From Streptomyces sp. HmicA12 (GTDB lineage: Bacteria > Actinomycetota > Actinomycetes > Streptomycetales > Streptomycetaceae), in assembly GCF_000373565.1 (NCBI RefSeq), contig NZ_KB891807.1, forward strand, positions 82,186 through 146,185: 64,000 bases of DNA. Direction: 5' to 3'. This document shows positions 1 to 64,000 of this stretch, piece by piece. Numbering within the stretch: position 1 is the stretch's first letter; each line of letters starts with the position of its first letter. The notes beneath the pieces are model-generated. The model did not search any database. It worked only from the letters and a program-made list of their open reading frames with translations, and had not been told where the DNA came from. The position numbers and the translations under genes were made by a program.

Positions 1-116
1 AGCGGGACCAGCATTCGTTCTTGGATCTCCGCCCAGTCACGCGCGCGTGCGCACAGGTCCGCGCGCGGCACGGGTGCCGCGAGGGGAAGGTGCCGCTGCA
101 CGAGCGTAGGTGTCAT
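1..116 (-). CDS. N-terminal fragment of a gene leaving the window, possibly a SAM-dependent methyltransferase
   Basis: An ATG at 114-116 on the minus strand opens a frame that stays open to the window edge, giving 38 codons. The product begins MTPTLVQRHLPLAAPVP and continues with an RARDWAEIQERMLVP segment. That Trp-Ala-Glu-Ile-Gln-Glu-Arg-Met stretch resembles, from memory, the N-terminus of streptomycete class I methyltransferases, where it lies just before the GxGxG loop. The loop itself would lie outside the window, so the function is a guess. A purine-rich GGGGAA lies a few bases upstream. The gene is divergent from proS and the two share about 260 bp of upstream DNA. Confidence 0.5.
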   Translation of the reverse strand, partial: MTPTLVQRHLPLAAPVPRADLCARARDWAEIQERMLVP

Positions 117-362
117 GGAAAGTTCCCCAATTCGCCGAGAGATGCCGAGAGTTGTCGCCGATGCGTGTGGACCGTGTTCGCGCGCTCCTCGCACTCCCCC
201 CGTATGCCAGAAAACTCCGCATCGTCCGCCACGTCTAGGGGGTGTCGGGCAGGCGTACGCGCAATGCGCGCATGCACCGTCGTGCGCCCCCCGGAGGTCA
301 TATGACGGGTGCACGCTGGGCATACGGGCGAAAAGGATTCGGGTGCTCCGCAGCCCGCGCCG

Positions 363-368
363 TAGCAT
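363..368 (+). promoter_or_regulatory. -10 element (TAGCAT) for a leaderless proS transcript
   Basis: TAGCAT fits the TAnnnT streptomycete -10 consensus and ends seven bases before the ATG at 376. This is the geometry of a leaderless mRNA that starts on the A of the start codon. No ribosome binding site precedes 376, which agrees. The -35 region is poor. A start at 367 would overlap this box, so 376 is preferred. Confidence 0.4.
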
Positions 369-375
369 GCGCGCC

Positions 376-1791
376 ATGGCCAAAGCACCCGTTCTCACGC
401 CCCAGGCGGAAGACTTCCCGCGCTGGTACCAGGACCTGATCTCCAAGGCCGAACTGGCCGACAACGGACCGGTGCGCGGCACGATGGTCATCCGACCGTA
501 CGGCTACGGCCTGTGGGAGCGGATGCAGCAGGACATGGACCGGCGCATCAAGGAGACGGGCACGCAGAACGCGTACTTCCCGCTCCTGATCCCGCAGTCG
601 TACCTCACCAAGGAGGCCGACCACGTCGAGGGCTTCGCGCCCGAACTGGCCGTGGTCACGCACGGCGGCGGCAAGGAACTCGAAGAGCCCGCCGTCGTCC
701 GCCCCACCTCAGAGATGATCATCAACGACTACTTCTCGAAGTGGGTCCAGAGCTACCGCGACCTCCCGCTCCTCATCAACCAGTGGGCGAACGTGGTCCG
801 TTGGGAACTGCGGCCGCGTCTCTTCCTGCGTACGACGGAGTTCCTCTGGCAGGAGGGCCACACGGCGCACGCGACCTACGAGGAAGCGCGTGACTTCGCT
901 GCGCGCATCCACCGCCACGTCTACGCGGACTTCATGGAGAACGTCCTCGCCATGGACGTCGTCCTGGGACGCAAGACCCCCAAGGAGCGCTTCGCGGGCG
1001 CCATCAACACCCTCACCCTCGAAGGGATGATGGGCGACGGCAAGGCCCTCCAGATGGGCACCAGCCACGAACTCGGCCAGAACTTCGCCAAGGCGTTCCA
1101 CACCCAGTACCTGTCCAAGGAAGGCAAGCAGGAACTGGTCTGGCAGACCTCCTGGGGCTCCACGACCCGCATGATCGGCGCCCTGGTGATGATGCACGGC
1201 GACGACAACGGCCTGCGGGTCCCGCCGCGCCTCGCACCCACCCAGGTGGTCGTCCTCGCCATCAAGGGCGACGAAACAGTGCTCCGCAAGGTGCGCGAGA
1301 TCGGCGACGTACTGAAGGCGGCGGGAATCCGCGTGCACGTGGACGACCGCACGGACGTCCCCTTCGGGCGCCGAGCCGTCGACTGGGAGCTGAAGGGCGT
1401 CCCGGTCCGGGTCGAGATCGGGCCGCGCGACCTGGAGAACGGCACCGCGATGCTGGCCCGCCGCATCCCCGGCGGCAAGGAACCCGTGGCGCTCGACGCG
1501 CTCGCCGGGCTGCTGTCCGCCGTCCTGGAGGAGGACCAGGCGCTGCTCCTGAAGCAGTCGCGGGAGCGCCGCGAGTCCCGCACGACCGACGTCACCACCA
1601 TCGAGGAGGCCGTCGAGGCGGCCGCCGCGGGCGGCTGGGCGCGCATCCCGTGGGCCACCCTCGGCGAGGCGGGCGAGGCGAAGCTCGCCGAGCACGCGGT
1701 GTCCGTACGGTGTCTGCTCGCCGCCGACGGGTCGGTGCCGGACGCGGACGACGCACCCGGTAACGTCGCCGTCGTGGCGCGCGCCTACTGA
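376..1791 (+). CDS. proS: Prolyl-tRNA synthetase, short eukaryote/archaeal-type
   Basis: This enzyme charges tRNA-Pro with proline in the cytoplasm. The 471-residue product begins MAKAPVLTPQAEDFPRW. It shows class II synthetase features: a catalytic block ending FLRTTEFLWQEGH (motif 2, with the RxxE pattern), and a motif 3 region with TRMIGALVMMHGDDNGL followed by VPPRLAP. An anticodon-binding domain occupies roughly residues 285-380, and the chain ends in a C-terminal Tyr. It has no room for the roughly 180-residue INS editing domain of bacterial-type ProRS, so it belongs to the shorter archaeal/eukaryote-like group. ATG 376 is preferred over ATG 367 because a -10-like TAGCAT overlaps 367. 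Other streptomycetes, as I recall, carry a bacterial-type ProRS elsewhere, so this may be a second copy. Confidence 0.93.
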   Translation: MAKAPVLTPQAEDFPRWYQDLISKAELADNGPVRGTMVIRPYGYGLWERMQQDMDRRIKETGTQNAYFPLLIPQSYLTKEADHVEGFAPELAVVTHGGGKELEEPAVVRPTSEMIINDYFSKWVQSYRDLPLLINQWANVVRWELRPRLFLRTTEFLWQEGHTAHATYEEARDFAARIHRHVYADFMENVLAMDVVLGRKTPKERFAGAINTLTLEGMMGDGKALQMGTSHELGQNFAKAFHTQYLSKEGKQELVWQTSWGSTTRMIGALVMMHGDDNGLRVPPRLAPTQVVVLAIKGDETVLRKVREIGDVLKAAGIRVHVDDRTDVPFGRRAVDWELKGVPVRVEIGPRDLENGTAMLARRIPGGKEPVALDALAGLLSAVLEEDQALLLKQSRERRESRTTDVTTIEEAVEAAAAGGWARIPWATLGEAGEAKLAEHAVSVRCLLAADGSVPDADDAPGNVAVVARAY

Positions 1792-2040
1792 GCCGCCTGC
1801 TGAGCCGCCCACTGAGGCCGAAACGCATCTTGCGCATCTGACGCCCCCGCGCGCGGTCCCGACTACGCGCCGGGGCGTACGCGTTACTACGCACCACCTT
1901 GGTGTGAGCTGTGAGCCTTCTCCGCAGATCAGCGCACCCGCCCTCGTCAGGACGCATCAGCGGCAACTGACTGGTACGTGCAAATTATTTGGGATGCCCC
2001 GGAATAGGAACACGGAGGCACCTCGGCTCGTTGTCACGAC

Positions 2041-2637
2041 GTGAGCACGACACCACCTGTTCTCGCCGCAGAGCTGGCAGGGGCGTGGGCCGACATTCAG
2101 CGGCACCACCCCGAACTGCCGGATCTTGCCGCGCCCGAGTCCCTGATCGGGGAGTCGTCGTCCGCCTGCGGACACGAGCTCTCCTTCGAGCGACTGCTTC
2201 ACGAAGCAGTCCACGGCATCGCTGCCGCGCGCGGAATCCGCGACACCTCGCGCGCCGGCCGGTACCACAACCGCAGATTCCTGGCCATCGCCGAGGAGCT
2301 GGGCCTCGACCACCCCGAGGAACCGCACCCCAGCAGTGGCTTCTCGCTGGTCACGCTCAATCCGGAGGCCAAGCAGCGCTACCGCCAGACGATCGAGCGG
2401 CTCCAGCGCGCCCTGAAGGCACACACCGTGGCCACGGCCGCGGACACCAAGCGCAGCTTCCGGGGGCCGGCCGCACGGCACGGCTCCTCCGGGGGCGGCG
2501 TCCGCGTCAAGGCCGTCTGTGACTGCGGTCGCAATGTCCGCGTCGTACCGTCGGTGCTCGCCCAGGCGCCGATCGTCTGCGGCGGCTGCGGCAAGCCGTT
2601 CCGCATCCCGGAGGCGGTCGCCGCCGCCGCGAGCTGA
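2041..2637 (+). CDS. SprT-like zinc metalloprotein with a C-terminal zinc ribbon
   Basis: The 198-residue protein contains HEAVH at residues 54-58, matching the HExxH zinc-binding/catalytic motif. A further His at about residue 76 lies in a GRYHNRRF segment, and a Phe follows. That arrangement is typical of SprT-like domains. Near the C-terminus (about 160-187) two pairs, CDC and CGGC, look like a zinc ribbon, again as in SprT/Spartan relatives. These families are linked in general to DNA-protein crosslink or nucleoprotein handling; the substrate here is unknown. The start is GTG 2041 with only a distant GGAGG upstream. The gene stands alone between proS and the rpsP operon. Confidence 0.7.
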   Translation: MSTTPPVLAAELAGAWADIQRHHPELPDLAAPESLIGESSSACGHELSFERLLHEAVHGIAAARGIRDTSRAGRYHNRRFLAIAEELGLDHPEEPHPSSGFSLVTLNPEAKQRYRQTIERLQRALKAHTVATAADTKRSFRGPAARHGSSGGGVRVKAVCDCGRNVRVVPSVLAQAPIVCGGCGKPFRIPEAVAAAAS

Positions 2638-2841
2638 TCGTCGGGTCCTCGCTCCTGGTGGGGTGGCCGTACTGGTTTCGGCCGCCCCCTCGGCGTGTGG
2701 CACAATGGCTAGCTGTACTCGACAGTCGCACAGGACCCCTCTCTCCTCCGGCTGACGCGTCCATCGGGCACTCGGGTACCGCAACCCCACGCGGCAATCT
2801 CGCCGTGCCCACCCACGTCAAGACCAGGAGACACCACTTCC

Positions 2842-3264
2842 GTGGCAGTCAAGATCAAGCTGAAGCGTCTGGGCAAGATCCGTTCGCCTCACTACCGCAT
2901 CGTCGTCGCCGACTCCCGTACCCGCCGTGACGGCCGGGCCATCGAGGAGATCGGTCTGTACCACCCGGTGCAGAACCCGTCGCGCATCGAGGTCGACTCG
3001 GAGCGCGCGCAGTACTGGCTGAGCGTCGGCGCGCAGCCGACCGAGCCGGTCATGGCCATCCTGAAGCTCACCGGTGACTGGCAGAAGCACAAGGGTCTGC
3101 CCGCCCCGGAGCCGCTGAAGGTCGCCGAGCCGAAGAAGGCCCGCCCCTCCTTCGAGGCGCTTGCCACGGCCGACGAGCCCAAGGGTGAGGCCATCACCCA
3201 GAAGAAGAAGGCTGAGAAGAAGGACGAGGCCGCTGAGGCCGCGTCCGAGTCGACCGAGGCCTGA
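2842..3264 (+). CDS. rpsP: 30S ribosomal protein S16
   Basis: This small-subunit assembly protein binds 16S rRNA. The 140-residue sequence starts [20 protein letters not shown] and contains the S16 signature region [18 protein letters not shown]. The C-terminal 55 residues form a Lys/Glu/Ala-rich tail ([19 protein letters not shown]), a common actinobacterial extension. The start is GTG 2842, with AGGAG at 2826-2830 upstream. It heads the khpA-rimM-trmD-rplS translation cluster. A CACAAT hexamer at 2701-2706 could be part of its promoter, giving a leader of about 130 bases, but this is weak. Confidence 0.97.
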
Positions 3265-3266
3265 GC

Positions 3267-3506
3267 ATGCTCGAGGAGGCTCTTGAGCACCTCGTGAAGG
3301 GCATTGTCGACAACCCCGACGATGTGCAGGTCGCCTCGCGCAACCTGCGCCGTGGGCGCGTCCTGGAAGTCCGGGTCCACCCGGACGACCTCGGCAAGGT
3401 GATCGGCCGCAACGGCCGCACCGCGCGCGCTCTGCGCACTGTCGTGGGCGCCATCGGCGGCCGCGGTGTCCGCGTCGACCTCGTCGACGTCGACCAGGTT
3501 CGCTGA
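3267..3506 (+). CDS. khpA: KH-domain RNA-binding protein KhpA
   Basis: The 79-residue product is a single KH domain with the GxxG-type loop in VIGRNGRTARALRTVV. This matches the small KhpA family, which partners other RNA-binding proteins and is commonly encoded just after rpsP. It begins two bases after the rpsP stop, so the two are co-translated from one message. The sequence ends RVDLVDVDQVR, the usual end of the family. A strong terminator follows. Confidence 0.9.
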   Translation: MLEEALEHLVKGIVDNPDDVQVASRNLRRGRVLEVRVHPDDLGKVIGRNGRTARALRTVVGAIGGRGVRVDLVDVDQVR

Positions 3507-3522
3507 CAAAGTTGAACACCGG

Positions 3523-3562
3523 CTCGGGCCGGGGAGGGCTTACGAGCCGTCCCCGGCCCGAG
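3523..3562 (+). terminator. Intrinsic terminator after rpsP-khpA
   Basis: A perfect 12-bp stem (CTCGGGCCGGGG at 3523-3534, complement at 3551-3562) closes a 16-base loop that itself contains a short GGCT/AGCC helix. There is no T-run, as is usual in Streptomyces. The last two bases of the stem coincide with the left end of the MITE-like repeat, so the element abuts or split the terminator. Confidence 0.75.
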
Positions 3563-3723
3563 GGCGTGTCGGGAAGTCCCGCACAGCGCCCACGATGCCC
3601 GGCACGCACCCTCGCCGCACCGGTCAAAGACCCGAGTAGCTCCGCTACCAGGGCCTTCGTCCGGCACGCCGAGGTCACGCACCGGACGCCGCGGACGCCG
3701 CACGGGACTTCCCGACACGCCCT
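3561..3723. mobile_element. MITE-like palindromic element, 163 bp with perfect 21-bp terminal inverted repeats
   Basis: The left end AGGGCGTGTCGGGAAGTCCC plus G (3561-3581) is repeated exactly in inverse orientation at 3703-3723. The interior also contains short palindromes, for example GTAG/CTAC around 3637-3650. It has no plausible coding sequence. Length and ends fit a non-autonomous MITE-type element mobilised in trans. No clear target duplication is visible; only an AG dinucleotide borders both sides. It lies between khpA and rimM, immediately after the terminator, and could affect transcription of rimM-trmD. Confidence 0.7.
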
Positions 3724-3750
3724 AGTCGTATGACAGGAGAGTTTCGGACC

Positions 3751-4308
3751 GTGCAGTTGGTAGTGGGGCGCATCGGCCGCGCCCATGGCATCAAGGGCGA
3801 AGTCACCATCGAGGTGCGCACCGACGAGCCCGAGCTGCGGCTCGGCCCCGGTGCGGTGCTCGCCACCGACCCGGCCGCCACGGGGCCGCTGACCATCGAG
3901 TCCGGCCGGGTGCACTCCGGCCGGCTGCTGCTGCGCTTCGAGGGCGTACGCGACCGGACCGCGGCCGAGGCGCTGCGCAACACGCTCCTGATCTCCGAGG
4001 TCGACCCGGAGGAGCTGCCGGAGGACGAGGACGAGTTCTACGACCACCAGCTCATGGACCTCGACGTCGTCACGGCCGACGGTGTCGAGGTAGGCCGGAT
4101 CACGGAGATCTCGCACCTGCCCTCGCAGGACCTGTTCATCGTGGAGCGGCCCGACGGCAGCGAGGTCATGATCCCGTTCGTCGAGGAGATCGTCAGCGAG
4201 ATCGACCTCGAGGAACAGAAGGCGATCATCACGCCGCCGCCCGGTCTGATCGACGACCGCGCCGAGATCGTGTCGTCGCGCGACGCGGCGGAGGAAGAGT
4301 CCGCATGA
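3751..4308 (+). CDS. rimM: 16S rRNA processing protein RimM
   Basis: RimM helps mature the 3' domain of 16S rRNA and binds S19. The 185-residue protein begins with the family hallmark [17 protein letters not shown], and carries a C-terminal PRC-barrel segment ([34 protein letters not shown]). The end is acidic. An in-frame ATG exists at 3730, but AGGAGAG at 3735-3741 lies after it and at proper distance from GTG 3751, so 3751 is the start. The stop overlaps the trmD start by four bases, giving translational coupling. Confidence 0.95.
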
Positions 4309-5126
4309 GGCTCGACGTCGTCACGATCTTCCCCGAGTACCTGGAACCGCTGAACGTCTCGCTCGTGGGCAAGGCACGCGCGCGTGGCCAACTCGACGTC
4401 CACGCGCACGACTTGAGGCAGTGGACGTACGACCGGCACAACACGGTCGACGACACCCCCTACGGCGGCGGCCCCGGCATGGTCATGAAGACCGAGCCGT
4501 GGGGCGACTGCCTCGACGACGTCCTCGCCGACGGGTACGAGAACGGGGCGCACGGCCCCGCCCTGGTCGTCCCCACGCCCTCCGGGCGCCCCTTCACCCA
4601 GGAACTCGCGGTCGAGCTCTCCGAGCGCCCCTGGCTGGTCTTCACGCCCGCGCGCTACGAGGGCATCGACCGCCGCGTCATCGACGAGTACGCGACCCGT
4701 ATGCCGGTCTACGAGGTCTCGATCGGCGACTACGTCCTCGCGGGCGGGGAAGCCGCCGTGCTCGTCATCACGGAGGCCGTGGCACGCCTGCTGCCGGGCG
4801 TCCTCGGCAACGCGGCCTCGCACCAGGACGACTCCTTCGCGCCCGGAGCCATGGCCAACCTCCTCGAAGGGCCCGTCTACACCAAGCCGCCGCAGTGGCG
4901 CGGACGGGACATCCCGGAGGTGCTGCTCAGCGGACACCACGGCAAGATCGCCCGCTGGCGGCGCGACGAGGCGCTGCGCCGCACCACGCGCAACCGGCCC
5001 GACCTGATCGAGCGCACCGACCCCAAGGCCTTCGACAAGAAGGACCGCGAAATGCTCTCGATCCTGGGCTGGGGGCCGGGCCCCGACGGACGATTTGGGC
5101 CGACGCCCGAGGTCGTGGAAGAATAA
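4305..5126 (+). CDS. trmD: tRNA (guanine-N1)-methyltransferase TrmD
   Basis: TrmD methylates G37 of tRNAs that read CNN codons and so prevents frameshifting. The 273-residue SPOUT enzyme starts [16 protein letters not shown]. It contains the SAM-binding knot sequence [19 protein letters not shown] near residues 138-156 and the conserved DDSFAPG and [11 protein letters not shown] blocks. The start ATG overlaps the rimM stop (ATGA), so both come from one message. Length is normal for the family. Confidence 0.97.
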
Positions 5127-5219
5127 GCCGCTGCTGTACGTCCAGCCTGCGCCCCTGCCACAGGGGGAAAGACGCTAGGCCCGACGCGATCAGCTACCGA
5201 AACTCATCGCATACCTCCC

Positions 5220-5241
5220 GCCGATGACCTGTGGCATCGGC
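5220..5241 (+). promoter_or_regulatory. Hairpin in the rplS leader
   Basis: A 7-bp stem (GCCGATG/CATCGGC) sits 18 bases upstream of the L19 start codon, within a 132-base gap after trmD. It could be a feedback structure or simply a stable leader element; nothing further supports a regulatory role. Confidence 0.25.
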
Positions 5242-5258
5242 GAAGAAAGCAGACGATC

Positions 5259-5609
5259 ATGTCTCACCTGCTCGACTCCGTCGACGCCGCGTCGCTGCGC
5301 AGCGACGTCCCCGCCTTCCGCCCGGGCGACACCGTCAACGTCCACGTCCGCGTCATCGAGGGCAACCGCTCCCGTGTGCAGCAGTTCAAGGGCGTAGTCA
5401 TCCGCCGCCAGGGCGCCGGCGTCCGCGAGACCTTCACGGTCCGCAAGGTCTCCTTCTCCGTCGGCGTGGAGCGCACCTTCCCGGTCCACACCCCGATCGT
5501 CGAGAAGATCGAGCTCGTCACCAAGGGTGACGTCCGTCGCGCCAAGCTGTACTACCTCCGCGAGCTGCGCGGCAAGGCTGCGAAGATCAAGGAGAAGCGC
5601 GAGAACTGA
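5259..5609 (+). CDS. rplS: 50S ribosomal protein L19
   Basis: The 116-residue protein sits at the 30S-50S interface. It carries the family signature [19 protein letters not shown] followed by [23 protein letters not shown], and ends in a basic [11 protein letters not shown] tail. The start ATG 5259 follows a short hairpin-containing leader. It closes the rpsP-khpA-rimM-trmD-rplS cluster and is followed by the signal peptidase genes. Confidence 0.97.
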
Positions 5610-5687
5610 GCCGCCCGGCGCCCGCTCCGGGCGTCAGCGCATCTCGCGTACGGAGTCCTCAGGAGCGCCGGATAGCATCTGGCCTCG

Positions 5688-6419
5688 ATGGACACCGAAG
5701 CACAGCATGTGGAGCGCGACCGCTCCTCCCGGCCCGCAGAGCACACCTCACAGGGCGAGGAGGAACGGTCGCGCTCCTCTTTGCGTTCCAGGGATGTGCT
5801 GTCCCGGGGCTTCGAGGAAGTCGCCGGCTGGGTGCCTGGTGGCCGTGTCACGCTCTCGTTGCTGCTGAGCATGGTGTTCCTGCTGGCTTTCAGTGTCTTT
5901 GTGATGCAGCCGTTCCAGATCCCCAGCAGGTCGATGGAGGCCACGTTGAGGGTCGGGGACCGCGTTCTCGTAAATAAGTTGGCGTACCGTTTCGGTGCCG
6001 AACCGAAGCGCGGGGACGTGGTCGTCTTCGACGGCAGCGGGTACTTCGGTGAGGCCGACTACATCAAGCGCGTCGTGGGCGTAGGGGGAGACCACGTGGT
6101 CTGCTGCGACAGCAAGGGGAGGATCGAGGTGAACGGGCAGTCCGTGGACGAGCGGTCCCTCCTGTACGCGGGGGACGCGCCTTCGGAGGTGCCGTTCGAC
6201 ATCGAGGTTCCCGAAGGCACCCTCTTCCTGCTCGGTGACCACCGCAGCGACTCCCGTGACTCCCGCGACCTCATGGGCGCGCCCGGCGGCGGCTTCCTCC
6301 CGCTCGACCACGTGATCGGCAAGGCCGAGTGGATCGCCTGGCCGACCGGGCACTGGCGCTCTCTGCCGCGTGAAGACGTCTACGCGCGCGTGCCCGCACC
6401 CGGTGGCGCGCATGGGTAG
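5688..6419 (+). CDS. sipW: Type I signal peptidase SipW
   Basis: This membrane-bound serine protease cleaves signal peptides of exported proteins. The 243-residue product has a cytoplasmic, Glu/Ser-rich N-terminus and one membrane segment (about residues 52-72). The catalytic serine is in IPSRSME (Ser82) and the general-base lysine in YIKRVVG (Lys127). The GDHRSDSRDSR box is also present. A Cys-Cys pair follows the GVGGD motif. Unlike SipY and SipZ it has no second C-terminal membrane helix. It is the first of four tandem paralogues, an arrangement known from S. lividans (sipW-X-Y-Z). Its stop overlaps sipX. Confidence 0.93.
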   Translation: MDTEAQHVERDRSSRPAEHTSQGEEERSRSSLRSRDVLSRGFEEVAGWVPGGRVTLSLLLSMVFLLAFSVFVMQPFQIPSRSMEATLRVGDRVLVNKLAYRFGAEPKRGDVVVFDGSGYFGEADYIKRVVGVGGDHVVCCDSKGRIEVNGQSVDERSLLYAGDAPSEVPFDIEVPEGTLFLLGDHRSDSRDSRDLMGAPGGGFLPLDHVIGKAEWIAWPTGHWRSLPREDVYARVPAPGGAHG

Positions 6420-7545
6420 GCGGGGCAAGGCGCGGAGCGGCCACGGCGCCGCCGACGAACTGCTGCCCACCGGGAGCCGGCCCACCAGCGGGCCGGCGCA
6501 TCCCGGTCGCGCCGAGCGGCGCAAGCTCGCCCGCAAGGTGAAGCGGCGCAGAAGGCGTTCCGCGATCAAGGAGATACCGCTCCTCATAGGCGTCGCCCTG
6601 CTCATAGCCCTCGTCCTGAAGACCTTCCTCGTCCAGGCCTTCGTGATCCCGTCCGGCTCCATGGAGCAGACGATCAAGATCGGCGACCGGGTCGTGGTGG
6701 ACAAGCTCACGCCCTGGTTCGGCGCGAAGGTGCACCGCGGCGACGTCGTCGTCTTCAAGGACCCCGGTAAGTGGCTCACCGCGGAGACGGGCGAGAAGCA
6801 GGACCCACCGGTCGGCGTCAAGCAGATCAAGGAGGGCCTGACCTGGATCGGTCTGCTGCCCTCCGACAACGACCGCGATCTCATCAAGCGGGTCGTCGGT
6901 GTCGGCGGAGACACCGTGAAGTGCTGCGACAAGCAGGGCCGCGTCACCGTGAACGGGACGCCGCTGAACGAGACTTCGTACATCCACCCGGGCAACACCC
7001 CCTCCAAGTTCGACTTTTCGGTGAAGGTTCCCGAGGGCCGGTTGTTCGTGATGGGTGACCACCGCGCCAACTCGGCGGACTCCCGCTATCACCTCACCGA
7101 GGCCTACCACGGCACCGTCTCCGAGGAGTCGGTCGTCGGACGGGCCCGCGCCATCGTCTGGCCGATCGGCAACTGGACCACCCTGGGGGAGCCGGAGACG
7201 TTCTCGGCCGTGGCCGACGCGCAAGGTGACGGATCGACCGCGGCGTCGGGCGCGTCGCATAGGGTGGCCACCACGAACAGCGCTGTCACGAGTTCGACCG
7301 CATCGGATTCGGACGGAATGATCCCCCTCCCGACCCCTGCGGAACTCCCGCTCGTTATGGGAGTGGTGGGCCTGCATCGCGTAGGGATCAGGCAGCGGCA
7401 CGGAGTGAGGAGTGGATGTGGGGGACTTGGCGGTCGGCGCACGGTCAGGGCAAGGGCCCGAAGAGCAGCCCGGGCGATCCGACGACGCGGCGAGTCCGGC
7501 CGTGACGGACCACGGACCCGCAGACGAGGCGGGAGGCGGCGGTGA
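6412..7545 (+). CDS. sipX: Type I signal peptidase SipX
   Basis: This is the second signal peptidase of the cluster. A basic cytoplasmic region (KLARKVKRRRRRSAIKE) precedes the membrane helix ending LKTFLVQAFVIPSGSME, with catalytic Ser83. Lys159 lies in LIKRVVGVGGD, and GDHRANSADSRYH is box E. ATG 6412 overlaps the sipW stop by eight bases, and upstream in-frame codons would intrude further into sipW. The C-terminal roughly 90 residues are Thr/Ser- then Arg/Gly-rich and run 128 bases into sipY. They may be a real tail or may mark a lost earlier stop. Confidence 0.9.
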   Translation: MGRRGKARSGHGAADELLPTGSRPTSGPAHPGRAERRKLARKVKRRRRRSAIKEIPLLIGVALLIALVLKTFLVQAFVIPSGSMEQTIKIGDRVVVDKLTPWFGAKVHRGDVVVFKDPGKWLTAETGEKQDPPVGVKQIKEGLTWIGLLPSDNDRDLIKRVVGVGGDTVKCCDKQGRVTVNGTPLNETSYIHPGNTPSKFDFSVKVPEGRLFVMGDHRANSADSRYHLTEAYHGTVSEESVVGRARAIVWPIGNWTTLGEPETFSAVADAQGDGSTAASGASHRVATTNSAVTSSTASDSDGMIPLPTPAELPLVMGVVGLHRVGIRQRHGVRSGCGGLGGRRTVRARARRAARAIRRRGESGRDGPRTRRRGGRRR

Positions 7546-8368
7546 CGACTCCGGCGCGAAGCAGCAGAAGAAGCCCCGCTCCTTCTGGAAGGAGCTGCCG
7601 CTCCTCATCGGTATCGCGCTCGTCCTTGCTCTGCTGATCAAGACGTTCCTGGTCCAGGCGTTCTCCATCCCGTCGGCGTCCATGGAGAACACGCTGAAGA
7701 TCGGCGACCGCGTGCTCGTCGACAAGCTCACGCCGTGGTTCGGGTCCAAGCCGGAGCGCGGCGAGGTGATCGTCTTCCACGACCCCGCGGAATGGCTCGC
7801 GGGTGAGCCCACCGCGGAGCCGAACGCGGTGCAGCAGGTGCTGAGCTGGGTCGGTCTGATGCCCTCCGCCGACGAGAAGGACCTCATCAAGCGCGTCATC
7901 GGCGTCGGCGGCGACACCGTCGAGTGCAAGAGCACGGGCCCGCTGATGGTCAACGGCAAGGCGCTGAACGAGCCGTACGTGTACCCGGGCAACACCCCGT
8001 GCAGCGCGGACAATGCGGGCGGGACCTTCAAGGTGAAGGTTCCCGAGGGCAAAGTTTGGGTCATGGGTGACCACCGCCAGGACTCGATGGACTCCCGCTA
8101 CCACCAGAACGACAAGAACAACGGCTTCGTCCCGGTCGACAACGTCGTGGGCCGCGCCATCGTCGTCGCCTGGCCGCCCACGCACTGGTCCACGCTGCCG
8201 GTGCCGGACACCTTCGACCAGTCGGGCATCAACGCCGCGGCGAGCGCGGCTCCAGGCGCGCTCGGCCTCGCGGGCGCGGTGCCGCTGGTGATCTGGCGCA
8301 GGCGCAAGATTCACAAGGCCCTTACCGAGGGAAACACCGGGGTTTCTGCGACCGGTACCGCCGGGTAG
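7418..8368 (+). CDS. sipY: Type I signal peptidase SipY
   Basis: The third paralogue, about 316 residues, has a cytoplasmic N-tail and a membrane helix (PLLIGIALVLALLIKTFLV). Ser88 is in IPSASMEN, Lys158 in LIKRVIGVGGD, and GDHRQDSMDSRYH follows. A second hydrophobic C-terminal segment ends in the basic IWRRRKIHK, predicting two membrane anchors. It lacks the Cys-Cys pair seen after GVGGD in SipW, SipX and SipZ. GAGGAG at 7407-7412 favours GTG 7418; GTG 7412 is the alternative. In S. lividans the orthologue is, as I recall, the main signal peptidase. Confidence 0.92.
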   Translation: MGDLAVGARSGQGPEEQPGRSDDAASPAVTDHGPADEAGGGGDDSGAKQQKKPRSFWKELPLLIGIALVLALLIKTFLVQAFSIPSASMENTLKIGDRVLVDKLTPWFGSKPERGEVIVFHDPAEWLAGEPTAEPNAVQQVLSWVGLMPSADEKDLIKRVIGVGGDTVECKSTGPLMVNGKALNEPYVYPGNTPCSADNAGGTFKVKVPEGKVWVMGDHRQDSMDSRYHQNDKNNGFVPVDNVVGRAIVVAWPPTHWSTLPVPDTFDQSGINAAASAAPGALGLAGAVPLVIWRRRKIHKALTEGNTGVSATGTAG

Positions 8369-8460
8369 GGTGCCGTCCCAGATCGCCGATCTTCCGTGGT
8401 CCGAGCCATTCCTGGGCCGGGCCACGAGATCGATTTCTCCGACGCTGGGGAGCAACTGGG

Positions 8461-9201
8461 ATGAGCAGGACACGTCGTACGGACGAGGGCCACGGCAAGG
8501 TCGGCAGCGTGCTGTCGGGCATAGCCGTGGCCCTCGGCTGTGTGCTGTTCCTCGGCGGATTCGTGTGGGGCGCCTTCGTGTACCAGCCGTACACGGTGCC
8601 CACCGGCTCGATGACGCCGACGATCGGCGCGGGCGACCGGGTCCTCGCGCAGCGCATCGACGGCAGCGTGGTCAAGCGCGGTGACGTCGTCGTCTTCCAG
8701 GAGAAGACCTGGGGCGACCTGCCGATGGTCAAGCGGGTCGTCGGTATCGGCGGCGACAAGATCGCCTGCTGCACGGACGGCAAGCTGACCGTCAACGGCA
8801 AGAAGATCGACGAACCGTATCTGCCGGCCGGTAAGAGCGTCTCGCTGACCGGCATCAAGGCCACGACGGTTCCCAAGGGACGGCTCTTCCTGCTCGGTGA
8901 CGAGCGCAGCGGCTCCCTGGACTCCAGCGTTCACCTCGGCGACTCGGAGAACGGCTCGGTGGAGCGCGGCGCCGTACAGGCCCGCGTCGACGCCGTGGCC
9001 TGGCCCCTGAACGGCATGCTGGCCAAGCCCACCGGGTTCGAGGAGCTGCCGGGCGGGACCTCGCAGCCGGGCCCCCTCAAGTGGATGGTGTACGCCGTGG
9101 TGGCCGGCGCGGTGCTGGTGCTCGGCGGAGCGGCCTACGGCCCGATCGCGAAGGCCACGCGGCGCTCACGGACCCGGGCGGCGGAGCCGGTCCGTGCCTG
9201 A
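8461..9201 (+). CDS. sipZ: Type I signal peptidase SipZ
   Basis: The fourth and most divergent paralogue has 246 residues. It has an N-terminal membrane helix (VLSGIAVALGCVLFLGGFVWG), Ser50 in VPTGSMTPT, and Lys91 in MVKRVVGIGGD. Box E is altered to GDERSGSLDSS. A C-terminal helix (WMVYAVVAGAVLVLGGAAYG) gives two anchors. GGGGAG at 8447-8452 supports ATG 8461. It is separated from sipY by 92 bases and overlaps the NUDIX gene, which fits the known arrangement in which sipZ heads its own operon. Confidence 0.93.
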   Translation: MSRTRRTDEGHGKVGSVLSGIAVALGCVLFLGGFVWGAFVYQPYTVPTGSMTPTIGAGDRVLAQRIDGSVVKRGDVVVFQEKTWGDLPMVKRVVGIGGDKIACCTDGKLTVNGKKIDEPYLPAGKSVSLTGIKATTVPKGRLFLLGDERSGSLDSSVHLGDSENGSVERGAVQARVDAVAWPLNGMLAKPTGFEELPGGTSQPGPLKWMVYAVVAGAVLVLGGAAYGPIAKATRRSRTRAAEPVRA

Positions 9202-9700
9202 GCTCGGCAGGGAGCTGCGCAAGGTGGCCCGGGTCGTCCTGCTCGACGCGGAGAGCCGCATCCTGCTGCTGCACGGCCATGAGCCGGACGACGCGGCGAA
9301 CAACTGGTGGTTCACCCCGGGCGGCGGCCTGGAGGGCGACGAGACGCGCGAGCAGGCGGCTCTGCGGGAACTGGCCGAGGAGACCGGCATCACGGATGTG
9401 GAGCTGGGCCCTGTGCTGTGGCGGCGCGAGTGTTCCTTCCCGTTCGACGGGCGGCGCTGGGACCAGGACGAGTGGTACTTCCTGGCCCGTACGTCGTCGT
9501 CGGGGGCTGCCGGCATCAATGAGAACGGCCTCACCGACCTGGAACGACGCAGTGTCGCCGGAGCGCGCTGGTGGACGTGCCGGGAACTGGCCGAAGGGCA
9601 TGAGACGGTGTATCCGACCAGACTCGCCGAGCTGCTGAACCGGTTGCTCGACGAAGGTCCCCCGAGCCGGCCGGTGGTCCTCGACACGGAAATCGTCTAG
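9194..9700 (+). CDS. NUDIX hydrolase
   Basis: The 168-residue protein carries an intact Nudix box. GGLEGDE begins it at about residue 48, followed by REQAALRELAEETGI, which fits Gx5Ex7REUXEEXGU with all metal-binding glutamates. Members hydrolyse nucleoside diphosphates linked to another moiety; the substrate here cannot be read. Start GTG 9194 overlaps the sipZ stop, so it is translationally coupled to sipZ, although no functional link to secretion is obvious. Confidence 0.88.
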   Translation: MPELGRELRKVARVVLLDAESRILLLHGHEPDDAANNWWFTPGGGLEGDETREQAALRELAEETGITDVELGPVLWRRECSFPFDGRRWDQDEWYFLARTSSSGAAGINENGLTDLERRSVAGARWWTCRELAEGHETVYPTRLAELLNRLLDEGPPSRPVVLDTEIV

Positions 9701-9755
9701 AGGCACCAGAGGCTGGCGCACAATAGGGGGACGCACGGCTGAAGGGGAACATGCC

Positions 9756-10064
9756 ATGAGCGCCGAGGACCTCGAGAAGTACGAGACCGAGATGGAGCTG
9801 AAGCTCTACCGGGAGTACCGCGACGTCGTCGGTCTGTTCAAATACGTGATCGAGACCGAACGGCGCTTCTACCTCACCAACGACTACGAGATGCAGGTGC
9901 ACTCGGTCCAGGGCGAGGTGTTCTTCGAGGTGTCGATGGCGGATGCCTGGGTGTGGGACATGTACCGGCCTGCCAGATTCGTGAAGCAGGTGCGGGTACT
10001 CACGTTCAAGGACGTGAACATCGAGGAGCTGAACAAGAGCGACCTGGAGCTTCCGGGGAGCTGA
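9756..10064 (+). CDS. DUF2469 conserved actinobacterial protein
   Basis: This is a highly conserved 102-residue acidic protein beginning MSAEDLEKYETEMELKLYRE and containing the invariant-looking YVIETERRFYLTNDYEMQV and WVWDMYRPARFVKQVRV stretches. It matches DUF2469, found next to yraN and comM in actinomycetes. It has no signal peptide or membrane helix. Function is unknown. GGGGAA lies upstream of ATG 9756. Confidence 0.9.
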   Translation: MSAEDLEKYETEMELKLYREYRDVVGLFKYVIETERRFYLTNDYEMQVHSVQGEVFFEVSMADAWVWDMYRPARFVKQVRVLTFKDVNIEELNKSDLELPGS

Positions 10065-10181
10065 TCCGCCGACGTCGCTCACCTTGCGAGTGACGGAGTT
10101 CTCCACAACCCGTCGGTAGTACACCAAGATCCACTTCTCCTTCGGCGCTGCGTCAGCGTGGGCGTCGGAGGTGATGCCGAC

Positions 10182-10565
10182 GTGAACGCACAAGGCGCAC
10201 TGGGGAAGTACGGCGAGGACCTGGCCGCGAGGCGGCTGGCCGAGGCCGGGATGACGGTGCTCGCGCGGAATTGGCGCGCGGGCCGGTCGGGCGAGATCGA
10301 CATCGTGGCGCGGGACGGCGACGCGATCGTCGTGTGCGAGGTGAAGACCCGCAGCGGAGCACGCGGCTCGGGCCGTGGCGCGGCCTTCGAGGATCCGATG
10401 GCCGCGATCACCCCGGTCAAGGCGCGGCGGCTGCGCGATCTCGCCGAGCGATGGGTGCAGCAGCACGGCGGGGCGCCGCCCGGAGGCGTGCGCATCGATC
10501 TCGTCGGCGTCCTGCTGCCGGAGCGCGGAGCACCCCGCGTCGAGCATGTGCGGGGGGTGTCCTGA
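10182..10565 (+). CDS. YraN/UPF0102 family endonuclease-like protein
   Basis: The 127-residue protein has the restriction-endonuclease-like core of UPF0102: [16 protein letters not shown], then [18 protein letters not shown], then [10 protein letters not shown]. These give the E-D-ExK active-site pattern. GGAGGTGAT at 10167-10175 with proper spacing selects GTG 10182 over an upstream start at 10158. Its stop overlaps the comM start (TGATG). Association with comM and dprA suggests a role in processing incoming or recombining DNA, which is unproven. Confidence 0.88.
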
Positions 10566-12184
10566 TGGGATTCGCGCGTACGTGTTCGGTGGCCCTGGTG
10601 GGCGTCGAGGGTGTCGTCGTCGAGGTGCAGGCCGACCTGGAGCCCGGAGTCGCGGCCTTCACGCTGGTGGGGCTGCCCGACAAGAGCCTGGTGGAGAGCC
10701 GGGACCGGGTCAGGGCCGCCGTGGTCAACTCGGGGGCGGACTGGCCACAGAAGAAGCTCACCGTGGGGCTCAGCCCGGCATCCGTGCCCAAGGGCGGTTC
10801 GGGCTTCGATCTCGCTGTTGCGTGCGCGGTCCTCGGCGCCGCTGAGCGGATCGACCCGCGGGTGCTCGCCGACATCGTGATGATCGGTGAACTGGGGCTC
10901 GACGGACGGGTGCGGCCGGTGCGCGGGGTGCTCCCCGCCGTGCTCGCCGCCGCCGACGCGGGCTACGAGCAGGTGGTGGTACCCGAGTCCACGGCTGGCG
11001 AGGCGGCGCTCGTGCCGGGGATCTCCGTCCTCGGCGTGCGCAGCCTGCGCCAGTTGATCGCGGTGCTCGCGGACGAACCCGTGCCGGACGAGGAGCCCGA
11101 GACGCACGGCCGTCCCGATCCGATGCTGGCCGGGCTGAGCATGCCGGGGAGCGGGGCGGGCACCGGACTCGGCGGCCCGCTGTACGACGGGCCGGGGCCC
11201 GATCTCTCCGATGTCGTCGGGCAGGTGTCGGCCCGTACCGCGATCGAGGTCGCCGCGGCGGGCGGTCACCACGTGATGCTGTCCGGACCGCCGGGCGCCG
11301 GCAAGACCATGCTCGCCGAGCGGCTGCCCGCGGTTCTGCCGCCGCTGACCAGGGAGGAGTCCCTGGAGGTCACGGCGATCCACTCGGTGGCGGGGATGCT
11401 GCCGCCAGGAAAGTCGATGATCGACGTCGCGCCGTACTGCGCGCCCCATCACTCGGCGACCATGCAGTCACTCGTCGGGGGCGGGCCGGGAGTGGCGCGG
11501 CCGGGGGCGGTCTCGTTGTCCCACCGTGGCGTGCTCTTTCTGGACGAGGCGCCGGAGTTCAGTGGGCAGGCCCTCGACGCTCTGCGACAGCCGCTGGAGT
11601 CGGGGCATGTGGTCATCGCCCGGAGCGCGGGCGTGGTGCGGCTGCCCGCCCGCTTCCTGATGGCGCTGGCCGCGAACCCGTGCCCCTGCGGGCAGTTCCG
11701 GGTGCACGGCGGTGAGTGCGACTGTCCGCCCGCCTCGGTCCGGCGGTATCAGGCCCGGCTCTCCGGGCCACTGCTCGACCGGGTCGATCTGCGGGTCGAG
11801 GTGGACCCCGTCACGCGCAACGAACTTGCCGGGTACGGGCCGCGGGGCGAGACCACCCAGGTCGTCGCCGACCGGGTGCGGCAGGCCAGGGAGCGGGCGG
11901 CGGCGCGGTTCGCGGACACACCGTGGCGGACCAACAGCGAGGTGCCGGGACACGCTCTGCGCACCCGGTGGCCCGCCGCCCCCGGCGCCCTGGACGAGGC
12001 GGAACTTGACCTGGAGCGCGGTTTCCTGACCGCACGTGGGCTCGACCGTGTGCTGCGCGTCGCGTGGACCGTGGCCGACCTCGCCGGACGCGACCGTCCC
12101 TGCGCCCAGGACGTGGCGCTCGCGCTGCAACTGCGGACCGGGATCTCGCGCGGGGCGCCGATGACGATCGGGGCCCGCTCATGA
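10565..12184 (+). CDS. ComM/YifB-family Mg-chelatase-like AAA ATPase
   Basis: The 539-residue protein has the N-terminal chelatase-interacting domain ([19 protein letters not shown], with LVGLPDKSLVESRDRVRAA). An AAA core follows with Walker A GPPGAGKT at about residue 241 and Walker B-like VLFLDEAPEF. A C-terminal Mg-chelatase domain carries an NPCPCG motif. ComM is a hexameric helicase that promotes branch migration during recombination and natural transformation in other bacteria. ATG 10565 overlaps the yraN stop, and its own stop overlaps the dprA start, giving a tight yraN-comM-dprA operon. Confidence 0.93.
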   Translation: MGFARTCSVALVGVEGVVVEVQADLEPGVAAFTLVGLPDKSLVESRDRVRAAVVNSGADWPQKKLTVGLSPASVPKGGSGFDLAVACAVLGAAERIDPRVLADIVMIGELGLDGRVRPVRGVLPAVLAAADAGYEQVVVPESTAGEAALVPGISVLGVRSLRQLIAVLADEPVPDEEPETHGRPDPMLAGLSMPGSGAGTGLGGPLYDGPGPDLSDVVGQVSARTAIEVAAAGGHHVMLSGPPGAGKTMLAERLPAVLPPLTREESLEVTAIHSVAGMLPPGKSMIDVAPYCAPHHSATMQSLVGGGPGVARPGAVSLSHRGVLFLDEAPEFSGQALDALRQPLESGHVVIARSAGVVRLPARFLMALAANPCPCGQFRVHGGECDCPPASVRRYQARLSGPLLDRVDLRVEVDPVTRNELAGYGPRGETTQVVADRVRQARERAAARFADTPWRTNSEVPGHALRTRWPAAPGALDEAELDLERGFLTARGLDRVLRVAWTVADLAGRDRPCAQDVALALQLRTGISRGAPMTIGARS

Positions 12185-13362
12185 GGCGGGTGCGCATCGC
12201 GGACGAGGTACGGCTCGCCCGCGCACGGCTGACCCGGATCGTGGAACCGGGATGGGAGCCGGCCGGGCAGTGGCTGCGGGAGTTCGGGGCGGTGGAGACG
12301 GTGCGGCGCATCGAGGAAGCCGCATCGGGCGGCCAGGAGGAGCTCGCGCTGCCCGGGGTGCGCAGTGAGCGGTGGGCCGGGCTGGTCGCGCGGGCCCGTG
12401 AAGCGCCGCACCCGGAGCGGGACTTGGCGCGGGCGGAGCGGATCGGGGCCCGGTTCGTGTGCCCGGGAGACGTCGAGTGGCCTGGCCAGCTGGACGACCT
12501 GGGGGACGCGCGGCCGATCGGGCTGTGGGTGCGGGGCGGGCCTTCGCTGAGGATGTGGGCGCTGCGCTCGGTGGCGGTGGTGGGGGCGCGGGCCTGCACG
12601 GACTACGGCGCGCGGATGGGCGCGAGCCTGGGCGCCGGCCTCGCCGAGCGCGGATGGGTCGTCGTCTCGGGCGGTGCGTACGGGATCGACGCCGCGGTCC
12701 ATCGCGGGGCGCTCGGGGCCACCGGCGCCACGGTGGCGGTGCTCGCCTGCGGTGTCGATCGCGCCTACCCGCGCGGGCACGAGCAGTTGATCGACCGGAT
12801 CGTGGAACAGGGGCTCGTGGTGGGGGAGTTGCCGCCCGGTGATCACCCCACGCCCAGCAGATTCATTCAGCGGAACCGGGTGATCGCCGCGCTCACCAGG
12901 GGAACCGTCGTCGTGGAGGCGGCCTACCGCAGCGGGGCGCTCGGCACGGTCCGTTGGGCGCAGCGGCTGGGGCGGCACGCGATGGGGGTGCCGGGACCGG
13001 TCACCAGCAGCGTCTCCGCCGGAGTCCACGAACTGCTGCGCAAGGAGGGCGTGCTGGTCACGGACGCCGAGGAAGTCGTCGAGCTGGTCGGCGAGATGGG
13101 AGAGCTCGCGCCGGAGCGGCGGGGGCCCGTACTGCCCCGCGACCTGCTGCCGGCGGCCACGGCGCGGGTGCTCGCGGCGCTGCCCGCACACGGCACACGA
13201 ACGACCGCGCAGATCGGCAGGGAGGCCGGTGCGACCGACGACGACACGACCGCGCGGTTGTACGAACTGCGCTCTTTGGGGTTCGTCGAACGACACGGCG
13301 ACGGCTGGCAGTTGACACGCCAGGCGATCCGGTCGGTCTTTCCGGAGGGCGGAGTTCCCTGA
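12181..13362 (+). CDS. dprA: DNA-processing protein DprA
   Basis: The 393-residue protein carries the Rossmann-like DprA/Smf domain. [13 protein letters not shown] begins it, [19 protein letters not shown] contains the (S/T)GxAxGID signature, and [13 protein letters not shown] is the family RxIQRNR block. A C-terminal winged-helix segment lies around residues 320-385. DprA loads RecA onto single-stranded DNA. ATG 12181 overlaps the comM stop (ATGA). Streptomycetes are not known for natural competence, so a recombination role is more likely. Confidence 0.94.
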
Positions 13363-13753
13363 CGGGAGACGTTGCGCCGTCCGGATGACCCCCCCGATGA
13401 CCTTGGCAATTCCGGCAGTTGACGTTCCGTCCCGATCACATAAGGGGTCGGAAGCATCCGCGCAAGTCGCCCAACGGAACGTATCTGCGCGCGTACGATG
13501 CCCTACCCTTCGCACACTGCGACACTCCAGTCACGCTACGCTCACCAGGATTCGGGTTCGTCACCTCAAATCCGGAATCAGGCAGGCAGCTCGGCACCAG
13601 TCATCACTAGACGGGCAACACGGCATCTTCACCAGCAAAGAGATTCCAGCGGCTCCCACGACCAAGACGACGATCAGAAATCAGGCCCGGGTCCAGTCCC
13701 GCGGCCCCCTCTCCGACTCGCTCGGTACGCAGCAGAACGGCACAAGGCGGCGT
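13363..13753 (+). promoter_or_regulatory. 391-bp non-coding region upstream of whiG
   Basis: This region lies between dprA and whiG. It is less GC-rich than its surroundings and has no convincing gene. A TACGAT hexamer at 13494-13499 fits a streptomycete -10 box but has only a poor -35 partner. TTGACG occurs at 13419-13424. An open frame runs through it in phase with whiG but has no family resemblance. The long spacing would allow a leader of up to about 250 bases. Confidence 0.35.
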
Positions 13754-14593
13754 ATGCCACAGCACACCTCCGGATCCGACCGGGCGGCGGTACCACCCGC
13801 CGCCCGCGGCTCCAGCGTGCGGCCTCCGGCTCCCTCCTCCCTGGAGGAACTGTGGAGGTCGTACAAGGCGACGGGCGACGAGCGGCTGCGGGAGCAGCTG
13901 ATCCTGCACTACTCACCGCTGGTCAAGTACGTCGCCGGCCGGGTGAGCGTCGGGCTGCCGCCCAATGTGGAGCAGGCCGACTTCGTCTCGTCCGGGGTCT
14001 TCGGGCTGATCGACGCGATCGAGAAGTTCGACATCGAGCGGGAGATCAAGTTCGAGACGTACGCGATCACCCGGATCCGCGGCGCGATGATCGACGAACT
14101 GCGGGCCCTGGACTGGATTCCGCGGTCGGTGCGGCAGAAGGCGCGCAACGTGGAACGGGCGTACGCCACGCTCGAGGCCAAGCTGCGGCGCAGTCCCTCG
14201 GAGAGCGAGGTGGCCGAGGAGATGGGCGTGGCGCTGGAGGAACTGCACGCCGTTTTCAGCCAGTTGTCGCTGGCGAACGTGGTGGCGTTGGAGGAGCTGC
14301 TGCACGTCGGGGGCGAGGGCGGCGATCGGCTCAGCCTCATGGACACTCTCGAGGACCACGCGGCGGACAACCCGGTGGAGGTCGCCGAGGACCGGGAGCT
14401 GCGGCGGTTCCTGGCGCGGGCGATCAACACGCTGCCGGAGCGCGAGAAGACCGTCGTCACGCTCTACTACTACGAGGGTCTGACCCTCGCCGAGATCGGC
14501 AATGTGCTGGGTGTGACGGAGAGCCGGGTCAGTCAGATCCACACGAAGTCGGTGCTGCAGCTCCGGGCGAAGCTGGCGAGTTTCGGGCGTTGA
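13754..14593 (+). CDS. whiG: Sporulation RNA polymerase sigma factor WhiG
   Basis: WhiG is the FliA-type sigma factor that commits aerial hyphae to sporulation. The 279-residue product starts [19 protein letters not shown], very close to the known protein. Region 2 ([20 protein letters not shown], then [19 protein letters not shown]) and region 4 ([22 protein letters not shown]) are intact. ATG 13754 gives the family's usual length. In S. coelicolor WhiG directs whiH and whiI and is held by the anti-sigma RsiG through cyclic di-GMP; those partners are not in this window. Confidence 0.96.
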
Positions 14594-14686
14594 CGCTGCG
14601 CAGCCGACCTGTGGTGGTGAATCGTCCCTGCCGAGGTCGGTGTGCGGGTGGTGTCCGGTGAGCTCCCGTCCCGGGCGGGGCGTCCG

Positions 14687-14692
14687 TACAGT
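14687..14692 (+). promoter_or_regulatory. -10 element (TACAGT) of a leaderless promoter
   Basis: TACAGT ends six bases before GTG 14699, and there is no ribosome binding site. This is the spacing expected when transcription begins at or next to the start codon. It also selects 14699 over the longer open frame from 14642. Confidence 0.5.
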
Positions 14693-14698
14693 GGATGT

Positions 14699-15280
14699 GT
14701 GCCAAGGATTCGAGCGGCCTCTGTGGCCGAGCACCGGTCGATGCAGCGCGGCGCCCTTCTGGACGCGGCGCGTTCCCTGCTGTCCGAGGGCGGGACGGAG
14801 GCGCTGACGTTCCCCGCGCTCGCGGAGCGGACGGGACTCGCGCGGTCGTCCGTCTACGAGTACTTCAAGTCCCGCGCGGCCGTGGTCGAGGAGCTGTGCG
14901 CGGTCGACTTCCCGGTGTGGGCCGCCGAGGTCGAGGCCGGGATGGCGCGGGCCGCGACACCCGAGGGCAAGGTCGAGGCGTATGTGCGCGAGCAGCTGGC
15001 GCTGGTGGGGGACCGACGGCACCGGGCCGTCGTCGCCATCTCCGCGAGCGAGCTCGACGCCGGGGCCAGGGAGAAGATCCGGGCCGCGCACGGCGGGCTC
15101 GTCGCGATGATCGTCGAGGCGCTCGGGGAGATGGGGCACGAGCAGCCCCGGCTCGCGGCGATGCTGGTCCAGGGGGTCGTGGACGCGGCGGTACGGCGCA
15201 TCGAGCTCGGGGCCGCGGAGGAGCCGGGGGCGATCGTGGATGCCGCTGTGGGCATGGTGCTGCGGGGCGTTCGGGGCTGA
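14699..15280 (+). CDS. TetR-family transcriptional regulator
   Basis: The 193-residue protein has an N-terminal TetR helix-turn-helix (RGALLDAARSLLSEGG, then LTFPALAERTGLARSSVYEYF). An alpha-helical ligand/dimer domain follows, rich in Ala and Glu. GTG 14699 follows directly on a -10-like box, so the message is probably leaderless. It lies between whiG and a convergent secreted M23-type protein. Its target genes cannot be told from sequence; no close palindrome stands out beside its promoter. Confidence 0.85.
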   Translation: MPRIRAASVAEHRSMQRGALLDAARSLLSEGGTEALTFPALAERTGLARSSVYEYFKSRAAVVEELCAVDFPVWAAEVEAGMARAATPEGKVEAYVREQLALVGDRRHRAVVAISASELDAGAREKIRAAHGGLVAMIVEALGEMGHEQPRLAAMLVQGVVDAAVRRIELGAAEEPGAIVDAAVGMVLRGVRG

Positions 15281-15321
15281 GGCCCGCCGGCTCGGCGCCG
15301 CAGCGGGCCCAGGCGCAGCGC

Positions 15322-15921
15322 TCACCCCGCGCTGGGGTGCCGCCTTGCCCACCCTGCCGCCCATGGCGGCAGACTGCCCAAGGCGGGTGTGGCCGGGCCG
15401 GGGTCGATTCCCCAGACGGGGAGCAGGCGTGCCGGTGTCCGGTGCAGCAGGGACGGATCCAGCAGGGACAGCGGGTCCAGGTACGTATCGCCTCTCAGCA
15501 AGCCCCAGTGGAGGCACGACGGAGCCGTGGGAGGGCAGTGGCCCGTCGGGAGTTCCAGGGCGCCGATCGCCTGGCCCGCCGTGACCTCGTCGCCCTCCGC
15601 CACCGTCGCCGTCACCGGTTCGTACGTCGTGCGCAGGGGCGGGTCGCCCGTGCCGGTCAGTTCGACCGAGACCACTCCTCGTCCCGCCACCCGGCCCGCG
15701 AACGAGACCCGGCCGGCCGCCACCGTCCGCACCGGAGCGCCGATCGGGGCCGCCAGGTCCACGCCCCGGTGGCCCGGGCCGTAGGCGGTCGCCGGTGGGG
15801 ACCAGGCGCGTACCACCGCGGGGTGGTCGCCCACCGGCCAGAGATCGGCCGCCTGCGCCGGTGCCGACCAGGCGGCCAGCAGCAGTATCACCGAAATCGT
15901 CACGCAGAGTAGTCGTCGCAT
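15322..15921 (-). CDS. Secreted M23 (LytM-like) peptidase-family protein
   Basis: The 199-residue product has a signal peptide (MRRLLCVTISVILLLAAW, cleavage after APAQA). Its LytM fold carries HRGVDLAAP, giving the HxxxD zinc ligands. The second motif is SCLHWGLL, so the usual HxH is changed to CxH. An upstream GHC may supply a His, and the two Cys could form a disulfide. The last part (YLDPLSLLDPSLL) is typical of an actinobacterial subgroup. It may cleave or bind peptidoglycan. It faces rpsB divergently. Confidence 0.82.
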   Translation of the reverse strand: MRRLLCVTISVILLLAAWSAPAQAADLWPVGDHPAVVRAWSPPATAYGPGHRGVDLAAPIGAPVRTVAAGRVSFAGRVAGRGVVSVELTGTGDPPLRTTYEPVTATVAEGDEVTAGQAIGALELPTGHCPPTAPSCLHWGLLRGDTYLDPLSLLDPSLLHRTPARLLPVWGIDPGPATPALGSLPPWAAGWARRHPSAG

Positions 15922-16028
15922 GGCGGAAATGATCCGCGAGCGGGCCGAGTCCGGGGGATCTTGGCCGGGAAACGTGGACTACCGGGCGGTTGTGGACAGC
16001 GGCGTCACCCGGTACCTCGCGGGTCCCG

Positions 16029-16034
16029 TACACT
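16029..16034 (+). promoter_or_regulatory. Possible -10 element for rpsB-tsf
   Basis: TACACT fits the -10 consensus and would give a leader of roughly 150 bases before rpsB. No good -35 is visible. The intervening leader (CGCACGTGGCAGGCGCG region) may hold S2 control signals, but none is proven. Confidence 0.3.
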
Positions 16035-16190
16035 TCTTGTGGCGATCCGGGCCACCGGATCGACTTCGCACGCCCCGACACCGGGCCCATTCGGGTTTGT
16101 GTCAGTGCCTTTCGGTCCCGTGCTCACGCACGTGGCAGGCGCGCATCGGGGCGTCAGGAAACAACCGAGAACACCCAGAGGAGTACGGCC

Positions 16191-17120
16191 ATGGCCGTCG
16201 TCACGATGCGGGAGCTGCTGGAAAGCGGCGTCCACTTCGGTCACCAGACCCGTCGTTGGAACCCGAAGATGAAGCGCTTCATCTTCACGGAGCGCAACGG
16301 CATCTACATCATCGACCTTCTCCAGTCGCTGTCGTACATCGACCGCGCCTACGAGTTCGTCAAGGAGACCGTCGCCCACGGCGGCACGGTCATGTTCGTC
16401 GGTACGAAGAAGCAGGCGCAGGAAGCGATCGCCGAGCAGGCGACCCGCGTCGGCATGCCCTTCGTGAACCAGCGCTGGCTGGGCGGCATGCTCACCAACT
16501 TCTCGACCGTCTACAAGCGTCTGCAGCGCCTCAAGGAGCTCGAGCAGATCGACTTCGAGGACGTCGCCGCGTCCGGTCTCACCAAGAAGGAGCTTCTCGT
16601 GCTCTCGCGCGAGAAGGCCAAGCTGGAGAAGACCCTCGGCGGTATCCGCGAGATGTCCAAGGTTCCCAGCGCCGTCTGGATCGTGGACACCAAGAAGGAG
16701 CACATCGCTGTCGGCGAGGCCCGGAAGCTCAACATTCCGGTCGTCGCGATCCTCGACACGAACTGTGACCCCGACGAGGTCGACTACAAGATCCCGGGCA
16801 ACGACGACGCGATCCGCTCCGTCACCCTGCTCACCCGCGTGATCGCCGACGCCGTCGCCGAGGGCCTCATCGCCCGTTCCGGTGTCGCCACCGGTGACTC
16901 GAAGCCGGGCGAGAAGGCCCAGGGCGAGCCGCTGGCCGAGTGGGAGCGCGACCTGCTCGAGGGCGAGAAGAAGGCCGACGAGAAGGCCGAGGAGGCCCCG
17001 GCCGCCGAGGCTGCTGCCGCTGAGGCCCCCGTCGCCGACGCCGCTGCCGAGGCGCCCGCTGCCGAGGCGCCCGCCGCCGAGGCTCCGGCCGCTGAGGCCC
17101 CGGCTGCCGAGCAGGCCTGA
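16191..17120 (+). CDS. rpsB: 30S ribosomal protein S2
   Basis: The 309-residue protein starts [19 protein letters not shown] and contains the S2 signatures [20 protein letters not shown] and [19 protein letters not shown] upstream of ATG 16191 is the ribosome binding site. The last about 45 residues are a low-complexity Ala/Glu/Pro tail built from repeated EAPAA units; this extension is common in streptomycetes but its length varies. tsf follows after a hairpin. Confidence 0.97.
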
Positions 17121-17150
17121 CCCGTACGGGATTCGGTTTCGTGAGTGACA

Positions 17151-17178
17151 CGGCGGGGGCCCTCTTCGGCCCCCGCCG
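17151..17178 (+). terminator. Intrinsic terminator or attenuator between rpsB and tsf
   Basis: An 11-bp GC-only stem (CGGCGGGGGCC at 17151-17161, complement at 17168-17178) closes a 6-base loop. It probably reduces read-through from rpsB into tsf or protects the rpsB 3' end. Confidence 0.75.
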
Positions 17179-17251
17179 TTCACCCGTGGCCGTCCGTGCG
17201 TGACCTTTCGTCGTCAGACACTTCAGACTTCGTAGAGAGAAAACCAGGATC

Positions 17252-18088
17252 ATGGCGAACTACACCGCCGCTGACGTCAAGAAGCTCCGTGAGCTCACGG
17301 GCGCCGGCATGATGGACTGCAAGAAGGCGCTCGACGAGGCCGAGGGCGTCGTCGACAAGGCCGTCGAGGCGCTCCGTATCAAGGGCCAGAAGGGCGTCGC
17401 CAAGCGCGAGGGCCGCTCTGCCGAGAACGGTGCCGTCGTCTCCCTCATCGCCGACGACAACACCTCCGGTGTCATCGTCGAGCTGAAGTGCGAGACGGAC
17501 TTCGTCGCCAAGGGTGAGAAGTTCCAGTCGGTCGCCAACGAGCTCGCCGCGCACGTCGCCAAGACGTCGCCCGCCGACCTCGAGGCCCTGCTCGCCTCCG
17601 AGATCGAGGCCGGCAAGACCGTCCAGGCGTACGTCGACGAGGCCAACGCCAACCTCGGCGAGAAGATCGTCCTGGACCGCTTCGCGCAGTTCTCCGGCGC
17701 CTACGTCACCGCGTACATGCACCGCACCATGCCCGACCTGCCCCCGCAGATCGGTGTTCTGGTCGAGCTGGACAAGGCCGACGCCGACCTCGCCAAGGGT
17801 GTGGCTCAGCACATCGCCGCCTTCGCGCCGAAGTACCTCACCAAGGACGACGTCCCGGCCGAGGTCGTCGAGACCGAGCGTCGCGTCGCCGAGGAGACCA
17901 CCCGCGCCGAGGGCAAGCCCGAGGCCGCGCTCCCGAAGATCGTCGAGGGTCGCGTCAACGGCTTCTTCAAGGAGGCCACTCTCCTCGGTCAGCCGTACGC
18001 GCTCGACAACAAGAAGTCGGTCGAGAAGGTCCTCCAGGAGGCCGGTGTCACCCTGAAGCGCTTCTCGCGCATCAAGGTCGGCATCTGA
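17252..18088 (+). CDS. tsf: Elongation factor Ts
   Basis: EF-Ts exchanges GDP for GTP on EF-Tu. The 278-residue protein begins MANYTAADVKKLRELTGAG and has both signature regions, MMDCKKALDEAEGVVDKAV and ELKCETDFVAKGEKF (the TDFVA motif that contacts EF-Tu). Length is normal for actinobacteria. ATG 17252 is preceded by AGAGAGAAAACC. It lies directly after rpsB, as in most bacteria. Confidence 0.97.
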   Translation: MANYTAADVKKLRELTGAGMMDCKKALDEAEGVVDKAVEALRIKGQKGVAKREGRSAENGAVVSLIADDNTSGVIVELKCETDFVAKGEKFQSVANELAAHVAKTSPADLEALLASEIEAGKTVQAYVDEANANLGEKIVLDRFAQFSGAYVTAYMHRTMPDLPPQIGVLVELDKADADLAKGVAQHIAAFAPKYLTKDDVPAEVVETERRVAEETTRAEGKPEAALPKIVEGRVNGFFKEATLLGQPYALDNKKSVEKVLQEAGVTLKRFSRIKVGI

Positions 18089-18271
18089 GTCCGTACCGCG
18101 ACCGACGCGAGACCCGGCTAGGGTCGACAGCAGTCGTCCGCGTACTCGCGGGAGCACGCACCGGACGACCGCAGTTGTGACGAGGAGGCCATTGCCGCGC
18201 ATGGGATGCGAACCACCCCATCGGCAGTGGCCTTCTTCGTATGTGTGCCAAGCAAGAAGAGGCGAGAATCC

Positions 18272-19045
18272 ATGACCAGCACCCAGGCAGCCGACAAGAG
18301 CGACAAGAGCGACGACGGCAAAGGCGCGGGGCGCTTTCTGCTGAAGCTTTCCGGCGAGGCGTTCGCCGGTGGCGGGGGTCTGGGTGTCGACCCCGACGTG
18401 GTGCACGCCATCGCGCGTGAGATCGCGGCCGTCGTCCGCGACGGCGCGCAGGTCGCCGTCGTCATCGGCGGCGGCAACTTCTTCCGCGGTGCCGAGCTCC
18501 AGCAGCGCGGCATGGACCGGGCCCGCTCGGACTACATGGGCATGCTCGGTACGGTCATGAACTGCCTGGCCCTCCAGGACTTCCTGGAGAAGGAGGGCAT
18601 CGACAGCCGCGTCCAGACCGCCATCACGATGGGCCAGGTCGCCGAGCCGTACATCCCGCTGCGTGCCGTGCGCCACCTGGAGAAGGGCCGCGTCGTCATC
18701 TTCGGCGCCGGTATGGGCATGCCGTACTTCTCCACCGACACCACCGCCGCGCAGCGCGCCCTGGAGATCGACGCCGAGGCGCTGCTCATGGGCAAGAACG
18801 GTGTCGACGGCGTCTACGACTCGGACCCCAAGACCAACCCCGAGGCCGTGAAGTTCGACGCGCTCAGCTACGGCGAGGTCATCACGCGCGACCTGAAGGT
18901 CGCCGACATGACCGCGATCACCCTGTGCCGCGACAACAAGCTTCCGATCCTCGTCTTCGAGCTCCTCGCGTCGGGCAATATCGCGCGCGCCGTCAAGGGT
19001 GAGAAGATCGGGACGCTCGTGGGCGAGCAGGGCACCCGCGCCTGA
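18272..19045 (+). CDS. pyrH: UMP kinase
   Basis: PyrH phosphorylates UMP to UDP. The 257-residue amino-acid-kinase-fold protein has a short Lys/Asp/Ser-rich N-extension, then [14 protein letters not shown] and [13 protein letters not shown]. The nucleotide-binding block is [12 protein letters not shown] near residue 178. ATG 18272 with AAGAGGCGAG upstream gives the usual length. A 183-base gap from tsf suggests its own promoter; frr follows. Confidence 0.96.
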
Positions 19046-19202
19046 TCCTCACGTCCGTAACGTCCCGAGAGGGATGGACAATGTCCTGCCGGTCGGACAC
19101 CGTGCAAGGACACCGCAGGAAACCGCGCAGGACAAAGACACACGACGCAGCCGGCCGCCCCCGTGCAAGCCGGGCCTCACTCAAGACACGCAGGAGCAAG
19201 TG

Positions 19203-19760
19203 GTGATCGAAGAGACCCTCCTCGAGGCCGAGGAGAAGATGGAGAAGGCCGTCGTGGTCGCCAAGGAGGACTTCGCGGCGATCCGCACCGGTCGTGCGCA
19301 CCCGGCGATGTTCAACAAGATCGTGGCCGACTACTACGGCGCGCTGACGCCGATCAACCAGCTGGCCTCGTTCTCGGTTCCCGAGCCGCGGATGGCCGTG
19401 GTGACCCCGTTCGACAAGAGCGCGCTGCGCAACATCGAGCAGGCGATCCGGGACTCCGACCTGGGCGTCAACCCGAGCAACGACGGCAACATCATTCGTG
19501 TGACGTTCCCCGAGCTCACCGAGGAGCGCCGTCGCGACTACATCAAGGTCGCCAAGGGCAAGGCGGAGGACAGCAAGGTGTCCATCCGCTCCGTCCGTCG
19601 CAAGGCCAAGGAAGCCATCGACAAGGCGATCAAGGACGGCGACATCGGCGAGGACGAGGGCCGTCGCGGCGAGAAGGAGCTGGACGACACCACCTCCAAG
19701 TACGTGGCCCAGGTCGACGAGCTGCTCAAGCACAAGGAAGCCGAGCTGCTCGAAGTCTGA
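19203..19760 (+). CDS. frr: Ribosome recycling factor
   Basis: RRF with EF-G splits post-termination ribosomes. The 185-residue product matches the family's fixed length. It contains [36 protein letters not shown] and [18 protein letters not shown]. The start is GTG 19203 with CAGGAGC upstream. It sits in the conserved pyrH-frr-cdsA order. Confidence 0.97.
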
Positions 19761-19792
19761 GCGAGCGCGGAACATCGAGGTTCGAGGAATCC

Positions 19793-20986
19793 GTGAACGA
19801 CTCTTCCTGGGGGGCGCCGCAGACCGGGCCCGGGTACTGGGGGCCCGCTGATCAGGACCGGGCCCCGGCAGGTCCCGCGTACGGTCAGGGCCCCTCGTAC
19901 GACCAGGGACGCGCTCCGGCGGGTCCCGCGTACGAACGGCACGCGGTTGAGGAGACTCGGCCCATGCCCATCGTGCCCGATATGCCCGACGTGCCCGCCG
20001 GTGGCGGTGACAACCAGGACGACCGGGGGGCTGCTCGGCTGAGTGGCCCCCTGTTCCGCGACGAGTCGGCCGCCCCGCAGGCGCCGCCCTCTCCGCAGAC
20101 CGGCCCGCAGGAGCCCATGACCGGCGCAGCGCCGCAGCCTCAGCCCCCCGTCCAGCCCCAGCCCCAGAAGAAGAGCGCGGGGCGTGATCTCGGGGCGGCC
20201 ATAGGGGTCGGTGTCGGGCTCGGCGCGGTGATCATCGCGTCGCTGTTCATCGTCAAGGCGGTCTTCGTCGGGGTGATAGCGGTCGCCGTCGTGGTCGGCC
20301 TGTGGGAGCTCACCTCCCGGCTCGAGGAGCGCAAGGGCATCAAGGCGCCGCTCGTGCCGCTGGCCGTCGGCGGCGCGGCGATGGTCGTCGCCGGGTACGT
20401 CCGGGGGCCCGAGGGTGCCTGGGTGGCGATGGCGCTGACCGCGCTCGCGGTCCTGGTGTGGCGGATGACCGAGCCGCCCGAGGGCTACCTGAAGGACGTC
20501 ACGGCGGGGGTCTTCGCGGCCTTCTACGTGCCCTTCCTCGCCACGTTCGTCGCCATGATGCTCACCGCGGACGACGGGGCCTGGCGGGTCCTGACCTTCC
20601 TGATCCTGACCGTGGTCAGCGACACCGGTGCCTACGCGATCGGCTGGCGCTTCGGCAAGCACAAGCTCGCGCCCCGCATCAGCCCCGGAAAGACCCGGGA
20701 GGGACTGGTCGGCGCGGTGTCGTTCGCGATGGTGGCGGGCGTGCTGTGCATGCAGTTCCTGATCGACGACGGGACCTGGTGGCAGGGCCTGATCATCGGC
20801 GCCTGCGTCGCGGCGAGCGCGACTCTCGGCGACCTCGGCGAGTCCATGATCAAGCGGGACCTCGGCATCAAGGACATGGGGACGCTGCTGCCGGGCCACG
20901 GCGGAATCATGGACCGCCTGGACTCCTTGCTGCCCACGGCGCCTGTGGTGTGGTTGCTGTTGGTGTTGTTCGTCGGGTCGGGCTGA
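19793..20986 (+). CDS. cdsA: Phosphatidate cytidylyltransferase (CDP-diacylglycerol synthase)
   Basis: CdsA makes CDP-diacylglycerol, the precursor of membrane phospholipids. The 397-residue protein has a long Gly/Pro/Gln-rich cytoplasmic N-terminus (about 130 residues) and then about eight membrane helices. The CDS signature near the end reads SMIKRDLGIKDMGTLLPGHG followed by GIMDRLD, with the metal-binding Asp residues. The start GTG 19793 lies 32 bases after frr with GAGGAAT upstream. A terminator follows. Confidence 0.95.
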   Translation: MNDSSWGAPQTGPGYWGPADQDRAPAGPAYGQGPSYDQGRAPAGPAYERHAVEETRPMPIVPDMPDVPAGGGDNQDDRGAARLSGPLFRDESAAPQAPPSPQTGPQEPMTGAAPQPQPPVQPQPQKKSAGRDLGAAIGVGVGLGAVIIASLFIVKAVFVGVIAVAVVVGLWELTSRLEERKGIKAPLVPLAVGGAAMVVAGYVRGPEGAWVAMALTALAVLVWRMTEPPEGYLKDVTAGVFAAFYVPFLATFVAMMLTADDGAWRVLTFLILTVVSDTGAYAIGWRFGKHKLAPRISPGKTREGLVGAVSFAMVAGVLCMQFLIDDGTWWQGLIIGACVAASATLGDLGESMIKRDLGIKDMGTLLPGHGGIMDRLDSLLPTAPVVWLLLVLFVGSG

Positions 20987-21006
20987 CCTCCACGCCGATC
21001 CTTTAC

Positions 21007-21034
21007 GAGCCCCTGCCCTCTTCGGGCGGGGGCT
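21007..21034 (+). terminator. Intrinsic terminator after cdsA
   Basis: GAGCCCCTGCCC pairs with GGGCGGGGGCTC across a 4-base TCTT loop, with one T-G pair. It ends the pyrH-frr-cdsA block and separates the conserved region from the variable genes downstream. Confidence 0.75.
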
Positions 21035-21130
21035 CGCGGCGTCTTCGTGCGCCGGGGACCGCAACCGCGGGCTGAGCGGACGCGTCACTTGCGACAGAAC
21101 CGAGTCCTACGCCTCCGTGGAGAGCCTCCG

Positions 21131-21817
21131 TTGCCACCATTGCCCCAGCCACCCTTGCCGCCGGCGCTCCACCCGTTGCGGGGGCAGTCCCTGGCCGTCC
21201 GGGTCCGGCGGACGTTCCGCTCGCGCAAAGCCCTGTCGGGCGTCACGCAGTGGTTCATCGACTGGGGCGTGCCGATCGCCCTGCTCGTCGGGTGCGTCTG
21301 GGTGTTCGGCGCCGGCCGCTCCGAGAAGGGCTGGAGCGGCATCTACCGGGTGTTCACGCTCATCGACAGGCCCGCGCACATGCTGTCCTGGGGCGCGTCG
21401 GTGATCGGCTGGCTACTGGTGCCCGCCCTGATCGGTGGGGTCGCCGGTCATGTGATCGCCACCCGGATGCAGCGGGTCAAGGACATCGCCACCAACCACC
21501 TCTTCCAGCAGCGGCCCCTGAGCCGGCGCCTCAAGCTCCCGGGCCGGATCGCTTTCCTCGAGTCACTGCACATGAAGAGCGCGGTGGACCAGGAATTCCT
21601 GGACCGCTATGTGAGGAGGGCGCACGCGGGAGACTGGAAGAAGGCCCAGGACCACTGGGAGGTCCTCGTCAGGGACGTGCTGTGCACGGTCGAACTGGCA
21701 GACCTGGACCGCACGGAGGCGCTCACCTCCGCCGAGAGCTTCGCCCGCGCGGTGATGTGGATGACGGCCTACCAGGACAAGTGCCTCGTGTGCACCGCTC
21801 GCGCCAACCAGCCCTGA
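21131..21817 (+). CDS. DUF6313-like membrane protein of unknown function
   Basis: The protein opens with a Pro/Leu-rich stretch and has two membrane helices. The first is around DWGVPIALLVGCVWVFGA, and the second, VIGWLLVPALIGGVAGHVIA, resembles DUF6313 family proteins. A soluble, mixed-charge C-terminal region of about 115 residues follows. GGAGAG at 21119-21124 is well placed for a TTG start at 21131; a GTG at 21047 would add 28 Arg-rich residues lacking support. It begins the poorly conserved pocket downstream of cdsA. Role unknown; DUF6313 assignment is from memory. Confidence 0.6.
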   Translation: MPPLPQPPLPPALHPLRGQSLAVRVRRTFRSRKALSGVTQWFIDWGVPIALLVGCVWVFGAGRSEKGWSGIYRVFTLIDRPAHMLSWGASVIGWLLVPALIGGVAGHVIATRMQRVKDIATNHLFQQRPLSRRLKLPGRIAFLESLHMKSAVDQEFLDRYVRRAHAGDWKKAQDHWEVLVRDVLCTVELADLDRTEALTSAESFARAVMWMTAYQDKCLVCTARANQP

Positions 21818-21839
21818 CCCTGCCGAAGGGACCGTTCCC

Positions 21840-22124
21840 ATGCAGACACGAAGTGCCGTCGAGATCGCCCGCGCCGCCCTGCGCGACCTCTTCCCCACCG
21901 CTCCCGAGGACGGTTTGGACGAAGGGGCACGACACCTCACCCGCTGGGGGATCGAGGGACATGGGACCAACCTCGGCAGTGCGGAAGCCGCGCTCATGTA
22001 CCTGGACCTGGTACAGGCATCACAGGAGAGCTACGACTTCGTGCCCGACGATGTCGCACGCGCCGCCGAAATGGGCGAAGCGTCGCGGACCTGGCGGGCT
22101 CCGTCGCGGACCCGTCGAGGGTGA
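21840..22124 (+). CDS. Small hypothetical protein, 94 residues
   Basis: A short acidic, helix-rich protein beginning MQTRSAVEIARAALRDLF. GAAGGGA precedes ATG 21840, and the gene lies 22 bases after the DUF6313-like gene, so the two are probably co-transcribed. The last 15 residues become Arg/Ser/Thr-rich, which may mean the real C-terminus has been altered. No family recognised. Confidence 0.5.
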   Translation: MQTRSAVEIARAALRDLFPTAPEDGLDEGARHLTRWGIEGHGTNLGSAEAALMYLDLVQASQESYDFVPDDVARAAEMGEASRTWRAPSRTRRG

Positions 22125-22166
22125 TGAGCCCGGGTGAGCGCAGAACACTCAGCAGACAATGACGGC

Positions 22167-22735
22167 ATGACGTTGACGGTTTGGGTCGGTGACTGGCAGA
22201 TCCAGTGCTGTGGAGCGCCCTTCGCACCCGGCGATGTCGTCTCGTGGCAGTTGCCGGAGATCGATCCAGAGGATCACGCCGATGTCGTCGGGGCGAGCGG
22301 GCGGCGGAGATCAACTTTCGCGAGGAGCATCACGGCCAGGAGGAAGTGAAGGCGTCGACTCGGTTGCGGGTCCTGACCGTCACGGAAGTGCACTGCCGAT
22401 ACGAGGTCCCCGCAGGCAGCACGTCCAACGTGCAGCACCCGGTGTCGGGGACGACCGTCCTGGTTCCTGTCAGGAAGGCGGACGGGTGGGCAGACGCTCG
22501 CCCAGGCGTCAGCTTCGCCCTGGCCGCGGCGGAGGCCCAGGCACCCAATGACGCGGACGAGGAGTATCTGCGGTCGTCTTGTTGGCCGGAGGTCGTGGCC
22601 GTCGCCGGGCGACTCGCTCACGTCATGGTCTGTAACGACCTGGGAGAACTCGTCGCACTGCACGAGTCCGAGACCGGGGATCAGCCGACCGACCAGGCCT
22701 CTCCAGGGCAGGGCAAGGAGTGTCCCACTGCGTGA
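22167..22735 (+). pseudogene. DUF6578-type protein gene broken by a frameshift
   Basis: ATG 22167 opens MTLTVWVGDWQIQCCGAPF followed by a segment rich in Asp/Glu, which resembles the start of DUF6578 proteins. At about 22291-22300 the continuation moves to another frame: RAAEINFREEHHGQEE, then TVTEVHCRYEVPAG and ADGWADARPG, all expected later parts of the same family. Restoring a single base near GGGGCGAGCGG would join both halves. The original frame ends 22349. Either the gene is inactivated or the sequence has an error. The family match is from memory. Confidence 0.65.
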
Positions 22736-22866
22736 CAGCCGCGACGCACAGCCGCGAACAGCCGTTGACGTCCCGGGCCAACAGCGCAGGTGACAGGCGC
22801 GGCAGCCCAAGGGCAGCGCTCACCTCGAGTTGCCTCGGGGCGAAGCGGTCGCGGCGAAATGGGGTG

Positions 22867-23199
22867 TCAGGGCCGCAAGCGAACGAATCCGTCGGACTGG
22901 TCCAGGTGGAACGGCGAACCCGGACGCGTCGGGTGCCAGCCCTGGGCGAGGGCCGACGTGATGGCGGTGCTGACATCGCTGGGCAGCACCGCGGTGCTCG
23001 GCACTCCGAACCAGTTGCCGGCATGCGGCTGGTTCGTCGTGACGACGAGGGTCGTGCCGGGATGGTCCGCATGCTCCACCGCGTACGTGCACGGCGACCA
23101 GCAATGGCCCTGGCTATAGGTCGGCCGCTGGCGCAGGCGCCAGCGATAAGTCGTGCCGTTGACGACGATGCGTCGCGAACCCTTGCGGCCGATAGCCAT
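22867..23199 (-). CDS. Conserved actinobacterial hypothetical protein, 110 residues
   Basis: A compact protein starting [20 protein letters not shown] with repeated Arg/Trp, a conserved-looking [15 protein letters not shown] block and a C-terminal [12 protein letters not shown] have seen similar small proteins across actinomycetes, but no function is known. It has no signal peptide or membrane helix. ATG 23199 is preceded by a G-run. It is transcribed convergently with the DUF6578 remnant and divergently from rlmN. Confidence 0.6.
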
Positions 23200-23384
23200 G
23201 GAGGGCCCCCGTTCCCTGGACTGGCCGCGATGCTAGCTGGTCAGAGCATGAGCGAGCCGAGAGTCCTGGGCCGCCCCCGGGCCGTCCGAGGCCGCTCAAC
23301 AGTGACCAGCGTCGACCGCCAGTGACAAGGGCCCAACCTGCCGACCCCAGGTCACGCCCATTTGTCTGCGACACTGGTACAGCC

Positions 23385-24491
23385 ATGCCTAAGCCCGGAG
23401 AACTCACTTTCGTCGCCCCCCGCGGAGCCAAGAAGCCGCCGCGGCACCTCGCCGACCTCACGCCCGCCGAGCGCAAGGAAGCCGTTGCCGCGATCGGTGA
23501 GAAGCCGTTTCGCGCCAAGCAGCTTTCGCAGCACTACTTCGCGCGGTACGCGCACGACCCGGCCGAGTGGACCGATATCCCCGCCGGTTCGCGCGAGAAG
23601 CTGCGGGAGGCACTGCTTCCCGAGCTGATGACCGTCGTGCGGCATCTGTCGACCGACCAGGACACCACCCGCAAGACCTTGTGGCGGCTGTTCGACGGGA
23701 CGCTCGTCGAGTCCGTGCTCATGCGGTATCCGGACCGGGTGACGATGTGCATCTCGTCGCAGGCCGGGTGCGGTATGAACTGCCCGTTCTGTGCCACCGG
23801 GCAGGCCGGTCTCGACCGGAACCTGTCGACCGGCGAGATCGTGCACCAGATCGTCGATGGAATGCGGGCCTTGCGGGACGGGGAGATCCCCGGTGGGCCG
23901 GCCCGGCTGAGCAACATCGTGTTCATGGGGATGGGCGAGCCGCTCGCCAACTACAAGCGCGTCGTGCAGTCGATTCGCGCGCTCACCGATCCCGAGCCGG
24001 ACGGCCTCGGACTCAGCCAGCGCGGCATCACCGTGTCGACGGTCGGGCTCGTGCCCGCCATCCACCGGTTCGCCGACGAGGGCTTCAAGTGCCGGCTCGC
24101 CATCTCGCTGCACGCGCCCGACGACGAGCTGCGCGACACTCTCGTACCCGTCAATACGCGGTGGAAGGTGCGGGAGGTGTTGGACGCGGGATGGGAGTAC
24201 GCGGCCCGGTCCGGGCGCCGGCTGTCCATCGAGTACGCGCTGATCCGCGACATCAACGACCAGGCGTGGCGCGGTGACCGGCTCGGGCGGCTGCTCAGGG
24301 GCAAGCCCGTGCACGTCAATCTCATTCCGCTGAACCCGACGCCCGGGTCGAAGTGGACCGCGTCGCGGCCCGAGGACGAGAAGGCGTTCGTCGAGGCCAT
24401 CGCCGCGCACGGGGTGCCGGTGACCGTCCGGGACACCCGCGGTCAGGAGATCGACGGGGCGTGTGGTCAGCTCGCCGCCACCGAGCGGTAG
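23385..24491 (+). CDS. rlmN: 23S rRNA/tRNA (adenine-C2)-methyltransferase RlmN
   Basis: This radical-SAM enzyme methylates A2503 of 23S rRNA and A37 of some tRNAs. The 368-residue protein has the iron-sulfur motif CGMNCPFC (Cys129, 133, 136), the GGGE-like MGMGEPLAN block, and the catalytic Cys360 in GACGQLA. There is no ribosome binding site; a GACACT hexamer lies nine bases upstream of ATG 23385, compatible with a leaderless message. Length is typical. Confidence 0.94.
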
Positions 24492-24520
24492 CCTGGGGCC
24501 CGTACCTACATCTGCATATT

Positions 24521-24610
24521 CCGACAGGGGAGCGCCACAGCGCTGAGAGTGCGGTAGCGACCGCAGACCCTCTGAACCTTGCCCAGGTCATTCTGGGTAG
24601 GAAGTTCGGT
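24521..24610 (+). promoter_or_regulatory. TPP riboswitch (thi box)
   Basis: The leader contains the conserved TPP aptamer blocks: GCGCTGAGAGTGCGG, then ACCCTCTGAACCTTG, then CCAGGTCATTCTGGGTAGG and a closing GAAGTTCGG that pairs back to the start. These match the P2-P5 arrangement of the thi box. It controls the thiamine transporter genes immediately downstream: thiamine pyrophosphate binding would switch them off. Confidence 0.93.
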
Positions 24611-24628
24611 CATCACTCAAGCTGTTGC

Positions 24629-24665
24629 GCCCTGCCCGGGGACCGCGAAGGTCTCCGGGCAGGGC
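24629..24665 (+). terminator. Expression-platform hairpin of the TPP riboswitch
   Basis: An 11-bp stem (GCCCTGCCCGG at 24629-24639, complement at 24655-24665) lies 19 bases after the aptamer. It can act as a transcription terminator when TPP is bound; the downstream T content is low, as often in Streptomyces. The thiB ribosome binding site (AGGAGG) lies about 25 bases further on and is not covered, which favours transcriptional rather than translational control. Confidence 0.7.
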
Positions 24666-24702
24666 CGCGTCTCTTCCTGGCCACCCCCAGGAGGAAAACC
24701 AA

Positions 24703-25785
24703 GTGAGCAAGAAGACGTACGTGGCCGCCGTGGTCGGCCTCGGTCTTGTCACGCTGTCCGCGTGCGGGTCGTCGTCCGACGAGTCCGGGTCCGGCGGATC
24801 CGACTCCAAGACCGTCACCCTCGTCAGCCACAGTTCATGGGCCGTCTCCGACGACGTACTGAAGGACTTCGAGAAGAAGTCCGGGTACACGGTGAAGGTC
24901 CTGAAGGACGGCGACGCGGGCGAGGCCGTCAACAAGGCCATCCTGTCCAAGGGCAATCCGCAGGGCGACGTCTTCTTCGGCGTCGACAACACCCTGCTGT
25001 CGCGGGCCCTCGACAACGGGATCTTCTCCTCGTACGAGGCCCAGGGGCTGAGCGAGGTGAAGAGCCAGTATCAGCTCGACGCCGGGAAGCACCGTGTCAC
25101 GCCGGTCGACACCGGTGACATCTGCGTCAACTACGACAAGAAGTACTTCGAGCAGCACGACCTGACGCCGCCCTCGTCCTTCGCCGATCTGACGAAGGCT
25201 GAGTACAAGGACCTGCTCGTCACCGAGAACGCGTCGACGTCGTCGCCCGGGCTCGGATTCCTGCTGGGCTCGGCCGCGCAGTACGGCGACGACGGCTGGC
25301 AGGCGTACTGGAAGAAGCTCAAGGCCAACGGCGTCAAGGTCGTCGACGGCTGGGACCAGGCGTACAACGAGGAGTTCAGCGGCAGCGCCGGCGGCAAGAA
25401 GGCCGGGGGCGAGCGGCCGCTCGTCGTGTCGTACGCCTCCTCCCCGCCGGCCGAGGCGATCTACTCCGACCCGCAGCCGAAGACCTCGCCGGTCGGGGTC
25501 GCGAAGGGCACCTGCTTCCGGCAGGTCGAGTTCGCGGGGCTGCTCGACGGGGCCAGGAACGAGAAGGGCGGGCAGGCGCTCGTCGACTTCCTGATCTCCA
25601 AGGAGTTCCAGGAGGACATGCCGCTCAACATGTTCGTCGACCCGGTGACGAAGAACGCCACCGCGCCCGCCGCGTACACCAGGTACGCGGTGCCGGTCGA
25701 CGACCCGAAGACGATGGAGCCGCGGAAGATCGCGGACAACCGTGACGAGTGGGTCAAGTCGTGGACGTCGCTCGTACTCAAGTAG
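24703..25785 (+). CDS. thiB: Thiamine ABC transporter substrate-binding lipoprotein
   Basis: The 360-residue protein has a short signal peptide with lipobox LSAC, so it is anchored outside the membrane. The rest is a periplasmic-binding fold with TLVSHSSWAVSDD, GDVFFGVDNTLLSRAL and TPVDTGDICVNYDK, all matching the ThiB family. GTG 24703 with AGGAGGAAAACC upstream is clear. It is the first gene after the TPP riboswitch and overlaps thiP. Confidence 0.93.
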   Translation: MSKKTYVAAVVGLGLVTLSACGSSSDESGSGGSDSKTVTLVSHSSWAVSDDVLKDFEKKSGYTVKVLKDGDAGEAVNKAILSKGNPQGDVFFGVDNTLLSRALDNGIFSSYEAQGLSEVKSQYQLDAGKHRVTPVDTGDICVNYDKKYFEQHDLTPPSSFADLTKAEYKDLLVTENASTSSPGLGFLLGSAAQYGDDGWQAYWKKLKANGVKVVDGWDQAYNEEFSGSAGGKKAGGERPLVVSYASSPPAEAIYSDPQPKTSPVGVAKGTCFRQVEFAGLLDGARNEKGGQALVDFLISKEFQEDMPLNMFVDPVTKNATAPAAYTRYAVPVDDPKTMEPRKIADNRDEWVKSWTSLVLK

Positions 25786-27452
25786 CCGGAAAGGCGGCGA
25801 AGAAGGCGCGTTCGGCGAACGCGGCGCGGCTCGGCCTGATGGCCGTGCCCGTCGCGTTCTTCGGCGTCTTCTTCGCCTATCCGGTCGTCGCGATCGTCGA
25901 GCGCGGCCTGCATGTCGACGGCGGGTGGCAGTTCGGGCGGATCGCGGACGTGCTCGGGCAGTCCGACGTCCGGCACGTGCTGTGGTTCACCGTGTGGCAG
26001 GCGCTCGCGTCGACCGCCCTCACGCTGCTCGTCGCGCTGCCGGGGGCCTATGTCTTCGCCCGGCTCGACTTCCCCGGCAAGCAGGTGCTGCGGGCGGTCG
26101 TGACGGTGCCGTTCGTGCTGCCGACCGTCGTGGTGGGCACCGCCTTTCTCGCGGTGGTCGGCCGGGGCGGGCTGCTCGACGAGCTGTGGGGCGTCCGGCT
26201 CGACACCACCGTGTGGGCGATCCTGCTCGCGCACGTCTTCTTCAACTACGCCGTCGTCGTACGGACGGTCGGCGGGCTGTGGGCGCAGCTCGACCCGCGG
26301 CAGGAGGAGGCCGCGCGGATGCTCGGCGCCTCGCGGTTCGCCGCCTGGCGGACGGTGACGCTGCCGGCACTCGGACCCGCCGTGGCGGCCGCGGCGCTGA
26401 TGGTGTTCCTGTTCACGTTCACCTCGTTCGGTGTCGTGCAGATCCTGGGCGGGCCCGGCTTCTCGACGCTCGAGGTCGAGATCTACCGGCAGACCGCGCA
26501 GATCTTCGACCTGTCGACGGCCGCTGTGCTCACCATCGTTCAGTTCGTCGCCGTCGGGCTGATCCTCGGGGTGCACGCGTGGACCGTGCGGCGGCGGGAG
26601 AGCGCGCTGCGGCTCGTCGACGCCGCGCAGACGGCGCGGCGGCCGCGCGGAGCGGGGCAATGGGCCCTGCTGGGCGGAGTGTTGGCGACCGTCGTGCTGC
26701 TGATCCTGCTGCCGTTGGGTGTGCTGGTGCAGCGCTCGCTCGATACGCCCGGCGGCTTCGGCCTCGCGTACTACCGGGCCCTGACGTCCGCCGACGGCGG
26801 GACCTTCCTCGTGCCGCCGATCGACGCCATCGGGAACTCGCTGGAGTACGCGGTCGCGGCTACGGCCATCGCCCTGGTGATCGGCGGGCTGGCGGCCGCG
26901 GCGCTCACCCGGCGTGCGGGCCGCCTGGTGCGTGGCTTCGACGCGCTGCTGATGCTGCCCCTCGGCGTGTCCGCCGTGACCGTCGGGTTCGGGTTCCTCA
27001 TCACGCTCGACGAACCGCCGCTGGACCTGCGGGCGTCATGGATCCTGGTGCCGCTGGCGCAGGCGCTGGTGGGCGTGCCGTTCGTCGTCCGCACGATGCT
27101 CCCGGTGCTGCGGGCCGTCGACGGGCGGCTGCGGGAGGCCGCCGCCGTCCTTGGCGCGTCACCGCTGCGGGCCTGGCGGGAGGTCGACCTGCCGATGGTG
27201 CGGCGGGCGCTGCTCGTCGCGGCCGGGTTCGCCTTCGCGGTCTCGCTCGGCGAGTTCGGGGCGACCGTGTTCATCGCACGGCCCGACAACCCGACGCTGC
27301 CCGTCGCCGTGGCGCGGCTGCTCGGGCGGGCCGGTGACCTCAACTACGGGCAGGCGATGGCCCTGTCGACGATCCTGATGCTCGTCTGCGCCGTCTCCCT
27401 CCTGCTGCTCGAACGTATCCGGCCCGCCAGGGCCACCTCCGGGGAGTTCTGA
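25761..27452 (+). CDS. thiP: Thiamine ABC transporter permease, fused two-domain
   Basis: The 563-residue membrane protein has about twelve helices in two halves, each with the binding-protein-dependent permease (EAA) loop: EEAARMLGASRFAAWRTV at about residues 183-200, and REAAAVLGASPLRAWREV at about 458-475. This fused form is typical of ThiP. GTG 25761 gives a 25-base overlap with thiB; the alternative at 25749 would add four residues. It forms the channel between ThiB and ThiQ. Confidence 0.92.
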   Translation: MDVARTQVAGKAAKKARSANAARLGLMAVPVAFFGVFFAYPVVAIVERGLHVDGGWQFGRIADVLGQSDVRHVLWFTVWQALASTALTLLVALPGAYVFARLDFPGKQVLRAVVTVPFVLPTVVVGTAFLAVVGRGGLLDELWGVRLDTTVWAILLAHVFFNYAVVVRTVGGLWAQLDPRQEEAARMLGASRFAAWRTVTLPALGPAVAAAALMVFLFTFTSFGVVQILGGPGFSTLEVEIYRQTAQIFDLSTAAVLTIVQFVAVGLILGVHAWTVRRRESALRLVDAAQTARRPRGAGQWALLGGVLATVVLLILLPLGVLVQRSLDTPGGFGLAYYRALTSADGGTFLVPPIDAIGNSLEYAVAATAIALVIGGLAAAALTRRAGRLVRGFDALLMLPLGVSAVTVGFGFLITLDEPPLDLRASWILVPLAQALVGVPFVVRTMLPVLRAVDGRLREAAAVLGASPLRAWREVDLPMVRRALLVAAGFAFAVSLGEFGATVFIARPDNPTLPVAVARLLGRAGDLNYGQAMALSTILMLVCAVSLLLLERIRPARATSGEF

Positions 27453-27458
27453 TCTCTG

Positions 27459-28490
27459 ATGTCGCTGATGCTGGAACTGGACGCCGCCACCGTACGGTTC
27501 GGCGGACGCGCGGTGCTCGACGCCGTGGACCTGGACGTCGCCGAGCACGAGATCGTGTGCGTGCTCGGGCCGAGCGGCAGCGGGAAGTCGACGCTGCTGC
27601 GGGCGGTCGCCGGGCTGCAGCCCCTCGACTCCGGGCGGGTGTCGCTCGGCGGGCGCGACCAGTCCAGGGTGCCCGCGCACAAGCGGGGGGTGGGCCTGAT
27701 GTTCCAGGACCACCAGCTGTTCCCGCAGCGGGACGTGGGCGGCAACGTCGCCTTCGGGCTGCGGATGCACGGGACCGGGAAGAGTGAACAGGCCGAAAGG
27801 GTACGGGAGTTGCTCGGGCTCGTGGGGCTGCCCGGCGCCGAGCGGCGGGCCGTCGCGGCGCTCTCCGGCGGCGAGCAGCAGCGCGTCGCCCTGGCCAGAG
27901 CGCTGGCGCCGCGGCCCCGGCTGCTGATGCTGGACGAGCCCCTCGGTCAGCTCGACCGGTCGCTGCGGGAACGCCTGGTGGTGGAACTCCGCGAGCTCTT
28001 CGGCGAGTTGGGGACGACGGTGCTCGCCGTCACGCACGACCAGGGCGAGGCCTTCGCGCTCGCCGACCGGGTCGTCGTCATGCGTGACGGGCGGATCGCC
28101 CAGTCCGGTACGCCACTTGAGGTGTGGCGGCACCCGGCGGACGAGTTCGTGGCGCGCTTTCTGGGCTTCGACAACGTCGTGGAGGCGACTGTTTCGGGGG
28201 AGGCCGCCGATACGCCGTGGGGCAAGCTGCCGGTGCCCGACGGTGCGGGCCAGGGCCCGGGCCGAATCCTCGTACGGCCTGCCGGTGTACGCCTTGTCCC
28301 CGCCGCCGAGGCCCAGTTGACCTGCACGGTCGCCGCCCGCACCTTCCGCGGTACGCACGTCGCCCTCCAGCTGCAGCCCGAGGACGCGCCCCGCCTGGAG
28401 GCGGCGTGCGCGCTGCGGGCGGCGCCGGAGGTGGGGGACGAGGTCGGGGTCGCGTTCGACGCGGCGGAGATGGTCATGCTGGGCGCGTGA
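27459..28490 (+). CDS. thiQ: Thiamine ABC transporter ATP-binding protein
   Basis: The 343-residue ATPase has Walker A GPSGSGKST, the signature LSGGEQQRVALARAL, Walker B LLMLDEP and the H-loop TVLAVTHDQ. A C-terminal TOBE-like extension (about residues 245-343) makes it longer than enteric ThiQ, and closer to the MalK-type ATPases. It starts six bases after thiP. The operon thiB-thiP-thiQ is riboswitch-controlled. Confidence 0.92.
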   Translation: MSLMLELDAATVRFGGRAVLDAVDLDVAEHEIVCVLGPSGSGKSTLLRAVAGLQPLDSGRVSLGGRDQSRVPAHKRGVGLMFQDHQLFPQRDVGGNVAFGLRMHGTGKSEQAERVRELLGLVGLPGAERRAVAALSGGEQQRVALARALAPRPRLLMLDEPLGQLDRSLRERLVVELRELFGELGTTVLAVTHDQGEAFALADRVVVMRDGRIAQSGTPLEVWRHPADEFVARFLGFDNVVEATVSGEAADTPWGKLPVPDGAGQGPGRILVRPAGVRLVPAAEAQLTCTVAARTFRGTHVALQLQPEDAPRLEAACALRAAPEVGDEVGVAFDAAEMVMLGA

Positions 28491-28501
28491 CCGGCGCACG
28501 C

Positions 28502-28545
28502 GAAAGCGGCCGTACGGGACGGTGACGTCCCGTACGGCCGCTTTC
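28502..28545. terminator. Strong bidirectional terminator
   Basis: A perfect 19-bp stem (GAAAGCGGCCGTACGGGAC at 28502-28520, complement at 28527-28545) with a 6-base loop lies between the convergent thiQ and LAETG-protein genes. A/T runs at each base of the stem can serve both strands. Confidence 0.92.
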
Positions 28546-28551
28546 GTCGGG

Positions 28552-29220
28552 TCAGCTCTTGGCGCCGCGCTTGCGCAGGGCGAACACCACGCCGCCGCCC
28601 GCGACGACCAGCGCCGCCGCGATGCCGGCGAACATGCCGGTGTTCGAGCTGGCGCCGGTCTCGGCGAGGTTCGAGTCACCGGCCGGGGAGGCCGAGTTGG
28701 ACGGGGCCGGGGCCGCCGCCGACGTGGACTCGGAGGCCGACGGGGTCGGCTTGGTGGCCGGCTTCGACGGTGCCGGGCTGGACGCCGGCGGGGTGGAAGC
28801 CGGAGGGGTCGGCTTCTCGGTGGCGCAGGCCGTCGCGGGCGTGGTGACGCCGCCCTTGATGTCCTCGTCGACGTTGTACTTGTCCGTCTTGACGTGGATG
28901 CGGTACGTCGCCTTGGGCGCCCAGTTCTCTTCGAACGTGATGGTGGCACCCTCGGCGGAGCCCGTCACGACCTGCGAACCGACCTCCTTCTCCGAGCCGT
29001 TCGACTGGAGGTAGAGGGTGACAGTGGCCGGGGTGCCCGAGCTGTCCTTGTCGGTGACGGTGATGACGCCCTTGCCGTCGGTGCAGTTGGCGGCGGCCGT
29101 GAACTCACTGATGTTGCACGCGGACGCGGTGCCCGCGACGCCGAGGGCGAGCGCGGCAGCTGCGGCCGACACACCGGCGATACGCCCGACACGTGCGGAT
29201 ATACGGGGGGTTGGGGACAC
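28552..29220 (-). CDS. Secreted LAETG cell-wall-anchored protein
   Basis: The 222-residue protein has a signal peptide (AGVSAAAAALALGVAGTASA), an extracellular beta-rich domain of about 105 residues with two Cys pairs, and a Pro/Ser/Thr-rich wall-spanning stalk. A sorting signal follows: LAETG at residues 185-189, a hydrophobic helix and RKRGAKS. LAxTG is the motif used by actinobacterial class E sortases, so the protein should be covalently attached to the wall. The domain is of unknown function. A good promoter lies upstream. Confidence 0.88.
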   Translation of the reverse strand: MSPTPRISARVGRIAGVSAAAAALALGVAGTASACNISEFTAAANCTDGKGVITVTDKDSSGTPATVTLYLQSNGSEKEVGSQVVTGSAEGATITFEENWAPKATYRIHVKTDKYNVDEDIKGGVTTPATACATEKPTPPASTPPASSPAPSKPATKPTPSASESTSAAAPAPSNSASPAGDSNLAETGASSNTGMFAGIAAALVVAGGGVVFALRKRGAKS

Positions 29221-29311
29221 GGTTGTCCTTCACGAGATCAAGTGCAGGAAGAGGGAGCGGCACGGAAGCGGATCGCCGCTTGCGTCACGTCGCCCCCACG
29301 GTCCCCTCACG

Positions 29312-29339
29312 TTTATAGGGGGCGGTGACGCAGCGTCAA
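29312..29339 (-). promoter_or_regulatory. Sigma-70-type promoter for the LAETG-protein gene
   Basis: On the minus strand TTGACG (29334-29339) and TATAAA (29312-29317) are separated by 16 bp. Both hexamers are unusually close to consensus for this genome. The leader would be about 85 bases to ATG 29220. Confidence 0.65.
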
Positions 29340-29359
29340 TACACAACAGGATCACAATG

Positions 29360-30511
29360 TCAGACTTGACCCGTGCTTGACCCCGAAAGGCGTTTCAGTG
29401 CCTCGCCCGCCTCCTCCGCCGTGTCGACGAGCGCGATCCGCGACTCCATCGAACGCTCCCGGGCCAGGGCCTGGAGCAGCGGCCAGGTCGGGAGGCGCTC
29501 CGTCCAGTGGGCGCGGTCGACCAGGACCATGGGGGTCGGTTCGCCGCGGGACTCGTAGTAGTTGGGCGTCGCGTTGTCGAAGATCTCCTGCACGGTGCCG
29601 GCCGCGCCCGGCAGGAAGATCACGCCCGCGTTGGAGCGGGCCAGGAGGCCGTCCTCGCGGGTGGCGTTCGCGAAGTACTTGGCGAGGTGGGCGGCGAAGG
29701 CGTTCGGCGGCTCGTGGCCGTAGAACCAGGTGGGGATGCCGACCGAGGGGCCGCCGTCCGGCCAGCGGGTGCGGACCTCGAAGGCCGCCGCCGCCCAGTC
29801 CGTGATCGACGGGGTGAACGAGGGTGATTTGGCGAGGAGTTCGAGGGCCTCGTCCAGCATCGCGTCGTCGAGCGGCGCCGCGTACGCGCCCAGGTTCGCC
29901 GCCTCCATGGCGCCCGGGCCGCCGCCCGTCGCCACGGTGAGACCGGCGCGGGCCAGTGTGCGGCCGAGGTGGGCGGCGGACGCGTACGCGTCCGTGCCGC
30001 GGGCCATCGCGTGACCGCCCATCACACCCACCACCCGCGCCCCGACGAGGAGTTCGTCGAGCGCGTCGGAGATCGAGTCGTCGTGGACGGCGCGCAGCAT
30101 CGACGCGAAGACGTCGCCGTCGGCCTTGGTCCGCTGGAACCACGCGTAGGCGCGGGAGTCGGGGGTCGCCTCGTAACCGTCCGGCGACGCGAGGCCCTCG
30201 AAGAGCTCGTCGGGTGTGTAGAGGTGACCGCGGTACGGGTCGAAGGGCAGGCCCGGGACCGGCGGGAAGACCAGGGCGCCGCGCGCCCTGACCTGGGCGG
30301 CCGCCTCCGGCTCCATGGGGCAGCCGAGGAAGACGGCGCCCTCGACGTCGGTGGCGAGCAGGGACCGCGTACGGGCGGTCAGGTCGACGGCCTGTACGCG
30401 GTGCTTGCTGAGGCTGCCGCGGTCCGCGACCACCTCGTCGAACTCGGCGAGCGTCTCGATCTCGTGGTCGGAGGTGGTGCTGGGCAGGGCGGGGTCAGTT
30501 GGTGTCGGCAC
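29360..30511 (-). CDS. LOG-family (lysine decarboxylase-like) nucleotide-binding protein
   Basis: The 383-residue Rossmann-fold protein carries the LOG signature TGGGPGAMEAANLGAY (about residue 193) and a second motif LPGAAGTVQEIF. The second corresponds to the PGGxGTxxE box with one Gly changed to Ala. Family members act as cytokinin-riboside monophosphate phosphoribohydrolases or other nucleotide hydrolases. This one has about 120 extra N-terminal residues compared with the short LOG proteins, so its substrate is uncertain. It stands alone. Confidence 0.82.
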   Translation of the reverse strand: MPTPTDPALPSTTSDHEIETLAEFDEVVADRGSLSKHRVQAVDLTARTRSLLATDVEGAVFLGCPMEPEAAAQVRARGALVFPPVPGLPFDPYRGHLYTPDELFEGLASPDGYEATPDSRAYAWFQRTKADGDVFASMLRAVHDDSISDALDELLVGARVVGVMGGHAMARGTDAYASAAHLGRTLARAGLTVATGGGPGAMEAANLGAYAAPLDDAMLDEALELLAKSPSFTPSITDWAAAAFEVRTRWPDGGPSVGIPTWFYGHEPPNAFAAHLAKYFANATREDGLLARSNAGVIFLPGAAGTVQEIFDNATPNYYESRGEPTPMVLVDRAHWTERLPTWPLLQALARERSMESRIALVDTAEEAGEALKRLSGSSTGQV

Positions 30512-30549
30512 CCGCCCATGCTAAGCACGGTCCCCGGCGGGGGAGTTGG

Positions 30550-30963
30550 TCAGCTCTCGATGGCCGACGGGTCCATCCACATGATCTCGAAGGTGTGGCC
30601 GTCGAGGTCGTCGAAGGCCCGGCCGTACATGAAGCCGTAGTCCTGCTTCTCGCCGCTCTCGGTGCCGCCCGCCGCGAGCGCCTTGCCGACGAGCTCGTCG
30701 ACCTTCTCGCGGCTCTCGGCGCTCAGACACAGCAGCACCTCGCTGTTGCTGTGCGAGTCGATGATCGCCTTCTTGGTGAAGCTCGCGTACTTCTCCTTCG
30801 TGAGAAGCATGATCACGATGTGTTCGCTGACCACGAAGGAGGCGCAGGTCTCGTCGGAGAACTGGGCGTTGAGCGTGTACCCGAGCTCCGAGAAGAACTT
30901 CTTGGACGCCTCCAGGTCGCTCACGGCCAGGTTGGTGAAGATCATCTGCTGGTACTGGGTCAT
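30550..30963 (-). CDS. VOC (glyoxalase/dioxygenase) family protein
   Basis: The 137-residue protein has the paired beta-alpha-beta-beta-beta pattern of VOC domains: MIFTNLAVSDLEASKKFFSE at the start and YGFMYGRAFDDLDGHTFEIMWMDP at the end. The C-terminal DGHTFEI segment supplies the usual Glu ligand. Related proteins include extradiol dioxygenases, glyoxalases and antibiotic-binding proteins; none can be chosen here. Start ATG 30963. Confidence 0.8.
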   Translation of the reverse strand: MTQYQQMIFTNLAVSDLEASKKFFSELGYTLNAQFSDETCASFVVSEHIVIMLLTKEKYASFTKKAIIDSHSNSEVLLCLSAESREKVDELVGKALAAGGTESGEKQDYGFMYGRAFDDLDGHTFEIMWMDPSAIES

Positions 30964-31043
30964 GAGGTGTCCGTCGCCTTCTCGGTCAATGGCCTGTGGG
31001 TGTCATGCCGTACGTGGAGTTAGACGGCGGCCGCCACCGAAAC

Positions 31044-32207
31044 TCATCGCGACATCAGCGGAATCGCCGAAAGTTCCGCGACGGCCCAGGTCAGCGGTCC
31101 GAAGACGGCGAGCAGGACGCCCGCGCGCAGCGCCGCGGCACCGCGCAGCATCGTCGCGGGCGCGCCGAGGCGCAGCAGCGCCGCCGTCGTGTGCCTGCGG
31201 GACTGGCGGGCCTCGATCGCGGCCGTGACCAGCGTGGCGACGGTGCAGCCGACCACCAGGGCCGCGCCGAGCGCGGACAGCGGCCCGAGGTCGGGCCCGC
31301 CGCCCGCGTACAGGACGGTCGCCGCGTACGTGCCCGAGGCGACCGCGCAGACGACGCCGAGGGGGTGCCCGATGCGCCGCGCCTCCTCCTGGAGCACGCG
31401 CCCGGCGAGCAGCCGTACCGCGCCGGGCCGCACCGCCTGCAGGGCGCGCCCGCAGAGGTAGGTGAGGCCGGGGCCGGCGAGGGCGAGGCCGAGCGCGGTC
31501 AGCGCCCAGCCGGCCAGGACCCCGGTGGAGGAGCCGCCGAGCCCGCCCGGCATGGGGAAGCCGTCGTCGCCGGGGGCGTGCGAGGCGTAGGTCTCCACGG
31601 CGAGTCCGGCGGCGAGCAGCGCGATGCCCCACGGCAGGCCGGTCGGCGCCGGGGTCGGCTCCTCGGCCTGCTCGGTGGCCGGCTTGCCGGGCTTGGCGGT
31701 CTGCGGGCGCAGCACGAACGCGGCGGCCCCCGACGCGGCGAGCGGCACGAACGTGAGCAGGGTCAGCGCGGCGGCCAGCGGCAGCGGCTCGTTCGCGGCC
31801 AGGAGCTCCCGGGCCGCCCCGTCGAACGGCAGCCCGGACAGATCGCCCCGCAGGTGCAGGAAGAACAGCAGCGCCAGCATCGAGCCCAGGGTGCAGGCGA
31901 TGGCGGTCGAGATCGCCGTGAGGAGCGTGAGGCGGCCCGGGCCGAGGCCCACCGCCGACAGACCCGACCGGGGCTTCGTGCCGGGGTCGGAGCGGGCCAC
32001 GGCGACCGCGAAGTACACGGTGGCGGCCAGCGGGATCACGCACCAGGCGAGGCGCAGCAGGGAGTTGGCGGAGGCGTCGGGGTGGCCCATCGCGTGGCCG
32101 AGCGTGCACAGCAGCAGGAATCCGGTGCCCGCCGAGGCGGCGGCCACCATGAGTCTGCGCAGCTGGACGAGGGGATGGGCGCCGCGGGCTAGACGGAGAG
32201 CGAGCAC
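31044..32207 (-). CDS. FtsX-like ABC transporter permease
   Basis: The protein of about 387 residues has roughly eight hydrophobic membrane segments, with a Pro/Ala/Glu-rich cytoplasmic linker near the middle (AKPGKPATEQAEEPTPAP). The C-terminal RHTTAALLRLGAPATMLRG region resembles the conserved FtsX/MacB permease tail. GTG 32207 overlaps the ATPase gene by 19 bases, so the two are translationally coupled. Together they form an export- or lipid-directed ABC system; the substrate is unknown. Confidence 0.72.
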   Translation of the reverse strand: MLALRLARGAHPLVQLRRLMVAAASAGTGFLLLCTLGHAMGHPDASANSLLRLAWCVIPLAATVYFAVAVARSDPGTKPRSGLSAVGLGPGRLTLLTAISTAIACTLGSMLALLFFLHLRGDLSGLPFDGAARELLAANEPLPLAAALTLLTFVPLAASGAAAFVLRPQTAKPGKPATEQAEEPTPAPTGLPWGIALLAAGLAVETYASHAPGDDGFPMPGGLGGSSTGVLAGWALTALGLALAGPGLTYLCGRALQAVRPGAVRLLAGRVLQEEARRIGHPLGVVCAVASGTYAATVLYAGGGPDLGPLSALGAALVVGCTVATLVTAAIEARQSRRHTTAALLRLGAPATMLRGAAALRAGVLLAVFGPLTWAVAELSAIPLMSR

Positions 32208-32965
32208 GCGGCCCGGCCTTCCGTGTCGGTGGGGTCGGCCGGCTTCGGGTCCGTGTTCCCGGCCGGCAGGTGCACCGTGTTCACGCGGCGGCCGTCGAGC
32301 AGCGACACCGTGCGGTCGGCCAGGGCGCTGACCTCGCTGTCGTGCGTGGCCAGGACGACGGTGATGGCGTGCGAGCGGGCCGCCGCCGTCAGTGTCCGCA
32401 GCACGTGGGCGCGGTCGGCGCGGTGCAGGGTCGCGGTCGGCTCGTCGGCGAAGACCACGTTCGGGGCGTGCACCAGGGCGCGGGCGATGGCGACGCGCTG
32501 CCGTTCCGCCATGACCAGGGTGTGCGGGCGCTTGCGGGCGAGGTGGCCGACGTCGAGCCGGTCCAGCCACTCGTGCGCGGCGGTCTTGGCGGGGCGCCGG
32601 CCGGTGCCCCGCAGCATCAGCGGCAGTGCGGTGTTCTCCCACACGTTCAGCTCGGGGACGAGGGCCGGCTCCGGGTCGATCCAGCCGAACCGGTCCCGGC
32701 GCAGCCGTTCCCGTACGAGCGCGCCCATGGTGTGCACGGGGGTGCTGTTGAACCAGACCTCCCCGCCCTTCTCGGGCAGCAGCTGGCCCGAGAGGCACTG
32801 CAGGAGCGTCGTCTTGCCCGCGCCGCGCGGGCCGGTGACGGCGAGGATCTCGCCCTCGCGGACACCGAGGGAGACCCCGGTGAGCGCGGGCGAGCCGCCG
32901 TGGGAGAAGTGCAGAGCGCGTGCCCAGAGCACGTCGTTGTCCGGCGGGGCCACCATCGCGTACAC
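32189..32965 (-). CDS. ABC transporter ATP-binding protein (LolD/MacB-like)
   Basis: The 258-residue ATPase has Walker A VTGPRGAGKTTLL, Walker B NVVFADEP and the H-loop TVVLATHDSEV. The signature is degenerate: it reads LVMAERQRVAIARAL where LSGGQ normally stands. MacB-type ATPases are paired with FtsX-like permeases, as here. The altered signature might lower ATPase activity. ATG 32965 is the likely start, with a second Met two codons on. Confidence 0.85.
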   Translation of the reverse strand: MYAMVAPPDNDVLWARALHFSHGGSPALTGVSLGVREGEILAVTGPRGAGKTTLLQCLSGQLLPEKGGEVWFNSTPVHTMGALVRERLRRDRFGWIDPEPALVPELNVWENTALPLMLRGTGRRPAKTAAHEWLDRLDVGHLARKRPHTLVMAERQRVAIARALVHAPNVVFADEPTATLHRADRAHVLRTLTAAARSHAITVVLATHDSEVSALADRTVSLLDGRRVNTVHLPAGNTDPKPADPTDTEGRAACSLSV

Positions 32966-33069
32966 CTCGGTTCAGATCAGTTGCCTTCCCCCGTACGGGG
33001 GAACGAAGGCGGGGCCGATCGGTCACTGGGCACGCTAGGTATCTCAAGGGGGGACTCGGGAAAAAGACG

Positions 33070-33114
33070 CGGCCCGGCCGCTCCCATCTCACTCGGATGG
33101 GCGCAACCGGGCCG
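33070..33114 (-). terminator. Intrinsic terminator of the aminotransferase gene, with a T-run
   Basis: CGGCCCGG and CCGGGCCG form an 8-bp outer stem, with an inner CCCAT/ATGGG helix. On the minus strand the hairpin is followed by GCGTCTTTTTCCC. The U-tract makes this a canonical rho-independent terminator, rare in such a GC-rich genome. It ends the gene at 33140. Confidence 0.82.
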
Positions 33115-33139
33115 TGGATCAAGCCAGTTGAGCAGGGGC

Positions 33140-34504
33140 TCAGATCTTCGTCCAGGCCTCCGTGAGGACCTGGCGGATGATGCCCTCGATCTCGTCGAAG
33201 GTCGCCTGGTCCGAGATCAGCGGCGGCGAGAGCTGGATGACCGGGTCACCACGGTCGTCGGCGCGGCAGTACAGGCCGTACTCGAAGAGCTTCTTGGAGA
33301 CGAAGCCGTAGAGCACGCGCTCCGACTCCTCGTCCGTGAAGGACTCCTTGGTGGCCTTGTCCTTGACGAGCTCGATGCCGTAGAAGAAGCCGTTGCCGCG
33401 GACGTCGCCGACTATCGGCAGGTCGTTGAGCTTCTGCAGCGTGCTGAGGAAGTTCGCCTCGTTGTCCAGCACGTGCTGGTTGAGGCCCTCGCGCTCGAAG
33501 ATGTCGAGGTTGGCGAGGCCGACGGCCGCGGAGACCGGGTGGCCGCCGAAGGTGTAGCCGTGCAGGAAGGTGTTGTCGCCCTTGTAGAACGGCTCGGCGA
33601 TGCGGTCCGAGACGATCGCGGCGCCGATCGGGGAGTAGCCCGAGGTCATGCCCTTGGCGCAGGTGATGATGTCCGGGACGTAGCCGAACTTGTCACAGGC
33701 GAACATCGTGCCGAGGCGGCCGAAGGCGCAGATGACCTCGTCGGAGACGAGCAGCACGTCGTACTGGTCGCAGATCTCGCGCACGCGCTGGAAGTACCCG
33801 GGCGGCGGCGGGAAGCAGCCACCGGCGTTCTGCACCGGCTCCAGGAAGACGGCCGCGACCGTCTCCGGGCCCTCGAAGAGGATCTCCTGCTCGATCTGGT
33901 CGGCGGCCCAGCGGCCGAAGGCCTCCGGGTCGTCGCCGTGGATCGGGGCGCGGTAGATGTTGGTGTTCGGCACCTTGTGGGCACCGGGGACCAGCGGCTC
34001 GAAGGGAGCCTTCAGGGCCGGCAGGCCCGTGATCGACAGGGCGCCCTGCGGGGTGCCGTGGTAGGCGACCGCACGCGAGATGACCTTGTACTTCTGGTGG
34101 TTGCCGGTGAGCTTGTGGTACTGCTTCGCCAGCTTCCACGCGGTCTCGACGGCCTCGCCGCCACCGGTGGTGAAGAAGACCTTGTTGAGGTCGCCCGGAG
34201 CATAGTGGGCCAGGCGCTCGGCGAGCTCCACGGCCTTGGGGTGGGCGTACGACCAGATCGGGAAGAAGGCCAGCTCGGCCGCCTGCTTGGCGGCGACCTC
34301 GGCGAGCTCCTGGCGGCCGTGGCCGGCCTGGACCACGAACAGGCCCGCGAGGCCGTCGAGGTACTTCTTGCCCTTGTCGTCGTAGATGTAGGTGCCCTCG
34401 CCACGCACGATGGTGGGAACGGGCGCGTTCTCGTACGACGACATGCGGGTGAAGTGCATCCACAGGTGGTCGTACGCGCTCTGGCTGAGGTCCTTGGTGC
34501 TCAC
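33140..34504 (-). CDS. Class III aminotransferase of the polyamine region (putrescine/omega-amino acid type)
   Basis: The 454-residue PLP enzyme has the class III core. TTGGGEAVETAWKLAK binds the cofactor phosphate, DEVICAFGRLG holds the Asp that contacts the pyridine, and Lys284 in TCAKGMTSG forms the Schiff base. It resembles pyruvate-dependent omega-aminotransferases. Its neighbours (an Lrp regulator and a gamma-aminobutyraldehyde-type dehydrogenase) point to removal of an amino group from putrescine or a related diamine. GTG 34504 is the start. It lies two bases downstream of lrp, so both form one operon. Confidence 0.85.
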   Translation of the reverse strand: MSTKDLSQSAYDHLWMHFTRMSSYENAPVPTIVRGEGTYIYDDKGKKYLDGLAGLFVVQAGHGRQELAEVAAKQAAELAFFPIWSYAHPKAVELAERLAHYAPGDLNKVFFTTGGGEAVETAWKLAKQYHKLTGNHQKYKVISRAVAYHGTPQGALSITGLPALKAPFEPLVPGAHKVPNTNIYRAPIHGDDPEAFGRWAADQIEQEILFEGPETVAAVFLEPVQNAGGCFPPPPGYFQRVREICDQYDVLLVSDEVICAFGRLGTMFACDKFGYVPDIITCAKGMTSGYSPIGAAIVSDRIAEPFYKGDNTFLHGYTFGGHPVSAAVGLANLDIFEREGLNQHVLDNEANFLSTLQKLNDLPIVGDVRGNGFFYGIELVKDKATKESFTDEESERVLYGFVSKKLFEYGLYCRADDRGDPVIQLSPPLISDQATFDEIEGIIRQVLTEAWTKI

Positions 34505-34506
34505 GG

Positions 34507-35019
34507 CTATCGGGTTCCCCACATATAGGTCTGCTTCTTGAGCTTGAGGTAGACGAAGCTCTCGGTGGAGCGCACGCCGGGCAGGGCCCGGATGCGTTTG
34601 TTGATGACGTCCAGAAGGTGGTCGTCGTCCTCGCAGACGACCTCCACCATCAGGTCGAAGGAGCCCGCCGTCATCACGACGTACTCGCACTCCGGCATGG
34701 CCGTCAGCGCGTCCGCCACGGGATCCAGGTCACCCTCGACGTTGATCCCGACCATCGCCTGCCGCCTGAATCCCACGGTGAGCGGGTCGGTGACGGCGAC
34801 GATCTGCATCACGCCCTGGTCGAGCAGCTTCTGGACGCGCTGGCGCACGGCTGCCTCGGACAGGCCCACGGCCTTGCCGATGGCGGCGTACGGACGCCTT
34901 CCGTCCTCCTGGAGCTGTTCGATGATGGCGAGGGAGACGGAGTCCAGCGACGGGTTGGCTCCGCCGTTCTTCGAACTGGGTCCCTTGGGGTCTGCGCTGC
35001 GACTGGCCACGGACCTCAC
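34507..35019 (-). CDS. Lrp/AsnC-family transcriptional regulator
   Basis: The 170-residue protein has a winged helix-turn-helix (SLAIIEQLQEDGRRPYAAI, then VGLSEAAVRQRVQKLLDQG) and a C-terminal RAM ligand/oligomer domain (VVMTAGSFDLMVEVVCED). It is transcribed together with the aminotransferase and divergently from the aldehyde dehydrogenase. It probably regulates both through the palindromic DNA between them. GTG 35019 or GTG 35010 could be the start. Confidence 0.88.
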   Translation of the reverse strand: MRSVASRSADPKGPSSKNGGANPSLDSVSLAIIEQLQEDGRRPYAAIGKAVGLSEAAVRQRVQKLLDQGVMQIVAVTDPLTVGFRRQAMVGINVEGDLDPVADALTAMPECEYVVMTAGSFDLMVEVVCEDDDHLLDVINKRIRALPGVRSTESFVYLKLKKQTYMWGTR

Positions 35020-35047
35020 TGTGCACGAGGGGTCGTCCGTTTCGCAA

Positions 35048-35109
35048 CCCCGGACCGATGAAATTCGTTGTTTACGCTTCCGATACTCACGGATTTCGTA
35101 GGTCCGGGG
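35048..35109. promoter_or_regulatory. 62-bp dyad in the lrp/aldehyde dehydrogenase divergent region
   Basis: Two 20-base arms match in inverse orientation at 17 of 20 positions. The outer CCCCGGACC/GGTCCGGGG blocks (35048-35056, 35101-35109) are perfect, and inner GAAATTCG/CGGATTTC blocks follow after three bases. A 22-base AT-richer centre contains TTGTTTACGCTTCCGATACT. Its size and position suit a multimeric Lrp-type operator, though a cruciform-forming palindrome is possible too. Confidence 0.6.
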
Positions 35110-35202
35110 TGGCGGGGGGTGTCGAAAACGTCGGTGAACGGATTAGGGTGGGTGTCTCAAGCAGTGGACATCTGCCTTTTCGATCCGCAAGGAGGCCGGT
35201 CA

Positions 35203-36645
35203 GTGACCACCAGTGAGCTGCGTCGTCTGCGTAATTACATCGATGGCGAGTTCCGGGACGCCGCCGACGGGCGGACCACCGATGTGGTCAACCCGGCGAC
35301 GGGCGAGGCGTACGCGACCGCGCCGCTGTCCGGGCAGGCCGACATCGACGCCGCCATGGCCGCCGCCGAGGCCGCGTTCCCGGCCTGGCGCGACCTCGTA
35401 CCGGGCGAGCGCCAGAAGTACCTGCTCAAGATCGCGGACGCGTTCGAGGAGCGGGCCGAGGAGCTCATCGCCGCCGAGGTCGAGAACACGGGCAAGCCGA
35501 TCGGCCTGACGCGGAGCGAGGAGATTCCGCCGATGGTCGACCAGATCCGCTTCTTCGCGGGTGCGGCCCGGATGCTGGAGGGCCGCTCGGCCGGCGAGTA
35601 CATGGAGGGTCTGACCTCCATCATCCGCCGCGAGCCGATCGGCGTCTGCGCGCAGGTCGCGCCGTGGAACTACCCGATGATGATGGGCGTCTGGAAGTTC
35701 GCGCCCGCGCTCGCCGCCGGCAACACGGTCGTGCTGAAGCCGTCGGACACCACCCCGGCGTCGACCGTCCTGATGGCCGAGATCATCGGCTCCATCGTGC
35801 CCAAGGGTGTCTTCAACGTCGTCTGCGGCGACCGCGACTCCGGCCGCATGATGGTCGAGCACAAGACCCCGGCGATGGCATCCATCACCGGTTCCGTGCG
35901 CGCCGGCATGCAGGTCGCCGAGTCCGCCGCCAAGGACCTCAAGCGCGTCCACCTGGAGCTGGGCGGCAAGGCCCCGGTCGTCGTCTTCGGCGACGCCGAC
36001 ATCGCCAAGGCCGCCGAAGGTATCGCCGAGGCCGGTTACTTCAACGCGGGCCAGGACTGTACGGCCGCCACCCGCGTGCTCGTCCACGAGTCGGTGCACG
36101 ACGAGTTCGTCACCGCGCTCGCCAAGATCGCCGCCGAGACCAAGACGGGTCAGCCGGACGACGAGGACGTGCTGTACGGCCCGCTCAACAACCCGAACCA
36201 GCTCGCGCAGGTCACCGGGTTCATCGAGCGCCTCCCGGCCCACGCCAAGGTCGAGGCCGGCGGCCACCGCGTCGGCGACAAGGGCTACTTCTACGCCGCG
36301 ACCGTCGTCTCGGGCCTCAAGCAGGACGACGAGATCATCCAGAACGAGGTCTTCGGCCCGGTCATCACCGTCCAGTCCTTCACGGACGAGGAGCAGGCCG
36401 TCTCCTACGCCAACGGCGTCGACTACGCGCTCGCCTCCTCGGTCTGGACGAAGGACCACGGCCGGGCGATGCGCATGTCGAAGGCGCTCGACTTCGGCTG
36501 CGTGTGGATCAACACCCACATCCCGCTGGTCGCCGAGATGCCGCACGGCGGCTTCAAGAAGTCCGGCTACGGCAAGGACCTGTCGGCGTACGGCTTCGAC
36601 GACTACACGCGCATCAAGCACGTGATGACGTCGCTGGACGCGTGA
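35203..36645 (+). CDS. Gamma-aminobutyraldehyde-type aldehyde dehydrogenase
   Basis: The 480-residue NAD-dependent enzyme has catalytic Cys286 in AGQDCTAAT and Glu252 in LELGGKAP. It also has the cofactor block APWNYPMMMG. Sequence style and context (aminotransferase and Lrp regulator beside it) suggest oxidation of 4-aminobutanal, made from putrescine, to GABA. AAGGAGG at 35189-35195 supports GTG 35203. Its stop overlaps the DUF1990 gene. A second aldehyde dehydrogenase of the same kind starts at 49398. Confidence 0.88.
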   Translation: MTTSELRRLRNYIDGEFRDAADGRTTDVVNPATGEAYATAPLSGQADIDAAMAAAEAAFPAWRDLVPGERQKYLLKIADAFEERAEELIAAEVENTGKPIGLTRSEEIPPMVDQIRFFAGAARMLEGRSAGEYMEGLTSIIRREPIGVCAQVAPWNYPMMMGVWKFAPALAAGNTVVLKPSDTTPASTVLMAEIIGSIVPKGVFNVVCGDRDSGRMMVEHKTPAMASITGSVRAGMQVAESAAKDLKRVHLELGGKAPVVVFGDADIAKAAEGIAEAGYFNAGQDCTAATRVLVHESVHDEFVTALAKIAAETKTGQPDDEDVLYGPLNNPNQLAQVTGFIERLPAHAKVEAGGHRVGDKGYFYAATVVSGLKQDDEIIQNEVFGPVITVQSFTDEEQAVSYANGVDYALASSVWTKDHGRAMRMSKALDFGCVWINTHIPLVAEMPHGGFKKSGYGKDLSAYGFDDYTRIKHVMTSLDA

Positions 36646-37145
36646 CACCGCCGCTGACCTATGCGGAAGTGGGCGCGACCCTGACGGAGGGTCACCTCCC
36701 GTCGGGGTACGCCCACTTGGACCGCCGCGTCCGTCTCGGCTCGGGGCACGAGTGCTTCGAGCGGGCGGGCGCGGCGGTTCTCGCGTGGGGCGCGCAGCGT
36801 GGGGCCGGGCTCTCCGTGGTGCCGGGGGATCCCGTCCGGGAAGGGGCGGATGTCGTCCTGCGGGCGTTGTGGCTGCGGATTCCCTGCCGGGTGGTGCGGG
36901 TCGTTCGTTCTTCGGGGCGGGTCGGGTTCGCCTACGGGACGTTGCCGGGGCATCCGGAGCGCGGGGAGGAGGCGTTTCTTGTCGAACTCGGCGAGGACGG
37001 CTCTGTGTGGTTCCGGGTGCGGGCGTTCTCCCGGGCCGGGCGGTGGTTCACGCGGGTGGGTGGGCCGGTGGCCCGGGCTGTGCAGGTGTGGGTGACGCGG
37101 AGGTATCTGCGGGCTGTGGTCAGGGCTTGCGCGGTCTCGCCGTAG
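36642..37145 (+). CDS. DUF1990 family protein
   Basis: The 167-residue protein begins VTPPLTYAEVGATLTEGHLPSG and has the DUF1990 blocks LGSGHECFERAGAAVLAW and FAYGTLPGHPERGEEAFLVE. It ends with the typical RRYLRAVVRA. GTG 36642 overlaps the aldehyde dehydrogenase stop (GTGA), so they are co-translated. Function is unknown; the fold is related to START/SRPBCC-like proteins in some predictions, which I cannot test here. Confidence 0.8.
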   Translation: MTPPLTYAEVGATLTEGHLPSGYAHLDRRVRLGSGHECFERAGAAVLAWGAQRGAGLSVVPGDPVREGADVVLRALWLRIPCRVVRVVRSSGRVGFAYGTLPGHPERGEEAFLVELGEDGSVWFRVRAFSRAGRWFTRVGGPVARAVQVWVTRRYLRAVVRACAVSP

Positions 37146-37158
37146 GGGGTCGGGTCGC

Positions 37159-37222
37159 GGGCTGGGTGCGGGTGCGTGGGGCTTCTCGCGCCCCGCGGCG
37201 GAGCCGCTGATCGACCCAGCCC
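37159..37222. repeat. Branched palindromic repeat after the DUF1990 gene
   Basis: A 9-bp outer stem (GGGCTGGGT at 37159-37167, ACCCAGCCC at 37214-37222) encloses two hairpins in tandem: GGGGC-TTCTCGC-GCCCC and GCGGC-GGA-GCCGC. The TTCTCGCG and CCGCGCCCCT blocks resemble the repeats at 48226-48478 and 56739-56790. Likely a 3'-end processing or terminator element. Confidence 0.55.
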
Positions 37223-37396
37223 CGCGCCCCTGGCGGCGCTGAGTTATTGCCGCGCGTTCGGCTCGGAGGCCGCCTACAGTGAACGTCGCGGGGGCGGCTC
37301 CGTGGCGTGCTTCCTTCTTTCTTCTTCTGCAAAAAGACCGTAGTGCGCCCACTTCCCGCCCCCGCTCTGTCATGTACGTACGGGGGTGAGACGGGG

Positions 37397-39988
37397 ATGA
37401 CCGAAGACCTTGCCGCGCTGATGGTGCGCAGGCAGCAGCGGGTGTACGTCGAGGAGAGCGGCGGGGCGCCATCTTCCGTCGTCGGGGCCGGAGTCGTCGT
37501 CCTGGAGGCCGAACTCGCTGCCCTGGGGCACCTGTTGACCGGTCCACTGCGCCGCGCCCTCGCCGCGCTCGACGAGGACGGGCTCGCCCGCGCGGGGACC
37601 CGGCTGCTCGCCGACGTCGCCGTCCTCACCGGCGCAGACCGGCGGCACGCCCCGCTGTTCAAGGAGTTTCCGCGCGAGGTGCCGTACCGGCGGGGGCACG
37701 CGTTCTTCGCGGAGCACGTCCTCGCCGCCCTCGCCGCGCAACCGCACCAGCCCTGCATGGAGTGCGGGCGCGCGGGCGGGGTCGTGGTCGCTCTCACCTC
37801 CTGCGCCCACCTGGTGTGCGGGGCCTGCCGGAGCGCGCTCGACTTCGGATGCTGCGAGGACTGCTGCACCTGGTACCGGTGCCCCGTCTGCGAGGCCCGC
37901 CACGAGACCGATGGGCCCGTGCGGCCCTGGCTCGACGTGCCCGACGCGGCCGACGCGGGCGGTGACCGGGAGGTGCTGCGGACGCTGCGCCTCGGGGCGT
38001 CCCTCGACGACGACGCCACCGCCGAGCTGCGCGCCCTGCTCGGGCGCCGTACGCCGCTGAACCCGCAGGACCACGACGACCTCGTGTTCCTGCTCAACTC
38101 CCTCGACCCGGACGGGCTTTCCGAGCTGCCCGCCGACATTCCCGTACGGGAGTCCAAGGCGCTCGTGCTCGCGCTGCTGGCCGAGCACGATCCCGCCGCG
38201 CTCGGCCGGTACCTGGACAGCGCCACCGATGTGCTGCGGCTGCTCGCCGTGCGCTCCGGCGGCGACCCGGACCTGCTGGAGCCGGTGCGGCTGCGCAGCG
38301 TGCCGCGCGCGCTGCGACGTCAACTCCTTTATTCCATAGACAAGTTGGACCTGGCGCGTGCCGTCGAGGAGATGACGAGGCGGGCCGGCGCGTTCAAGCG
38401 GGTGGGCGAGGTGCTGCACCCCTTCGAGGACCTACGCCGTCATCCGCGGGCCGCGCTCGCCTTCGCCGTGCTGCGCGGGCAGCGCGTCGACGACGGGCCG
38501 CTCGGTGACGCGCTCCTCGCCGAGGCGGCGCGGCACGGGGACGCGGTGCGGGTCGTCGGCGACCGGCTGCGCGTGACGACCTGGGCGGGCCGCGTCGAGG
38601 ACGCCCTCGCCGCGTGGGACGTCGAGCGCGCCACTGGGCTGCTGCGCGGACGGCCCGGTGAACTCCTGCGCCGCACCGACGTGTTGCTGTCCCGGGCCGT
38701 GGGGGACGGCGCGCCGGAGCAGGTCGCCGCGGCGCTCGCCGACGCCCTGCCCGGCGCCGGTGTCGGGCCGCTGCTCGGGGCCTGGGGGAAGCTCGCGGTG
38801 CGGACCGTACCGGGGCATCGGCGGGTGTTCTTCCCGCGCGGGCGCGTCACGAAGGCGTACGCCGTCGACGACCACCGGCCGCCGCTGCCGCGCAGGACCG
38901 CCGAGCGCGCCGCCGAGCTGATCGAGGCCGAGGCGGTGCGGCGGATGGACGTGCCGGGCGACCGGTACGACGTCGCCGTGCTCGACGCGCGCCTCGCCGA
39001 CCTGCCCGTCCCGTACGCCGAGCGGGCCTCGGCCGCGTCGCTGGTCGCCGTGCCGCGCGGCAGCGCGCTGCGCGTACCGGCGCCGGGCGTCGGGCGGGCG
39101 CTGCGGCTCTTCCTGCACTGGACGCAGGAGAAGGGGCAGCGCGTCGACCTCGATCTGTCGGTCGCCTTCTACGACGACCAGTGGCGGTTCGTCGGGCTGT
39201 GCGACTACACCTCACTGGAGTGGGGTGGCGAAGGCGCGCTGCACTCCGGCGACCTGACGTCCGCGCCGCCGCCGCACGGCGCCAGCGAGTACGTCGACCT
39301 GGACCTCGGGCGGCTGCGCGGGGTGGGTGTGCGGTTCGCGGTGCCCGTCGTGTTCTCGTACAACGACGTGCCCTTCGATCAACTCCCGGACTCCTTCGCG
39401 GGGTTCATGGGGGTCGAGCGGGGAGCCAGGGCCGCGTTCGACGCCCGGGCCGTGCGGCAGCGCTTCGACCTCGCGGGGGACGCCAAGGCCATGGTGCCGA
39501 TGGTCGTCGATCTGCGGACCCTGCGCGCCTGGTGGGCCGATGTCACGCTCCCGACGGGCGAGGACACCCGGCACAACGTGTGGGGGCACCGGGAGCGGCT
39601 GCGCCGGCTCGGGCGCGATCTCCTCGACGCGTTCCAGGCGGGCGACCGCGCCACCCTGTGGGACGTGGCGTGCTGGGCCGCCGCCGCGCGCACCGACGGG
39701 GAGATCCGGGTGCGCGGACAGAACGGCGAGCGCGTCTACCGGCGCGCCGCCGACGAGCCGCGTCACGAGTTCGCGCTGCGGGTGCGCGAGGGCTGGGAGC
39801 CGGACGGCGCGGGCGGATCGCCCGGCCCGGCGGGGCGGCGCGTCTTCGCCGCCCTGGAGTACGCGGAGCTGCCGGACGCCCACACGGGCACCCTGTACCG
39901 GCTGTTCCCCGGTGCCGCCGACGCGGCCGGACTCGCCCGGGTGACCGCCTCCGAACTGGTGGCGTGGCTGGAGCCGGGGCCGAAGTGA
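37397..39988 (+). CDS. Large RING-finger plus TerD-like domain protein (MXAN_6230/SCO0854 type)
   Basis: The 863-residue protein has a complete RING-HC pattern at residues 120-165: CMEC, then Cys-x-His-x2-Cys-x2-Cys (SCAHLVCGAC), then CPVC, with spacings normal for eukaryotic RING domains. Additional Cys-Cys pairs lie inside. A long helical middle follows. Residues about 568-671 look like a TerD domain (VDLDLSVAFYDD, LHSGDLTSAP, EYVDLDLGRL). I match it from memory to the MXAN_6230/SCO0854 RING family. Ligase activity is not established. Upstream is a CT-rich leader. No adjacent partner is obvious. Confidence 0.78.
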   Translation: MTEDLAALMVRRQQRVYVEESGGAPSSVVGAGVVVLEAELAALGHLLTGPLRRALAALDEDGLARAGTRLLADVAVLTGADRRHAPLFKEFPREVPYRRGHAFFAEHVLAALAAQPHQPCMECGRAGGVVVALTSCAHLVCGACRSALDFGCCEDCCTWYRCPVCEARHETDGPVRPWLDVPDAADAGGDREVLRTLRLGASLDDDATAELRALLGRRTPLNPQDHDDLVFLLNSLDPDGLSELPADIPVRESKALVLALLAEHDPAALGRYLDSATDVLRLLAVRSGGDPDLLEPVRLRSVPRALRRQLLYSIDKLDLARAVEEMTRRAGAFKRVGEVLHPFEDLRRHPRAALAFAVLRGQRVDDGPLGDALLAEAARHGDAVRVVGDRLRVTTWAGRVEDALAAWDVERATGLLRGRPGELLRRTDVLLSRAVGDGAPEQVAAALADALPGAGVGPLLGAWGKLAVRTVPGHRRVFFPRGRVTKAYAVDDHRPPLPRRTAERAAELIEAEAVRRMDVPGDRYDVAVLDARLADLPVPYAERASAASLVAVPRGSALRVPAPGVGRALRLFLHWTQEKGQRVDLDLSVAFYDDQWRFVGLCDYTSLEWGGEGALHSGDLTSAPPPHGASEYVDLDLGRLRGVGVRFAVPVVFSYNDVPFDQLPDSFAGFMGVERGARAAFDARAVRQRFDLAGDAKAMVPMVVDLRTLRAWWADVTLPTGEDTRHNVWGHRERLRRLGRDLLDAFQAGDRATLWDVACWAAAARTDGEIRVRGQNGERVYRRAADEPRHEFALRVREGWEPDGAGGSPGPAGRRVFAALEYAELPDAHTGTLYRLFPGAADAAGLARVTASELVAWLEPGPK

Positions 39989-40095
39989 CCCGGGCGGCCC
40001 GGCCGCCGCACCCGGCGCCCGCCCGGGCCGCACATCATCGACAGGGTGTCGGCTGCTGACCGCCCCGCTCGACGCAGCGTCCATTGTCCCCGTGG

Positions 40096-41328
40096 GTGTC
40101 GCGGCGGCATCCTTCGGTGGTGCGAGCGAACCTTTCCACCCCCAAGGCCCAGGTCACCCGTCGATCCCTGCTGCGCGCCCTCGGCGGTGGCGCCACGGCC
40201 GCGGCGGTCGGCGCGCTCGCCACGGGCTGCGGGGTGCCCGCCGCGTACGTCGGGCCCGGCGACCGCGCGGGCCAGGACCTGTCCTCCTCCGACCAGCGGC
40301 TCACCTGGGCGAACTGGCCGCTCTACATCGACGTCGACGACGACAACCCGTCGAAGCGGCCCACGCTCGACGCGTTCGAGAAGCGGACCGGCATCCAGGT
40401 CAAGTACACCGAAGAGATCAACGACAACGACGAGTTCTTCGGCAAGATCAGCCCGTCGCTGATGAACCACCAGAAGACCGGCCGCGACCTCATCGTCATC
40501 TCCGACTGGATGTGCGCCCGCTTCGTCCGCCTCGGCTGGGTGCAGGAGATGGACCGCGCGCGGCAGCCGAACGTCACCAAGTACCTCGACCCGCTGCTGC
40601 GTTCACCCGCCTTCGACCCCGGCCGCAAGTCCACCGTGCCGTGGCAGTCCGGCATCACCGGCATCGCGTACAACAAGCGCAGGCTGGGCCGCGAGATCAA
40701 GCACGTCTCCGACCTGTGGGCCGACGACCTCAAGGGGCGCGTCACCCTCCTGTCCGGGCTCGACGAGTCCTTCGCGCTGCTCATGCAGGGCAACGGCGTC
40801 GACATCACCAAGTGGACCGCCGACGACTTCGACAAGGTCTGCGACCAGGTCGACAAGCTCGTCAAGAGCAAGCACATCCGCCGCTTCACTGGCAACGACT
40901 ACATCAAGGACCTCTCCAGCGGCGACGTCCTCGCCTGCCAGGCGTACAGCGGCGACATCATCCAGCTGCAGGCCGACGACCCGGACATCGAGTTCGTGGT
41001 GCCCGAGGAGGGCGCCGAGCTGTGGGCCGAGTCGCTGATGATCCCCAACCTCGCCGACCACAAGGCCAACGCCGAGCGCCTCGTCGACTACTACTACCGG
41101 CCGGAGGTCGCCGCCGAACTGGCCGCGTGGGTCAACTACGTGTGCCCGGTGCCCGCCGCCAAGGACGTGCTCGCCTCCTCCAAGGACAAGGAGACGGCCG
41201 AACTCGCCGAGGACCCGCTGATCTTCCCGGACGACGCGATGCGCTCACGGCTCGCCATCGCCCGCGACATCACGTCGAAGGAGCGCACCGAGTTCGCGAA
41301 GCGGTGGAACGCGATCGCGGGGCTGTAG
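40096..41328 (+). CDS. Polyamine (spermidine/putrescine) substrate-binding lipoprotein, not adjacent to its transporter
   Basis: This protein of about 410 residues has a Tat-type leader (TRRSLLRALGGG) and lipobox LATGC, so it is exported folded and lipid-anchored. The rest is a PotD-like fold: ANWPLYIDVDDD, DAFEKRTGIQVKYTEEIND, RRFTGNDYIKDLSSGDV and AYSGDIIQLQADDPDI. It is a clear paralogue of the protein at 51047. No permease or ATPase is beside it; it may feed the PotABC system encoded 11 kb away. The start is uncertain (TTG 40084, GTG 40096, 40117 or 40120). Confidence 0.88.
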   Translation: MSRRHPSVVRANLSTPKAQVTRRSLLRALGGGATAAAVGALATGCGVPAAYVGPGDRAGQDLSSSDQRLTWANWPLYIDVDDDNPSKRPTLDAFEKRTGIQVKYTEEINDNDEFFGKISPSLMNHQKTGRDLIVISDWMCARFVRLGWVQEMDRARQPNVTKYLDPLLRSPAFDPGRKSTVPWQSGITGIAYNKRRLGREIKHVSDLWADDLKGRVTLLSGLDESFALLMQGNGVDITKWTADDFDKVCDQVDKLVKSKHIRRFTGNDYIKDLSSGDVLACQAYSGDIIQLQADDPDIEFVVPEEGAELWAESLMIPNLADHKANAERLVDYYYRPEVAAELAAWVNYVCPVPAAKDVLASSKDKETAELAEDPLIFPDDAMRSRLAIARDITSKERTEFAKRWNAIAGL

Positions 41329-41344
41329 CGCCCGGTACGGTCGC

Positions 41345-42700
41345 TCAGGCCAGTTCGGGCTGGGGCTCCGTCGGGTGTGACTCCGGCTGCCGCGGGGGCG
41401 CCGGCTTCGGCTCCCAGGCCTGGGTGGTCCGTACGTAGAAGAGGATCACCGAGGCCATCGCGAGCAGCAGCAGCGGACCGAACAGCCAAGGGTGCGCGGC
41501 AAGCTGCACCGGGAGGAAGCGGTACGCCACCAGAAGCACGGAGAAGACCACCGTGCCGTACGAGACCAGGCGGACCGCCGACAGGTCCCAGCCGCGGGCG
41601 AAGGCGCGCATCGCCGCCTCGATCGTCAGCGCGAACACCACGCCCGCGACGAGGTCCACGCCGTAGTGGTAGCCGAAGCCCAGCGTCGCGCTGAGCGTCG
41701 CCACCAGCCAGAACGCGCCCGCGTACCGCATCGGCCGCGAGCCCCTGCGGGTGTGGATGAAGAGGGAGGTGGCCCACGCGGTGTGCAGGCTGGGCATGCA
41801 GTTGCGCGGGGTGATCTCGTCGAACAGGACCGGGTGCGGGCTGCCGATGGCCGGCAGGACGTCCGGCCACACGTGGGACACGGCCCAGGCCCCGCCCTCG
41901 GCGCCGTACGCGTAGACCGGGCCGACCACCGGGAAGATCATGTAGATGGCGGGCCCGATCAGGCCGATGACCAGGAACGTACGCACCAGGTGGTGGGCGG
42001 GGAAGCGGCGCTCGGTTGCCACGTTGCGCAGCTGGTAGAGGCCCACGAGGGCGGCCGCGAGCGGGAGTTGGCCGTACACCAGGTTGAGGGTGTGGCTGCC
42101 GACGGGGCCGATCGCCTCCAGGACGCGGCCCGCCACCCACGACGGGTTGCCGAGCGCGTGATCGGCGAGGGCCACGTACGGGTCGAGGACCTGCGGGTGC
42201 TCCTTGGCCGTGATGAGCAGCCAGGTGTCGCCCGTCTTGTGCCCGAAGACCAGCAGCATGCCGAGGCCGCAGCCCTTGAGCAGCAGCGACCGTTCGGTGC
42301 CGGTGCGGCGGACGACGGCGACGACCGCGAGGCCGAGCACCACCCACAGCGCGCCGTTGCCGAAGTTCATGTCGGCGCCGACCACGAGACGGACCAGGCA
42401 GAACACGATGTCGATGCCGACGGCGGCGGCCGCGGCGATCAACCGCTGCCGCCAGCTGAGCACCACCATCGCCAGCGCCAGACCGGCGTACAGCAGCGGC
42501 CCCGAGTGCGGGGCGAAGATCAGCTCCTGCGCCTCGACGGTGAGCGGACCCGGCTGACCGTAGCGGCGGGCCGCGAACTCCAGCGCGATCAGGAAACCGA
42601 GGGTCGCCACCCCCGCCACGGTCCACAGCACGGTGCGTGGCCGTCGCCACAGGGGCCCGGGGTGGTCAGGCGGGGATATTCGAGGTGGTGTGGTCGTCAA
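41345..42700 (-). CDS. PAP2-superfamily membrane protein (inositol phosphotransferase-like)
   Basis: The 451-residue protein has about ten to twelve membrane helices. The catalytic-looking motifs are NCMPSLHTAWATSLF and GFGYHYGVDLVAG, which match PAP2 motifs 2 and 3 as found in the AUR1/inositol phosphotransferase branch. The classical KxxxxxxRP motif 1 is absent. It may transfer or remove phosphate on lipids. Start codon appears to be TTG 42700. The C-terminal tail is Pro/Gln/Glu-rich. Confidence 0.72.
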   Translation of the reverse strand: MTTTPPRISPPDHPGPLWRRPRTVLWTVAGVATLGFLIALEFAARRYGQPGPLTVEAQELIFAPHSGPLLYAGLALAMVVLSWRQRLIAAAAAVGIDIVFCLVRLVVGADMNFGNGALWVVLGLAVVAVVRRTGTERSLLLKGCGLGMLLVFGHKTGDTWLLITAKEHPQVLDPYVALADHALGNPSWVAGRVLEAIGPVGSHTLNLVYGQLPLAAALVGLYQLRNVATERRFPAHHLVRTFLVIGLIGPAIYMIFPVVGPVYAYGAEGGAWAVSHVWPDVLPAIGSPHPVLFDEITPRNCMPSLHTAWATSLFIHTRRGSRPMRYAGAFWLVATLSATLGFGYHYGVDLVAGVVFALTIEAAMRAFARGWDLSAVRLVSYGTVVFSVLLVAYRFLPVQLAAHPWLFGPLLLLAMASVILFYVRTTQAWEPKPAPPRQPESHPTEPQPELA

Positions 42701-42870
42701 TTCCGGCTCATCGAGTGGCTGCGAGTGGCTGTGGGGCCAGGGGCACGTGGTCGTCGGGCGGCATGAGTTTCTGGTGAATTACAGGTGACCGGGGTGGTCG
42801 TGACGGGCTCGAACATGCTAACGGCACGAGGGTCAGCCTCATAGGGGCAGGTCAGGAAGGAGCCCTTCCG

Positions 42871-43522
<652 letters not shown>

Positions 43523-43548
<26 letters not shown>

Positions 43549-44647
43549 CGATGCGCTGGGCGACGGGGTTCATCTCCTCGTCCTTCGCGTCGGTCGCGTT
43601 GACGGAGTAGACGAGCGTGCGCGACAGGTCGCGGGCCGCGGCGATCGCCGTGTTGTAGCCGTACCGGGCACCGGTCTTGCCCCAGAACGTGAGGTCGCCG
43701 AGGTCCATCCGCTGCAGCCCCGCGGTCCGCGTCGCGCCGTCGATCCCGGCCGGCACGGTGAACATCTCCTTCAGCTGCGGCGCGGGCACGATCCGTCCCC
43801 GGAAGAGGGAGACGATCAGCCGCTCCAGGTCCGCGGTCGTGGAGATCATGTCGCCCGCCGCCCACCGGTCGGCCTGCACCCACTCCGTCACGTCCACGAA
43901 CTCGCCGTCCACCAGCTGGTACCCACGGTTGTGCGCGCCCCGGATCGTCGGGTCGGCACCCGGGAAGTACGTGTGCCGCATCCCGGCCGGGCGCAGCACG
44001 AGCCGCGTGGCCACGTCCGCGTACGACTGCCCGGTCACCCGCTCGATCAGCAGGCCGAGGATCGTGTAGTTGATGTTGAGGTAGTGCTGCCGCGTCCCGG
44101 GCAGGAACTCCGGCCTCTTGGCGAGCGCCGACGTCACGACCTTCAGGGGCGGCAGCACGTCGAAGCGGTGCGCGTACTGGTCGGCGAACGCGTCGCCCCA
44201 GCCGATGCCCGCCGGGATGCCGCTCGTGTGGTTCAGCAACTGCCGTACGGATACGGGCCGGTGGAACTCCGTACCGCGGAACAGGCGGGGCAGATAGTGC
44301 TGCACCGGGGCGTCCGGATCGACCCGGCGCGCGGCGGCGAGCCGCAGCACGGCGGCGGCGGTGACCACCTTCGTCGTCGACCCGGCACGGAAGCGCGCGT
44401 GGGGGTCGGCGGCCCGCCCGGACGCTAGATCGTGCACCCCACCGCCCCCGTGCCAGGCCCCGGCCCGTCCGCCGACTCTCACCAGAGCTGCGGTGGCGTC
44501 CCCGTCCGGCAACCCGGAGACGGCCTGCCGCAGCGCGGCGGTGTCGAGTCCGGTGCCGGTGGTGGCCGCGGCCGGACCCGCGAGCGTCGGGGCGGCGGCA
44601 GCGGTGGCAGCGGCGGTGGACAGGGCGAGGAAGGCGCGACGCTTCAA
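43523..44647 (-). CDS. Secreted serine hydrolase (beta-lactamase/D-Ala-D-Ala carboxypeptidase family)
   Basis: The 374-residue protein has a signal peptide (MKRRAFLALSTAAATAAAAP, cleavage near AAA) and the class C fold. The nucleophile is in GSTTKV (SxxK, about residue 93), the second box is NINYTILG (YxN-like), and the third box is WGKTGARYG. Members include D-alanyl-D-alanine carboxypeptidases, esterases and class C beta-lactamases. Substrate unknown. A HxlR regulator lies upstream in the same direction. Confidence 0.87.
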
Positions 44648-44782
44648 CTGGGGCTCCAGGGCGTGGTGTTCAGACGTGGTGTGCGGTGTCGACCGCGATG
44701 TCGACCACCCTTCCGCGCCGCGCCGGGCCGGACATCAGGATCGAGGACGAGGCCCGTCCCCGGGGCCGGGTGCGGGAGTCCC

Positions 44783-45139
44783 CTAGGGGGCTTCGTGTTC
44801 TTCCTGGGCGGCCATGACCTCGTCGCCGTGCTCGAACGCCCACGCCCCGAAGGCGTCGATGGGGCCGAGCAACGTCGCGCCGAGCGGGGTCAGTTCGTAC
44901 TCCACGCGCGGCGGCGACTCCACGTACGCGCGCCGCGTCACGAGCCCGTTGAACTCCAGTCGCCGCAGGGTCTCGGTCAGCACCTTCGGGCTGATCCCGC
45001 CGATCCGCCCGCGCAGTTCGCCCGGTCGGCACGGGCCGTGGCGCAGGGCCCAGATCAGCACCGCGTTCCAGGTGTTCGCGAGCAGATCGAAGGCCAGGCG
45101 GGCCCGGCAGTCGGCGAGCTGAGGCTGGTCACTGGTCAC
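44783..45139 (-). CDS. HxlR-family transcriptional regulator
   Basis: The 118-residue winged-helix protein has the family features CRARLAFDLLANTWNAVLIWAL, GGISPKVLTETLRRLEFNGLV and RVEYELTPLGATL. A Cys near the N-terminus (ADCRARL) is at the position used by redox- or aldehyde-sensing members. GTG 45139 is preferred because an upstream Met would overlap the divergent gene. Only 40 bp separate it from the F420-reductase-like gene, which is its probable target. Confidence 0.87.
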   Translation of the reverse strand: MTSDQPQLADCRARLAFDLLANTWNAVLIWALRHGPCRPGELRGRIGGISPKVLTETLRRLEFNGLVTRRAYVESPPRVEYELTPLGATLLGPIDAFGAWAFEHGDEVMAAQEEHEAP

Positions 45140-45179
45140 GTACCGAATGGTGCCCGAAGAGCCGCCTACCGTCCTGTCC

Positions 45180-45842
45180 ATGACGCGGATCGCGATTCTC
45201 GGAACGGGAAACATGGCAGGCGCGCTCGGCGCGCACTGGGTGCGGGCGGGCCACGAGGTCACTGTCGGCGGACGGGACGGGAAGAAGGCGGCGCGTCTCG
45301 CGGAACGGATCGGCGCGGCGGCCCACGGGAGCCTCGCCGAGGCGGCCGGGTCCGGCGACGCGGTCCTGCTCGCGCTGCCGTACGGCGTGGGGGAGCGTGT
45401 CGTCGCGGAGCTCCAAGTGCCTCTCGCGGGAAGGGTGTTGGTTGACTGCTGCAATCCGGTGGGGGAGGGGTTCCGGCTGCTCACGCGCGGCGGCCCGGCC
45501 GCCGCGCGGCGCATCGCGGACGCGGCGCCCGGCGCGCACGTCGTCAAGGCGTTCAACCTCTGTCACGAGGACACCTGGCGCCTCGACCCGCCCGTCTTCG
45601 ACGGCCGGCCGCTCGCCGTGCCGCTGTGCGGCGACGACGAACAAGCCCTCGACCTCGTAGGCGAGTTGGTACGGGACACGGGGTGCCGTCCCCTGTCCGC
45701 GGGTGGCCTCGACCGGGCCGCCCTGCTGGAGGCGACGGCGGCCCTCGTCATCCAGCTGTGGGTGGGGGAGGGGGAGGACGCACAGGCGATGCTGCCACCG
45801 CTCGCCGCGTCGGGACCGGCCGCTTCAGGCCGCGCCGCGTAG
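45180..45842 (+). CDS. NADPH-dependent F420 reductase-like protein
   Basis: The 220-residue Rossmann protein starts MTRIAILGTGNMAGALGAHW with the GxGxxA/G nucleotide-binding loop and the NADP-favouring GGRDGKKA segment. VDCCNPVGEG and KAFNLCHEDT correspond to the family's NP and KAFN blocks. It probably uses NADPH; F420 use is possible since streptomycetes make it, but is not shown. A TACCGT box at 45167-45172 ends seven bases before ATG 45180, suggesting a leaderless message. Divergent from HxlR. Confidence 0.8.
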   Translation: MTRIAILGTGNMAGALGAHWVRAGHEVTVGGRDGKKAARLAERIGAAAHGSLAEAAGSGDAVLLALPYGVGERVVAELQVPLAGRVLVDCCNPVGEGFRLLTRGGPAAARRIADAAPGAHVVKAFNLCHEDTWRLDPPVFDGRPLAVPLCGDDEQALDLVGELVRDTGCRPLSAGGLDRAALLEATAALVIQLWVGEGEDAQAMLPPLAASGPAASGRAA

Positions 45843-46517
45843 CCCGGCCAGGACGTCGACCCGGTTCGTCGTGATCGAGTCGACGCCGAGGTCGAGGAGG
45901 CGGCGCATCGACCTCCTCGTGTCCGGGGTCCACGCCGAGACCAGGTGGCCGTCGCGGTGGACGCGGGCCGTGAGGTCCCGGGTCAGCAGGGAGAAGCGGT
46001 AGTTGAGCCAGCGCGGGCGGACCGCCGCGAGCAGCGCCGGGCGGGGCGGGGCAAGGCTCGTCCAGGTCAGGGCGATCTCGGCGGCCGGGTCGGCGGCGCG
46101 GACCTTGAGCATCGCCTCCGCGCCCGCGCAGTAGTAGGCGCGGTCCTCGGCGCCGCTGTCGTGCACCGCGGCCACGACGGCGCGGACCGACCGGGCCGTC
46201 GCGCCGGGCAGATCGATCATCAGGCGGTGATCGCCGACGGAGTCCAGGGCCTCGGTGAGCGTGGGCACGCCGCCCGCCGTCAGCTCGCGCACCTCCGTGG
46301 CGGAGAGCGCGGACAGCGGACGGTCCACGCCCCACAGCCGGTCGAGCGTCGCGTCGTGGAGGAGGACCGGTACGCCGTCGCGGGTCAGACGTACGTCGAT
46401 CTCCACCGCGTCCGCGCCCCGTTCGAGCGCGGAGCGCAGGGACGGCAGGGTGTTCTCGCGGACGCGGTAGGGGTCGCCTCGGTGGGCCACGGCAGTCACG
46501 GTGCGCATGGCCCCCAT
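45825..46517 (-). CDS. Glycerophosphodiester phosphodiesterase
   Basis: The 230-residue TIM-barrel enzyme contains AHRGDPYRVRENTLPS at about residue 11 (catalytic His, Arg, Glu), DAVEIDVRLTRDGVPVLLHD (metal-binding Glu/Asp and second catalytic His) and the C-terminal VDSITTNRVD. It would split glycerophosphodiesters to glycerol-3-phosphate and an alcohol. It has no signal peptide, so it is cytoplasmic. ATG 46517 or ATG 46508 starts it. It overlaps the convergent reductase gene by 18 bases. Confidence 0.9.
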   Translation of the reverse strand: MGAMRTVTAVAHRGDPYRVRENTLPSLRSALERGADAVEIDVRLTRDGVPVLLHDATLDRLWGVDRPLSALSATEVRELTAGGVPTLTEALDSVGDHRLMIDLPGATARSVRAVVAAVHDSGAEDRAYYCAGAEAMLKVRAADPAAEIALTWTSLAPPRPALLAAVRPRWLNYRFSLLTRDLTARVHRDGHLVSAWTPDTRRSMRRLLDLGVDSITTNRVDVLAGLRGAA

Positions 46518-46535
46518 TGTGGCCTCAGCCGGCGG

Positions 46536-47576
46536 TCAGGTGGTCGGCCAGCTCTCCGTGTACGCGTCGATCTCCGTGGCGATCCGGTCCTTGCCCGCGT
46601 CGTCGAGGAAGGAGGCACGCACCGCGTTCTTCGCCAGGTCGGCGACGCCGCGCTCGTCGAGGCCCAGCAGACGGGCCGCGACCGCGTACTCGGTGTTGAG
46701 GTCCGTCGCGAACATCGGCGGGTCGTCCGAGTTGATCGTGACCGTCACGCCCGCGTCGACGAACTGCTTCAGCGGGTGCTCGTCGAGGGTGCGGACCGCG
46801 CGCGTCGCGATGTTCGACGTCGGGCAGACCTCCAGGGGGATCCCGTGCTCGGCCAGGTGCGCGAGCAGCTTCGGGTCCTGCGCGGACGTCGTGCCGTGGC
46901 CGATGCGCTCGGCGCGCAGGTCGCGCAGCGCGTCCCAGACCGTCTCCGGGCCCGTCGTCTCGCCCGCGTGCGGAACCGAGTGCAGGCCGGCCGCGACGGC
47001 CCGGTCGAAGTACGGCTTGAACTGCGGGCGCGGGACGCCGATCTCGGGGCCGCCGAGCCCGAACGACACCAGGCCCTCCGGGCGCAGCGCGTCGTCCGTG
47101 GCGAGGCGCACCGTCTCCTCGGCCGACTCCAGGCCCGCCTCGCCGGGGATGTCGAAGCACCAGCGCAGCACCGTGCCGAACTCCGACTCGGCCGCCTTGC
47201 GGGCGTCCTCGATCGCGTCCATGAACGCCCGCTCGTCGATGCCGCGCCGCGTCGACGAGAACGGGGTGATGGTCAGCTCCGCGTACCGCACGTTCTGCCG
47301 GGCCATGTCACGGGCCACCTCGAACGTGAGGAGGCGGACGTCCTCCGGCGTGCGGATCAGGTCGACGACCGACAGATAGACCTGGATGAAGTGGGCGAAA
47401 TCCTTGAAGGTGAAGAACTCCGTGAGCTTCTCGAGGTCCGCGGGGACCTTCGAGTCGGGGTGCCGGGCGGCCAGTTCCGACACGATCCTGGGTGAGGCGG
47501 AGCCCACGTGGTGGACGTGCAGTTCCGCCTTCGGCAGTCCGGCGATGAAGGACTGCAGGCTCGGGCTCTCGCTCAC
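46536..47576 (-). CDS. Adenosine deaminase-family enzyme, probably aminodeoxyfutalosine deaminase
   Basis: The 346-residue metal-dependent deaminase has His20 and His22 in ELHVHHVGS, then SVPHAGE and RIGHGT (metal and catalytic His/Glu), and NSDDPPMF (catalytic Asp). The HHVGSASP sequence replaces the HLEG typical of true adenosine deaminases. I recall that streptomycete members of this branch, at the equivalent chromosomal position, deaminate 6-amino-6-deoxyfutalosine in the futalosine route to menaquinone. That identity is from memory. ATG 47576 is the start. Confidence 0.8.
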   Translation of the reverse strand: MSESPSLQSFIAGLPKAELHVHHVGSASPRIVSELAARHPDSKVPADLEKLTEFFTFKDFAHFIQVYLSVVDLIRTPEDVRLLTFEVARDMARQNVRYAELTITPFSSTRRGIDERAFMDAIEDARKAAESEFGTVLRWCFDIPGEAGLESAEETVRLATDDALRPEGLVSFGLGGPEIGVPRPQFKPYFDRAVAAGLHSVPHAGETTGPETVWDALRDLRAERIGHGTTSAQDPKLLAHLAEHGIPLEVCPTSNIATRAVRTLDEHPLKQFVDAGVTVTINSDDPPMFATDLNTEYAVAARLLGLDERGVADLAKNAVRASFLDDAGKDRIATEIDAYTESWPTT

Positions 47577-47674
47577 GGATTCCTCCCCAGGAACTTGGGT
47601 GATCGGCTGATCGGGGTCCCGGTCATCGTATGCGGGGGGTGAACTCGGGTGCGGGGCAGCCTTAGCATCGGCGG

Positions 47675-48184
47675 ATGACCGAGTACGACCCGTACGGCGG
47701 GCGGGGCCGGTGGGGCGCGCCCGCCGCCCACACCCACGACTCCTACGGGTACGCCAATCCGTACGCGCCGCCCGGCGAACCCGTACCGCCGCCGCCCGTC
47801 GGCCCCGAGGGCCCCGGCGTCTTCCCGTACCCGGCGTACGCCTGGGCGGCCGGGTACGGGAAGAGCGGCCCGCGCAACGGGTTCGGCGTCGCCTCCCTGA
47901 TCCTCGGCATCGTCACCGCGGTCGGCTTCCTGCTCTGGCCGTTCGCGATCGTCACCGGCGTCCTGGCCGTGGTCTTCGGCGTGCTGGGCCGCCGCCGCGC
48001 GAACCGCTCCGCGGCGACCAACGGTGGGCAGGCCCTCGCCGGGTTCATCTGCGGGCTCGGCGGGCTGATCCTGGCGGTGCTGCTCGCGGTGGTGTTCCTG
48101 GTGGGGCGGGTCGGGGACGACGACGGCCCGTCCGACCCGGAGCCGGGGTCCGACGAACCGGGGTACTCGATCGTGCTGCGCTGA
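47675..48184 (+). CDS. DUF4190 membrane protein
   Basis: The 169-residue protein has a Pro/Tyr/Gly-rich cytoplasmic N-terminus (about 65 residues). A DUF4190 domain follows: NGFGVASLILGIVTAVGFL, a helical hairpin, and a third helix LILAVLLAVVFLVGRV. The C-tail is acidic. Such small proteins are abundant in streptomycetes and of unknown role. The start is ATG 47675; the gene is divergent from the deaminase. Confidence 0.82.
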   Translation: MTEYDPYGGRGRWGAPAAHTHDSYGYANPYAPPGEPVPPPPVGPEGPGVFPYPAYAWAAGYGKSGPRNGFGVASLILGIVTAVGFLLWPFAIVTGVLAVVFGVLGRRRANRSAATNGGQALAGFICGLGGLILAVLLAVVFLVGRVGDDDGPSDPEPGSDEPGYSIVLR

Positions 48185-48225
48185 GTGTGCGGTGTGGGTG
48201 GGCGCGGGTTGGGTGCGGGACGGCC

Positions 48226-48403
48226 GCGCAGTTCCCCGCGCCTCCTCATGCCTTCGCGTCCGCCGAGTTCTCTTGTCGCGCGGGTGCGGGTTGTGGGTGG
48301 TTGCTCGCGCAGTTCCCCGCGCCCCTTTCGCCTTCGCGTCTGCCGTGGTCCCTTGTCGCGCGGCTGACGGCCGGTGGGAGCTTCTCGCGCAGTTCCCCGC
48401 GCC
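48226..48403. repeat. Three direct copies of a ~80-bp intergenic repeat
   Basis: GCGCAGTTCCCCGCGCC occurs at 48226, 48307 and 48387, spaced 81 and 80 bases. The intervening units share CCTTCGCGTC and CTTGTCGCGCGG blocks, so they are a decayed tandem duplication. They fill most of the 426-bp space between the convergent DUF4190 and NADAR genes, which holds no gene. Confidence 0.8.
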
Positions 48404-48478
48404 CCTGAGAGCGAGCTCCGCTCGCTTCAGGGGAAGCCGCGCGCAGCGCATGCTTCAGGGGCGCGGGGAACTGCGCGA
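48385..48478. terminator. Perfect 24-bp inverted repeat at the convergent gene end
   Basis: TCGCGCAGTTCCCCGCGCCC plus CTGA (48385-48408) is exactly complementary to 48455-48478. The 46-base spacer contains its own GCGAG/CTCGC hairpin. Placed between two convergent genes, it likely acts as a bidirectional terminator. It is built from one forward and one reverse copy of the adjacent repeat. Confidence 0.75.
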
Positions 48479-48610
48479 CCAGCCCCCACCGGACCCGCAC
48501 CCGCCCGCGAAGTGCATCCCGGCACCCGGGACCGCGTCCCGCCCGCAACGCCCCCGGCACCCGGGACCGAGCACCCCGCCCGCAACGCGTCCGCCCGCGA
48601 CGGAGCCGGC

Positions 48611-49159
48611 TCAGCGCAACCGCTCCCGCGCCTCCATCAGCGCGAACCCCAGCAGATTCGGGCCCCGCCACTTCCGCGGATCCAGCGCCGCCGGATCGTC
48701 CGCGGTGAGTCCGATGCCCCAGATCCGGTCGACGGGGCTGGCCTCGACCAGGACGCGCCGGCCCGTGTCGAGGAGAAACGCCCGCAGCTTCGGGTCCGCC
48801 GCGAACTTGTGCACGCTGCCCTCGACGACCGCGCCGAACCGCTCCCGCGCCCAGATCGCCTCGTCGAAGCCGCGCACCAACCGCCCCGCCGTCTTGGCCC
48901 GGGACGGATGACCGGCCTCGATCGCGCGCCGCTCGGCCTCCGCGTCACCGAACAGGCGGGCCTTCGCCGCCATCATCCAGTGCTCCGCCGTCGCGTACTC
49001 CACCCCGTCCACCGTGAACGGCGACGGCCACCACTGACTGAGGCAGCTCGCCCCGAGCGTGCCGTCGCCCCGCGGGGTGTGCCCCCAGAAATGCAGATAC
49101 TTCAGCCGGGCCCCCGCCGCCAGGGCCGCCACCAGCGATTCCCTGTTGTCGATCTTCAT
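48611..49159 (-). CDS. NADAR-family (YbiA-like) protein
   Basis: The product of about 182 residues contains the NADAR blocks: YLHFWGHTPRG near the start, LSQWWPSPFTVDGVEYATAE, HWMMAAKARLFGD, and RIWGIGL followed by WRGPNLLGFALM. Family members act on ADP-ribose or N-glycosidic intermediates of riboflavin metabolism, and some appear in ADP-ribosylation conflict systems. Here it is solitary. ATG 49159 is preceded by GGGGGA; ATG 49180 is an alternative. Confidence 0.85.
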   Translation of the reverse strand: MKIDNRESLVAALAAGARLKYLHFWGHTPRGDGTLGASCLSQWWPSPFTVDGVEYATAEHWMMAAKARLFGDAEAERRAIEAGHPSRAKTAGRLVRGFDEAIWARERFGAVVEGSVHKFAADPKLRAFLLDTGRRVLVEASPVDRIWGIGLTADDPAALDPRKWRGPNLLGFALMEARERLR

Positions 49160-49252
49160 TTCGTCCCCCGTGATCCCCATACACGCGAGTCTGGCACGCA
49201 CCACTGACACTCCGTCCTGGGTTTTCCAGGCCGACTCGACACCTGGTCGACA

Positions 49253-49319
49253 GATTCCGTCGCGTAACCAAAAGGCAACAACGGAATCACTTGTTGGAGT
49301 ACTAGGGCTCTGTCAGGAT
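49253..49319 (+). promoter_or_regulatory. Promoter with overlapping inverted repeats for the polyamine uptake/catabolic operon
   Basis: A possible promoter TTGTTG (49291-49296), 17 bp, CAGGAT (49314-49319) drives the downstream operon. A perfect 8-bp inverted repeat GATTCCGT/ACGGAATC (49253-49260, 49281-49288) and a second CAACAA/TTGTTG (49277-49282, 49291-49296) overlap or precede the -35. They are candidate operator sites for a polyamine-responsive regulator. Confidence 0.5.
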
Positions 49320-49397
49320 CGGCACTCAAATCGAGCTGGAGCCACGTCGGCGCCTGCGGGACGGGACGCCGGCGGAGGAGAGCGAGAGCGAGCACTC

Positions 49398-50978
49398 ATG
49401 CACAACCCCGACTCGGCCAACCCGACCTCGGCCACCCTCACCTCGGACACCCCCCTCTCGGCCAAGTCCGTCAAGGCCTTCGCGCAGGAACGCTTCGCCG
49501 CCGGCGCGAACTTCATCGCGGGCCGCCTGACCCCGGGCACCTCTGGCCGCACCCACGCGGTCGTCGACCCGGCCACCGGCGAGGCGGTGTACACGTACGA
49601 GCTGGCCGGCCCGGCCGACGTGGACGCCGCCGTCGCCGCGGCCCGCGCCGCCTTCCCCGGCTGGGCGGGCCTGACCCCGGGCGAGCGGTCCGACGCGATG
49701 CACAAGTTCGCGGCCGTGCTCGACGAACGGGCCGAGGAGTTCGCCCGGCTCGAGTCGCTGCAGTGCGGCAAGCCGATCAAGCTGAGCCGCGAGTTCGACG
49801 TGCCGGGCACCGTCGACAACACCGCGTTCTTCGCCGGTGCCGCCCGGCACCTGCAGGGCCAGTCGGCCGGTGAGTACAGCGGTGACCACACCTCGTACGT
49901 ACGCCGTGAGCCCATCGGCGTCGTCGGCTCCATCGCGCCCTGGAACTACCCGCTGCAGATGGCCGCATGGAAGGTCCTCCCGGCCATCGCCGCGGGCAAC
50001 ACCATCGTGCTGAAGCCCGCCGAGCTGACCCCCTTCACCTCGCTGCTCTTCGCGCAGGCCGCCACCGAGGCCGGGATCCCGGACGGTGTCGTCAACGTCG
50101 TCAGCGGAGCGGGCAAGGACGCCGGTGAGCACCTCGTCGGCCACCCCGACGTCGCCATGACCTCCTTCACCGGCTCCACCGGCGTCGGCAAGCGCGTCGC
50201 CGAGGTCGCCACCGCCACGGTCAAGCGGCTCCACCTGGAGCTCGGCGGCAAGGCGCCCTTCGTCGTGTTCGACGACGCCGATCTCGACGCCGCGGCGCAC
50301 GGCGCGGTCGCCGGCTCCCTCATCAACACCGGCCAGGACTGCACCGCCGCCACGCGCGCGTACGTGCAGCGTCCGCTCTACGAGGCGTTCGTCGAGAAGA
50401 CGGCGGCGCTCATGGAGAGCGTCCGGCTCGGCGATCCCTTCGCCGAGGACACCGACCTCGGCCCGCTGATCTCGCACACCCAGCGCGACCGCGTCGCCGG
50501 TTTCGTCGACCGGGCCCGCGGCTACGCGCGCGTGGTCACCGGCGGCGAGGCACCCGGCGGGGCGCTGGCGAACGGCGCGTACTACCGGCCGACCCTCATC
50601 GCCGACGCCGCGCAGGACAGCGAGATCGTGCAGTCGGAGATCTTCGGACCGGTCCTCGTCGTGCTCCCCTTCGACACCGACGACGAAGGCATCGAGCTCG
50701 CCAACGACACCCCCTACGGGCTCGCCGCCTCCGCCTGGTCCACCAACGTCTTCCGCGCCAACCGCGCCACCCGCGAGATCAAGGCCGGCTGCGTCTGGGT
50801 CAACGACCACATCCCGATCCTCAGCGAGATGCCCCACGGCGGCTACAAGGCGTCCGGCTTCGGCAAGGACATGTCCGCCTACTCCTTCGAGGAGTACACG
50901 CAGATCAAGCACGTCATGTTCGACAACACCGCGGTGGTCCGCAAGGACTGGCACCGCACGATCTTCGGGGACCGATAG
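49398..50978 (+). CDS. Aldehyde dehydrogenase of the polyamine operon (gamma-aminobutyraldehyde type)
   Basis: The 526-residue NAD-dependent enzyme has a Ser/Thr-rich N-extension of about 30 residues. Glu281 is in LELGGKAP and catalytic Cys315 is in TGQDCTAAT. APWNYPLQMAAWK and EIFGPVLVV are normal. It heads an operon with potD-potA-potB-potC and an FAD oxidoreductase, so it should oxidise aldehydes released from putrescine or spermidine. GGAGGAG lies about 20 bases before ATG 49398, a long spacing. Confidence 0.88.
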   Translation: MHNPDSANPTSATLTSDTPLSAKSVKAFAQERFAAGANFIAGRLTPGTSGRTHAVVDPATGEAVYTYELAGPADVDAAVAAARAAFPGWAGLTPGERSDAMHKFAAVLDERAEEFARLESLQCGKPIKLSREFDVPGTVDNTAFFAGAARHLQGQSAGEYSGDHTSYVRREPIGVVGSIAPWNYPLQMAAWKVLPAIAAGNTIVLKPAELTPFTSLLFAQAATEAGIPDGVVNVVSGAGKDAGEHLVGHPDVAMTSFTGSTGVGKRVAEVATATVKRLHLELGGKAPFVVFDDADLDAAAHGAVAGSLINTGQDCTAATRAYVQRPLYEAFVEKTAALMESVRLGDPFAEDTDLGPLISHTQRDRVAGFVDRARGYARVVTGGEAPGGALANGAYYRPTLIADAAQDSEIVQSEIFGPVLVVLPFDTDDEGIELANDTPYGLAASAWSTNVFRANRATREIKAGCVWVNDHIPILSEMPHGGYKASGFGKDMSAYSFEEYTQIKHVMFDNTAVVRKDWHRTIFGDR

Positions 50979-51046
50979 CCACCAGGCCGCCTGACCCGCG
51001 GCCGCCTCCACCTCCCGCAAGGGACTCCCGAAAGGGCACCACGCGC

Positions 51047-52300
51047 ATGGAGCAGTACGAGCCCGAGAACCTGTCCCCGGCTCAACTGGCCGCCATGAGG
51101 CGCAGCTTCAGGAACGGGCGGGCCGCCATGTCCCGCCGTTCCCTGCTGCGTGCCTCGACGGGCGGCGCCCTCGCCGTCGGCGGGCTCGGGACGCTGAGCG
51201 CCTGCGGCATCCCGGCCGCGAGCAAGTCCCAGGGCGGTGTCACGTCCGAGGACCACTCGGCCAAGGAGAAGACGATCAACTTCTCCAACTGGACCGAGTA
51301 CATCGACATGAGCGACGACGAGAAGCACCGTCCGTCCCTGGACGCGTTCACCAAGCGCACCGGGATCAAGGTCAAGTACACCGAGGACATCAACGACAAC
51401 GTCGAGTTCTTCGGCAAGATCAAGCCGCAGCTCGCCGCCGGCCAGGACACCGGCCGCGATCTGATGGTGCTCACCGACTGGCTGGCCGCGCGCCTGATCC
51501 GCTACGGCTGGGTGCAGAAGCTCGACCCGGCCCACCTGCCGCACGCGTACACCAACCTGTCCACCCAGTTCCGCAACCCCGACTGGGACCCGGGCCGCTC
51601 GTACTCCTACCCCTGGACGGGCATCTCGACGGTCATCGCGTACAACACCGAGGCCACCGGCGGCAAGGAGATCACCTCCGTCTCGCAGCTCCTCGACGAC
51701 CCGAAGCTCAAGGGGAAGGTCGGGCTGCTCTCCGAGATGCGCGACACCGTCGGCATGACCCTGCTCGACCTCGGCAAGGACCCGCGCGACTTCACGGCGG
51801 ACGACTTCGACGCGGCCATCGCGCGCGTGCAGAAGGCCGTCGACAAGAAGCAGGTCCGCCGCTTCACGGGCAACGACTACATATCCGATCTCAGCAAGGG
51901 CGACCTCGCGGCCTGCCTGGCCTGGGCGGGCGACATCGTGCAGCTCCAGGCGGACAACCCGCACATCAAGTTCGCGATTCCCGAGGCCGGTTACATCTCG
52001 TCGACCGACAACCTCCTCGTCCCGAACAAGGCGCGGCACAAGACCAACGCCGAGAAGCTCATCGACTACTACTACGAGCCCGCGGTCGGCGCCGAACTCG
52101 CCGCGTGGATCAACTATGTGACACCGATGGAGACGAGCGTCGTCCGGCCCGAGCTCGCCAAGATCGACAAGAGCATCGCGGACGACCCGCTGATCGTCCC
52201 GGACAAGACCATGGCGGCCAAGGGGCACGGCTTCCGTTCCCTCACGGCCAAGGAAGAGACGTCGTTCGAGGAGAAGTTCGCCCAGCTCACCGGCGGCTGA
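51047..52300 (+). CDS. potD: Spermidine/putrescine ABC transporter substrate-binding lipoprotein
   Basis: The 417-residue protein has a Tat-like leader (MSRRSLLRASTGG) and lipobox LSAC. The mature part is a PotD fold: FSNWTEYIDMSDDEKH, DAFTKRTGIKVKYTEDIND, FTGNDYISDLSKGDL and WAGDIVQLQADNP. It captures polyamines outside the membrane. It lies between the aldehyde dehydrogenase and potA and is similar along its length to the solitary binding protein at 40096. Confidence 0.92.
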   Translation: MEQYEPENLSPAQLAAMRRSFRNGRAAMSRRSLLRASTGGALAVGGLGTLSACGIPAASKSQGGVTSEDHSAKEKTINFSNWTEYIDMSDDEKHRPSLDAFTKRTGIKVKYTEDINDNVEFFGKIKPQLAAGQDTGRDLMVLTDWLAARLIRYGWVQKLDPAHLPHAYTNLSTQFRNPDWDPGRSYSYPWTGISTVIAYNTEATGGKEITSVSQLLDDPKLKGKVGLLSEMRDTVGMTLLDLGKDPRDFTADDFDAAIARVQKAVDKKQVRRFTGNDYISDLSKGDLAACLAWAGDIVQLQADNPHIKFAIPEAGYISSTDNLLVPNKARHKTNAEKLIDYYYEPAVGAELAAWINYVTPMETSVVRPELAKIDKSIADDPLIVPDKTMAAKGHGFRSLTAKEETSFEEKFAQLTGG

Positions 52301-52353
52301 GGCAGAAACTCGCGCATCTCCCCCTATTTGCTCCCAGACTCCTTGGACACATC

Positions 52354-53522
<1,169 letters not shown>

Positions 53523-53526
<4 letters not shown>

Positions 53527-54452
53527 GCACGACACTCACCAAGGCGCCCGAGGCGCCGTCCGATGAGCCGGCACCGCGCAAGCCGCGACGGCGCGGCCGG
53601 CTCGTCCCGTACTGGCTGCTGCTGCCCGGCATCCTCTGGCTGGTCGTCTTCTTCGCCCTGCCGATGATCTACCAGGCCTCCACCTCCGTACAGCAGGGGT
53701 CGCTGGAGGACGGGTACACGGTCACCTGGCACTTCGCCACGTACTGGGACGCGCTGTCCGACTACTGGCCGCAGTTCCTGCGGTCCGTCCTGTACGCCGG
53801 TCTCGCCACGATCCTGTGCCTGCTGCTCGGGTATCCGCTGGCCTATCTCATCGCGTTCCGCGCGGGCCGCTGGCGCAACGTCGTCCTGATCCTCGTCATC
53901 GCGCCGTTCTTCACCAGCTTCCTGATCCGCACGCTCGCCTGGAAGACGATCCTCGCGGACAACGGCGTCGTCGTGAGCGCGCTCAACAAGCTGCATCTCC
54001 TCGACGTCACGACCTGGCTCGGCATGACCGACGGCGACCGTGTGCTCGCGACACCGCTCGCGGTGGTGTGCGGACTCACGTACAACTTCCTGCCGTTCAT
54101 GATCCTGCCGCTGTACACGTCCCTGGAGCGGATCGACGGCAGGCTGCACGAGGCCGCGGGGGACCTGTACGCCTCCCCGGCGACCACCTTCCGCAAGGTG
54201 ACCTTCCCGCTCTCGATGCCGGGCGTCGTCTCCGGCACGCTGCTCACCTTCATCCCGGCGGCCGGCGACTACGTGAACGCGGACCTGCTCGGCTCCACCG
54301 ACACCCGCATGGTCGGCAACGTCATCCAGACCCAGTTCCTGCGGATCCTCGACTACCCGACGGCGGCCGCGCTCTCCTTCATCCTCATGGCGGCCATTCT
54401 CGTCATGGTCACCGTCTACATTCGCCGTGCCGGAACGGAGGATCTGGTCTGA
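53523..54452 (+). CDS. potB: Polyamine ABC transporter permease PotB
   Basis: The 309-residue protein has an Arg/Lys/Pro-rich cytoplasmic N-terminus and six membrane helices. The EAA loop HEAAGDLYASPATTFRKVTFP lies near residue 207. The DYVNADLLGSTDTRMVGN segment is typical of PotB. The start overlaps potA (ATGA) and the stop overlaps potC (TGATG). Confidence 0.93.
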
Positions 54453-55240
54453 TGCGCTGGCTGCGGAAAAACCTCGTGGTGATCGCGGGCCTGATCACGC
54501 TCGCCTATCTCCTCCTCCCGAACGTCATCGTCACGGTCTTCTCCTTCAACAAACCGAAGGGCCGTTTCAATTACGAGTGGCAGCAGTTCTCGCTCGACGC
54601 CTGGAAGAATCCGTGCGGCGTCGCCGACATGTGCGGCTCGCTCTCGCTGAGCCTCCAGATCGCCTTCTGGGCGACGCTGGGCGCGACCGTGCTCGGCACG
54701 ATGATCGCCTTCGCGCTGGTGCGGTACCGCTTCCGCGCGCGGGGAGCGGTGAACTCGCTCATCTTCCTGCCGATGGCGATGCCCGAGGTCGTCATGGCCG
54801 CCTCGCTGCTCACGCTGTTCCTCAACATGGGCGCCCAGCTGGGCTTCTGGACGATCCTCATCGCCCACATCATGTTCTGCCTGAGCTTCGTCGTGACGGC
54901 GGTGAAGGCGCGCGTGATGTCGATGGACCCGCGCCTGGAGCAGGCCGCGCAGGACCTGTACGCGGGCCCGGTCCAGACGTTCGTACGGGTGACCCTGCCG
55001 ATCGCGGCGCCCGGAATCGCGGCGGGCGCACTCCTCGCTTTCGCGCTCTCCTTCGACGATTTCATCATCACCAATTTCAACGCGGGCTCGACGGTCACCT
55101 TCCCCATGTTCGTCTGGGGTTCGGCGCAGCGCGGTACGCCCGTACAGATCAATGTCATCGGTACGGCCATGTTCCTGGTCGCCGTACTGTGTGTGCTTGC
55201 CGGAATGATGCTCGGTAAGCGAAAGAACAAGGTCTCCTGA
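54452..55240 (+). CDS. potC: Polyamine ABC transporter permease PotC
   Basis: The 262-residue inner-membrane protein has six helices and the EAA-type loop EQAAQDLYAGPVQTFVRVTLP. It also has the FALSFDDFIITNFNAGS sequence that marks PotC. It pairs with PotB to form the channel. The start overlaps the potB stop by one base. The oxidoreductase gene follows after 40 bases. Confidence 0.93.
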   Translation: MRWLRKNLVVIAGLITLAYLLLPNVIVTVFSFNKPKGRFNYEWQQFSLDAWKNPCGVADMCGSLSLSLQIAFWATLGATVLGTMIAFALVRYRFRARGAVNSLIFLPMAMPEVVMAASLLTLFLNMGAQLGFWTILIAHIMFCLSFVVTAVKARVMSMDPRLEQAAQDLYAGPVQTFVRVTLPIAAPGIAAGALLAFALSFDDFIITNFNAGSTVTFPMFVWGSAQRGTPVQINVIGTAMFLVAVLCVLAGMMLGKRKNKVS

Positions 55241-55280
55241 ATTCCAGGGGACTGCTGATATTCCTGAGGGAGTTGGAATC

Positions 55281-56699
55281 ATGGCCACTGGTGCCATGAA
55301 TCGCTGGACGAAGTCACTCTCGGACGCGAAGCCGGTCGCGTACTGGCTCGACGACCCCGGCCGCCCCGAGGCCCGTCCCGCCCTCACCGGCGACGAGCGG
55401 TGCGACCTGCTCGTCGTCGGCGGCGGCTACAGCGGCCTGTGGACCGCGCTCATCGCCAAGGAGCGCGACCCCGGGCGGGACGTCGTCCTCGTCGAGGGCC
55501 GCGAGATCGGCTGGGCCGCCTCCGGGCGCAACGGCGGGTTCTGCGCCGCCTCCCTCACGCACGGCACGGCCAACGGGCTCGCCCGCTGGCCGAAGGAGAT
55601 CAAGCGACTGGAGGAGCTGGGCGCCGCCAACCTCGACGCCATCGAGGCGGCCGTCGCCCGCTACTCCCTCGACTGCGACTTCGAGCGCACCGGCGAGCTG
55701 GACGTGGCGACCCAGCCGCACCAGGTCACCGAACTGCGCGAGTTCTACGAGGAGTTGGGCGAGGGCGGCCTCGCGGACGGCCTGGAACTCCTGGACGCGG
55801 ACCAGACCCGCGAACAGGTCAACTCGCCGACCTTCCAGGGCGCCCTGTACGACCGTCGCGGCGTCGCCATGCTCCACCCGGCGAAGCTCGCCTGGGGTCT
55901 CAAGCAGGCCTGCCTCGACCTCGGCGTACGCATCTACGAGAACACCCCGGCCACCGAGCTCGCCTCGAACGCCACCGGCGTCGCGGTCCGCACCCCGTAC
56001 GGCCGCGTCTTCGCCCAGCACGCCGCGCTCGGCACGAACGTCTTCCCGTCGCTGGTCAAGCGGGTCCGCCCGTACACGGTCCCGGTCTACGACTATGCGC
56101 TGATGACCGAGCCGCTGACGGACGGTCAGCTGGAGTCGATCGGCTGGAAGAACCGGCAGGGGCTCGGCGACTCGGCCAACCAGTTCCACTACTTCCGTCT
56201 GTCGGCCGACAACCGCGTCCTCTGGGGCGGCTACGACGCGATCTACCCGTACGGGGGCCGGGTCCGCGCCGAGCACGACCACCGCCCGGAGACGTACGCG
56301 AAGCTCGCCGGCCACTTCTTCACCTGCTTCCCGCAGCTGGAGGGCCTCAACTTCACGCACGCGTGGGGCGGCGCGATCGACACCTGCTCGCGCTTCTCCG
56401 CGTTCTTCGGCACGGCGCACGGGGGCAAGGTCGCCTACGCCGCCGGGTACACCGGGCTCGGTGTCGGCGCGACGCGCTTCGGCGCGGACGTGATGCTCGA
56501 CCTGCTGTCCGGGGAGCGCACGGAACGCACGGAGCTTGAGATGGTCCGCTCCAAGCCCCTGCCCTTCCCGCCGGAACCGTTCGCGTACACGGGAATCGCC
56601 CTCACCAAGTGGTCCCTGGCCCGCGCCGACGACAACGGGGGGCGCCGCAATGTCTGGCTGAAGGCGATGGACGCGGTGGGCCTGGGCTTCGACAGCTGA
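55281..56699 (+). CDS. FAD-dependent oxidoreductase (gamma-glutamylputrescine oxidase-like)
   Basis: The 472-residue DAO-superfamily flavoenzyme has the FAD-binding loop CDLLVVGGGYSGLWTAL at about residue 35. GWAASGRNGGFC is the family's ATG-like block, and the C-terminal GAIDTCSRFSAFFG and YAAGYTGLGVGAT are also typical. It resembles PuuB-type enzymes that oxidise gamma-glutamylputrescine or putrescine with oxygen. Being last in the ALDH-potDABC operon supports polyamine catabolism. Exact substrate not proven. Confidence 0.87.
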   Translation: MATGAMNRWTKSLSDAKPVAYWLDDPGRPEARPALTGDERCDLLVVGGGYSGLWTALIAKERDPGRDVVLVEGREIGWAASGRNGGFCAASLTHGTANGLARWPKEIKRLEELGAANLDAIEAAVARYSLDCDFERTGELDVATQPHQVTELREFYEELGEGGLADGLELLDADQTREQVNSPTFQGALYDRRGVAMLHPAKLAWGLKQACLDLGVRIYENTPATELASNATGVAVRTPYGRVFAQHAALGTNVFPSLVKRVRPYTVPVYDYALMTEPLTDGQLESIGWKNRQGLGDSANQFHYFRLSADNRVLWGGYDAIYPYGGRVRAEHDHRPETYAKLAGHFFTCFPQLEGLNFTHAWGGAIDTCSRFSAFFGTAHGGKVAYAAGYTGLGVGATRFGADVMLDLLSGERTERTELEMVRSKPLPFPPEPFAYTGIALTKWSLARADDNGGRRNVWLKAMDAVGLGFDS

Positions 56700-56738
56700 C
56701 GCCGCGCCGTGTGCGGCCGGCCGCCCGGTGGGGGCTTC

Positions 56739-56790
56739 TCGCGCAGTTCCCCGCGCCCCTGAGGCATGCGCTCCGCGCAGCCTCCTCGCC
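56739..56790. repeat. Another copy of the GCGCAGTTCCCCGCGCC repeat at a convergent gene end
   Basis: TCGCGCAGTTCCCCGCGCCC plus CTGA (56739-56762) is identical to the arm at 48385-48408. It is followed by GGCATGCGCTCCGCGC, which matches part of the spacer there in inverse order. It lies between the oxidoreductase and the convergent DUF4440 gene; the complementary arm is missing. Confidence 0.75.
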
Positions 56791-56807
56791 CGCACCGGCG
56801 CCTGGCG

Positions 56808-57179
56808 TCAGTCCGTCAACGTCCCCTGGTGAAAGTACATCCGCCACCCGGCCTCCGGGTGGCGGCGCCACACGGAGCTCCGGTTCGCCCGGCGGCCGCC
56901 GTCGTCCGTGCGGAACGTGAGGTGCACGACCCCGGGCGCCAGCAGCGTGCCCCGCATGTCGGAGACCCGCGTCGGGGGTTCGGGATCACCGGAGGCCGCC
57001 GCGCCCGTCACCGAAAGGATCGTCTCCCGGTCCCACCGCGCCCCCGACGCCCCGAACTCGAAGAACTCCGGATCGAGCAGCGCGCGGACGGCGTCGTCCG
57101 ACGCCCGCACCACCGGGTCGAGCAGCCGTAGTTCACCCTCGATCGCCGCCTGGATCTGAGCCTGCTCATCCTTCGTCAT
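56808..57179 (-). CDS. DUF4440/NTF2-like protein
   Basis: The 123-residue protein has the NTF2-like pattern. An N-terminal helix pair (QAAIEGELRLLDPVVRASDD) leads to LLDPEFFEFGASGARWDRETIL, then an antiparallel sheet and a final SSVWRRHPEAGWRMYFHQGT. Members are small enzymes or binding proteins (SnoaL/ketosteroid isomerase fold); function unknown. It is convergent with the polyamine operon and divergent from the next gene. Confidence 0.82.
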   Translation of the reverse strand: MTKDEQAQIQAAIEGELRLLDPVVRASDDAVRALLDPEFFEFGASGARWDRETILSVTGAAASGDPEPPTRVSDMRGTLLAPGVVHLTFRTDDGGRRANRSSVWRRHPEAGWRMYFHQGTLTD

Positions 57180-57347
57180 GCGGCCGAAGCTAGGCGGTCA
57201 CGCCCGGCTTGATCAACCGGCGTACGCCCAGGTCGCCCGGTGTGACCCGGTTCACTACCAACAAGTAGCCCGAAGTCGCGTAATGCTCGGGCCCCAGCCC
57301 CCTCTCGCTCGTGACCGATGGAGTCGAAGCAAGAGGGAGGTCCCGCC

Positions 57348-57809
57348 ATGACTGGCTCAGGGACGGCCAAGTCGGCGGTCGAATGGCTGGTGTCCGTGGC
57401 ACCGGATCCGGACGCGTGCCGCTGGGAATGGGAGCGCAATCCGCTCGGGGTCGCGCTGCTGCCCGCGGGGAAACAGTGGGACGTACTGATCCTGCCGGGG
57501 GAGTTGGGCTACCCGACCCTCGACGTGCTCACCCGCGTCATCGACCGCCCGGGCCCGGTGCTCGCGGACTTCGGCGACGCCCGCATGGGCTTCTTCGTGC
57601 CCGCCGGCACGGCCGCCCGCTGGCTCGGCACGGGTGTGCGGGGAGCGGGCCGCGGCACCTGGATCGTGGTCCCGTACCCGGGCCGGTCCACCGGTGGTGT
57701 GCGCTGGCTGGTGCCGCCGGACGGCCAGGGCACGCTCACCGATCCGGCCCTGCTGGAACTGGCGATGCACGAGGCGGCGGCCCAACTGGCCAGGGACGTG
57801 GGGGAGTAG
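57348..57809 (+). CDS. Conserved streptomycete hypothetical protein, 153 residues
   Basis: The protein begins MTGSGTAKSAVEWLVSVAP and contains WDVLILPGELGYPTLDVL, ADFGDARMGFFVPAG and GVRWLVPPDG. The PAGTAARW-type segments recall the N-terminal part of bifunctional DNA primase/polymerase-like domains, but the resemblance is weak and catalytic residues are missing. GGAGG before ATG 57348 selects this start over 57318. It is soluble and acidic. Confidence 0.65.
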   Translation: MTGSGTAKSAVEWLVSVAPDPDACRWEWERNPLGVALLPAGKQWDVLILPGELGYPTLDVLTRVIDRPGPVLADFGDARMGFFVPAGTAARWLGTGVRGAGRGTWIVVPYPGRSTGGVRWLVPPDGQGTLTDPALLELAMHEAAAQLARDVGE

Positions 57810-57824
57810 GAGCAGGCTGAACCC

Positions 57825-57853
57825 TTGACAACTCAATTGGTCTGGACCAAGTT
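57825..57853 (+). promoter_or_regulatory. Chitinase promoter with a DasR-type (dre) operator
   Basis: TTGACA (57825-57830) and CAAGTT (57848-57853) with 17-bp spacing form a likely promoter. The palindrome TTGGTC-TG-GACCAA (57837-57850) overlaps it. This matches the dre consensus AGTGGTCTAGACCACT bound by DasR, the GlcNAc-sensing regulator that controls streptomycete chitinase genes. Confidence 0.82.
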
Positions 57854-57906
57854 GGGCGCGCTCCACCGATTCGCGCCCCCTTCCCCCGCCACGCCCGGAG
57901 GCAGTC

Positions 57907-59724
57907 ATGGCCCGTACCAGACCACCCCGCAGACTTCTGACCGCCATGACGGCGGCGGCGCTGGCCGCCGCCGGCCTCGCGGCGGTGTCCGCCCCCGCCC
58001 ACGCCGCCGACACCGACCTGGCCCGCAACGGCGGCTTCGAGTCGGGCCTGGACGGCTGGACATGCTCGGCGGGCACCGGGAAGACGGTCAACTCGCCCAC
58101 GCACAGCGGGACTTCGGCCCTCCAGGCGACTCCGACCGCGTCCGACAACGCCCAGTGCGCGCAGACGGTGACGGTCAAGCCGGACTCCACGTACACCCTC
58201 TCCGGCTACGTCCGCGGTTCCTACGTCTACCTGGGCGCGAGCGGCACCGGCACCACGGACGTCTCGACGTGGACCCAGTCGGCCCCGGACTGGCAGAAGT
58301 TGACGACGACGTTCAAGACCGGCCCCTCCACCACCAAGGTCACGCTCTACACCCACGGCTGGTACGGCACCCCGGCCTACACCGCCGACGACCTCTCCCT
58401 CCTCGGCCCCGGCACCGAGGCCCCCGTCCCCCCGGCGGCCCCCGCGACCGTGACGGCGGGCACCGTCACCGCCACCAGCATCGCCCTCTCCTGGCCGGCG
58501 GTCCCCGGCGCGACGAGCTACGCGGTCTACGTCAACGGCACCAAGTCCCGCACCGTGACCGGCACGTCGACCACCCTCACCGGCCTCACGCCCGCCACGG
58601 CGTACAGCCTCCAGGTCGCCGCGCTCAACGACGCCGGTGAGTCGGCGAAGTCGACGGCGGTGACGGCGACGACGGGCCAGGGCACCGGAGGAGGCGGCGG
58701 CTCCGCCGACCTCCCCGCCCACGCCCTGGTCGGCTACCTGCACGCGAGCTTCGCCAACGGCTCCGGCTACACCCGCCTCGCCGACGTCCCCGACAGCTGG
58801 GACGTCATCGACCTCGCCTTCGGCGAACCCACCTCCACCACCTCCGGCGACATCCGCTTCAACCGCTGCCCGGTCACCGAGTGCCCGAACGTCGAGTCGG
58901 ACGCCGACTTCAAGGCGGCGATCAAGGCCAAGCAGGCGGCGGGCAAGAAGGTCCTGATCTCGATCGGCGGCCAGAACGGCCAGGTCCAGCTCACCACCAC
59001 GGCGGCCCGCGACACCTTCGTCTCGTCCGTCTCCAAGATCATCGACACCTACGGCCTCGACGGCCTCGACATCGACTTCGAGGGCCACTCCCTGTCCCTG
59101 AACACGGGCGACACGGACTTCAAGAACCCGACCACGCCGGGAATCGTGAACCTGATCTCGGCGCTGAAGACCCTCAAGGCCAAGTACGGCGACACGTTCG
59201 TCCTGACGATGGCCCCGGAGACCTTCTTCGTCCAGAACGGCTACCAGTTCTACGGAAGCGGCAAGTGGGGCGGCCAGGACCCGCGCTGCGGCGCGTACCT
59301 CCCGGTGATCTACGCCATGCGCGACGACCTGAGCCTCCTGCACGTCCAGGACTACAACTCGGGCCCGATCGTGGGCCTCGACAACCAGTACCACTCCATG
59401 GGCGGCGCCGACTTCCACATCGCGATGACCGACATGCTCCTGACGGGCTTCCCGGTCGCGGGTGACGCGGGCAACGTCTTCCCGCCGCTGCGCCCCGACC
59501 AGGTCGCGATCGGTATGCCGGCCTCCACGAACGCGGGCAACGGCTACGTGTCCCCGGCCGAGACGAACAAGGCCCTGAACTGCCTCACCAAGAAGACCGA
59601 CTGCGGCTCGTACGCCACCCACGGCACCTGGCCCGCGCTGCGCGGCCTGATGACGTGGTCGGTGAACTGGGACCGGTTCAACAACTGGGAGTTCCAGAAG
59701 AACTTCGACGCGTACTTCGGCTGA
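57907..59724 (+). CDS. Secreted GH18 chitinase with CBM and fibronectin III domains
   Basis: The 605-residue protein has a signal peptide (TAMTAAALAAAGLAAVSAPA), a carbohydrate-binding beta-sandwich (about residues 36-175), a fibronectin III domain (about 180-260) and a Gly-rich linker. The GH18 barrel begins near HALVGYLHASF. The catalytic motif DGLDIDFEG supplies Glu392, and KKVLISIGGQ is the second conserved strand. It degrades chitin to feed GlcNAc. The dre operator upstream fits DasR control. Its end overlaps the convergent PAP2 gene by 47 bases. Confidence 0.93.
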   Translation: MARTRPPRRLLTAMTAAALAAAGLAAVSAPAHAADTDLARNGGFESGLDGWTCSAGTGKTVNSPTHSGTSALQATPTASDNAQCAQTVTVKPDSTYTLSGYVRGSYVYLGASGTGTTDVSTWTQSAPDWQKLTTTFKTGPSTTKVTLYTHGWYGTPAYTADDLSLLGPGTEAPVPPAAPATVTAGTVTATSIALSWPAVPGATSYAVYVNGTKSRTVTGTSTTLTGLTPATAYSLQVAALNDAGESAKSTAVTATTGQGTGGGGGSADLPAHALVGYLHASFANGSGYTRLADVPDSWDVIDLAFGEPTSTTSGDIRFNRCPVTECPNVESDADFKAAIKAKQAAGKKVLISIGGQNGQVQLTTTAARDTFVSSVSKIIDTYGLDGLDIDFEGHSLSLNTGDTDFKNPTTPGIVNLISALKTLKAKYGDTFVLTMAPETFFVQNGYQFYGSGKWGGQDPRCGAYLPVIYAMRDDLSLLHVQDYNSGPIVGLDNQYHSMGGADFHIAMTDMLLTGFPVAGDAGNVFPPLRPDQVAIGMPASTNAGNGYVSPAETNKALNCLTKKTDCGSYATHGTWPALRGLMTWSVNWDRFNNWEFQKNFDAYFG

Positions 59725-60508
59725 CCCCGCCCGCCCCACGGCTGAGCGCGTACGCCGCGACGTACAGGAGTACCGCGCTCAGGCACCAGCTCCCCACCAC
59801 GTCGACCGGCCAGTGATAGCCCTGCCGGACGAGCCCCAGGCCTACGGCCGCGTTCAACACGACGCAGCCGTAGGCCGGTTCGCGGCGGTGGAGCAGGAGC
59901 GCGCACAGCCCGTACGCGACCGCCGCCGTCGCCGCGTGCCCCGACGGGTAGAAGCCCGTCTCCGGGGCCATCGGCGGCGGGCCGGGGCGGGCCAGCAGGG
60001 ACTGGAGGGGGCCGACCAGGACCGGGACCAGGGCCATGGTGAGGACCGCGACGGTCGCCGGGAGCCAGTGCCGGGTGCGGTACGTGACGTACGCGAGGAC
60101 GGCGGCCAGGACCGGCAGCGCGACCTGGAGATTGCCGAGGTCCGCGAAGAACTCGGCCGGGCCGGAGGGGATGCCGCCGGTGCGGATCGCGTCGCCGAGG
60201 CGTTCGTCGGGGCCGAGGAGGGGGCCGACCGTGGCCACCTGCCAGGTCAGCACCGCGAAGAGGAGGGCCGCGAGAAGGGCCGAAAAAGTGGCCGGGCGCC
60301 CCGGAGCAGGGGGGGTAGCTCCGAGGCGCCCGAACTGATCGGGGTGCCGCGCGCCCCGGGGGGTTTGGGGCGGGCGACCGTCCGATCGGTGAGGAGTTCC
60401 GGAGCCGGAAGCTCCGGGTGTGTGCGCGAGGGCACGACCAGGGCGGGGCTGGGGAGGCTCCGACCCGGGTTCGCCCACAGTCCCCTGTGGGCGGGGTGTT
60501 TCTCTCAT
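59678..60508 (-). CDS. PAP2-family phosphatase, membrane protein
   Basis: The protein of about 276 residues has a Pro/Arg-rich N-terminus and six membrane helices. The PAP2 motifs are present: SLLARPGPP (part of motif 1), FYPSGHAATAAVAYG (motif 2) and LVRQGYHWPVDVVGSW (motif 3, with the catalytic His). It likely dephosphorylates undecaprenyl- or phosphatidyl-phosphate type lipids. ATG 60508 lacks a clear ribosome binding site, so the start is uncertain. The C-terminus overlaps the chitinase 3' end. Confidence 0.78.
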   Translation of the reverse strand: MRETPRPQGTVGEPGSEPPQPRPGRALAHTPGASGSGTPHRSDGRPPQTPRGARHPDQFGRLGATPPAPGRPATFSALLAALLFAVLTWQVATVGPLLGPDERLGDAIRTGGIPSGPAEFFADLGNLQVALPVLAAVLAYVTYRTRHWLPATVAVLTMALVPVLVGPLQSLLARPGPPPMAPETGFYPSGHAATAAVAYGLCALLLHRREPAYGCVVLNAAVGLGLVRQGYHWPVDVVGSWCLSAVLLYVAAYALSRGAGGVSRSTRRSSSGTPSC

Positions 60509-60676
60509 CTGCAGGAACCGTACGTCAGGGGCTGGGGGTGCGACAGCCGGTTCGGCAAGCTGCCATCGGGCCCCCACACCTTCTTCACACGGCCCGACCG
60601 TCACCGCAGGTCAGCGGAATGGTTACCGCTTCAACCGTGGCCGGACGGGCCCTGTGACGCCAGTTTCCCAGAGCGG

Positions 60677-62011
60677 TCAGAGAGCCGCGAAAGCGTTCTC
60701 GATGATGTCGAGGCCCTCGTTGAGCAGATCCTGGCCGATGACCAGCGGGGGCAGGAAGCGCAGCACGTTGCCGTAGGTGCCACAGGTGAGGACGAGCAGG
60801 CCCTCGGCGTGGCAGGCCTTGGCGAGCGCCGCGGCGGCCTCCGGGTTCGGCTCCTTGGTCGCCGGGTCCTTGACCAGCTCGATGGCGATCATCGCGCCGC
60901 GGCCACGGATCTCGCCGATGGCCGGGAACTTCTCCTGCATGGCGCCCAGGCGCGCCTTCATCGTCCGCTCGATCTCCTTCGCCTTGGCGTTGAGGTCGAG
61001 CTCCTTCATCGTCTCGATGGCGCCGAGCGCACCGGCGCAGGCCACCGGGTTGCCGCCGTAGGTGCCGCCGAGGCCGCCCGCGTGCGCGGCGTCCATGATC
61101 TCCGCCTTGCCGGTCACCGCGGCGAGCGGAAGGCCGCCCGCGATGCCCTTGGCGGTCGTGATCAGGTCCGGGACGATGCCCTCGTCCTCGCACGCGAACC
61201 ACTGGCCGGTGCGGCAGAAGCCGGACTGGATCTCGTCCGCGACGAAGACGATGCCGTTGTCGGCGGCGAACTGGCGCACCGCCGGGAGGAAGCCCTTGGC
61301 CGGCTCGATGAAGCCGCCCTCGCCGAGCACCGGCTCGATGATGATCGCGGCGACGTTGTCCGCGCCGACCTGCTTGGTGATCTGGTCGATCGCCTGGGCG
61401 GCGGCCTCCGGGCCGGCGTTCTCCGGGCCGGTCGGCCAGCGGTAGCCGTAGGCCACCGGGACGCGGTAGACCTCGGGCGCGAACGGGCCGAAGCCGTTCT
61501 TGTACGGCATGTTCTTGGCTGTCAGAGCCATCGTCAGGTTCGTACGGCCGTGGTAGCCGTGGTCGAAGACGATGACCGCCTGGCGCTTGGTGTACGCACG
61601 GGCGATCTTGACCGCGTTCTCCACGGCCTCGGCGCCGGAGTTGAAGAGGGCCGACTTCTTGGCGTGGTCGCCCGGGGTCAGCTCGGCGAGCGCCTCGGCG
61701 ACCTCCACGTAACCCTCGTACGGCGTGACCATGAAGCAGGTGTGCGTGAACTCCTGCAGCTGGGCCGAGGCGCGGCGCACGACGGCCTCGGCGGAGGCGC
61801 CGACCGACGTGACGGCGATGCCGGAGCCGAAGTCGATCAGACGGTTGCCGTCGACGTCCTCGATGATGCCGCGGTCCACGCGGGCGGTGAAGACCGGCAG
61901 CGTGGAGCCCACGCCCGCGGCGACGGCGGCGAGGCGGCGCTTCTGCAGCTCCTGCGACTTCGGGCCGGGGATGGCGGTGACGACGCGGCGCTCCTGCGGG
62001 ATGTCGCTCAT
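60677..62011 (-). CDS. gabT: 4-aminobutyrate aminotransferase
   Basis: GabT converts GABA and 2-oxoglutarate to succinate semialdehyde and glutamate. The 444-residue class III PLP enzyme has NSGAEAVENAVKIAR, VFVADEIQSGFCRTG, Lys288 in TTAKGIAGG and HGYHGRTNLTMALT, all matching the family. AGGAG precedes ATG 62011. It completes the putrescine-to-succinate route made by the aminotransferase, aldehyde dehydrogenases and oxidase nearby. A palindrome sits in its upstream region. No succinate semialdehyde dehydrogenase is evident in the window. Confidence 0.93.
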   Translation of the reverse strand: MSDIPQERRVVTAIPGPKSQELQKRRLAAVAAGVGSTLPVFTARVDRGIIEDVDGNRLIDFGSGIAVTSVGASAEAVVRRASAQLQEFTHTCFMVTPYEGYVEVAEALAELTPGDHAKKSALFNSGAEAVENAVKIARAYTKRQAVIVFDHGYHGRTNLTMALTAKNMPYKNGFGPFAPEVYRVPVAYGYRWPTGPENAGPEAAAQAIDQITKQVGADNVAAIIIEPVLGEGGFIEPAKGFLPAVRQFAADNGIVFVADEIQSGFCRTGQWFACEDEGIVPDLITTAKGIAGGLPLAAVTGKAEIMDAAHAGGLGGTYGGNPVACAGALGAIETMKELDLNAKAKEIERTMKARLGAMQEKFPAIGEIRGRGAMIAIELVKDPATKEPNPEAAAALAKACHAEGLLVLTCGTYGNVLRFLPPLVIGQDLLNEGLDIIENAFAAL

Positions 62012-62170
62012 GCGGGGCTCCTGGTTCTGGTTCCGGTCCGGCTAGCGGTTTCACCGGGTTCGTACGGGGGGTTTCCTCGCAGGTTAGGTGCGGTCCGGGG
62101 ACGTGGTCATGCTCCATCGGGGTGGGGTTCGCGCGAGTCGTTGTCCGCCGTGGACATGTACGTACGGAGT

Positions 62171-62193
62171 CGCGTACCGGCGGAAGGTACGCG
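62171..62193. promoter_or_regulatory. 8-bp inverted repeat between gabT and the divergent ATPase gene
   Basis: CGCGTACC (62171-62178) and GGTACGCG (62186-62193) are perfectly inverted around a 7-base spacer. It lies about 160 bases before gabT and just upstream of a possible ATPase-gene promoter (GTGAAC 62212-62217, 17 bp, TACATT 62235-62240). A regulator could bind here and control either gene. Confidence 0.5.
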
Positions 62194-62286
62194 TAACGGG
62201 GCGCGTAAACGGTGAACTCCCTAGGTACGGGCACTACATTGAGGCCGATTCGCAGAAAAGCGCGGGCTGAGCAGGGGGCAAGGGTC

Positions 62287-64000
62287 ATGGACACCGACGG
62301 CACGCAGGGCACGGGCGGCACGCACGGCTCCGCGGCGGAGCGGGAGCGCGCCGCCGGCGCCGCCGTGCCACACCCGGCCCGCCCGGTCACGCCGCCGCCC
62401 CGGCCCGCGCACGCGCCCGGCGTGCGCGACGAAGGCGCGGCGGGTTCGGAGTTCCTGGCCTGGCTGCGCACGCCGCGGCCGGCCGCCGCGCCGGGCGTGT
62501 GGCGGTTCGGGCACCGGCCCCGCCCCGACGTGGAGCCGGAGGTGACGCCGACCCGCCAGCTGCTGAGCGGCGCCGTCATCGCGTTCCTGGTCGGCTGGCT
62601 GGTGTGGTCGCTGCTGTGGAACGGCTACCTGGGCGGCTGGTGGCTGCTCCCGCTGTACGCGATGGTCCCGGACTCCTGGGCGTCCCCGCACTCCTTCATG
62701 TCCGTGGTCGTCGTCTACCTCTACTACGGCGTGTTCGCCGTCGGGATCATGGTCGGCGTCGGGCGGCTCGGCCGCTGGGGCGAGATCTGGCGGCGCTTCG
62801 GCTATCCGGCGTGGCGCAAGGCCGCGGCCCCGGTGCAGGCCGCCCGGCCCGTCGCGCCCGAGACCGACCCCGTGCAGTGGCCCACGCTGCGCGAGGCCGG
62901 CGCCGCCGAGGCCGCCGACCGGCTCGGGGCCGACGCCCGCGCGGGCCTGATGCGCGACGTCGACCACGCCCGCATCGCCCGCGCCTGGCAGGGCGTGAAG
63001 CGCGGTCGGCACTCGCTCGCCGCGTTCTCCGCCGCCGTCGTCAAGGACGGCGCCGCCGCCTGCCCGCACCCCTCCGGCATCCGTGACCTGCCGTCCCGCG
63101 CGGCCCGCCACGACCTGGGCACCGCGCAGGTCAGGCTCGGCGCGGCCGCCGACGACGAGCGCAATCCGTACGCGTACCGCGGCGTCGGGCTCGGCATCGG
63201 CCCCGATCTGCTCGGCACGTCCCTGCTCGCGGTCGGGCCGCCCGGCGCCGGCAAGACCAGCGCCGTCGTCTGGCCGCTCGCCGAGTCGCTGTGCCTCGGC
63301 GCGCTCGCCGGGCGGGCCGCCGTGGTCGTCGTCGGGGCGGCCGGTGCCGGGCTCGGCTCGCAGGACGCGTACGACGTCGTGGTCGGCGTCGGGCAGGCCG
63401 ACTCCGTCTACGACCTCGACCTCTACGGCGGCAGCACGGACCCGGACGAGGCCGCGGCCGTGCTCGCCGAAGCCCTCGTCGGCGACCTCGCCGACCCGCA
63501 CCCGAGCGGCGACAGCCGCCGCTCGACGACGGTCCTGGCCCAGCTCCTGGGCCCGTACCACGCGGTGCACGCCCGCTTCCCCTCCGTCCCCGAGCTGCGG
63601 CAGCTGCTCGACGGGACACCCACCGCCCTCGGCGCGCTGCGCAAGGCGCTCACCGAGGCCGGGCACGACGCGATGCTGCGCGAACTCGACGCCCGCGAGC
63701 GGCAGTTGGGGCACCCGGGCGACGTGGGCACGGTGCTCGCCGACCGGATCGCGCTGCTCGACCGGCCCGCCTTCGCGTCGTTCTTCGACACGTCGGGCCG
63801 GACCCGGCCGTTCTCGCTGAGAGCGCTCGACCACCCCGTCCGGGTCCGGATCGACCTGCCGGAGCGCGGGCATGCCGACGCCTCCCGGATCCTGGCCCGG
63901 CTCGTCCTCGCCCAGTTCACGGCGAGCGTCGCGGTGCGCGAGGACCGGTCCCTGTTCGCCTGCCTCGTCCTCGACGACGCCACCGGAGTCGTGACGCCCC
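62287..64000 (+). CDS. Membrane-anchored P-loop ATPase, 3' end outside the window
   Basis: ATG 62287 opens a frame that runs past the window edge (571 codons seen). The N-terminus is Gly/Thr/Arg/Pro-rich, with an acidic-aromatic EFLAWLRTPRP segment. Two membrane helices lie near residues 97-115 and 140-157. The cytoplasmic ATPase begins at about residue 300, with Walker A GPPGAGKTSAVVWPLAE at about 317 and VVVVGAAGAG nearby. Later HPVRVRIDLPERGHAD and a FACLVLDDATG block look like FtsK/TraG-type ATPase strands (Walker B LVLDDA). It may belong to a DNA- or protein-translocating family; substrate unknown. Confidence 0.75.
   Translation, partial: MDTDGTQGTGGTHGSAAERERAAGAAVPHPARPVTPPPRPAHAPGVRDEGAAGSEFLAWLRTPRPAAAPGVWRFGHRPRPDVEPEVTPTRQLLSGAVIAFLVGWLVWSLLWNGYLGGWWLLPLYAMVPDSWASPHSFMSVVVVYLYYGVFAVGIMVGVGRLGRWGEIWRRFGYPAWRKAAAPVQAARPVAPETDPVQWPTLREAGAAEAADRLGADARAGLMRDVDHARIARAWQGVKRGRHSLAAFSAAVVKDGAAACPHPSGIRDLPSRAARHDLGTAQVRLGAAADDERNPYAYRGVGLGIGPDLLGTSLLAVGPPGAGKTSAVVWPLAESLCLGALAGRAAVVVVGAAGAGLGSQDAYDVVVGVGQADSVYDLDLYGGSTDPDEAAAVLAEALVGDLADPHPSGDSRRSTTVLAQLLGPYHAVHARFPSVPELRQLLDGTPTALGALRKALTEAGHDAMLRELDARERQLGHPGDVGTVLADRIALLDRPAFASFFDTSGRTRPFSLRALDHPVRVRIDLPERGHADASRILARLVLAQFTASVAVREDRSLFACLVLDDATGVVTP

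Follow-up and report, generated by a model that had tools for sequence, protein, structure and literature searches.

We found two conserved 15-bp semi-palindromes, with centers 31 bp apart, between a gene for an Lrp/AsnC-family regulator and a divergent gene for an aminobutyraldehyde dehydrogenase in Streptomyces sp. HmicA12. The element that they form, at positions 35056 to 35101, is very probably a two-dimer operator of the adjacent regulator, set between the predicted divergent promoters of lrp-aminotransferase and the dehydrogenase gene. All positions are those of the window, the whole 64,000-nucleotide stretch of DNA that was analyzed. An earlier note had placed an Lrp operator between lrp and its probable target in the form of one 62-bp dyad. 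The location and the assignment gain support from Pfam, from conservation, and from the absence of the site pair in eight genomes that lack the regulator, but the 62-bp dyad as the unit does not. The features of the region are as follows.

33140 to 34504, minus strand: class-III aminotransferase, PatA-like, in the SCO5655 position (Pfam Aminotran_3)
34507 to 35010, minus strand: Lrp/AsnC-family regulator, 167 aa from GTG 35010, in the SCO5656/EpuRII position (Pfam AsnC_trans_reg and HTH_AsnC-type, above cutoff)
35018 to 35023, minus strand: predicted lrp -10 box, CACAGT, 18-bp spacing, assigned by eye
35042 to 35047, minus strand: predicted lrp -35 box, TTGCGA, assigned by eye
35048 to 35055, no strand: outer left arm, CCCCGGAC, dyad pairing not conserved
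35056 to 35070, no strand: left operator site, 15-bp semi-palindrome CGATGAAATTCGTTG, center 35063, probable Lrp dimer site
35071 to 35086, no strand: 16-bp spacer of constant length and poorly conserved sequence, which sets the 31-bp center distance in 81/81 loci
35087 to 35101, no strand: right operator site, weaker 15-bp semi-palindrome TCACGGATTTCGTAG, center 35094, second probable Lrp dimer site
35102 to 35109, no strand: outer right arm, GTCCGGGG, dyad pairing not conserved
35122 to 35127, plus strand: predicted dehydrogenase -35 box, TCGAAA here and TTGAAA in many relatives, assigned by eye
35144 to 35149, plus strand: predicted dehydrogenase -10 box, TAGGGT, 16-bp spacing, assigned by eye
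35203 to 36645, plus strand: aminobutyraldehyde dehydrogenase, PatD/PuuC-like, in the SCO5657 position (NCBIfam NF010000, 699 bits versus a cutoff of 615)

For the regulator we chose GTG 35010 as the start, since the surrounding letters are conserved in most relatives. The aminotransferase start was taken 2 nt past the lrp stop, and the commonest lrp-aminotransferase distances in 80 related loci were -1, 8, and 2 nt; the two genes probably form one operon. In every one of these 80 relatives the dehydrogenase gene is divergent from lrp and the aminotransferase gene is co-directional with it, and the element sits between the Lrp/AsnC gene and its probable target. The order SCO5655-SCO5656-SCO5657 in a table of PMC9397018 is the same, and by this published gene order, rather than by sequence comparison to S. 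coelicolor, the regulator is in the position of SCO5656. Against NF008370, the Lrp equivalog, the protein scored 38 bits where the cutoff is 233, too low for an E. coli-type global Lrp.

The dyad was described in the earlier note with the right coordinates: 35048 to 35067 and 35090 to 35109 match at 17/20 positions around a 22-base center. That this center is AT-richer was also borne out, with a spacer GC of 0.47 here and a mean of 0.55 in 200 loci, compared to a right-flank mean of 0.68. A repeat search gave the longest ungapped form as 35043 to 35068 with 35089 to 35114, matching at 22/26 positions with a 20-base gap. As a chance baseline we used 20 second-order Markov sequences modeled on the window and counted repeats by axis. 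With 20-base arms, at least 17 matches, and gaps of 0 to 60, there were 9 axes in the window versus a mean of 0.70 in the Markov sequences, and the 22-of-26 form had 4 axes versus 0 in all 20 sequences. When placements rather than axes were counted, there were 43 repeats in the window versus 0 to 8 in eight Markov sequences. The inverted repeat at 35048 to 35109 is beyond chance, yet three other repeats in the window equal or beat it. It is not unique in the window, and near-perfect is a generous word for 17/20 matches. Two strong inverted repeats elsewhere in the window, at 28497 to 28550 and 48385 to 48478, each match at 20/20 positions in 20-base arms and score 22/26 and 24/26, respectively, in the longer form.

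Which part of the dyad is conserved was read from two sets of loci. The first, 81 aligned loci, is the window plus the best 80 of 577 regulator relatives obtained by one scan of genome contigs; those 80 are all named Streptomyces, and their regulators are 84 to 96% identical in the best segment. For the second, 130 loci were added to the 81 and 11 identical to others over 170 bases were dropped, which left 200 loci; their 46-base cores comprise 195 distinct sequences. The added loci cannot show absence, because they were picked by the element model as its better-scoring matches. Loci L082 to L085, L116 to L122, and L235 to L283 stand outside all counts, as does L318, a 46% paralogue.

We found that the conserved part of the dyad consists of the two 15-bp semi-palindromes at a constant distance, in 81/81 loci and in all 200. 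Seven letters of the left site are invariant in both sets (81/81 and 200/200): A35058, G35060, T35064, C35066, G35067, T35068, and G35070. The same is true of C35090, A35093, C35097, G35098, and A35100 in the right site, and site letters that are invariant in the 81 loci persist in 199 or 200 of the 200. Self-complementarity about the center, at distances 1 to 7, occurred in 80, 55, 81, 0, 81, 5, and 69 of the 81 loci for the left site and in 81, 42, 40, 81, 35, 30, and 10 for the right site. The two arms resemble each other about equally in direct orientation (mean over the 81 loci, 7.42/15) and in inverted orientation (7.38/15); their inverted arrangement may therefore not be a design feature in its own right. 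The symmetrized site consensus is CTACGAAATTCGTAG; the E. coli Lrp consensus is a 15-bp semi-palindrome with W at its center. A 14-mer from the left site, GATGAAATTCGTTG, has one exact occurrence in the 9.16-Mb genome, and with up to 2 mismatches it occurs at 7 places, the operator included, versus 3 for a reversed control.

The outer arms gave a different picture. Positions 35048 to 35055 and 35102 to 35109 are complementary at 8/8 positions in only 2 of the 200 loci. One is the window and the other L022, from Streptomyces sp. 150FB, and the letters differ between the two: CCCCGGAC and GTCCGGGG in the window, CCCCGTAT and ATACGGGG in L022. The outer arms are thus a feature of this strain that its relatives do not have in common, and the proposal of the earlier note that the dyad is a single unit could not be upheld. 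Conservation of the arms, which the note had put forward as a check, holds for the inner sites and fails for the outer arms, so that its ground for refutation half applies. The perfect outer arms in two loci could reflect chance, weak selection, or local template switching.

We consider it quite unlikely that the 62-bp dyad functions over its full length, with the outer arms, as a single symmetric operator or structure. Some numbers do lean that way: partner shuffles predict 0.02 loci with 8/8 outer pairing, where 2 were found; outer pairing over the 200 loci is 0.421 versus 0.394 in shuffles, of which 6 of 2000 reach 0.421; and mean outer pairing peaks at the true axis, with 3.37/8 versus 2.78 and 2.83 at the neighboring axes. 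This excess is the best remaining argument for a wider symmetric unit. However, 7/8 outer pairs occur in 0 of the 200 loci (1.24 expected) and 6/8 in six (8.08 expected), and L137, whose right arm is the same as that of the window, has 6/8 outer pairs, indicating that a few point changes suffice. We did not build on the excess, because the partner-shuffle test takes no account of relatedness and the arms clearly lack conservation. The reading that we carry forward is therefore the pair of inner 15-bp sites.

To study the distance between these sites, we built a 15-mer matrix on the 200 loci and applied it to 45 upstream regions outside the training set. Twelve regions came from genomes of the genus that have the regulator but no match to the element model, and 17 came from loci in other genera of the family; of the remaining 16, 4 belong to the genus and 12 to two further families of the order. 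When any spacing between 15 and 44 bp was allowed, the best pair lay at 31 bp in 42/45 regions, and 39 of these 42 pairs exceeded 15.0, the best value among 180 first-order shuffles, which themselves had no preferred spacing. The three pairs at 31 bp that fell below the best shuffle were those of L295 (10.0), L234 (8.7), and L317 (-14.5), the last counted among the 42 although its score is noise. In L233, L296, and L316 the best pair was at spacings other than 31 bp; L233 has lrp and the divergent dehydrogenase, yet no clear site pair. Among the 12 genomes of the genus with lrp but no model match, 11 have a 31-bp pair, that of L234 being weak. The loci are related by descent; therefore, the constant 31 bp represents conservation and not a series of independent events.

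A weak third site-like score was seen at 35118 to 35133 (center 35126), about three turns to the right of the second site and overlapping the predicted dehydrogenase -35 box (35122 to 35127). Its mean score is -7.0; the two sites reach 22.0 and 15.2, and the median for comparison is -41.9. We did not count it as a site, given the low score and a register that shifts by one base between relatives.

To search for the paired element we used a 47-position sequence model. In the strain's own genome, where 150 of 2447 first-look candidates were scored, the model gave one match (E 1.2e-10), with the next three at 0.40, 1.04, and 1.26. A wider regulon carrying the paired operator was accordingly rejected, since no second match appeared among those 150 of 2447 candidates. 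E. coli Lrp, a family relative, is a global regulator with many degenerate sites, whereas this genome has one paired site. The model matched 170/199 genomes of the genus, this strain's included, and among the rows listed there was one match per genus genome except for two in G032. The second match in G032 (L284, 1503 to 1543; C29:79722-79758) is weaker, with an E of 0.0016 and the sequences CGGATTCCGCAAATG and CAACGAAATCCG; it sits between minus-strand reading frames and is possibly the operator of a related Lrp protein. In a draw of 81 genomes from the family, the element matched in 14/15 of the genus and 8/66 of other genera. The latter fraction is at least partly a matter of divergence, because 15/17 of the other-genus loci keep a 31-bp pair above every shuffle. 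The regulator itself was found in 141/147 genomes drawn from the order (E 1e-35).

Of 29 genus genomes without an element match, 20 were examined and 9 were left out. Eight of the 20 have no Lrp orthologue (E 1e-30). These eight (L319 to L326), several of which are fragmented assemblies, keep the aminobutyraldehyde dehydrogenase at 74 to 88% identity (88% in L319 and 87% in L320). In none of the eight did the 450 bp upstream of the dehydrogenase contain a site pair above shuffle level (best scores, -23.0 to 3.7), and 4.4 kb at each locus gave no match to lrp or the aminotransferase. In two of them, L321 and L322, one 15-mer resembling the right site is still present, so the loss is not entirely clean. 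In addition, among the 29 diverged loci for which gene order was determined, L316 and L317 have no divergent dehydrogenase in 1.5 kb and no pair above shuffle level. Since the pair is missing from the eight Lrp-less genomes and from L316 and L317, the operator goes together with the regulator and with the divergent gene order.

These observations bear on two other explanations. One holds that the element is merely chance symmetry combined with conserved promoter elements, with no regulator bound. About 0.7 repeats of the 17-of-20 kind are expected per random 64-kb sequence, but conservation, constant spacing, and joint loss with the regulator all oppose this, making it extremely improbable. 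The other holds that the element is the operator of a different regulator, EpuRI-like or GlnR, and that the Lrp gene is merely a neighbor. EpuRI (SCO1614) shifted the sco5657 and epuRII promoters, among others, in electrophoretic mobility shift assays (PMC8998196), as this explanation would have it. However, the eight Lrp-less genomes keep the dehydrogenase without the site pair (though two retain the single right-site-like 15-mer noted above), the operator appeared once among the 150 of 2447 candidates scored in the genome, so that no other promoter, EpuRI's own included, was seen with it, and both sites have the Lrp form. We therefore regard the operator of another regulator as unlikely and assign the element to the adjacent Lrp/AsnC protein.

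The repeat lies in an intergenic region, where it might also act as RNA in a leader transcript, forming a hairpin, a terminator, or an attenuator, and a sub-threshold Rfam match was obtained (E 0.095; 20.5 bits versus a cutoff of 197). However, we found no compensatory change: pairing is 0.514 in the sites versus 0.513 in partner shuffles and 0.273 in the spacer versus 0.286. We also found no terminator-like site, and both predicted transcripts would begin beyond the element and be directed away from it. RNA structure was rejected for its lack of covariation, of an Rfam match above cutoff, and of a terminator; as an account of the DNA element it is very improbable.

The layout of the element agrees with what has been described for this family. 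Lrp-family dimers recognize 13- to 17-bp imperfect repeats, with two or three helical turns between neighboring sites (PMC2995911), and a periodicity of 30 to 31 bp has been mentioned for the family (PMC8707732). Here, the two conserved 15-mers are imperfect inverted repeats within that size range, one for each putative dimer, and their centers lie 31 bp, or three helical turns, apart. The remark in the earlier note that it knew of no described operator of this form was thus not supported, as dimer semi-palindromes of 13 to 17 bp at two or three turns are a standard layout of the family (PMC2995911, PMC10201364). The operator is a sound new example of an already known kind of switch.

By sequence, the closest solved relative of the regulator is FL11/PH1519 of Pyrococcus horikoshii (PDB 1ri7, 2e1c, and 2zny; 4.2e-19). 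FL11/PH1519 binds DNA as a dimer and as an octamer (PMC2995911), and its site is quoted as ATAAA ATT TTTAT (PMC8707732); it differs from the present regulator in being archaeal, with lysine and arginine as ligands. The closest working model for the element appears to be BarR of Acidianus, by analogy of layout. BarR of the Sulfolobales (Acidianus hospitalis and Sulfolobus acidocaldarius) is a beta-alanine-responsive Lrp whose gene is transcribed divergently from that of an aminotransferase; the protein forms an octamer with wrapped DNA (PMC10201364). As here, its 15-bp semi-palindromic sites lie in the shared intergenic region, some of them about three turns apart (PMC10201364). In an E. coli reporter BarR represses its own gene and activates the partner, whereas autoactivation is reported in S. 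acidocaldarius (PMC10201364). BarR has three or more sites, with other sequences and archaeal promoters, in contrast to the two sites here. We did not class the regulator as a BarR because the divergent gene here encodes the dehydrogenase, not an aminotransferase; the aminotransferase gene is co-directional, downstream of lrp.

Within Streptomyces, the system to compare is EpuRII of S. coelicolor, which has the same gene order and binds its own promoter. Mobility shift assays of EpuRII (SCO5656) showed shifts for its own promoter and for seven other targets (PMC8998196), with 2 μg of protein according to a figure legend of that paper. Because of the gene order, the epuRII and sco5657 promoters share one intergenic region, and PMC8998196 names the sco5657 promoter only as an EpuRI target. 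With seven targets besides its own promoter, the reported range of EpuRII exceeds the one paired operator that we found in this genome; either EpuRII also binds single or different sites or some of the shifts are unspecific. In the main text of PMC8998196 no word begins with "footprint," "palindrom," or "operator," and a search of an open-access library, with subscription papers, supplements, and regulon databases outside its scope, found no description of an EpuRII operator. In expression tables SCO5656 is lower in later mycelium stages and changes after altered supercoiling (PMC3610822, PMC6637917).

The predicted promoters suggest how the element might work. The predicted lrp -35 box includes a plus-strand GCAA that is nearly invariant, its positions 35044 to 35047 being conserved in 198, 199, 200, and 199 of the 200 loci. 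The block CACTGTGCAC, at the predicted lrp -10 box, is found in most relatives, in the register of the window in 62 to 65 of 81 at most columns. From these boxes the lrp transcript may start at about GTG 35010, which would give a leaderless mRNA. A scan for the consensus sigma-70 promoter found neither of the two promoters that we assigned by eye. Relative to the predicted starts, the left-site center would lie at about -53 for lrp and the right-site center at about -60 for the dehydrogenase gene, with both sites upstream of both predicted -35 boxes.

We infer that the regulator binds the element in this strain, probably sitting on both sites as a tetramer or octamer and staying bound. A metabolite of the polyamine pathway would be the ligand, and the bound regulator would turn on one or both of the divergent units, which encode the steps from putrescine to GABA. 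Because both sites appear to lie upstream of both -35 boxes, we lean slightly toward activation; repression, by wrapping of the DNA, would be nearly as likely. The strong induction of sco5655 and sco5657 by polyamines (PMC5403932) fits either model.

EpuRII may be a one-operator switch rather than a pathway-wide polyamine regulator. One tetramer or octamer, on two sites exactly three turns apart, would drive two divergent promoters together, one of them belonging to a leaderless lrp-aminotransferase operon, and the wider target list would reflect weak or unspecific binding. We offer this view tentatively, as a possibility that falls somewhat short of an even chance.

More generally, this case illustrates that a conspicuous symmetry seen in a single strain can join a conserved core to flanks that are not conserved. 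The two sites and their 31-bp distance provide a precise, testable candidate operator for a polyamine regulator of Streptomyces whose binding we found documented by gel shifts only. Its single copy here and its linkage to the regulator across the genus limit the genes that can be controlled through such paired sites.
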